Shown: piece after piece, positions 1 to 33,859 of the stretch | Numbering within the stretch: position 1 is the first letter of the stretch | Layout of the letters: every line of letters starts with the position of its first letter | Assembly (NCBI GenBank): GCA_950054195.1 | Contig: CATLPG010000031.1 | Span: 1-33,859, forward strand | Length of the DNA: 33,859 bases | Direction: 5' to 3' | From: an uncultured Saccharospirillaceae bacterium | Lineage (GTDB): Bacteria > Bacteroidota > Bacteroidia > Flavobacteriales_D > CAJJDF01 | Notes under the pieces: model-generated | The model's input: only the letters and a program-made list of their open reading frames with translations | Databases searched by the model: none | Told to the model about the DNA's origin: nothing | Made by a program: the position numbers and the translations under genes

Positions 1-51
1 ATATATAAAATTTGTTTTTTTTGTTTTTTATCTCTGTTTAATCCAAATATT

Positions 52-549
<498 letters not shown>

Positions 550-565
550 CTAATTAAAATTTTCA

Positions 566-573
566 CAAAGGTA
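566..573 (-). promoter_or_regulatory. Bacteroidota -7 element upstream of the ABC-F gene
   Basis: On the minus strand this reads TACCTTTG, an exact match to the Bacteroidota -7 consensus TAnnTTTG. It ends 16 nt before the ATG at 549, leaving a short leader. I see no well-spaced TTG at -33; the nearest gives a spacer of only 14 nt. Confidence 0.5.
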
Positions 574-681
574 CGAGGTATAGTTAACAAAGTAAAGCTT
601 TATTGGAGTCAAAGCGAAAATAGTGTGTTAAATACTATTTAAAATAAGCTTAAACCAATATCAAAAAGAACCCAAAACAAA

Positions 682-720
682 AAAAGGAGAGCTAAAATTA
701 ATTTAACTCTCCTTCTTTTT
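682..720 (-). terminator. Intrinsic terminator downstream of the small membrane protein gene
   Basis: GGAGAG (686-691) pairs with CTCTCC (707-712). The stem is extended by A:T pairs on both sides and has an AT-rich loop. A-runs and T-runs flank it, so on the minus strand the hairpin is followed by a U-tract. It sits just after the stop of the gene at 735-1211, and nothing on the plus strand needs it. Confidence 0.75.
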
Positions 721-734
721 CTTTGGACCAGTAT

Positions 735-1211
735 TTATGATGCTTTTACTTTAACTTCTTCCATTTTTAAACGGTTAAGTAACTCTTTCTCTCTTTTAGT
801 ACCTAACAATACTTTTGATCCATTTTTTAATCGAACAACTATACCCTTAGATGCATCAAGCGTATATACCCATCCGTCAAAACCATTTTTAACATCTAGG
901 TTTTCGGCTAAAAATTTCTTTTTGTTTCTTCTTAACTTAATTTCTTTAATTCTATTCCATGCAATATGTCTAAATCTAAATTGAAATGGATGGAAACGAT
1001 AGTGTATACCTTCATCATCAACTACTGTTACAACACTAACAATCGAGAATAATGCGGCTAAACCTAAAAAGGCAACACTAAAGAATCCTAAAAGACTCCA
1101 AACACTACTTCCTTGATACCATGTAATGGCAGAGATTGACATTAATATTAAACCTACTACTAAAAAGATTGACCATGAGGACACTCTTTGTTTTTCTATA
1201 TATTTTTTCAT
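735..1211 (-). CDS. Small membrane protein with two N-terminal helices and a PH-like tail
   Basis: A 158-aa protein I cannot name. After a short basic N-terminus (MKKYIEKQR) come two hydrophobic segments at about residues 13-33 and 39-62, probably a helical hairpin in the inner membrane. The remaining roughly 95 residues are soluble and strand-rich, with many Lys and Arg residues. The order (hydrophobic hairpin, then 'DDEGIHYRF' and 'WNRIKEIKL' segments, then a late 'VVRLKNGSKVLLGT' strand pair) resembles bacterial PH-like domain proteins; this is inference from pattern only. It is a single-gene unit with its own terminator at 682-720. The ATG start at 1211 is natural, because the first codons give the expected basic residues before the first helix. 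Confidence 0.7.
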   Translation of the reverse strand: MKKYIEKQRVSSWSIFLVVGLILMSISAITWYQGSSVWSLLGFFSVAFLGLAALFSIVSVVTVVDDEGIHYRFHPFQFRFRHIAWNRIKEIKLRRNKKKFLAENLDVKNGFDGWVYTLDASKGIVVRLKNGSKVLLGTKREKELLNRLKMEEVKVKAS

Positions 1212-1496
1212 GACTTATAATTTTGATTAAACTTCATTATATACACTGAAAGAATCGTTCCATGATTTTTTTGTTGAATAACAGGAGATAACACGAGGTT
1301 TTTAAATAGTTTGTGTATAAAAGACACGTTTTTTGTGTATTTATTACACGGTTTGCTTTTTCGAAAAGGCTCGTTAAAGCTGTGTTTTGAAGAGCTGAAT
1401 CTTTTGAGTGTCAATATGTTTATGGGGATCTAGAAAAACATTTTCTCTTTTTGTTTTTTTCATCGTAACTTAAATCATTCTAAATTTTTATCTAAA
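1212..1496. other. Divergent intergenic region, no gene supported
   Basis: This gap of about 285 bp separates the minus-strand membrane protein gene from the plus-strand phosphatase-like gene, so it should carry promoters for both. It is AT-rich. I found partial -7-like strings (for example TAAATTTT at 1481-1488) but no convincing full promoter. A 68-codon minus-strand ORF here has biased composition and no recognisable features, and I do not accept it. Confidence 0.5.
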
Positions 1497-3071
1497 ATGG
1501 AAAGAAGAAAGTTTATCAACTTACTAGGACACGGAACAGTTGCAGTTACTTTATTGCCTTATGCTGTTTCTTGTACTACAAACGAAAAAAAGTCAGTTAA
1601 AATACAAGGGGTCCCTGCTTCTGCAAGTGATGATTTATTGCTGGCTGATGGGTTGTCATATCAAAAATTGATTAGTTATGGAGAGCTCATTAATGAAGTT
1701 GATTCATTTGGTATTAATAATGATTTTCTATGCTTTATTCCATTAGATAATAAAACGGATGAGGGGTTGTTGTGGGTGAACCATGAATTTCCTTCACCTT
1801 TATTTTTGCACGGAAATACAAATGCCGAAACCAAAACAAAAGAAGAGGTAGAGAAAGAAATGTATAATGTTGGAGGATCTATTGTTCATATTAAAGAAGT
1901 AGATGGTTCATGGCAAGTGCAACAAAATACAGAATGGAACAAAAGAGTAACAGGACTAACGGCAATTCCTTTTAATTGGGATGAACCAATTAAAGATGCA
2001 AAAGAAGGAATAGGCACATTAGGTAATTGTGCGGGTGGTTATACTCCTTGGGGAACTGTACTTACTTGCGAAGAAAATTACCAAGATTGTTATGGAGATC
2101 GTCTATCAAGCGAAACAGAAATTTCAGAGAGCTATTATGGCTGGGAAAAACATTATCCTTATGCACCAGAACATTATGGTTGGGTAGTAGAAGTTGATCC
2201 AAAAACTGGAGAAGCTCAAAAGCATATTGCGCTTGGAAGGTGTGCACACGAATGTGCTACCGTTGTTCAATTAGATGATGAACGATTAGTGGTATATACT
2301 GGAGATGATAAAAACGATGAATGTTTATATAAGTTTATTTCAAGTGAACCCAACTCTTTAAAAGAAGGAACATTGTATGTAGCGAATGTTGAAGAAGGGA
2401 AATGGATTCCTATTGATATTGAACAATCTCCTAAGCTAAAAGAAAAATTCTCCAACCAAACAGATGCTTTGGTGTATTTAAGAGAGTCTTCTGATTTATT
2501 AGGTGGATCCAAACTAGCACGACCAGAAGATATTGAGATAGATCCAGTAGATAAAAGTGTTTTGGTCTCTCTAACAAATAACATCCCGAAAGAAAATTTT
2601 TACGGAGAAATTTTAAAAGTAGAAGAAACAGACCAAAACCACGAGTCACTAACTTTTAAAGCTAGTACTTACATAGCAGGAGGGGAAGAAGAAGGATTTG
2701 CATGTCCAGATAATATGGTTTTTGATAGAAAGGGCAATTTGTGGTTCACTTCTGATATATCTGGAAGCAACATGAATAAACCTCCGTATGAAAAATTTAA
2801 AAATAACGGGTTGTTTTTAGTGCTAAGAGAAGGAAAGCAAAAAGGAAAAGCGATACAAGTAGCTAGTGCTCCTGTAGATGCGGAACTCACTGGCCCTTGG
2901 TTTTCGCCAGATTGTAAAACACTTTTTTTAAGCGTACAACATCCAGGTTCTAAATCAAAATCGTTGGATCAATTAACAAGCAATTGGCCAGATGGAGGCA
3001 ATAGTGTTCCAAAATCTTCAGTTATCTGTTTAAAAGGAGATCTAATTAATAAAGTTCAAGGGTTAACTTAA
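1497..3071 (+). CDS. PhoX/DUF839-family phosphatase-like lipoprotein
   Basis: A 524-aa exported protein of the PhoX (DUF839) family. Characterised PhoX enzymes are calcium- and iron-dependent periplasmic alkaline phosphatases. The N-terminus carries RRKF at residues 3-6, resembling a twin-arginine signal, then a hydrophobic stretch ending in AVSC (Cys26), a plausible lipobox. Family motifs visible are NCAGG..TPWGT..TCEE (about 177-193), GRCAHECA (about 248-254) and ARPEDIEID (about 343-351), plus a later FACPDNMVFD segment. The Cys in the first motif corresponds to the iron-ligand position in characterised PhoX. Length is near the family norm. The stop is 4 nt from the umuD start, so the three genes may share a transcript, which is an unusual pairing. 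Whether it is a true phosphatase is not settled; many DUF839 proteins are untested. Confidence 0.82.
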   Translation: MERRKFINLLGHGTVAVTLLPYAVSCTTNEKKSVKIQGVPASASDDLLLADGLSYQKLISYGELINEVDSFGINNDFLCFIPLDNKTDEGLLWVNHEFPSPLFLHGNTNAETKTKEEVEKEMYNVGGSIVHIKEVDGSWQVQQNTEWNKRVTGLTAIPFNWDEPIKDAKEGIGTLGNCAGGYTPWGTVLTCEENYQDCYGDRLSSETEISESYYGWEKHYPYAPEHYGWVVEVDPKTGEAQKHIALGRCAHECATVVQLDDERLVVYTGDDKNDECLYKFISSEPNSLKEGTLYVANVEEGKWIPIDIEQSPKLKEKFSNQTDALVYLRESSDLLGGSKLARPEDIEIDPVDKSVLVSLTNNIPKENFYGEILKVEETDQNHESLTFKASTYIAGGEEEGFACPDNMVFDRKGNLWFTSDISGSNMNKPPYEKFKNNGLFLVLREGKQKGKAIQVASAPVDAELTGPWFSPDCKTLFLSVQHPGSKSKSLDQLTSNWPDGGNSVPKSSVICLKGDLINKVQGLT

Positions 3072-3075
3072 TAAG

Positions 3076-3501
3076 TTGAAAAAAGGAGAGGTAGATATTA
3101 TTAAAATTTCGTCAGAAGAACAATCTTTCCCGTTTATCGGGAATATAAGTGCTGGCTTTCCATCTCCTGCAGATGATTTTTTGGATTCTCCCATTGATCT
3201 TAACAAGGAGCTGATAAAGCATCCAAGTGCAACATATTTTGGTAGGGTAAACGGGGACTCGATGGTTGATATGGGTATTAGCCATGGAGACTTAATTATT
3301 ATTGATAAAAGTTTACCTGTAGCTAATGGTAAAATTGCTATTTGCTTTGTTGATGGAGAGTTCACAATGAAACAAATTAAAATCGAAAAAGATTTTTGTT
3401 GGCTAGTCCCTGCGAATAAAAAGTATAAGCCAATAAAAATTACGGATGAAAATGATTTTATTATTTGGGGTATAGTCGCTCATGTAATTAAATCTTTTTA
3501 A
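3076..3501 (+). CDS. umuD: UmuD-like mutagenesis protein, self-cleaving S24 serine protease
   Basis: A 141-aa UmuD homologue. UmuD cleaves itself during DNA damage, and the shortened form joins UmuC to make translesion DNA polymerase V. The Ala26-Gly27 cleavage site sits in SAGFPSPA, the equivalent of Cys24-Gly25 in E. coli. The catalytic Ser62 is in GDSM and the catalytic Lys99 in GEFTMK. Length matches the family (139 aa in E. coli). The start is a TTG codon, 4 nt after the PhoX-like stop; there is no in-frame ATG before the cleavage site, so the rare start is well supported. umuC follows after 9 nt. I see no SOS-type palindrome next to the gene; regulation may come from the phosphatase-like gene's promoter or from one inside that gene. 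Confidence 0.93.
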   Translation: MKKGEVDIIKISSEEQSFPFIGNISAGFPSPADDFLDSPIDLNKELIKHPSATYFGRVNGDSMVDMGISHGDLIIIDKSLPVANGKIAICFVDGEFTMKQIKIEKDFCWLVPANKKYKPIKITDENDFIIWGIVAHVIKSF

Positions 3502-3510
3502 CCTTAAAAG

Positions 3511-4770
3511 ATGTTTGCACTAGTTGATTGTAATAACTTTTACGCATCATGCGAGCGAGCTTTTCGTCCCGATTTAAAAGACAAACCTATTGCTATTTTG
3601 TCAAATAACGATGGCTGCATAATAGCTAGAAGTAAAGAGGTGAAAGAACTGGGCATACGCATGGGAGCTCCTCACTTTAAGTGTAAAGACGAATTAAAAA
3701 AACATAATGTGCATGTTTTTTCATCTAACTATGCACTCTACGGAGATATGAGTAATAGGGTAATGAATATTCTTGCATCCTTAGCTCCAGAAATTGAAAT
3801 CTACAGTATAGATGAAGCTTTTCTAAAGTTTAAAAGTTGTGATTACCTTAACTTTTATGAGCATGCCGAGCTAATTTTAAATAAAGTAGTTAAATCAACA
3901 GGAATTCCAATAAGCATTGGTTTTGCTCCAACAAAAGCATTAGCAAAAGTTGCAAACAAAATAGCAAAAAAATATGCTGATAAAACGAACAATATTCACA
4001 TTGTTGATTCCGAAGAAAAAAGAATAAAAGCACTCAAGTGGTGCAAAATTGAAGATGTTTGGGGAATTGGAAGGGGGCATCAAAAACGCTTAAAAGCATT
4101 AAACGTTAATAATGCCTATCAATTCACTCAATTATCAGATGAATTAGTAAAAAAAAGAATGGCTATTGTTGGTTTGAGACTAAAAAAAGACCTTGAAGGT
4201 AAACCAACGCTAGATTTGGATCATTATACCGAAAAAAGAAATATTGCTACCACACGTTCCTTTGAAAAGGACTATACCAACTATGAGGAAATACGAGAAA
4301 GAGTAGCCACATTTGCAGTAAGTTGTGCAGAAAAATTAAGAAAGCAAGAGTCTTTTTGTCAATCCATTAGTGTTTTTATTAGTTCAAATAGGCACAAAAA
4401 AGAAGCAGGTGAATACAAAAACGGAGTAACTATTCAAATTCCTTTTCCTACCAACTCAAGTATTGATTTAGTAAAATTTGCAATTCATGGATTGGATAAA
4501 ATATTTGTGTCAGGATACCGCTATAAACGTGCAGGGGTTATTGTTTCTCAATTAACACCAGAAAACCAAGAACAACTTGTTTTGTTTGAAAACAAAAACC
4601 ATAAACACCAAAAAATAATGGAGGTCATGGATCTTGTAAATAAAAAAGATAGCGAGCACACCATTAAACTAGCTAGTCAAGACCTTGAGAGAACATGGAA
4701 AATGAATCAAAATTACTTGTCACCTAGGTATACAACTAGACTAAAAGAAGTGATTAAAATTAATGTCTAG
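3511..4770 (+). CDS. umuC: DNA polymerase V catalytic subunit UmuC (Y-family)
   Basis: A 419-aa Y-family DNA polymerase that synthesises across damaged template when bound to processed UmuD. The catalytic palm is intact: Asp6 in ALVDCNNFYASCE, and Asp101-Glu102 in YSIDEAF. The steric and fingers region SNNDGCIIARS lies at about 31-41. Helix-hairpin-helix and little-finger domains follow. The C-terminus has the DUF4113 extension (TIKLASQ ... LSPRYTTR) found in UmuC and not in Pol IV. Length matches E. coli UmuC (422 aa). It is translated from ATG 9 nt after umuD, so the two are clearly co-transcribed. Confidence 0.96.
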   Translation: MFALVDCNNFYASCERAFRPDLKDKPIAILSNNDGCIIARSKEVKELGIRMGAPHFKCKDELKKHNVHVFSSNYALYGDMSNRVMNILASLAPEIEIYSIDEAFLKFKSCDYLNFYEHAELILNKVVKSTGIPISIGFAPTKALAKVANKIAKKYADKTNNIHIVDSEEKRIKALKWCKIEDVWGIGRGHQKRLKALNVNNAYQFTQLSDELVKKRMAIVGLRLKKDLEGKPTLDLDHYTEKRNIATTRSFEKDYTNYEEIRERVATFAVSCAEKLRKQESFCQSISVFISSNRHKKEAGEYKNGVTIQIPFPTNSSIDLVKFAIHGLDKIFVSGYRYKRAGVIVSQLTPENQEQLVLFENKNHKHQKIMEVMDLVNKKDSEHTIKLASQDLERTWKMNQNYLSPRYTTRLKEVIKINV

Positions 4771-4813
4771 TACGCTTGTAGAACCCTAAAATTAATAGTT
4801 CATTCATTTTTTG

Positions 4814-4821
4814 TACATTTA
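4814..4821 (+). promoter_or_regulatory. Possible -7 element for the first repeat-protein gene
   Basis: TACATTTA matches TAnnTTTG at five of six fixed positions and ends 21 nt before the ATG at 4843. No TTG is properly spaced upstream, so this is a weak call. Confidence 0.3.
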
Positions 4822-4842
4822 GGATTAGTTTAAAAAAGTTTT

Positions 4843-7800
4843 ATGAAAAAAATAATACTATCCCTTTTACTTACGCTACCGCTTTATTCATTGTTCGCTA
4901 ATGATTGTTCATCGGTAATTCCTATCGAATGTGGTATTGTATATTCTGGTAACACAACGGGTTCAACAAATGATATTTCTGATTGGCCATGTGTAACGTT
5001 TAATAATGTTGCTGGAGACGATATATATTCCATAACAGCGCCTACATCAGGAGAGATAGTTTTACACCTAAATAAATTAACTGGTGCTGATATGGAAATT
5101 GGAATTATGAATGCGTGTGATGAAGATTCGTGTATTGATAGAACATCTTTCTCTTCATCATTAACCGTAAATAATCTTACTCCAGGAAAAACGTATTATA
5201 TAGTTGTTGATGGAGACGAAATAGGAGATGAAGGAGCTTATGAAATTTGGGTGGATTGCCAAGAGCCAGAAAGTAGCTGTGGAACACCAATCAATATTGC
5301 ATTAGAATCAACTTACTATGGAACAACTACTAATGGGCCATCAAACATAAACTCATATGCATGTACATCAGATAGTACGTATGGAAAGGAAAAAATACAC
5401 AAAGTACTTATTGCTCAACCAGCAGATTTAACTATAACTGTAAGAAATATTAATGGAGTTGATCTTGATATTGCATTACTGAGTGCTTGCCACAAAGATT
5501 CGTGTATTGCTCAAGGAGATTCTGTAATCAATGCATTTAACTTAGATGCAGGAGAGTATTATGTAGTTGTAGATGGAGCAGGAGGAGATACCTCAGAGCA
5601 AGGAAATTACGAGCTACTAGTAAGTGGCTCTCCAAATGGTCAAGCCACATTTGGAACTTGCGGAAATCCAATCCCTTTAGTTTGTGGAGTTCCTTACAGC
5701 GGAAACACCACGGGAATGTTTAACTTCCATGAGGAATACAGTTGTAATGTTTTTGATAACGATGATATAGGACCAGATGCTGTCCATTCATTTGTTGCCC
5801 CACCTTCTGGAGGTGTAACAGCGATCTTAACTAGACCATCGTCAAGTATTGATATGGAGGTAGCAATTACCGAAGGTTGTTCATCAGATTCTTGCTTAAA
5901 TAAAACGTTTACAGGAACTGGTCAATCTGTATCAACAAGTGTTACAGGTTTAACTCCTGGAGAAACATATTATGTTATCGTAGATGGTGATTTAGCAACA
6001 GATTTTGGTGCGTACACAGTACAAATAGAATGTTTTGAAGGTGATTGTTCAGAACCAATACCAGTACAGTGTGGAACTTCTTATGAAGGGAGCACAGAAA
6101 CAGGAGGACAATCAAGCTTTAGTGTATACCCTTGTATTGTAGGAGATACACTTGATGGACCAGAAAAAATACACCAAGTAACCTTAACCCAGCCTGGTAC
6201 AATTACAGCAAGTGTTACAGCAATAGGTACAGGGGCTCCAGATTTAGATATCTTACTTCTTCAAGGATCGTGTAATGCATCGTCTTGTATCGAATGGGGA
6301 GATAACTCCATTACAAGAACAGGTTTGTCAGCAGGAACATATTATGTAGTAGTTGATGGGTTTTCATTGTTTGATGCGGGGCCTTATCGTTTAGATATTA
6401 ATTGTAGTGATGGAGGTAGTAACTTTGGAACATGTTTTAACCCTATTCCCATTAGTTGCGGAACACCATACAATGGAACAACTATTGACGGTCAAACTAA
6501 TTTTACATCCTATAGTTGTGGTCCTCAACAACACCAAGGAAAAGAGAAAATTCATGAGTTTACATTAAACCAAACATCTGATATAACTGCTAGTATAAGT
6601 GGGCTAGGAGGAGAAGATTTAAACTTATTTTTATTAGACGCATGTAACCCAACATTATGTAATACAGGAGGAGATACAAGCTTAACAGCGTCTTCTTTGC
6701 CAGCAGGTACATACTTTTTAGTTGTTGATGGGGCAGGTACTGATACATCTAATCAAGGAAGTTATTTCTTGGAACTAAACTGTACTCCTGTAGGTCCAGT
6801 TTTAGGAGATTGTGGTAACCCAATACCTCTGACATGCGGATCAACAATTAATGGAACTACTAGTAATGGTGAAGCTAACTTTGGTCAGTACAACTGTTCG
6901 CTAGATCAACATGCTGGACCAGAGAAAGTACATGAGTTTGTTATTACAGATACTACGGATATTTATGCTTCTATTACTGGACTAAATGGTGAAGACTTAG
7001 ACTTAATTTTACTAAGCTCCTGTGCACAAAACACGTGTGATACAATTGCGGACTCTATTCTTTCTGTAACAGGGCTTTTGCCAGGCACCTATTATTTAGT
7101 TGTAGATGGTCATGGTACCGATACATCTAATAATGGAGCTTATTCGCTACTGTTTAACTGTAATGCTAGTGGGCAAACTAGTGGTGATTGTAGTACGCCT
7201 CTATCACTAGTGTGCGGAGTGCCTTTCACGGGGAATACAACAGCTTCAGCGAATAATTATTCTACGTACAGCTGTAACAGTAACACATATTCTGGGAATG
7301 AAAATGTACATGAACTAACCCTAACAGATACTACTGATATTGATGTTTCACTAACTAATATAAATGGAAAAGACTTAAACCTTATACTGCTTAGTTCTTG
7401 TGATACTACAGCCTGTATACAAGCGGCAGATACACTTTTATTAGCTAATTCTTTACTTCCGGGCACATATTATATAGTAGTAGATGGAGCAGATACAAAC
7501 GATTTTGGTGCTTATACACTAAATTTAAATTGTACTCCTTCTTCTAATCCTAATGGATGTGATGATTTATTTTTCTCTGAATACATAGAAGGTAATAATC
7601 AAGACAAAGCATTAGAGATATACAACCCAACGGATTCAACAATTTCATTGGCAAATTATACAGTAGAATTCTATACAAATGGAGCAACGGTGGCTAGTAG
7701 TACATTGTCGTTGAGTGGAAATATTCTTTCAAATAGTACTTATGTTATCGCAAATCCAGATGCAAACGCAACCATTTTAGCAATAGCAGATCAAACAGAT

Positions 7801-8733
7801 GCATCGCTTAGCTTTAATGGAAATGATGCAATTGTTTTACGAAGAGGAATTGACAATGCTGATATTATCGGTGAAATAGGAAATGATCCTGGAACCTCGT
7901 GGGTAGGTGGATCAGTTAGTACCGAAGATCAAGTGCTTATTAGAAAATTTAATGTTCAAAAAGGACTCAATACTAACCCAACATCTTTTGATCCTTCTGT
8001 ACAATGGGAATCAAAAGCGTTAAACGATTGGTCTAATCTTGGGGAGCATCAAAATGCATGTTTTACTTGTTTATCAGGTCCAGTAAATCAAACAATAAAC
8101 GATACTATTTGTGATAACGAAACTGTAGTTATTAATGGTGTGTTAGTTGATAGTAGCGGAACTTATATTGATTCTACCTACAGTAGCGATGGATGTGATA
8201 GTGTTGTTACAATTAATCTAGTTGTTAATCCTGCACCAACGGTTGTCGTAAATGCGGATACTGATACGATAGAAGTAGGAGAAACAGTTAACTTCAATAC
8301 TAATGGATCTACTGCAACATCTTATTCATGGGATTTTGGTGATGGCTTCACGTCTTCTTTAAATCCTGTTTCACATACCTTTAATTCAAATGGAACTTTT
8401 GAAACTGTTGTAACTGGTGAAGCAAATGGCTGTACTGTTTCAGACACAATAACGATAGTAGTGGGTAACGGAGTGGGAATTGATGATATGTTTTTATCTA
8501 CAGTAAACATTTATCCAAATCCAACGACAGGGTTAATAACTATAGAGATAGAGGAAACAACTTCTGAAAGTGTTAGCTTAACAATTCAATCCATTAATGG
8601 GAAAACATTAATGAGTAAGCAAATTAATCAAAGGAAAACGGTACTGGATGTATCTGATATACCTAATGGAATTTACTTTATAACGATAGTAGATAAAGAC
8701 CAGATAGGTCGATTTAAAATGATTAAGTCTTAA
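4843..8733 (+). CDS. Giant secreted protein: seven Cys-rich repeats, lamin-tail-like and PKD domains, T9SS tail
   Basis: A 1296-aa exported protein. A signal peptide covers residues 1-19. Residues 20 to about 900 hold seven repeats of about 120 aa with the pattern 'C..PI.L.CG', a central 'YSC', 'D(L/M)(D/E)..(I/L)L..C...C' and a final 'GTYY(V/I)VVDG ... Y.L...C'. They resemble pre-peptidase C-terminal (PPC-like) beta-sandwich domains, and the paired Cys suggest disulphides. A lamin-tail-like domain (starting at FFSEYIEG) spans about 905-1065. Then come one 'GTY.DSTYSSDGCDSVV' module, a PKD domain (about 1135-1208, SYSWDFGDG) and a T9SS type A sorting domain (about 1215-1296, NIYPNPTTG). The protein is expected at the cell surface or released. 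No catalytic domain is visible; adhesion or matrix binding is a guess. It is a paralogue of the next gene. Confidence 0.88.
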   Translation: MKKIILSLLLTLPLYSLFANDCSSVIPIECGIVYSGNTTGSTNDISDWPCVTFNNVAGDDIYSITAPTSGEIVLHLNKLTGADMEIGIMNACDEDSCIDRTSFSSSLTVNNLTPGKTYYIVVDGDEIGDEGAYEIWVDCQEPESSCGTPINIALESTYYGTTTNGPSNINSYACTSDSTYGKEKIHKVLIAQPADLTITVRNINGVDLDIALLSACHKDSCIAQGDSVINAFNLDAGEYYVVVDGAGGDTSEQGNYELLVSGSPNGQATFGTCGNPIPLVCGVPYSGNTTGMFNFHEEYSCNVFDNDDIGPDAVHSFVAPPSGGVTAILTRPSSSIDMEVAITEGCSSDSCLNKTFTGTGQSVSTSVTGLTPGETYYVIVDGDLATDFGAYTVQIECFEGDCSEPIPVQCGTSYEGSTETGGQSSFSVYPCIVGDTLDGPEKIHQVTLTQPGTITASVTAIGTGAPDLDILLLQGSCNASSCIEWGDNSITRTGLSAGTYYVVVDGFSLFDAGPYRLDINCSDGGSNFGTCFNPIPISCGTPYNGTTIDGQTNFTSYSCGPQQHQGKEKIHEFTLNQTSDITASISGLGGEDLNLFLLDACNPTLCNTGGDTSLTASSLPAGTYFLVVDGAGTDTSNQGSYFLELNCTPVGPVLGDCGNPIPLTCGSTINGTTSNGEANFGQYNCSLDQHAGPEKVHEFVITDTTDIYASITGLNGEDLDLILLSSCAQNTCDTIADSILSVTGLLPGTYYLVVDGHGTDTSNNGAYSLLFNCNASGQTSGDCSTPLSLVCGVPFTGNTTASANNYSTYSCNSNTYSGNENVHELTLTDTTDIDVSLTNINGKDLNLILLSSCDTTACIQAADTLLLANSLLPGTYYIVVDGADTNDFGAYTLNLNCTPSSNPNGCDDLFFSEYIEGNNQDKALEIYNPTDSTISLANYTVEFYTNGATVASSTLSLSGNILSNSTYVIANPDANATILAIADQTDASLSFNGNDAIVLRRGIDNADIIGEIGNDPGTSWVGGSVSTEDQVLIRKFNVQKGLNTNPTSFDPSVQWESKALNDWSNLGEHQNACFTCLSGPVNQTINDTICDNETVVINGVLVDSSGTYIDSTYSSDGCDSVVTINLVVNPAPTVVVNADTDTIEVGETVNFNTNGSTATSYSWDFGDGFTSSLNPVSHTFNSNGTFETVVTGEANGCTVSDTITIVVGNGVGIDDMFLSTVNIYPNPTTGLITIEIEETTSESVSLTIQSINGKTLMSKQINQRKTVLDVSDIPNGIYFITIVDKDQIGRFKMIKS

Positions 8734-8767
8734 GCCTTTATTAGGCTTTACATTTATACATTTCTAA

Positions 8768-8804
8768 CAAAAAGGTTTTCAAATAAGGAAACCTTTTTGT
8801 TTTT
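8768..8804 (+). terminator. Intrinsic terminator after the first repeat-protein gene
   Basis: An 11-bp perfect stem, CAAAAAGGTTT (8768-8778) with AAACCTTTTTG (8789-8799), has a 10-nt loop and is followed by a T-run. It lies 35 nt after the stop, separating the two paralogous genes into independent transcripts. Confidence 0.85.
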
Positions 8805-8861
8805 CATACGTTTACAATACCCTAACCAAAGAAAAATAAACAGATTGAATAATAACTAACA

Positions 8862-8891
8862 CCTGTTAATAAGTTTTTTATCTTATCTTTG
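8862..8891 (+). promoter_or_regulatory. Promoter of the second repeat-protein gene
   Basis: TATCTTTG at 8884-8891 matches the Bacteroidota -7 consensus TAnnTTTG exactly. A partial -33 (CCTG, 8862-8865) lies 18 nt upstream. Transcription would start near 8896, giving a leader of about 12 nt before the ATG at 8908. Confidence 0.6.
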
Positions 8892-8907
8892 CCTAAATTT
8901 CAATTTC

Positions 8908-11900
8908 ATGAAAAAAATAATATCTAGTCTTGTGTTGAGCATAGTAACATCTGTTACTTTTTCTCAATTTTTTGGAACTTGTACTGATCCTATAACTGCT
9001 ACATGTGGAGATACGACCTTTGTAGAGAACAGTAACTTATACTACACGAATAATTTTAATAGTTATAATTGTGCATTTTTTGCTAAGCAAGGACCAGAGG
9101 TTATCCTTGAATATACAGCTCCAGCTTCTGGAAATATAGTTGCATCAATTACATCTGTTAGCCCTTCAAACAAGGATATGCACGTATCAATAATGAACTC
9201 GTGTGATAATACCGACTGTATCAATATGAGCCCAGCAAATGGAACTACTGATTCAGTTTATGTTATTGGAGGTAACACTTATTATATTGTTGTTGATGGT
9301 GCGGATGCAGATGATGCAGGTGTTACAACTGGAGTATATGTTTCATGTCCAGCAGGATTTCAAAATACGGGATTAAACTGTAATACAGCTATAAATATTA
9401 GCTGTGGACAAACAGTTTCTGGTACTACCATTGGTGAGCAAAATAATATTACTACTTATGGAGGTTGTGGTGTAGGACAAGATGAATCAGGTCCAGAAAA
9501 AATATACAAGTTAATTATCAATCAAACGGAAGATATTACAGCTACATTAACAAGTGTACAGTCAGGGCAAGATCTAGATATACAAATATTAAATGCATGT
9601 GATAGTAATGCATGTGTTGCTAGAGATGATAATTCAGCAACGTACTCTAATGCAGCACCAGGTACTTATTATATTATCGTTGATGGTTACCAAGGGGATG
9701 CAGGTTCTTTTACTCTTCATGTTGATTGTTCTTCTCAGCCAGCAGGTACATGTGGAGACCCTATACCAGTTGAGTGTGGTACTGTAGTTAATGGAAATAC
9801 AGGAGGTAAACCAGATAACTTAACAGATTATAACTGCTACTTTACAGATAAAGATGCTGGAGAACTTGTTTATGAGTATGTTCCAATATCATCAGGAAAA
9901 ATAACGGTAGACTTATTGTCTTTTGCACCTAGTAAATCTTTCAACCTTTCAATTTTGAGTGCTTGTGATCCAACTTTTTGTATTAAAAAGAGTTCAACAA
10001 ACTCAAGTATAACTGATTCTGTAAGTGTAGTAGCAGGTAATAAATACTACATTGTTATGGATGGTGAAGGTGCATCAGATACTGGAGCTTTTAGTTTTCA
10101 AATTAGTTGTCCACTATCACACCCAGCAGGAGATATATGTGCTAACGCAGAAACAATTGAATGTGGTGAAACTGTTTCAGGAACTACTGTAGGTTTATCA
10201 AACTTAGTAAGAACATATGATGCATGTAGTAACGGTCAAATTGAATCAGGACCAGAAAAAGTATATGTAATTACGACTACTTCTGATGGAGATTTAACCG
10301 CTTCATTATCTAATTTAGGTACAAATGATTTGGATATTCATATACTAGATGACTGTGACACTAATGCTTGTGTAGCTAGAGATCATAACAGTGCTACTTA
10401 TCCAGACGCACCAGCAGGTACTTATTATATTGTAGTTGATGGTTTCCAAGGAGCTCAGGGAACATTTGATCTAACGGTTACATGTGAAAATACCGGAGAC
10501 GGAACGTGTTCAGATCCTTTTATAGCTACATGTGGAGTTTTAATAGATGGAAATAACGCTGGGTTTAATAATGATTTTGAAGATTATAACTGTGCGTTTT
10601 TTGATAAAGAAGGTCCAGACGTTGTATATAAGTACGTTCCTTTAAGATCTGGAAAAATCACAGCAAAAATGCTAGCTGTTCCTAGTGGAAAAGAAATGGT
10701 TGTTTCTATTGGGACTAGATGTGATGACAATAATTGTTTAGATATGGGACCAACTAATGGTAATACAGATTCTGTTTTAGTACAAGCAGGCTATATATAC
10801 TATGTTATAGTTGATGGTGCAAATCCGGATGATACGGGTAATTATACCATTCAAATATCTTGTCCAGTAGGGGAAGATGACTTTGTAGATTGTGCAAATG
10901 CAATCACTGCAACATGTGGACAAACAATAGTTGGCGATAATACAGGAAAACCAAATAATATTAACTTTTATCCTTGTGGAACAGGTTTTGCAAAAGAAGC
11001 AGGTGAAGTAACATATGCCTATACGCCATCTACTTCTGGTAAAATTGTTGTTGATTTAACTTCTTGGCCAGCTGGTAAACAAATGCAAATAGGCGTATTT
11101 GCGTCTTGTGATATGAGTTCATGTTTAGAATGGAGCCCAATTAATGCCTCAACAGATTCTATTGATGTTATTAGTGGAAATACTTATTATATTTCAATTG
11201 ATGGAACAAACTCTGATGATCAAGGAACATTCTCGTTTAATATTTCTTGTCCGGTAGCTGGTAACAACACAAATAATGCAGGAACATGTGCAGATCCTAT
11301 TCCTTTAACTTGTGGTATTCCTTATTCAGGAACAACAACAGATGGTTTACAAAACTTTAATGGGTATGCTTGTGGTACTCAAAATGAATTTGGAAAAGAA
11401 AAAATTCACGTATTCACCATTACTGATACATCTTTAGTTACTGCGGCTTTATCAGGAATGGGAGGTGAAGATTTAGATGTTCATATACTAGGTTCGTGTA
11501 GCCCAACAGATTGTATCGCTAGAGATGATAATACTGCTAGTGCTACATTACCTCCAGGAACATATTACATTTCTGTAGATGGTTTTGGAAGCAACACGAA
11601 TAATGAAGGACCTTATACTCTTTCATTAAGTTGTGCTCCTGTTAACACAAGTAATTCGGGCAACTGTGGAAATCCACTAAGTGTTTCATGTGGTATTCCT
11701 TTTAATGGTACTACTGTAGATGGTCAATCGGTGTTTAATAATTACGGTTGTGCTCCTCAAAATGAATTTGGAAAAGAAAAAATACACGAGTTAGTGTTAA
11801 CTGATTCAGCAAATGTTACTGCAACACTTTCAAACCTTAATGGAGTAGATTTAGATGTACATATATTGTCAGCTTGTAACGCATCAGCTTGTATCACTAG

Positions 11901-14580
11901 AGCAGATAATATTGCTACTGCTAATGACTTGGCTCCTGGAACTTACTATATTGTAGTAGATGGTTTTGGAAATGATGCATCACAACAGGGTAACTATACC
12001 TTGTTAATTAATTGTTCTGCTGTAACGCCAACTTCAAACACAGGTACATGTGGTAATCCAATTGCTATTAGTTGTGGAGTTCCATATAATGGAACAACAG
12101 TAGATGGGCAGTCAAACTTTAATGGGTATACAAGCTGTGCACCTCAAAACGAATTTGGTAAAGAAAAAATTCATGAGATCAGCATTAGTGATTCATCAAA
12201 TATAACAGCAACTTTATCAAACCTAAATGGTGTAGATTTAGATGTACATATTTTATCAGCTTGTAATACATCTGCATGTATTGCTAGAGGAGATGTTTCA
12301 GCTTTAGCAACAGCTTTACCTCCAGGCAACTATTATGTTGTGGTTGATGGTTATGGTTCTAATAGCTCACAACAAGGTTCTTATACATTAAATGTAACGT
12401 GTAACTCAATTAGTAACGGTGGTAGTGGAAACCCTGTAGGTACTTGTGGAAACCCAATTGCATTAAGCTGTGGTGTTCCTTACAATGGTACAACTATTGA
12501 TGGTCAAACAAACATGAATAATTATTTATGTTCATTCTGGTCGGAGTATGGTAAAGAAAAAGTTCATACGATTACACTTACTCAAACATCAGATCTTGAT
12601 ATTCAAATTTCAGGATTAGGTAACGTAGATTTAGATCTTTTCTTACTAAATGCGTGTGATACTAACAGCTGTTTAAATTATGGAGATAACGATATTCAAG
12701 AGGATAATTTATCTCCAGGAACATACTACATTGTAGTTGATGGTTATGGTTCAACAGCAACTCAGGAAGGTCCATACTCATTGATTGTGAATTGTACACC
12801 AGTGGTTGATCCTAATGCATGTGCTGAGTTATTCTTCTCAGAGTATATTGAAGGTACGTCACAAGATAAAGCCTTAGAAATATTTAACCCAACAACTAAT
12901 GCAATTGCTTTGGCTGGTTATACGGTAGAAATATATTCTAATGGATCATCAACACCTTCTTCTTCAATAAGTTTAACTGGTTCAGTTGCATCACAAGATG
13001 TATTTGTATTAGCAAATCCAAGTGCTAGTGCAGGTATTTTAGCTGTAACTGACCAAACCGATGGAGGATTAACTCATAATGGTAATGACGCTATTGTTTT
13101 ATTAAATCCAATAGGTGATACTATTGATATTATTGGTCAAGTTGGTATTGATCCGGGAACAGCATGGTCTGGTGGATCTGCAAGTACCGAAGGTCAAGTT
13201 CTTGTTAGAAAAGCTAGTGTACAGTCAGGTATATTTAATACGCCTTCAACTTTTGATCCATCAATTGAGTGGGATGATTATTTATTATCAGATTTATCAC
13301 ATTTAGGTAACCATATTGGTTCTTGTTCGGTTTGTGCTACGGCATCAATAAGTAAGTCTATTTGTCCTAATGAGTCATATGTATTCGGAGGAAATACGTT
13401 AACTGCACCAGGAACATACTATGATACTGTATTAACTACTAATGGATGTGATAGTGTTACAACATTAGTGTTAACGCAAAACCCATACAATACATTAACA
13501 ATTAATGATAGTGCGTGTACGGGAGATAGTTTACTCTTTAGAGGTGTTTACTACACAACTCCTGGAACTTATTATGATACTGCAACAGGTGTAAATACGT
13601 GTGATACATTAATTACATTTAATTTTGCTACTACGTCAGGATCATTAACGCCTACAATTAATGTGAGTACAAGTACTACTACTGTTTGTGATAGTTCCAC
13701 AGTAAACTTTACTTCTTTATTTACAAATGGTGGTAATGCTCCAACTTATCAATGGTACATTAATGGTGCGCCAGTAGCTACTTCTGCTAACTTCATTTCA
13801 ATGGCGGGTCAATTAAATAATGGAGATACAGTTTATTGTGTTGCTACAAGTTCTTTATCTTGTGCAGTTCCAACTACGGCTACTTCAAATAAATTAATAA
13901 TTACTACAGGTTCTTCTACATTAGTGAATGTTTTTGATACCATTTGTCAAGGAGAAACATATGCATTTAACAATCAAACATTAAGTACAGCTGGTACTCA
14001 TTACGATACCGTACAAAATGTAGCTGGTTGTGATAGTGTAATAAAATTAGATTTGCATGTACATCCAACACCTGTTACAACTGCAAGCAGTGATGTTGAT
14101 ACTGTAAGCTTTGGAGGAACAGTAAACTTTACTTCAACAGGATCAAATGGAGATAGCTTGTATTGGGATTTCGGAGATAGTAATACATCAACATTAACGA
14201 ATGTATCTCATACATATAATTCAGCAGGAACGTACCAAGTAATTTTACAAGGAACGTTTAATACTGGATGTGAAAGTTCTGATACATTAACTATTCATGT
14301 GTTGAATAATGCTGCTATTTTTGAATCAAATAAAAATGAGTTTATTCATGTGTATCCTAACCCTGTAACTGATGTACTAAACATCGTTTACAAAGGTAAC
14401 GAAGATGCTATTGAACAAATTCAAGTATTTGACATCAAAGGAAATTTAGTTAAGAATATTAATGCAGGAAAAACGACTAGTATGTTAGTGAATGTTTCTG
14501 ATTTAGAAACAGGAATGTACATTATTCGAGTAAAAGGAAATAACATTAATCAAAATGTTAGAATTCAAAAACTAAACTAA
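8908..14580 (+). CDS. Giant secreted protein: ten Cys-rich repeats, lamin-tail-like, Ig-like and PKD domains, T9SS tail
   Basis: An 1890-aa paralogue of the previous protein. A signal peptide ends near TFS-Q (about residue 19). Ten repeats of about 120 aa fill residues 20-1300. Two subtypes are visible. One has '(G)(P/K)EK(I/V)(H/Y)' and '(D/V)DLD(V/I)(H/Q)IL..C'. The other has 'Y.P..SGKI..' and '..TDS(V/I).V..G..YYI'. They run roughly alternately at first, and the last four are all of the first type. After them come a lamin-tail-like domain (about 1305-1470, FFSEYIEG), three 'GT(Y/H)YDT...GCDS' modules, an Ig-like segment (about 1580-1670), a PKD domain (about 1725-1800, YWDFGDS) and a T9SS sorting domain (about 1810-1890, HVYPNPVTD). 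It is likely displayed at the surface. The function is unknown; no enzyme signature is seen. Confidence 0.88.
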   Translation: MKKIISSLVLSIVTSVTFSQFFGTCTDPITATCGDTTFVENSNLYYTNNFNSYNCAFFAKQGPEVILEYTAPASGNIVASITSVSPSNKDMHVSIMNSCDNTDCINMSPANGTTDSVYVIGGNTYYIVVDGADADDAGVTTGVYVSCPAGFQNTGLNCNTAINISCGQTVSGTTIGEQNNITTYGGCGVGQDESGPEKIYKLIINQTEDITATLTSVQSGQDLDIQILNACDSNACVARDDNSATYSNAAPGTYYIIVDGYQGDAGSFTLHVDCSSQPAGTCGDPIPVECGTVVNGNTGGKPDNLTDYNCYFTDKDAGELVYEYVPISSGKITVDLLSFAPSKSFNLSILSACDPTFCIKKSSTNSSITDSVSVVAGNKYYIVMDGEGASDTGAFSFQISCPLSHPAGDICANAETIECGETVSGTTVGLSNLVRTYDACSNGQIESGPEKVYVITTTSDGDLTASLSNLGTNDLDIHILDDCDTNACVARDHNSATYPDAPAGTYYIVVDGFQGAQGTFDLTVTCENTGDGTCSDPFIATCGVLIDGNNAGFNNDFEDYNCAFFDKEGPDVVYKYVPLRSGKITAKMLAVPSGKEMVVSIGTRCDDNNCLDMGPTNGNTDSVLVQAGYIYYVIVDGANPDDTGNYTIQISCPVGEDDFVDCANAITATCGQTIVGDNTGKPNNINFYPCGTGFAKEAGEVTYAYTPSTSGKIVVDLTSWPAGKQMQIGVFASCDMSSCLEWSPINASTDSIDVISGNTYYISIDGTNSDDQGTFSFNISCPVAGNNTNNAGTCADPIPLTCGIPYSGTTTDGLQNFNGYACGTQNEFGKEKIHVFTITDTSLVTAALSGMGGEDLDVHILGSCSPTDCIARDDNTASATLPPGTYYISVDGFGSNTNNEGPYTLSLSCAPVNTSNSGNCGNPLSVSCGIPFNGTTVDGQSVFNNYGCAPQNEFGKEKIHELVLTDSANVTATLSNLNGVDLDVHILSACNASACITRADNIATANDLAPGTYYIVVDGFGNDASQQGNYTLLINCSAVTPTSNTGTCGNPIAISCGVPYNGTTVDGQSNFNGYTSCAPQNEFGKEKIHEISISDSSNITATLSNLNGVDLDVHILSACNTSACIARGDVSALATALPPGNYYVVVDGYGSNSSQQGSYTLNVTCNSISNGGSGNPVGTCGNPIALSCGVPYNGTTIDGQTNMNNYLCSFWSEYGKEKVHTITLTQTSDLDIQISGLGNVDLDLFLLNACDTNSCLNYGDNDIQEDNLSPGTYYIVVDGYGSTATQEGPYSLIVNCTPVVDPNACAELFFSEYIEGTSQDKALEIFNPTTNAIALAGYTVEIYSNGSSTPSSSISLTGSVASQDVFVLANPSASAGILAVTDQTDGGLTHNGNDAIVLLNPIGDTIDIIGQVGIDPGTAWSGGSASTEGQVLVRKASVQSGIFNTPSTFDPSIEWDDYLLSDLSHLGNHIGSCSVCATASISKSICPNESYVFGGNTLTAPGTYYDTVLTTNGCDSVTTLVLTQNPYNTLTINDSACTGDSLLFRGVYYTTPGTYYDTATGVNTCDTLITFNFATTSGSLTPTINVSTSTTTVCDSSTVNFTSLFTNGGNAPTYQWYINGAPVATSANFISMAGQLNNGDTVYCVATSSLSCAVPTTATSNKLIITTGSSTLVNVFDTICQGETYAFNNQTLSTAGTHYDTVQNVAGCDSVIKLDLHVHPTPVTTASSDVDTVSFGGTVNFTSTGSNGDSLYWDFGDSNTSTLTNVSHTYNSAGTYQVILQGTFNTGCESSDTLTIHVLNNAAIFESNKNEFIHVYPNPVTDVLNIVYKGNEDAIEQIQVFDIKGNLVKNINAGKTTSMLVNVSDLETGMYIIRVKGNNINQNVRIQKLN

Positions 14581-14600
14581 TTGTAAATACTAATAATCCA

Positions 14601-14629
14601 AGCCTGCTAATTTATTAGCAGGCTTTTTT
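14601..14629 (+). terminator. Strong intrinsic terminator after the second repeat-protein gene
   Basis: A perfect 10-bp GC-containing stem, AGCCTGCTAA (14601-14610) with TTAGCAGGCT (14615-14624), has a 4-nt loop and a following T-run. It ends only 8 nt before the ATG of the next gene. Confidence 0.93.
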
Positions 14630-14637
14630 GTTTGTCT

Positions 14638-15843
14638 ATGAACGTAGGTGTTATTGGAGGAGGAGCAGCTGGTTTTTTTGCTGCAATTCATGTGAAAATG
14701 AATTATCCAAATGCTAATGTTACCATTTTTGAGAAATCAAAGAAGGTATTAAGCAAAGTGAAAATTTCTGGAGGGGGAAGATGTAATGTCACCAATAATT
14801 GTCCAGATATTGATTTATTATCAAAAGCCTATCCAAGAGGTACAAAAAAACTTAAACAAGCTTTCTATACGTTTAATACTTCTCATACCATGGATTGGTT
14901 TGAGACAAGAGGTGTTTCGCTTGTTACTCAAGAAGATCACTGTGTATTTCCAAAATCTCAAGATTCACAAAGTATCATTGATTGCTTTTTGAATGAAACA
15001 ACTACGCTCGGTATTGTGATTAAAACACAAGCTAACGTAACTAAAATAGCTCAAGTTAAAGAAGGAATATTACTAACCGTTAACGATAATGATCTTTTAT
15101 TTGATAAGGTGATTGTAACTACTGGAGGCTCTCCTAAAGAAAAAGGCCTAGAATGGTTAAAAGTATTAGGACATAAAATTGAAATTCCAGTACCTTCTCT
15201 TTTCACGTTTAATATGCCTAATGAGTCCATTACAAAACTAATGGGAGTTGTGGTAGAAAAGGCATTAGTGAAAATTCAAGGAGAGAAACTAATTGGAGAT
15301 GGACCTTTACTTATTACGCATTGGGGAATGAGTGGTCCTGCTATTTTGAAATTATCAGCCTTTGGGGCAAGACTATTAGCAGAAAAGAACTATCAGTTCA
15401 ATATTCATGTGAATTGGGTTAATGAAACCAATCAAGAGCTTATCAGAGCTCATATTATTAGTTTGATTCAGGAACACCCCAAAAAGCAATTAAACACGAT
15501 TAGGCCTTATTTATTACCTAAACGTCTCTGGGATTATCTTTTGTCAAAAGGAGATTTAAAGGGAGATAAGCAATGGAACGCCTTAAACAAAAAAGAAGTT
15601 AATCGAATGGTTCAATTATTGGCAGAGGATGTTTATCAAGTTTCAGGTAAAACAACCTTTAAGGAAGAATTTGTTACTTGTGGAGGTGTGAGTTTAGATT
15701 CTATAAACTTTAAAACCATGCAAAGTAAAGTTATTCCCAATCTTTACTTTGCAGGTGAAGTATTGAATATTGATGGAATTACAGGAGGATTTAATTTTCA
15801 AGCAGCTTGGACAACAGCCTTTATTGCCGCTAAGCTTAAATAA
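14638..15843 (+). CDS. HI0933/BaiN-type FAD-dependent oxidoreductase
   Basis: A 401-aa flavoprotein of the HI0933 family (YhiN/BaiN group), whose members bind FAD and are usually annotated as NAD(P)/FAD-dependent oxidoreductases; the cellular substrate is generally not known. The dinucleotide-binding GGGAAG motif sits at residues 6-11, [10 protein letters not shown] at about 44-53, and the C-terminal FAD contact [11 protein letters not shown]...GGFNFQAAW is intact. Length is normal. I chose ATG at 14638 over the in-frame TTG two codons upstream. A terminator ends only 8 nt before the start, leaving no clear room for a promoter. The 3' end overlaps the convergent kbl gene by 8 bp. Confidence 0.88.
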
Positions 15844-17023
15844 CGTTTAATTCCTTACCTATTTTAATAAAAGCATCTATAGCCTTATCCAAATGCTCTT
15901 TATCGTGTCCTGCCGAAAGCTGAACTCTTATTCGAGCTTCTCCTTTAGGAACTACCGGATAATAAAAACCTATTACATATATACCTTCCTTCAATAAAGC
16001 GTTAGAGAAATCTTGAGAAAGTTTAGCATCATAAAGCATAATTGGGACAATTGGAGAATCTCCTTCTTTAATGTCAAACCCAGCATCCTTAATTTTTTCT
16101 TTAAAATAGTTAGTGTTACTCTCCAGTTTATCTCGTAGTTCGGTTGTACTTGATAAAATATCAAACACTTTAATAGCAGCTCCTACAATTGAAGGCGCTA
16201 GTGAATTGGAAAATAAATATGGACGAGATTTTTGACGAAGCATATCAATGATCTCCTTTTTACCAGTTGTATAACCACCCATTGCTCCCCCTAAGGCTTT
16301 ACCTAATGTTCCTGTGATAATATCTACACGATCCATTACATTGTAGTACTCAGGCACACCTCTTCCTGTTTTACCTATAAACCCAGCAGAGTGACACTCA
16401 TCAGTCATAACAAGGGCATCATATTTATCAGCTAAATCGCAGATTTCATTCATTTTAGCGATATCACCATCCATAGAGAATACACCATCAGTAACAATAA
16501 TTCTGTGACGTTGGTTTTGCGCTTTTTTCAATTGCTCCTCCAAGTCGTTCATGTCGCTATGTTTGTATCTGTACCTAGCAGCTTTGCATAAACGAACACC
16601 ATCAATAATAGAAGCATGATTTAAAGCATCAGAGATAATAGCATCTTCTGGACCTAGCAATGGCTCAAATAATCCACCGTTAGCATCAAATGCTGCTGCA
16701 TATAAAATGGTATCTTCTGTACCGTAAAATTTGGCTATTTTATGCTCTAATTCTTTGTGAATATCTTGTGTTCCGCAAATAAACCTTACCGATGACATTC
16801 CAAAACCATGCGTATCTAATGTATCTTTTGCAGCTTTAATTACATCAGGGTGTGACGATAAACCTAAATAGTTGTTTGCACAAAAGTTAAGGACTTCCTC
16901 ACCTGATTTCACCTGAATTTCTGCACCTTGTGGGTTAACAATTATTCGCTCAGATTTATATAGTCCAGCTTCTTTTAAGTCTTCTATTTCTGCTTGTAAA
17001 TGATTTTTAAGTTTACCGTACAT
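15836..17023 (-). CDS. kbl: Glycine C-acetyltransferase (2-amino-3-ketobutyrate CoA ligase)
   Basis: A 395-aa PLP enzyme of the alpha-oxoamine synthase family. It joins glycine and acetyl-CoA to form 2-amino-3-ketobutyrate, or runs the reverse reaction in threonine breakdown. The PLP lysine is Lys242 in [10 protein letters not shown]. Also seen are [10 protein letters not shown] near 50-59, [11 protein letters not shown] at about 132-142, and TDECHSAGF at 207-215 with the cofactor-binding Asp and His. Length matches E. coli Kbl (398 aa). The close relatives BioF and Spt are less likely, because the N-terminal and '[14 protein letters not shown]' segments are Kbl-like. No threonine dehydrogenase gene is adjacent. 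It is transcribed alone from a promoter just upstream. Confidence 0.93.
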
Positions 17024-17037
17024 ACTTTAATTTTTTT

Positions 17038-17069
17038 TAAAGGTAAACAAACTACCGGCAGACAAGCAA
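17038..17069 (-). promoter_or_regulatory. Promoter of kbl
   Basis: On the minus strand, TACCTTTA (17045 to 17038) matches the -7 element at five of six fixed positions. TTG occurs 17 nt (17065-17063) and 21 nt (17069-17067) upstream. The -7 element ends 14 nt before the ATG at 17023. Confidence 0.5.
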
Positions 17070-17098
17070 ACGAAAGTTACTTGGATAGATCAAAAGCT

Positions 17099-17117
17099 TT
17101 TATAGATTATCTATAAA
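17099..17117 (-). terminator. Weak AT-rich hairpin after the TPR lipoprotein gene
   Basis: TTTATAGA and TCTATAAA form an 8-bp palindrome with a 3-nt loop, 18 nt beyond the stop of the TPR gene. It is AT-rich with only a short T-tract on the minus strand, so termination is only possible. Confidence 0.3.
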
Positions 17118-17135
17118 GGAAGAAAAGAATTAAAA

Positions 17136-18128
17136 TTACAGGATATCTTTACAGTGTTCTTGTAACCGTTTTTTCGCGAACTTTACTCCTAAGGAATCAG
17201 CTATTACAAAACTTTGACAAGCATCTATATTTCTTTGTTGCTTAAGCATTATTTTTCCTTTGGAATAATGGATTTCACCATTCTCAGGGTGTTTTACAAG
17301 TAAATAATTAATAAGATGGTTAGCACTATCAAATTTATTTATTTCAGAAAAGCACTCTGCTTTTAGTCTTATCCAGTCAGGTTTATTTAATCCAGCCAAC
17401 GCTTGGTTGTAAAATTCTATAGCTTCATTGTATCTTTCTTCTTTTTTAAAAAGTCTACCTTTTTCAGCCCATGCAGGTGAATAAGAGTGATCATATTTGA
17501 TTGATTTAGTAAGATATTTATTGGCACTGTCAGGTTCCTTCAGATCTGTGTAACAAATACCTAAATTTTTATAGCTTACTTTATTAGGGCTTCTGCGGGC
17601 AACATGTTGGAAATCTTTGAGAGCTTTCTCGTAATCTTTAAGTTTGTAATAAGCTGCACCTCTATTGGTTCTGTACCTTTCTACAGAAGGAGCAATTTCT
17701 ATTGATTTGGAGTAATAGAGACTCGCAGAATCATACTCTTTGAGATTTATCATATAAAACCCTATTTCAGCATAAAATTCCTCTAAACTAAATATTAGAT
17801 TATACTGAGTAGACCTGTTTATAAATGATACTATTATTTCATCATAATTCTTTCCTACATTTAAAACATTTCGGGAAAGATATATTAATTCAGCAGATTT
17901 CGCATTACATTGATTTGAATCCAGAGGATTAACATCTTTAGCATTAAATACTTTAATGTTTAGTTGGTTTAAAACTCCGCTTTTACTGTCATAATTTTTA
18001 TTAAATACTATTTCAGTTTCTTCAGCTGACATTTTATCATTTATAAATAAAGCAGCATTGTAATTTTCAGATATAATCTCACTTTGACATGAAAAAATAA
18101 AAAGTGTTACTATTAATAAGTATTTCAT
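17136..18128 (-). CDS. TPR-repeat lipoprotein
   Basis: A 330-aa predicted lipoprotein. The short hydrophobic N-terminus ends in IFSC, giving a lipidated Cys14. Residues from about 118 to 325 form five or six tetratricopeptide repeats, recognisable by 'Y..A...Y.KSIEIAP', 'YKLKDYEKALKDF' and 'RYNEAIEFYNQAL'. TPRs are protein-binding scaffolds, so this probably acts as an adaptor anchored on a membrane; the partner is unknown. The region from 15 to 117 has no motif I recognise. The gene starts 20 nt after the TonB-domain gene, so the two are probably one operon. Confidence 0.82.
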   Translation of the reverse strand: MKYLLIVTLFIFSCQSEIISENYNAALFINDKMSAEETEIVFNKNYDSKSGVLNQLNIKVFNAKDVNPLDSNQCNAKSAELIYLSRNVLNVGKNYDEIIVSFINRSTQYNLIFSLEEFYAEIGFYMINLKEYDSASLYYSKSIEIAPSVERYRTNRGAAYYKLKDYEKALKDFQHVARRSPNKVSYKNLGICYTDLKEPDSANKYLTKSIKYDHSYSPAWAEKGRLFKKEERYNEAIEFYNQALAGLNKPDWIRLKAECFSEINKFDSANHLINYLLVKHPENGEIHYSKGKIMLKQQRNIDACQSFVIADSLGVKFAKKRLQEHCKDIL

Positions 18129-18148
18129 TCCTTGGACTAAACAACTCC

Positions 18149-18682
18149 CTAAATATTGATAGGAATATTATATAAACATCTCACTCTTTTTCCTTCTAAA
18201 ACAGCTGGAGTCCATTTTTTCATAGCTAAGAGGGTACGTTTAATTTCAATAGCAAACTCTTTAGGCGTGTTTTTAGAAAATGTAAAATTGGTTAAGGCAC
18301 CATTGGTTTCAACCACAAATTGCGTTACAATTTCACCTTTAAACTCAACATCTTTAGGGAATTTAAATTCTTTTTGGAAATCTAAGAAAAGCGTAGTGTC
18401 TCCGCCTGGGTATTTAGGATAAACATCAACTTTTGAGTAAACCTGATTTTCAGCAGTTCCTTGCGAACTTTGTGGAGCAGATAAGGCTTTAACAATACTT
18501 GAAGTTCTTTCATCTAAACGAACAATTGCTTGTGTTAATGCTTTGTTTTCAGCTCTTAAAGTAGAAACTTCTTTTTCTAGTGTTTCCATTTTGCCTTGCA
18601 TTTGTCCTACATCTTTTTGACTAGCACAGGAAAACAACAAAATTCCACTAGAAACAACAACTACTTTTTTAAAACTCTTCAT
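18149..18682 (-). CDS. Lipoprotein with coiled coil and TonB-type C-terminal domain
   Basis: A 177-aa protein. The N-terminus ends in LLFSC (Cys19), a clear lipobox. Residues about 25-65 form a heptad-patterned coiled coil (MQGKMETLEKEV...LRAEN). The last 75 residues match the TonB C-terminal fold seen in Bacteroidota: GEIVTQFVVETNG, a helix, KKWTPAVLEGKRV and a final YNIPINI strand. True TonB proteins have an N-terminal transmembrane helix and a proline-rich periplasmic span; both are missing, and a lipid anchor takes their place. It may therefore be a periplasmic TonB-like accessory and not an energy transducer. It is divergent from a TPP-riboswitch-controlled TonB-dependent receptor, which may or may not be functional pairing. 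It is followed by the TPR lipoprotein gene after 20 nt. Confidence 0.82.
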   Translation of the reverse strand: MKSFKKVVVVSSGILLFSCASQKDVGQMQGKMETLEKEVSTLRAENKALTQAIVRLDERTSSIVKALSAPQSSQGTAENQVYSKVDVYPKYPGGDTTLFLDFQKEFKFPKDVEFKGEIVTQFVVETNGALTNFTFSKNTPKEFAIEIKRTLLAMKKWTPAVLEGKRVRCLYNIPINI

Positions 18683-18717
18683 AAGATTTTATTTATTAAT
18701 TCTTTTACTTTCAGCTA

Positions 18718-18747
18718 TGAAGGTAAATAAATTTTGGGCGTCATCAA
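18718..18747 (-). promoter_or_regulatory. Promoter of the TonB-domain lipoprotein / TPR operon
   Basis: On the minus strand a TTG (18747 to 18745) is followed after exactly 19 nt by TACCTTCA (18725 to 18718), four of six fixed -7 positions. Transcription would start about 30 nt before the ATG at 18682. It overlaps the opposing riboswitch promoter. Confidence 0.5.
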
Positions 18748-18763
18748 AAAAGACATAATTTTG
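18734..18763 (+). promoter_or_regulatory. Consensus promoter for the TPP riboswitch and receptor gene
   Basis: TTG (18734-18736), a 19-nt spacer and TAATTTTG (18756-18763) match the Bacteroidota promoter consensus TTG-N19-TAnnTTTG at every fixed position. The RNA should start near 18768-18770, only a few nucleotides before the riboswitch aptamer. Confidence 0.85.
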
Positions 18764-18773
18764 GACTGAACTT

Positions 18774-18846
18774 ACATGGGGTGCCAACTTTTAATGGCTG
18801 AGATTATACCCGTTGAACCTGCTGTGGTAATTCATAGAAGGGAACT
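18774..18846 (+). ncRNA. TPP riboswitch (THI element)
   Basis: The conserved aptamer core is present in order: GGGGTGCC (18778-18785), GCTGAGATTATACCC (18797-18811), GAACCTG (18815-18821), GTAAT in the P5 loop, and GGGAACT (18840-18846). P2 pairs GCCA (18783-18786) with TGGC (18795-18798), and P5 pairs CTGTG with CATAG with one G-U. A conventional P1 immediately flanking the core is not evident. The element senses thiamine pyrophosphate and lies in the leader of the receptor gene at 18919, so that gene should be shut down when TPP is plentiful. Confidence 0.96.
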
Positions 18847-18918
18847 AGAACTAAATGTGTCTATCTGTTTTAGATTTCACCATTTTTAGTTGATTGCTCC
18901 ATGTGCAATTTTATTTAA

Positions 18919-21321
18919 ATGAAAATTATTTTATCTGTTGCTTTTGCATCAATTGTTGGAGTACTATCATCACAATTTAGTGTTTCGGGAAAAGTTACTA
19001 ATGCCAAAGGAGAACCTTTGGAATGGGCTACAGTATTTGTTGAAGGCGGTTACGGCTCATCAACAAATACAAAAGGAGAGTTTATAATTAAAAACCTAAA
19101 AGCAGGTGATTATGAACTAAAAACTTCGTTTGTAGGTTATGAAACCCAATTTACATCTATTGAAGTAACTGAATCAATAACTAACTTAACTATTCAACTC
19201 AATCAAAAAGATTATATAGCTAATGAGGTGCTGGTTACAGCTACGCGAGTAAACGAAGAAACACCTGGAGCTTACAGTACAGTAACGCATGAAGAACTCG
19301 AAAAGACAAACTTAGGGCAGGATATACCTTTTCTATTGAATACAACACCTTCTATTGTTGTTAACTCAGATGCTGGTGCAGGTATTGGTTATACAGGTAT
19401 GCGAATAAGAGGAACAGATATTACACGTATTAATGTTACCATTAATGGAGTTCCCCTAAATGATCCAGAATCTCATGGAGTGTTTTGGGTTAATATGCCC
19501 GATTTTGCATCTTCTGTTCAGAATATTCAAGTACAAAGAGGTGCAGGAACGTCAACCAATGGAGCAGGAGCGTTTGGAGCTTCGGTCAATTTGTTAACTG
19601 AAAACTTATCAGAGAAATCATACGGAGAGCTTAATATGTCTGCCGGATCTTTCAATACAACTAAAGCAACTGCTAAATTTGGAACAGGGTTAATCAAGAA
19701 TCATTGGGCGTTTGATGGACGTTTATCTTCTATACAATCGGATGGGTATATTGATCGTGCTACTGCAGATTTAAAATCATACTATTTATCTGGGCAGTAT
19801 GTGGATGATAAAAACAGTTTAAAGTTTATTACTTTTTCAGGTAAAGAGATTACTTACCAAGCATGGGGTGGCGTACCCGAAGATTCGTTAGAAACAAACA
19901 GGACATACAACGAATATACTTACGATAACGAAGTAGATAATTACCAGCAAACCCACTATCAGTTATTCTACAACCGTATATTAAGTGAAAATCTTTTGGC
20001 TAATGTTGCGCTCCACTATACAAAAGGACAAGGTTTCTTTGAGCAGTATAGAGAGGGTGATGATTTAGCAGATTATGGGATAGATCCAGTAATTACGCCT
20101 AATGATACTATTACTTCAACTGATTTAATCCGAAGAAGATGGTTAGATAATGATTTTTATGGTGTTGTTTATTCGTTAGACTACACACCATCTAACAAAA
20201 TGAATATCATTTTTGGAGGAGCAATAAACTCATACGATGGAGATCATTTTGGAGAAGTCATTTGGGCAAGGTTTGCAGGAGATTCTGAAATTAGAGATCG
20301 TTATTACGATAACAATGCTCAAAAAGTGGATATTAACAGTTACGCTAAGTTAAATTATAGCTTAAATAATAAATTAAGTCTTTTTGGAGATATACAATTA
20401 AGAACAATTGATTATACCTTTTTAGGGTTTGATAATGATTTAAATAATGTTACGCAAAATGCACGTTACACATTTGTAAACCCTAAGGCTGGTTTTAATT
20501 ACTTTATGACTGCCAATACAAAGTTTTATGGTTTGTTTGCGGTAGCGAATAAAGAGCCAAACCGTGACGACCATACAGAGTCAACACCAACGAGTAGACC
20601 AAAACATGAGTCATTAAATAATGTGGAGTTAGGATACAGAACTACACAAAGAAAATATGCCTTAGGAATAAACCTCTATTACATGCTTTACGATAATCAA
20701 TTAATTCCAACAGGAGAATTAAATGATGTTGGAGCTTCTGTTAGAACAAACATTAAAACATCTTACCGTAGAGGAATTGAAATTGATGGAGGTGTTCAAT
20801 TGACAAAAGGTTTGTTATTAACGGGTAACGTAGCACTTTCTCAAAATAAGATTCCAGAATGGACAGAGTATGTTGATAATTGGGATACCTGGGGGAAAGA
20901 TACCGTTGAGCATACCAATACGGATATTGCTTTTTCACCAAGCATAATTGCAACAGGAATATTAGAGTTTAGTCCGTTTAAACAATGGAACATGAACAAA
21001 AGCAACAAATCAGACTTTAGTATTTCGTTGGTTTCTAAATATGTTGGTAGACAATATCTAGATAACACACAAAGCACGGAGCGTTCGCTTGATCCATATT
21101 TTGTAAATGACTTACGTTTTAATTACTCAAGGACATTACCAAAAGGAGTGGAGCTTCAATTTTTTGGAGCAGTAAATAATTTATTTAACGAATTATACAG
21201 TGCTAACGGTTGGACGTATCGTTATTCAACAGGAGGAGAGTTTTATCAAATATCAGGATATTACCCACAAGCCACTACAAACTTCTTAATAGGACTTAAT
21301 TTGAGGTTTAGCGGGAAATAA
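18919..21321 (+). CDS. TonB-dependent receptor, probable thiamine or thiamine-precursor transporter
   Basis: An 800-aa outer-membrane receptor. A signal peptide (about 1-18) is followed by a carboxypeptidase-regulatory-like domain (about 20-105: GKVTNAKGEPLEWATV), typical of Bacteroidota receptors. A TonB-box-like NEVLVTATR lies near 112-120, the plug domain spans about 120-235 (MRIRGTDITRINVTINGVPL), and a 22-strand-type beta-barrel fills the rest, ending in LIGLNLRFSGK. Substrate inference comes from the TPP riboswitch in its leader; riboswitch-controlled TonB receptors of Bacteroidota are proposed to import thiamine or its precursors. No thiamine synthesis gene is adjacent. Leader length from the predicted RNA start is about 150 nt. 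Confidence 0.92.
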   Translation: MKIILSVAFASIVGVLSSQFSVSGKVTNAKGEPLEWATVFVEGGYGSSTNTKGEFIIKNLKAGDYELKTSFVGYETQFTSIEVTESITNLTIQLNQKDYIANEVLVTATRVNEETPGAYSTVTHEELEKTNLGQDIPFLLNTTPSIVVNSDAGAGIGYTGMRIRGTDITRINVTINGVPLNDPESHGVFWVNMPDFASSVQNIQVQRGAGTSTNGAGAFGASVNLLTENLSEKSYGELNMSAGSFNTTKATAKFGTGLIKNHWAFDGRLSSIQSDGYIDRATADLKSYYLSGQYVDDKNSLKFITFSGKEITYQAWGGVPEDSLETNRTYNEYTYDNEVDNYQQTHYQLFYNRILSENLLANVALHYTKGQGFFEQYREGDDLADYGIDPVITPNDTITSTDLIRRRWLDNDFYGVVYSLDYTPSNKMNIIFGGAINSYDGDHFGEVIWARFAGDSEIRDRYYDNNAQKVDINSYAKLNYSLNNKLSLFGDIQLRTIDYTFLGFDNDLNNVTQNARYTFVNPKAGFNYFMTANTKFYGLFAVANKEPNRDDHTESTPTSRPKHESLNNVELGYRTTQRKYALGINLYYMLYDNQLIPTGELNDVGASVRTNIKTSYRRGIEIDGGVQLTKGLLLTGNVALSQNKIPEWTEYVDNWDTWGKDTVEHTNTDIAFSPSIIATGILEFSPFKQWNMNKSNKSDFSISLVSKYVGRQYLDNTQSTERSLDPYFVNDLRFNYSRTLPKGVELQFFGAVNNLFNELYSANGWTYRYSTGGEFYQISGYYPQATTNFLIGLNLRFSGK

Positions 21322-21340
21322 ATTTATTAACCAACTTAAT

Positions 21341-21382
21341 TAAAAAAGGTGTGAAAAGCTCTGGCCTCTCACACCTTTTTTA
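21341..21382. terminator. Bidirectional terminator between the receptor gene and proA
   Basis: A perfect 14-bp stem, TAAAAAAGGTGTGA (21341-21354) with TCACACCTTTTTTA (21369-21382), has a 14-nt loop. The A-run on one side and T-run on the other provide U-tracts in both directions, serving the convergent genes that end at 21321 and 21406. Confidence 0.93.
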
Positions 21383-21405
21383 ATGATCTAAATATTTAAT
21401 GAGAC

Positions 21406-22605
21406 TTATTCCCTAATATGCCCGTTACCTTTAACGTAGTATTTATTAGATACAAGTTGTTTTAATCCAAGTGGACCTCTATGATGGAGTTTATCAGTAC
21501 TAATAGCTAACTCAGCACCAACACCCATTGCTCCACCATCAGTAAATCGAGAAGAAGCATTTTGGTATACAGCTGCACTGTCTACATACTCCATAAATTG
21601 ATCTGCCTCAGAATCATCTTCAGTCATAATAATTGATGAGTGATGACCAGAATATTTATTTATCATATCCATAGATTCCTGTAAAGAATCAACAGTACCA
21701 AACATAATTTTTCGGCTTAAAAACTCCTCTTTCCAAATATTCTCAGAGGCAACCTCTGTGATCTCATCGTCTAAACCACTAAGTGTTCCATTAGCAACCA
21801 TACTAACGCTATGGCTTTTCATTACATCACTAAGTTCACTAATTTTATCTTCTAATCCCTCAATGTTTTTATTAAATAACACCTTGTCTAAAGCATTACA
21901 AGCAGAAATTTTATCTGTTTTAGCATTAACTATAACTGATAGTGTTTTTTTCCAATCAGCCTTGTCAGAAACATACATGAAGTTATTTCCTCTTCCACTA
22001 ACTAAAACAGGGCATTTAGCATGAGTTTTAACAAACTCAATTAATCTTTCACCTCCTCTAGGAACAATTAAGTCAATGGAGTTGGCATTGTCCTTTAAAA
22101 ACTTTTGTGTTTCAGCTCTGTCAAGTTCTAACATGGTAATCCAAGATGTTGAAAGTCCATTTTCTGTTAACGCTTGGTGCCAATAACTAACGAGTTCTTT
22201 GTTGCTATAGTAAGCTTCTTTACCTCCTTTTAGAAGTATCTTGTTGTTCGATTTAAAAGCTAAAACAGCTGCTTCAATTGTAACATCTGGTCTAGATTCA
22301 TAAATAATCATAATAGTACCAAATGGAGTTGTTTTGTTTTCAATTTTCAACCCAGAATCTAATGTGTTTTTGGAAATTAATTTTCCAACAGGGTCTTCTT
22401 GATTTAAAACTTCTTCAACAGATTTTGCCATGCTGTCAACTTTTTTTCCATCAATGATAAGCCTATCGTAAAGTGCTTGGTCATCTTTTGAGAAAAGGGC
22501 TAAATCCTTTTGATTTTGTTCTACGAGTTTTTGTTTATTGTCCTTAAGAATTTTAATCATTGACTTAAGCACATTATTTTTTTGTTCTGTTTTTAATAAT
22601 TGCAT
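21406..22605 (-). CDS. proA: Gamma-glutamyl phosphate reductase
   Basis: A 399-aa NADPH-dependent enzyme of the aldehyde dehydrogenase superfamily. It reduces glutamyl-5-phosphate to glutamate semialdehyde, the second step of proline synthesis. The catalytic Cys236 lies in KISACNALDK. IYESRPDVT (101-109), LKGGKE (125-130), VPRGG (181-185) and the C-terminal HHRGPLGL are all family signatures. Length is near E. coli ProA (417 aa). It lies 8 nt downstream of proB and is presumably co-transcribed and translationally linked with it. proC is not in the window. Confidence 0.97.
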   Translation of the reverse strand: MQLLKTEQKNNVLKSMIKILKDNKQKLVEQNQKDLALFSKDDQALYDRLIIDGKKVDSMAKSVEEVLNQEDPVGKLISKNTLDSGLKIENKTTPFGTIMIIYESRPDVTIEAAVLAFKSNNKILLKGGKEAYYSNKELVSYWHQALTENGLSTSWITMLELDRAETQKFLKDNANSIDLIVPRGGERLIEFVKTHAKCPVLVSGRGNNFMYVSDKADWKKTLSVIVNAKTDKISACNALDKVLFNKNIEGLEDKISELSDVMKSHSVSMVANGTLSGLDDEITEVASENIWKEEFLSRKIMFGTVDSLQESMDMINKYSGHHSSIIMTEDDSEADQFMEYVDSAAVYQNASSRFTDGGAMGVGAELAISTDKLHHRGPLGLKQLVSNKYYVKGNGHIRE

Positions 22606-22613
22606 AGTGTTTT

Positions 22614-23399
22614 TTATGATTCGAATTTTGTTCCTACATTTTCATTTTTTATAACAATATCAATAATTGTATTGTCATGCTTACCATTAGCTATAAATGT
22701 TGGGATGTTTTTTTTAGCTGTTTTCTTGGCTACTTTAACTTTAGATTTCATGCCTCCTCGACCTTCTCCTTCTTTCTTTTTTGACTCTTGAATGTATTGA
22801 TCCACATTAAAATCAAGAGGAACTTCATTAATAAGTTGCGAATTGTCATTTTCAGGATTGCCTGTGTAAAGCCCATCTATATCGGTAAGCAGTACCATCA
22901 TATCAGCTTTAACAAGGGTTGCTACTAAGCTCGCTAGTTCATCGTTATCAGTGAACATAGACATGGATAATGAAACGGCATCATCTTCATTAGCGATAGG
23001 AATAATTCCTTGGTTAATTAATCCCGAATAGCAGTTTATCATATTTTCCTTGTGTTTTCCTTCCGAAAAATCATTTTTAGTAGCTAAAACTTGAGCACAA
23101 TACAACCCATATTTATGGAAGATGGAATAATAATGCCTCATCAATCGAGGTTGCCCTACAGAGGAAAAAACCTGTCTTCTAATGCTTTTGTCCGTTTCGT
23201 CAATTTCTCCTAAAACTTCTTTCCCGGCAATAGCTGCTCCAGAAGTAACTAATACGGTTAATATGCCGCGATCATATAAATAGGCGATTTGCCTTACGAT
23301 GTTGTTTAGAATAGGTTCTACAATTCTGTTGTTTGAGTTTGTAAGAACGTTTGATCCTACTTTAACAACAACAATTTTTTTAAAGGTTTGAGTTTGCAC
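22614..23399 (-). CDS. proB: Glutamate 5-kinase, short form without PUA domain
   Basis: A 261-aa amino acid kinase that phosphorylates glutamate, the first and normally feedback-controlled step of proline synthesis. Motifs seen are VVVKVGSNVLT (10-20), VTSGAAIAGK (51-60), IANEDDAVS (135-143), FTDNDELASLVA (149-160) and LLTDIDGLYTGNP (170-182), followed by a GGMKSKV segment. E. coli ProB has 367 aa; the C-terminal PUA domain is absent here, as in many Bacteroidota. The start is a GTG codon, chosen because it lies immediately before the conserved kinase core. It is the first gene of the proBA operon. Confidence 0.95.
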   Translation of the reverse strand: MQTQTFKKIVVVKVGSNVLTNSNNRIVEPILNNIVRQIAYLYDRGILTVLVTSGAAIAGKEVLGEIDETDKSIRRQVFSSVGQPRLMRHYYSIFHKYGLYCAQVLATKNDFSEGKHKENMINCYSGLINQGIIPIANEDDAVSLSMSMFTDNDELASLVATLVKADMMVLLTDIDGLYTGNPENDNSQLINEVPLDFNVDQYIQESKKKEGEGRGGMKSKVKVAKKTAKKNIPTFIANGKHDNTIIDIVIKNENVGTKFES

Positions 23400-23507
23400 T
23401 TTTTTTATTTAACTGTTAATAATCTCTATAAATGCCTGATTGAAATTCATATTTTCAATGCTTTTACGGACACTATATAATATACTGAAAAAGTAGCTTA
23501 TACCAAA

Positions 23508-23603
23508 ATGAAATTATTTCCACCCACTAGTGATAAGTGTTTTGCTTCACTAAAAGCGTTAGATTATAAGGGGATAAAAAACAAAAGCCACTTACTTTCG
23601 TAA
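23508..23603 (+). other. Possible 31-codon ORF
   Basis: The frame runs from ATG at 23508 to TAA at 23603 and encodes a 31-residue peptide (starting MKLFPPTSDK) with no hydrophobic segment or known motif. Its stop lies inside the hairpin at 23583-23613. It could be a small gene, a gene remnant or chance; I lean to remnant or chance. Confidence 0.2.
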
Positions 23604-23613
23604 ATGGCTTTTT
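23583..23613 (+). terminator. Hairpin with T-run, no assigned upstream gene
   Basis: AAAAGCCA (23583-23590) pairs with TGGCTTTT (23605-23612), extended inwards by TTA/TAA, and is followed by T's. The shape is that of an intrinsic terminator on either strand, but no recognised gene ends here on the plus strand, and proB on the minus strand starts further left. Confidence 0.5.
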
Positions 23614-23772
23614 CTTAGTAGTGGCAATGAAATTTTACTAAAAGACCTTTCGGTAAAGGTATCAGTGTATTTTGATATTTGTTTTAATTCTGGTAAAAAT
23701 GTATGAAATTTTATTTTTTACCTAAATTTAAAAATCTAGTATTCAGTAAATTTTTATTAAAAAATAACAGTA

Positions 23773-25173
23773 ATGGAGGATTGCTTTGGACAACAGGGAT
23801 GGAGAGAGTTCAGTCAAAATAGGATAAACATACTAACTGATTACGACAGGGCTTTAGTCCAAAATATTAATAGACCTGTTAGAACATCTCATGGTAAAGT
23901 TCTAGAGGCTTCAATAAGAAAATGGCTCTCTGAATTTTTACCTAAAAAATATAGTGTTACTTCAGGGTATATTATATCTGATCTAAATTTTTCAAATGAT
24001 AAATTATATCATTATGACGTTATAGTTTACAATCATCTTGAAGCTCCAATATTATGGGTGGAGGGAGATAGCGACATGAGTAATCAAGGAAAATTTAGAG
24101 CTATTCCAGCTAGATACGTAATTTCGGTATTCGAGATTAAATCAAGATTCAACTCAAGCAATATTATTGCAACGAAATTGAAATTATCTGAACTATTAAA
24201 TATTAAAGATCAGCTAGATGATAAGTTTAGTTCTGGAGTAATTTTTGCTGAATTAAAAGAAATAGATAATAATGATAAAAACGCACTACATAAGTTGTCT
24301 GAACTTACTTCTGTTCCAGGTTTTATAGGTGGAATAATTCTAAGATATGAAAAGGATTCTCATATTACAGGGCTGGTTAGTAGAATTAAAAGAGAAGATG
24401 ACAAAAATAATGGAAACACAGACTCTAAAAGGGTAACTCCCTTGGCAAGACCTTTATCTGATATAGAGTTATACAAAAATGAAGATGGGAACATAACTTT
24501 AGCAGGAGGTATTAAAGGTGCTGGGACTAAAATTATGATAATTGGTGAAAACACTTGGGCAATGGGTAAGCAGTATTTTGTAGACATTGAAAGTGGTGAT
24601 AAAAGTATAAATATAGCTTGGTCAAAGAGTGGATTTGCTGATTTTTCACATAGATTACTCAATGCTCTTGAAGGAATGCCCATTATGTCCGAAAACTATC
24701 CTCTTTTTGGGCAGATCTTTGACAATGTAAACTTTAGACCAGCGCCATTACAACCACCAACCGCTATTGAGGGAAAGCCTTTTATAGATGTAGAATTAGA
24801 GGATATTAATGGAGAAAAAAAGGAGATTTTCTCTAAAGAAAAAAAATCAGGGATTAAATATATTTTAAAACTCAATAACATTAGTAAACATGATGTAACA
24901 TTTATCAAAGAGGAGTTTTATGATACACTCGAAGTAAAGGGAGGTAGATCTGATAACAGAGAGTATAATATCATAATGAAAGAGAAAAAATCTATTGAGG
25001 ATATTATTGAAATATTGAAAAAGTCCCCAGTTGAAATTAAGCATAGGTTAGTATACAAAGATATAGAGGGTAGTTACTTTGCTGTAGAATGCTTGATAAA
25101 AATAGGTGATAAAATTGATCTTAAAATTCTAAATGAAGAAGATCTTGCTAATTTTCATAAGAAGAACACTTAA
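23773..25173 (+). CDS. DUF6602-like protein with predicted PD-(D/E)XK nuclease-type core
   Basis: A 466-aa protein with no signal peptide. Its N-terminal 130 residues look like the DUF6602 type and fit the PD-(D/E)XK fold: Glu45 in HGKVLEASIRKWL, a LP..Y.V..GYI strand, Asp82 in YDVIVYN, and Glu121-x-Lys123 in VFEIKS. These are the residues expected to bind metal in such nucleases. The middle (about 140-300) contains an IGGIILRYE strand and a GENTWAMGKQYF segment, and the last about 140 residues look like a separate strand-rich domain; I recognise neither. Homologues with such cores are scattered in accessory regions, which fits a defence or mobile-element role, but no activity can be claimed. 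The next gene follows after 39 nt in the same direction and may be a partner. Confidence 0.6.
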   Translation: MEDCFGQQGWREFSQNRINILTDYDRALVQNINRPVRTSHGKVLEASIRKWLSEFLPKKYSVTSGYIISDLNFSNDKLYHYDVIVYNHLEAPILWVEGDSDMSNQGKFRAIPARYVISVFEIKSRFNSSNIIATKLKLSELLNIKDQLDDKFSSGVIFAELKEIDNNDKNALHKLSELTSVPGFIGGIILRYEKDSHITGLVSRIKREDDKNNGNTDSKRVTPLARPLSDIELYKNEDGNITLAGGIKGAGTKIMIIGENTWAMGKQYFVDIESGDKSINIAWSKSGFADFSHRLLNALEGMPIMSENYPLFGQIFDNVNFRPAPLQPPTAIEGKPFIDVELEDINGEKKEIFSKEKKSGIKYILKLNNISKHDVTFIKEEFYDTLEVKGGRSDNREYNIIMKEKKSIEDIIEILKKSPVEIKHRLVYKDIEGSYFAVECLIKIGDKIDLKILNEEDLANFHKKNT

Positions 25174-25212
25174 TTACTTAAATTCAAAAAGTAGCCAATT
25201 TAAAATTAAGTT

Positions 25213-25755
25213 ATGTCTGTAAATGATCATGCTGTAACATCTCATTTTTTTGGAACTAAAGAAGTTTTCGGAATAGAATTTCAAGGAGAAATAAATCTCG
25301 ATAAACTTAGTGTAAACCTTTGGTTTCACGGAAAAGAATTAAAAGGTAGCAAAGCTAAAAAGACCTTGGTTTACATGGTTCGTAATTTAAAGAAGTTTTT
25401 AGCCACTTTTGATAAGTTAAAGGATAAAGAAGTATTTGGTAAGACTCCAGAAGATACTTATAATAACTACCTAAAAGCTATTAAAGAACTGGATGTTCAT
25501 GATTCTGACTTTGATAAGAATAGAAATGATTTAATGATGCATATTCGTTTTTATGGAGATCAATTAGATAAGTATAGTATGTTGTCTTTTAACCAAGGAT
25601 CTTCAATAATCTTTGTTATTCATGATAACCTTAAAAAGAATATTTTTGAGTATGAGGTTGATTTAAGATTAGTGTATGACATTTTTGGGGAAATTGTTGA
25701 TTGGTATGATGGTGAGAGAGGAGTGGTGACTTATAGCCTTAACAGTTTTCCATAA
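25213..25755 (+). CDS. Uncharacterised 180-aa protein
   Basis: I do not recognise this protein. It is soluble, without signal or membrane segments, and is charged. The N-terminal part is strand-like (FGIEFQGEINLDKLSVNLWF), the middle is helical and lysine-rich (TLVYMVRNLKKFLATFDKLKDKE in outline), and the C-terminal half returns to strands and ends in DWYDGERGVVTYSLNSFP. It follows the PD-(D/E)XK-like gene by 39 nt on the same strand, which suggests one transcript. An antidote, regulator or accessory subunit would all fit the position; nothing in the sequence chooses among them. The ATG start is the first in frame and is preceded by AT-rich sequence. Confidence 0.6.
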   Translation: MSVNDHAVTSHFFGTKEVFGIEFQGEINLDKLSVNLWFHGKELKGSKAKKTLVYMVRNLKKFLATFDKLKDKEVFGKTPEDTYNNYLKAIKELDVHDSDFDKNRNDLMMHIRFYGDQLDKYSMLSFNQGSSIIFVIHDNLKKNIFEYEVDLRLVYDIFGEIVDWYDGERGVVTYSLNSFP

Positions 25756-25890
25756 CTAACGAAATCTTTTACAAAGGTTATTGATGATTTTTAGATATAC
25801 CCTTGACATTTAAAAACGTAAAGGAGTGATTATTAACAAGCTTGATCTTTCAAGTCAAAATATAACCGAGTGATCATGGATTACTAATCT
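25756..25890. other. Convergent intergenic region with a small hairpin
   Basis: The genes ending at 25755 and 25891 converge here. A short inverted repeat, CTTGA (25841-25845) with TCAAG (25850-25854), is visible. There is no strong terminator on either strand. Confidence 0.4.
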
Positions 25891-26640
25891 TTAAGAATAA
25901 ATGTCTCTTTCTTTATAATATGTAGGAGCTATATCTCCAAAATGTCCTGAAATATATTTTAAAAGATTATCAGCTAACTCACTTCTTTGTAAAGTATATC
26001 CATTAGAAAATCCCTCTCCATCAAAATTTCTAGTTCTGATATGTAGCCCTTTATTTTCGAGATCTTTTGAAATCATTATAAATTGCTCTTCGTTTAAAAT
26101 AGGTTCTTTTTGTCTTGATCTGTAAGAGTAAAAATTTTGATAACTACTATATTGTTCTCTCCAATCTCTATAGGTCTTGATGCTACTTGCATTAGTTTTT
26201 CCTACATAATAGGTCAATAGTTTAATTTGAAGGGTTGATAGCGAATCCAAAATGCTTAGGAGAAACATCTTCATTTCTTCGTCTATATCTTCAATAGACA
26301 CCGAATTGATAACAATGTTTTTGAAGCTATCAATCTTTATTTTTTGATGCTCATTTAATATGCTTTGACATGACTTAACCAGAGTAGACAAAAAAACTTC
26401 ATTCTTTTGTAGATTTTCAGGTTCAAATTTTTCAATATTCTTAGATAACTCTTCTATTTTATCTAAAATACTTTGTAAAAATTCTTTTCGTCTTTTTTCA
26501 ATAGGTTTGGTGAACAGAACTCCAAATATATCAGTTGCAAATGGAACACCAGAAGCTGAAACTAATGCTCTAATTCGATCATAATTGTAATCTTCTTTCG
26601 TTTCTTTGGGAACCCGCAGATTTTTGTTTTCTTTTTCCAT
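25891..26640 (-). CDS. Uncharacterised protein with N-terminal apolar segment (accessory-type family)
   Basis: A 249-aa protein. I place the start at ATG 26640 (MEKENKN); a longer reading from a TTG at 26700 would overlap the terminator of the upstream tRNA gene. A moderately hydrophobic segment (ALVSASGVPFATDIFGVLF, about 25-43) precedes PIEKRRKEFL. A central helical part carries KIDSFKNIVINSV...DEEMKMFLLSILDSLSTLQIKLL. That arrangement, an apolar region, a basic EKRR turn and a 'K...L.N.V..S....DE...FL..ID.L...H..LL' block, recurs in uncharacterised accessory proteins, some compared with abortive-infection alpha proteins (DUF4393). The resemblance is from memory and not proven. The C-terminal 60 residues could be a winged-helix-like DNA-binding segment (LNEEQFIMISKDLENKGL). 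It faces the two preceding accessory genes. Confidence 0.6.
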   Translation of the reverse strand: MEKENKNLRVPKETKEDYNYDRIRALVSASGVPFATDIFGVLFTKPIEKRRKEFLQSILDKIEELSKNIEKFEPENLQKNEVFLSTLVKSCQSILNEHQKIKIDSFKNIVINSVSIEDIDEEMKMFLLSILDSLSTLQIKLLTYYVGKTNASSIKTYRDWREQYSSYQNFYSYRSRQKEPILNEEQFIMISKDLENKGLHIRTRNFDGEGFSNGYTLQRSELADNLLKYISGHFGDIAPTYYKERDIYS

Positions 26641-26690
26641 TATTTTAACATTAAAAATTGATTTTACTAGATACTTGAAACACCAAAACA

Positions 26691-26718
26691 AAAAAGTCAA
26701 CCATTTCTGATTGACTTT
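26691..26718 (-). terminator. Intrinsic terminator of the tRNA-fMet gene
   Basis: On the minus strand, AAAGTCAA (26718 to 26711) pairs with TTGACTTT (26700 to 26693) across a 10-nt loop, then a T-rich run follows. A second small palindrome, ATAACC/GGTTAT (26724-26739), lies between the tRNA 3' end and this terminator. Confidence 0.8.
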
Positions 26719-26746
26719 CTGCTATAACCTGTTGGTTATCATTTAG

Positions 26747-26819
<73 letters not shown>

Positions 26820-26825
26820 ATATAA

Positions 26826-26856
26826 TTGGATCACAAATATAGATATTGTACCTTTA
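26826..26856 (+). promoter_or_regulatory. Promoter of era-der
   Basis: TTG (26826-26828), a 20-nt spacer and TACCTTTA (26849-26856; five of six fixed -7 positions). The expected RNA start is near 26861, about 18 nt before the ATG at 26879. It is interleaved with the tRNA promoter on the other strand. Confidence 0.65.
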
Positions 26857-26864
26857 CATTCCAA
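26834..26864 (-). promoter_or_regulatory. Promoter of the initiator tRNA gene
   Basis: On the minus strand, TTG (26864 to 26862), a 20-nt spacer and TATATTTG (26841 to 26834, an exact -7 match) precede the tRNA 5' end at 26819 by about 15 nt. Confidence 0.75.
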
Positions 26865-26878
26865 ATTTATTTTAAAGA

Positions 26879-27760
26879 ATGTCGCATAAAGCAGGTTTTG
26901 TAAACATCGTAGGAAGTCCAAATGTAGGTAAATCAACCCTAATGAATAACTTAGTAGGTGAGCGTTTATCCATAATAACTTCAAAACACCAAACTACCCG
27001 TCACCGTATTATGGGTATAGTAAATGGAGAAGATTTCCAAATAGTATATTCTGATACCCCAGGTGTGCTAGAACCAAAATATTCGTTACATGAAAAAATG
27101 ATGAACTTTGTTACGAGTTCATTAAAAGATGCTGATATCATCCTTTTGGTTACCGATTTATTTGAAGATACAATGAACCATGAGGCTACTTTGGAGAAGA
27201 TAAAAAAGATGGATGTTCCCGTTTTTGTTTTAATTAATAAAATAGATTTAGCGAAAGATATGTCGCAAGTTGAACAAAAAGTAGAAATTTGGGGTAAGCA
27301 TCTTCCAAAAGCAGATATATTACCAATCTCAGCATTAACTAAAGTAAATATTGATTTTATTATCAATAAAATAAAAGATTTGTTGCCCGAGTCTCCACCG
27401 TATTTTGATAAAAATGACCTAACGGATAAACCCATGAGGTTTTTTATTTCTGAAATAATACGAGAGAAAATTTTTACTACCTATAAAAAAGAAATTCCTT
27501 ACTCATGTGAGGTTCTAATAGAAGAATTTAAAGCAACCGATAAAATAACCAGAATAAGAGCCGTTATCATTGTGAGTAGAGATTCGCAAAAAGGAATTCT
27601 TATCGGACACAAAGGGAGTAAACTAAAGCATGTAGGTACAGAAGCCAGAAAAGCAATTGAAGATTTTATACAAAACAAGGTGTTTCTAGAGCTTTTTGTT
27701 AAAGTAGATAAAGACTGGAAAGGAAACGAGAAGAAATTAAAGAAATATGGCTATGTTTAG
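26879..27760 (+). CDS. era: GTPase Era
   Basis: A 293-aa essential GTPase that binds 16S rRNA near its 3' end and assists 30S subunit assembly. GTPase motifs: G1 GSPNVGKS (12-19), G3 DTPG (59-62), G4 NKID (120-123) and a G5 SAL (151-153). A C-terminal KH RNA-binding domain carries IGHKGSKLK at about 242-250. Length is close to E. coli Era (301 aa). der follows after 28 nt, so the two ribosome-assembly GTPases form an operon. Confidence 0.97.
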   Translation: MSHKAGFVNIVGSPNVGKSTLMNNLVGERLSIITSKHQTTRHRIMGIVNGEDFQIVYSDTPGVLEPKYSLHEKMMNFVTSSLKDADIILLVTDLFEDTMNHEATLEKIKKMDVPVFVLINKIDLAKDMSQVEQKVEIWGKHLPKADILPISALTKVNIDFIINKIKDLLPESPPYFDKNDLTDKPMRFFISEIIREKIFTTYKKEIPYSCEVLIEEFKATDKITRIRAVIIVSRDSQKGILIGHKGSKLKHVGTEARKAIEDFIQNKVFLELFVKVDKDWKGNEKKLKKYGYV

Positions 27761-27788
27761 TCATTCTAATTAAAAGAAGCATAGTATT

Positions 27789-29099
27789 ATGTCTAATGTA
27801 GTAGCCATTGTAGGGCGTCCAAATGTTGGTAAGTCAACCTTATTCAACCGTTTAACAGGAGAAAGAAAAGCAATTGTAGAAGAACAAAGTGGTGTTACAC
27901 GCGATAGACATTACGGAAAAGTTAATTGGAATGGAGAGGATTTCTCTGTTATCGATACCGGTGGATATGTAAAAGGAAGCGATGATATTTTTGAAGGAGA
28001 AATCAGAAAACAAGTTCACTTAGCAATTGAAGAAGCTGATGTAATCATTTTTATGGTTGATACACAAACAGGTGTTACCGATTTAGATGATGAAGTAGCC
28101 AAAATTCTTCGAAGAATAGATAAAAAAGTAGTACTTGTAGCCAATAAGGTAGATTCACCAACTCACCAAACATTAAGTGCTGAGTTTTATAGCTTAGGAT
28201 TAGGTGAAGTATATAATCTATCATCTATAAATGGGAGTGGTACAGGAGAAATTTTAGACGAAGTAGTAGCTTCTTTCCCAGCTAAAAAAGAATATATAGA
28301 AGAAGAAGGTATTCCTAAAATTACAATAGTTGGTAAACCAAATGTTGGTAAATCATCGTTGCTTAATGCGCTTATGGGTGAGGAGAGAAACATTGTTACA
28401 CCTATCTCCGGAACAACACGAGACACAATTAATACAAGGTATACTTCTTACGGGTTTGATTTTTATTTAATAGATACCGCAGGTATAAGAAAAAGAGCCA
28501 AAATAGACGATAGTGTAGAGTTTTACTCAACGCTAAGATCAGTAAGAGCTATTGAGTATTCTGATGTGTGTATTTTTATGATTGATGCTTCAGAAGGTAT
28601 CGGTCACCAAGATTTAAGTGTTTATCATATAATTAAAAAGAATAGCAAAGGAGTTGTTGTTCTGGTAAATAAATGGGATTTAATTGATAACAAAGAAACA
28701 AACACGGCAAAAGAGCTTGAGGATGAAATCAGAAGAAGGTTAGCTCCTTTTAAGGACGTTCCTATTGTTTTTACTTCAGCAACAACAAAGCAAAGAATAT
28801 TTAAAGCGCTTGAAAAAGCTGTTGAGGTTTACAATAACAGAATGCAAAAAATTAAAACCTCAGAATTAAACGATACGTTATTACCTATTCTTCACGAAAC
28901 ACCGCCACCAGCTTACAAAGGAAAATACATTAAGATTAAGTTTGTTACACAGTTGCCTACACATGCACCTTCGTTTGCTATTTTCTGTAACTTGCCTCAG
29001 TATATAAAAGATCCGTACAAGCGTTTTGTAGAAAACCAATTAAGAAAACTGTACAACTTTGAAGGAGTTCCTATTAATGTGTTTTTTAGAAAGAAGTAA
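27789..29099 (+). CDS. der: GTPase Der (EngA)
   Basis: A 436-aa protein with two GTPase domains in tandem, an arrangement unique to Der, which acts in 50S subunit maturation. First G1 GRPNVGKS (9-16), DTGG (56-59), NKVD (119-122). Second G1 GKPNVGKS (182-189), DTAG (229-232), NKWD near 294. A C-terminal KH-like domain ends in PINVFFRKK. Length fits the family. It is the second gene of the era-der operon; I see no clear terminator after it. Confidence 0.97.
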   Translation: MSNVVAIVGRPNVGKSTLFNRLTGERKAIVEEQSGVTRDRHYGKVNWNGEDFSVIDTGGYVKGSDDIFEGEIRKQVHLAIEEADVIIFMVDTQTGVTDLDDEVAKILRRIDKKVVLVANKVDSPTHQTLSAEFYSLGLGEVYNLSSINGSGTGEILDEVVASFPAKKEYIEEEGIPKITIVGKPNVGKSSLLNALMGEERNIVTPISGTTRDTINTRYTSYGFDFYLIDTAGIRKRAKIDDSVEFYSTLRSVRAIEYSDVCIFMIDASEGIGHQDLSVYHIIKKNSKGVVVLVNKWDLIDNKETNTAKELEDEIRRRLAPFKDVPIVFTSATTKQRIFKALEKAVEVYNNRMQKIKTSELNDTLLPILHETPPPAYKGKYIKIKFVTQLPTHAPSFAIFCNLPQYIKDPYKRFVENQLRKLYNFEGVPINVFFRKK

Positions 29100-29138
29100 T
29101 ACGTTTTAATTCTGTATATTGCAGTAAATCTTTTGCTT

Positions 29139-29800
29139 ATGAATAAAATAATTACGCTTTTGTTTGTCTTTTTAGTGTAAATGTTTCATTTTCACAATGT
29201 CTAGACACTATACCAGCTACTGCAGTTAGGGGAAGTGGAGATTTAGGAGGTTCTGGATCAAGAACTCGATGGTTATGCGATGCTGATACCGTTACCTCAG
29301 CAGGGGGAGGAAGTCATACTTTATATTTAGAAAGTGGTTCATATGCGCATATAAATGGAGGCGGAGCTCATGAATTTCACGTAAAAAGCGGAGCTACTTT
29401 AAAGATTAATAACGGTGGAGGTACTGTTTATTATGAAACTGGAGCTATAATTATTGATAGTTCATTTTCTGGTTTAGATTCTGTGTTTTGTAGTAGTTTA
29501 ACATTTAATTATGAAAATTTTGGAAGTAATTTATGTCAGCCTACAACAGGATTAGAAGATATTACAAACACACCTGAAATAAAAGTTTACCCTAATCCTT
29601 TCGCTAATGAACTTACAATAGGTAAAATAAATGATGGCGTATTAGGTAGTTATGTAATTACTGATGTTCAAGGAAGAATAATTTACTCAGGTGTTGAAAG
29701 TAAATCAAGCAGAGTGATCTATAATGGAGAGTTGTTAAAAAGAGGTGTTTATTTTTTAAAAGTAGAAAATAGTCCTGTAATTAGGTTGTATAAGTTGTAA
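29139..29800 (+). pseudogene. T9SS-sorted secreted protein with a frameshift in its signal peptide
   Basis: ATG at 29139 opens a typical signal peptide (MNKIITLLFVFLV) that hits TAA at 29178-29180. The +2-related frame then reads on without interruption from about 29177 (VNVSFSQCLDTI...) to the stop at 29800. One extra base near 29172-29178 would join them into about 220 aa ending the signal peptide at SFS-Q. The body is Gly/Ser-rich with repeating strands (for example GSYAHINGGGAHEFHV), suggesting a beta-helix or surface structure. It ends in a T9SS type A sorting domain (KVYPNPFANELTIG ... GVYFLKVE). No usable start exists in the long frame before the GTG at 29483, which lies deep in the protein. 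Either a sequencing error or a real inactivating deletion explains it. Confidence 0.8.
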
Positions 29801-29826
29801 TCAGCTTTATTTTACAACTCTTTTTT
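29793..29826 (+). terminator. Terminator overlapping the stop codon of the T9SS gene
   Basis: AGTTGTAA (29793-29800) pairs with TTACAACT (29812-29819) over an 11-nt loop, followed by a run of T's. The stop codon TAA forms part of the stem. Confidence 0.75.
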
Positions 29827-29836
29827 ATACAAAAAC

Positions 29837-30625
29837 TTAAAAATCAGCATAGTTAATGCTTGTTTTTGTGCTTGTTTCTATGAATTGCTCAATTGCCTTT
29901 GAGTGAGAATTAGAGATTATATTATGAATTCCTTGATTTTCTGTATTGAGTAATTTATCAAAAGACAAAACTCGTTTAACCTGCTTGGCAACAGCATAAC
30001 CAGAATCAATAACTCGTATATGCGCTGGTAATAATTCCTTTAAAATTGGATTTAAATAAGGGTAATGCGTACAGCCTAGCACTAAATAGTCAATGTTTTT
30101 TTCTACCATAGGCTGCAAATAGCGCTTAAGTAGACTATACATCTTTTCGGAATGTAACATACCATTTTCTATCAGCTCAACAATACCATCACCATCCTGC
30201 TCTATAACTTTTATTTTGCTAGCATGTATACTGCTAGTTTTACTAAAAAGTTCACTACTCAGTGTTCCTTTAGTAGCTAAAACGCCAACCACATTCGTTT
30301 TTGTTTTAATAGCAGCTGGTTTTATAGCAGGTTCAATACCAATAAATGGAACAGTATAATGAGTTCTTAGGTAGGTTATCGCGTTAGTAGTAGCCGTATT
30401 ACAGGCAACAACAATTAATTTGCAGTTTTTACTTAGGAGATAATCTGTGTTTTTCTTACTTAATGCTATAATCGCTTCTTTGCTTTTTAAACCATAAGGA
30501 GCATTTTTACTATCAGCTAAAAAAACCGTGTTTTCATTAGGTAATAACAAGGTTACCTCCTTCCAAATAGAAGTGCCTCCTATTCCGGAGTCAAAAAAAC
30601 CTATTGGTGAACTTGATGAAATCAT
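29837..30625 (-). CDS. murI: Glutamate racemase
   Basis: A 262-aa cofactor-independent racemase that makes D-glutamate for peptidoglycan. The two catalytic cysteines are present: Cys75 in VACNTATTNA and Cys185 in LGCTHYP. Asp12-Ser13 in FFDSGIGG and DSKNAPYG (38-45) complete the active site. Length matches the family. It is a single-gene unit transcribed away from the dCMP deaminase gene. The predicted promoter places the RNA start at or next to the ATG. Confidence 0.96.
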   Translation of the reverse strand: MISSSSPIGFFDSGIGGTSIWKEVTLLLPNENTVFLADSKNAPYGLKSKEAIIALSKKNTDYLLSKNCKLIVVACNTATTNAITYLRTHYTVPFIGIEPAIKPAAIKTKTNVVGVLATKGTLSSELFSKTSSIHASKIKVIEQDGDGIVELIENGMLHSEKMYSLLKRYLQPMVEKNIDYLVLGCTHYPYLNPILKELLPAHIRVIDSGYAVAKQVKRVLSFDKLLNTENQGIHNIISNSHSKAIEQFIETSTKTSINYADF

Positions 30626-30630
30626 CTAGC

Positions 30631-30638
30631 CAAATATA
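30631..30638 (-). promoter_or_regulatory. -7 element of murI
   Basis: TATATTTG on the minus strand, an exact match to TAnnTTTG, ending 5 nt before the ATG at 30625. No clear TTG lies at -33. Confidence 0.5.
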
Positions 30639-30674
30639 GGTAAAAGTCTATTTAATCCGTTCGTATAATTTGCT

Positions 30675-30682
30675 TACCTTCG
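30675..30682 (+). promoter_or_regulatory. Possible -7 element of the dCMP deaminase / protease operon
   Basis: TACCTTCG matches five of six fixed positions of TAnnTTTG. It lies 32 nt before the preferred ATG at 30715. No -33 TTG is seen. Confidence 0.4.
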
Positions 30683-30714
30683 AATTGATGTCAACAAATT
30701 CAGTGATATTCGCT

Positions 30715-31143
30715 ATGTCAAAAAAACAATCAAAATACGATAAAGCATATTTAAGAATGGCTTCCGAGTGGGCTAAGCTATCACATTGTAAGCGAAAACA
30801 AGTTGGAGCTATAGTGGTAAAAGATAGAGCAATTATTTCGGATGGTTACAACGGTACACCTACAGGTTTTGATAACTCTTGTGAAGATGAAAATGGTGAC
30901 ACTCAGTGGTTTGTTTTGCACGCAGAGGCTAATGCAATACTTAAACTAGCACGATCCAATAATAGTTCGGCTGGAGCTACGTTATATATTACACTATCAC
31001 CTTGTAAAGAATGTAGTAAATTAATCCATCAAGCTGGCTTTACTAGAGTTGTGTATATTAATGGTTACAAAGATTCTGAAGGATTAGACTTTTTAAAATT
31101 AGCAGGCATTGAAGTTGTTCAAATTCAAGATATAAATGAATAA
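30715..31143 (+). CDS. dCMP deaminase family protein
   Basis: A 142-aa zinc-dependent deaminase. Family members convert dCMP to dUMP, feeding dTTP synthesis; ComEB belongs to the same family. The HAEANAI motif supplies the zinc-binding His69 and catalytic Glu71, and PCKEC supplies Cys97 and Cys100. I chose ATG 30715 (MSKKQSKYDKAYL) because it aligns best with family N-termini. In-frame alternatives are ATG 30688 and TTG 30670, both close to or upstream of the predicted RNA start. The 3' end overlaps the protease gene by 8 bp, so the pair is translationally coupled. Confidence 0.92.
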   Translation: MSKKQSKYDKAYLRMASEWAKLSHCKRKQVGAIVVKDRAIISDGYNGTPTGFDNSCEDENGDTQWFVLHAEANAILKLARSNNSSAGATLYITLSPCKECSKLIHQAGFTRVVYINGYKDSEGLDFLKLAGIEVVQIQDINE

Positions 31144-32686
31144 ATCCATACTATTATTACCCATTTTTGTTGGGGTTTCTCTTGCTTTGGGCTTCTATTT
31201 TGGTTCCAAACAATCTGTTTTAACCGAGGAAGAAAGAAAACTAGTAAACGTTATCAATGTCCTAGAACAAGAATATGTAGATACTGTAGATAAAACAAAC
31301 TTAGTTGAAACAGCTATTCAAAAAACATTAACAAGTTTAGACCCTCATTCAATTTATTTGCCGGCAGACTTAAATAAAGTTGAAACCGAACAATTAAGAG
31401 GTGATTTTGCAGGAGTTGGAGTTAAATTCATGATGCTTGCTGATACGCTAGTTGTTACCAACGTAATAAAAGATGGACCATCATACCTAGCAGGAATTAA
31501 AAATGGAGATCGAATCCTTAAAGTTGATACGGCAATGGTGTCTGGTGTTGGATTTGGTTCTGCTGATGTTATAGATAAATTAAAAGGACCCGCTGGAACA
31601 AAGGTTGATGTAGAAGTTAAAAGAGGAGATGAGTTTATTGATAAAGAAATAATAAGAGGAATAATACCAATACCAAGTGTTAGAGCTTCTTTTATGGTTG
31701 ATAAAAATACGGGATATATTAAGTTAGATAGATTTAGCGCTACTTCTTACAAAGAGTTTTACATTGAAGCCAATAAACTTTTAAGAAAAGGTATGAAAAA
31801 CCTGCTTTTTGATCTTAGAGGCAATGGAGGTGGATACCTCCCAGTAGCATGTCAAATTATTGATGAGTTTTTAGAGGATGGTAAATTAATTGTATTCACA
31901 AAAGGAAGAAATGGTATTAGAGATAAAATCTATTCTACAAGCAGAGGAATGTTAAAAAACATCAAACTATCTGTACTTATTGATGGTGAATCAGCATCGG
32001 CAAGTGAAATTGTAGCTGGAGCAATTCAGGATAATGATAGAGGATTAATTTTTGGTAGAAGATCTTTTGGGAAAGGGTTGGTGCAAAGTCCTATAACGCT
32101 TAAAGATAATTCTCAAATCAGAATAACAGTCGCTAGATATTACACGCCAACAGGTAGATGTGTTCAAAAAGAATATGATGGAAACTACGAAAATTACGTA
32201 ATGGAAAGCTACGATCGCTACACGAATGGTGAGCTTTTTAAATTAGATTCCTCTCTTTTTGTAGACTCTCTTAAATTTACAACACCTGAGGGTAAAGTAG
32301 TTTATGGAGGTGGGGGAATAACACCTGATGTTTTTTTACCGTATGACACAACTGGATTTAGTAGTTATTATAAAGAATTGTCATACACCAATGTGTTCTC
32401 AGAGTTTAGCATCCGTTTTTTGGATAAAAACCGAAAAAAATGGTCAACCATGCCAATGAGAAATTTCGAAAGAGAGTTTGTGGTAACAGATCAAATTTAT
32501 AATCAGTTTTTAAAGTTTTCGAAAGAAAAAGGAGTAAAATATATAATGGATCAAGAAATAAAATCCCAGCAAAAAATTAAGGAGCTAATCAAGCTAAATA
32601 TTGCCTCAAATTTATGGGATGATTATGGTCGATTTTACCTGTTGACTAAAACAGATTCAGATATTAAGCGCGTGTTAAATTATTAA
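31136..32686 (+). CDS. C-terminal processing peptidase, S41 family
   Basis: A 516-aa periplasmic serine protease of the CtpA/Prc type, which trims or degrades exported proteins from their C-termini. A hydrophobic segment at about 5-22 is a signal anchor. A PDZ domain covers about 85-165 (FAGVGVKF ... GIKNGDRIL). The S41 core follows, with GYIKLDRFS (193-201) and LRGNGGGY (227-234). The catalytic dyad is Ser288 in ESASASEI and Lys313 in SFGKGLVQ, 25 residues apart as in Prc. A C-terminal tail of about 130 residues is helical. Its start lies within the end of the deaminase gene. Confidence 0.95.
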   Translation: MNKSILLLPIFVGVSLALGFYFGSKQSVLTEEERKLVNVINVLEQEYVDTVDKTNLVETAIQKTLTSLDPHSIYLPADLNKVETEQLRGDFAGVGVKFMMLADTLVVTNVIKDGPSYLAGIKNGDRILKVDTAMVSGVGFGSADVIDKLKGPAGTKVDVEVKRGDEFIDKEIIRGIIPIPSVRASFMVDKNTGYIKLDRFSATSYKEFYIEANKLLRKGMKNLLFDLRGNGGGYLPVACQIIDEFLEDGKLIVFTKGRNGIRDKIYSTSRGMLKNIKLSVLIDGESASASEIVAGAIQDNDRGLIFGRRSFGKGLVQSPITLKDNSQIRITVARYYTPTGRCVQKEYDGNYENYVMESYDRYTNGELFKLDSSLFVDSLKFTTPEGKVVYGGGGITPDVFLPYDTTGFSSYYKELSYTNVFSEFSIRFLDKNRKKWSTMPMRNFEREFVVTDQIYNQFLKFSKEKGVKYIMDQEIKSQQKIKELIKLNIASNLWDDYGRFYLLTKTDSDIKRVLNY

Positions 32687-32814
32687 AAACAGATACGTTT
32701 ATTGTGTTGTTTCTGCACAGGTGTTATAAACTTAGGTTAATTTTCATTTAAACAAGTCGGTAAATAACAGGTTTTTAACGGTAACCTTAGGGCTTTATTT
32801 TACGTACATTTACT

Positions 32815-32822
32815 TATATTTG
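32815..32822 (+). promoter_or_regulatory. -7 element of the terminal repetitive-protein gene
   Basis: TATATTTG, an exact match to TAnnTTTG, ends 15 nt before the ATG at 32838. The -33 position lacks a clear TTG. Confidence 0.5.
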
Positions 32823-32837
32823 TGAAAATTTGTCCCT

Positions 32838-33859
32838 ATGAAAAAAGTATTACTCGCACTTGTCGTTCTATTTACAATCGTTTCTAATACTAAAGCTCAA
32901 AATGTTGGAGTTGGTGATATAACTACGCCTACCAATACATTACATGTTCGAGTAAATCCTCTTAACCCAGACCAAAATCCAGTTCGTTTTGAAGGTCTCC
33001 AACTTTATACTACTGAGAATAATTTACTGATAGTTGATCCTACGTCAGGAGTTGTAAAACATATCCCAACACCAGATATCTTTACTTCTAACCAAGTTTT
33101 TCTTGATAGCTTAATTTTATCTGCTGTACTTTCCAATACAGATACAATTTATAATAATCAAGAAGTTATTGATAGCATTATTGCCATCATGTTAACAGAA
33201 GCAGATACACTTTTCACATTTACTAGGGATAGTCTTTTAGGTGATCAAATTTTTATGGATAGTATTTATTCGTCAGTTTCAGATAGTCTTTTAAATGATA
33301 TAGCATGGTTAACAGAACTTGGCGACAGTATTGATAACCAAAATTTAGACTCCATAACGCTCGTTTCAACTATTCTTACAACGTTTATTGAAAATGGTAA
33401 TAGTGCTAACATTGATTTATTACCACTAGCAAATGATAGTTCTTTTTACACAACAATAAGAGATAGTTTAGCTCAAGATCAAGTTTTATATGATAGTGTA
33501 TATGGAATAGTTTCCGACAGCTTGCTTAATGATACTACATGGTTAAATGAGTTGAGAGATAGTATTGAAACACTAACAGTTATTAGTAATACGGATTCAA
33601 CAATCACCTATATCGATGAAAACGGTAACACAACTGTTATAGATGTTAAGACAATGATTGATAGTTCAGAAACAGTAACCTATGTTGGTCTTTATAGTGA
33701 TACAAGCATCTATTTTGTTGATGAAAATGGAGATACAAACGAGTTAGTTTTAACATCCATAATTGATTCTAATACATCAGACGATCAAAACATCGACTCT
33801 TTAACCCTATCAAGTACGGTATTAACAACGTATATCGAAGATGGAGCAAGTGCAGGTAT
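32838..33859 (+). CDS. Secreted repetitive protein, partial (runs off the window)
   Basis: An open frame of 340 codons continues past the window end, so only the N-terminal part is seen. A signal peptide (MKKVLLALVVLFTIVSNTKA) precedes QNVGVGDITTPTNTLHV, a start common in Flavobacteriales surface proteins. The rest is Asp/Ser/Thr-rich and repetitive: 'SDSLLND..WL.EL.DSI' occurs twice about 78 residues apart, and '(N/D)QN(L/I)DS(I/L)TL.ST(I/V)LTT(F/Y)IE' occurs twice about 150 residues apart. 'T.TYIDENGNT' type strands lie between. This resembles fibre or adhesin-like proteins; no function is assigned. Confidence 0.75.
   Translation, partial: MKKVLLALVVLFTIVSNTKAQNVGVGDITTPTNTLHVRVNPLNPDQNPVRFEGLQLYTTENNLLIVDPTSGVVKHIPTPDIFTSNQVFLDSLILSAVLSNTDTIYNNQEVIDSIIAIMLTEADTLFTFTRDSLLGDQIFMDSIYSSVSDSLLNDIAWLTELGDSIDNQNLDSITLVSTILTTFIENGNSANIDLLPLANDSSFYTTIRDSLAQDQVLYDSVYGIVSDSLLNDTTWLNELRDSIETLTVISNTDSTITYIDENGNTTVIDVKTMIDSSETVTYVGLYSDTSIYFVDENGDTNELVLTSIIDSNTSDDQNIDSLTLSSTVLTTYIEDGASAG

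Follow-up and report, generated by a model that had tools for sequence, protein, structure and literature searches.

A diverged TPP leader before a probable thiamine importer gene of a Bacteroidota bacterium, with a candidate switch between the 5' end of the mRNA and a strand near the start codon

How might a TPP riboswitch control a gene whose mRNA has no Shine-Dalgarno sequence to hide? The question is raised by the leader of a TonB-dependent receptor gene in the window, by which we mean the whole 33,859-nucleotide stretch analysed, from an uncultured member of the Bacteroidota. The receptor has an ortholog in all six genomes of the family, its own included, and of the 80 best among 586 related stretches, 73 carry a core resembling a TPP aptamer in front of the gene, as judged by a pattern test. 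The genome gave no match to thiC, thiE or thiamine pyrophosphokinase (two models), so the cell probably depends on imported thiamine. The features of the locus are collected in Table 1.

Table 1. Features of the leader and of the gene behind it, in window coordinates.
Feature	Position	Strand	Remarks
Bacteroidota-type promoter TTTG-N19-TAATTTTG	18733..18763	+	exact match; expected RNA start ~18768
TPP aptamer	18767..18860	+	core GGGG (18778) to GGGA (18843); RF00059 match under gathering score
Strand E	18773..18782	+	edge of the aptamer at its 5' end, also the 5' strand of P2; paired with D in the fold without ligand
CAACU of the P3 arm	18785..18789	+	lengthens the alternative helix with 18888-18892; minimum-energy fold
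AGUUG	18888..18892	+	pairs with 18785-18789 in the ligand-free minimum-energy fold
Predicted hairpin when D is free	18892..18910	+	stem of 18892-18897 and 18905-18910, most of D in its loop; pair probabilities 0.57-0.70 with the downstream region folded alone
Strand D	18896..18905	+	pairs with E; located at -23 to -14 relative to the AUG
TonB-dependent receptor	18919..21321	+	Plug and CarboxypepD_reg-like domains; probable outer-membrane thiamine importer, substrate inferred

Several other genes were noted in passing. Elsewhere in the same genome (G000) a PnuC/PnuT-like transporter (C32:23009-23521, L192; PF04973, E 1.9e-38) has no detected TPP leader, and a short ORF beside it resembles, by eye only, a small thiamine-binding protein. 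In the window, the divergent neighbour of the receptor gene (18149-18682, minus strand) encodes a protein of 177 aa whose TonB C-terminal match is weak (22.6 bits against a cut-off of 24.6). The gene at 4843-8733 (plus strand) encodes a large product with the domains PKD, LTD and Por_Secre_tail, probably exported through the type IX system; the gene at 23773-25173 (plus strand) encodes a 466-aa DUF6602 protein and precedes a 180-aa ORF that has no match in Pfam.

The promoter, called perfect in the first-pass annotation, is indeed an exact match, composed of TTTG at 18733-18736, a spacer of 19 nucleotides and TAATTTTG at 18756-18763. The same pattern occurs 4 times in the window against 2.6 expected, so it is not rare alone. 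What is unusual about this promoter is its placement, which is conserved across representatives of the leader clusters described below. TAnnTTYG lies at most 32 nt 5' of the aptamer GGGG in 40 of the 49 cluster representatives with enough upstream sequence for the count, versus 3.4% of background windows, and the commonest offset from GGGG, -14 (12 of the 40), is the window's own. In flavobacteria the box is placed at -12 to -5 (PMC9723704). The RNA is therefore expected to start near 18768, 5 nt 5' of the pairing strand and 10 nt 5' of GGGG, which makes the pairing strand nearly the 5' end of the RNA; the first reading of the sequence had put the start about 5 nt before the aptamer.

The aptamer itself was found by a permissive cmscan in a 501-nt search, in which RF00059 matched over model positions 1-105 with 44.5 bits (E 1.4e-7). 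The gathering score of this family, 54.3, is a curator's threshold and not a mechanism; because the match scores below it, the default Rfam scan of the window has no aptamer entry, and we therefore name the element a diverged TPP leader. The same-genus relative also falls below, at 42.2. Such scores are frequent in the order, where 323 of 399 genomes have a match at E 0.01 and 164 have one above the cut-off. Within the 3.27-Mb genome this is the sole TPP match with E below 0.8 (the next has E 0.85), and blastn against plasmids gave no matches.

The leader shares with RF00059 the conserved P2-P5 core (GGGGUGCC, CUGAGA, ACCC, GAACCUG and GGGA) and a location upstream of a thiamine-uptake gene, and differs from it in the low score and in the lack of a contiguous P1. 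The core columns, whose role we take to be ligand binding, are invariant in six of six family leaders, which are not independent since four come from one genus. No contiguous P1 closes the aptamer by a loose contiguous measure, the longest pairing at the edge being 3 bp and out of register, as expected from the first inspection of the sequence. The same measure gives 3 bp in the same-genus relative and at least 4 in 54 of the 62 representatives.

In place of P1, the aptamer edge has a distant partner. The first-pass annotation had pointed out that ACATGGGG (18774-18781) can pair with CTCCATGT (18897-18904), 14 nt before the ATG. This pairing stands as described and lengthens to a helix of 10 bp, UACAUGGGGU (E) with GCUCCAUGUG (D), of -17.1 kcal/mol. 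When the region downstream was shuffled with its dinucleotides kept, 4 of 2000 shuffles reached this strength, which ranks seventh among the 62 representatives. In the fold computed without ligand, E:D has a mean pair probability of 0.946. E:D and the aptamer are mutually exclusive, because E holds the 5' side of P2. Forcing the aptamer yields an ensemble 10 kcal/mol less stable than the ligand-free state, so a switch would need kinetic control. A search for intrinsic terminators between the aptamer and the gene (18600-19100) found none, with 0.2 expected; the expression platform that would have spoken against the proposed pairing is thus not seen there.

For the comparison with relatives, 132 aptamer candidates were reduced to 123 leaders by dropping second copies from the same genome, those without the GGGG anchor and those without a start codon at 15-320 nt. 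Shared 6-mers grouped these into 62 clusters, of which energy and position filters left 48, or 46 in the test of positions -13 to -1. Start codons are probably wrong in some leaders, for instance L026, L029, L034 and L117. A held-out set of 30 loci was drawn from a phylum-wide sample; 25 were used, forming 17 clusters, and the other 5 had no recognised core or start. The sets are biased to strong Rfam scorers and to orthologs of the window's receptor, the latter taken from the best 80 of the 586 related stretches.

Among close relatives the pairing is kept with other letters. In the same-genus relative (L042) both strands differ from those of the window and still pair, as UGUUAUUGGG with UCCAAUAACA, at -14.6 (33 of 2000 shuffles). 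Strands combined across the two species reach -12.0 and -10.6, versus -17.1 and -14.6 for their own pairs. In the sister genus, CUAAGGGGUG pairs with CAUCUCUUGG in four of four leaders. D lies at -23 to -14 in the window versus between -43 and -29 in L042 and the sister-genus leaders. The position of D shifts between relatives, and what is seen is therefore turnover of the pairing and not covariation of aligned columns.

The signal extends well beyond the genus. Over the 62 representatives, own pairs averaged -13.98 versus -12.24 (sd 0.21) for pairs made by permuting the partners, a mean equalled in 0 of 5000 permutations. The result was the same with non-coding sequence only (0 of 10000) and when partners were permuted only inside classes with similar edges (0 of 10000), and the reversed-edge control gave 1051 of 5000. 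The 17 held-out clusters gave -14.55 versus -11.91 (sd 0.57; 0 of 10000, reversed-edge control 1640 of 5000), in a set that is not fully independent of the first since 8 of its 25 leaders are of the thiS class, whose commonest pair recurs unaltered in 5. The upstream 14 nt of the edge alone, without GG, showed no excess (1811 of 5000), so the signal requires the junction with GGGG.

By class, the signal is present in the thiS class (0 of 5000) and in the class labelled 'other', to which the window's leader belongs (0 of 5000). It is absent from the Cytophagales-like and Flavobacteriales-like classes, where 4962 and 5000 of 5000 swaps were equal or better and where the edge is nearly invariant. 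RNAalifold predicted zero pairs for 25 Cytophagales-like platforms. Within-group pair counting, for which little sequence variation was available, found E:D paired in 97.4% of cells over 13 thiS leaders (2 double-sided changes, 21 of 500 shuffles) and in 97.6% over 21 Flavobacteriales leaders (1 double-sided change, 74 of 500). The check that the first reading asked for, covariation of the two 8-nt strands, is answered by the swap tests across clusters, in which strands differ between relatives and still match; two large lineages show no covariation. The absence of any support in relatives, which would have counted against the pairing, did not occur, and the design in which a 5'-edge strand pairs near the start is not peculiar to this mRNA.

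Whether the pairing reaches initiation is a separate matter. No Shine-Dalgarno-like sequence is visible in GCAATTTTATTTAA before the ATG, as had been remarked at the outset. With D released, the hairpin listed in Table 1 would span -27 to -9; it is absent from the relatives L009 and L042. In the E:D state the predicted openness of -13 to -1, a region picked post hoc, rises from a mean of 0.40 to 0.76 and is up in six of six family leaders. The rise is seen in 25 of 46 leaders of the phylum-wide first set (p 0.30) and in 14 of 18 held-out leaders (p 0.006), which were not clustered. The openness of the AUG, of -10 to 10 and of -15 to 15 is unchanged across the 48 representatives, and at the window's own AUG the change is small, from 0.15 to 0.27. 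The idea that E:D always frees the AUG was accordingly rejected, having no support across the 48 representatives.

The window's D pairs weakly with its start region (-3.4 kcal/mol). Over 67 leaders, with the held-out ones unclustered, each start region finds a better complement around its own D than in swapped surroundings (0 of 5000), a signal that stems from the thiS and 'other' classes only (Cytophagales-like 2329 of 3000, Flavobacteriales-like 1226 of 3000). In many thiS leaders D overlaps CATTCC, the partner of the GGAATG that holds the AUG; this start-codon helix is paired in 87.5% of cells with 2 double-sided changes (71 of 500), and the cells with such changes are equalled in 2 of 500. 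In the Flavobacteriales leaders the hairpin around D is 90.5% paired without excess (93 of 500), and that around the AUG, over 21 leaders, is 93.9% paired with zero double-sided changes. It was observed in the alignment of these 21 leaders (A2) that the first receptor codons, ATGAaaaCAAGa (mostly M-K-T-R), complement UCUUGUU of the leader, with 93.9% of cells paired; coding sequence may be part of the switch there.

The presentation of D was also considered. Its apical-loop probability is 0.68 in the window and 0.00 in L009 and L042, and the distribution is bimodal, with 21 of 48 representatives at 0.5 or above and 22 of 48 above the local mean; the proposal that D is always in an apical loop was rejected. 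In leaders of the Algoriphagus/Cyclobacterium type (L045-L098) a CCCC strand, a potential partner of the aptamer GGGG, is presented by a hairpin in its apical loop. The stem of this hairpin differs in sequence from species to species, and an outer GGGUAAAC/GUUUaaCUC-like helix encloses the hairpin.

The reading that we prefer, and hold with moderate confidence, is that the leader is an OFF switch that senses TPP and governs a thiamine importer of the outer membrane. Strand E, at the beginning of the mRNA, would have two mutually exclusive partners. When TPP is absent, E:D would form and its helix would reach into the P3 arm, leaving the aptamer unfolded; D would be held 5' of the initiation region and positions -13 to -1 would be open, the ON state. 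If TPP were bound co-transcriptionally, ahead of the synthesis of D, the GGGG of E would be locked into P2. D would then be released, the region just 5' of the AUG would become structured (in the window through the hairpin from -27 to -9), and initiation would drop. The evidence is computational throughout, and what it shows directly is the aptamer match, E:D with its support in relatives, the lack of a recognised terminator and the lack of a Shine-Dalgarno-like sequence; we infer the binding of TPP, the direction of the response, kinetic control and the effect on translation. E:D, which ends at -14 in the window, might itself impede the ribosome. The earlier proposal of a long-range switch that exposes or hides the initiation region thus appears right in its first half, the alternative pairing, given the swap tests and the absence of a terminator, while the start-region step finds partial support and its role is plausible but unproven.

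The switch could be real and act instead on transcription, through a Rho-dependent or unrecognised terminator, or on mRNA decay. We consider this unlikely, and more serious than the other alternatives. In its favour, hairpins with a T run behind them occur in three leaders of other families (L168, L170 and L187), and in two of these, L170 and L187, the 3' arm is the pairing partner of E. The openness of the start is unchanged over the first phylum set, and in B. thetaiotaomicron the response of the biosynthesis operon is seen in its RNA (PMC5613172). Against these stand the count of intrinsic terminators in the window (none versus 0.2 expected), the position of D only 14 nt before the AUG, and the transport mRNAs of B. 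thetaiotaomicron, which the same account gives as unresponsive to thiamine. GGAG-like sequences also precede the ATG in L170 and L187.

A role for E:D in keeping the ligand-free aptamer open or in shielding the mRNA's 5' end, the start being controlled otherwise, for example by a D-presenting hairpin that contacts E, seems improbable to us. It would suit the apical-loop placement of D in 21 of 48 representatives, the window among them, and the Cytophagales-like leaders, where D mostly lies 40-60 nt upstream of the start; it fits less well with the window's family and the thiS class, in which release of D is predicted to close the start region. Least probable, with a very small chance in our estimate, is a decayed riboswitch whose aptamer no longer binds TPP and whose pairing in one species is partly chance. 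The sub-cut-off score, the missing P1 and the 10 kcal/mol in favour of the ligand-free state agree with decay, and with thiC and thiE not found the demand for regulation may differ. The core, however, is kept in all six family leaders, low scores are common in the order, and the sister species forms E:D from different letters. Both the OFF switch and its phylum-wide extension below are made less likely by the poor pairing of the window's own D with the start region.

The switching logic is classical, and the P1-less, 5'-terminal form without a Shine-Dalgarno sequence is a variant of it. Pairing of the aptamer edge with the platform in the absence of ligand is standard in sequestor/antisequestor switches, as part of Barrick and Breaker (2007, PMC2258182) describes, and there, as in the proposed switch, ligand frees the platform strand. 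The window leader differs in having no Shine-Dalgarno sequence to hide and in using the RNA 5' end and one side of P2, not the P1 helix, as the switching strand. The antiterminator-type leaders L170 and L187, of other Bacteroidota, pair the same 5' edge with a partner that precedes the start codon by about 25-40 nt. In them this partner forms the 3' arm of a hairpin with a T run after it, whereas no terminator was found in the window. Among the open-licence papers that the literature searches listed, no title or abstract opening describes the pairing reported here. A 2019 preprint by Costliow, Degnan and Vanderpool, whose title reportedly refers to control of transcription or translation, may already describe pairing of the E:D type.

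The TPP riboswitches of Bacteroides (OMthi, pnuT and thiSEGCHF) resemble the window in placing a TPP leader before an outer-membrane thiamine transporter, and in B. thetaiotaomicron the riboswitch-linked transport mRNAs were unchanged with thiamine, their mode of action being termed uncertain in 2017, according to portions of Costliow and Degnan (PMC5613172). A survey of 57 TPP riboswitches that includes Bacteroides data lists, in the part concerned, six as transcriptionally active, all from other genera (PMC12121620). Bacteroidota mRNAs lack Shine-Dalgarno sequences, and in F. johnsoniae structure close to the start and the bases upstream of it both tune initiation (PMC6847099).

We tentatively extend the preferred reading to the phylum, with less confidence than in the single locus. 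The Bacteroidota may have a widespread TPP platform whose switching strand is the mRNA's outermost 5' end. This strand would complete the aptamer or else capture a partner that lies mostly 20-50 nt upstream of the AUG, ligand thereby controlling initiation without a Shine-Dalgarno sequence. In the window's genus, E would have been freed from P1 and kept for P2 and the long-range pairing only, and in the Cytophagales-like leaders the captured strand would be a CCCC hairpin loop, giving a loop-to-5'-end kissing variant.

For annotators, the locus is a warning that weak-scoring, P1-less TPP leaders can bear a maintained switch. The switching pair can be read from the sequence in many relatives, which opens direct mutant tests in culturable species, and these would reveal what a translational riboswitch controls when a Shine-Dalgarno sequence is absent.
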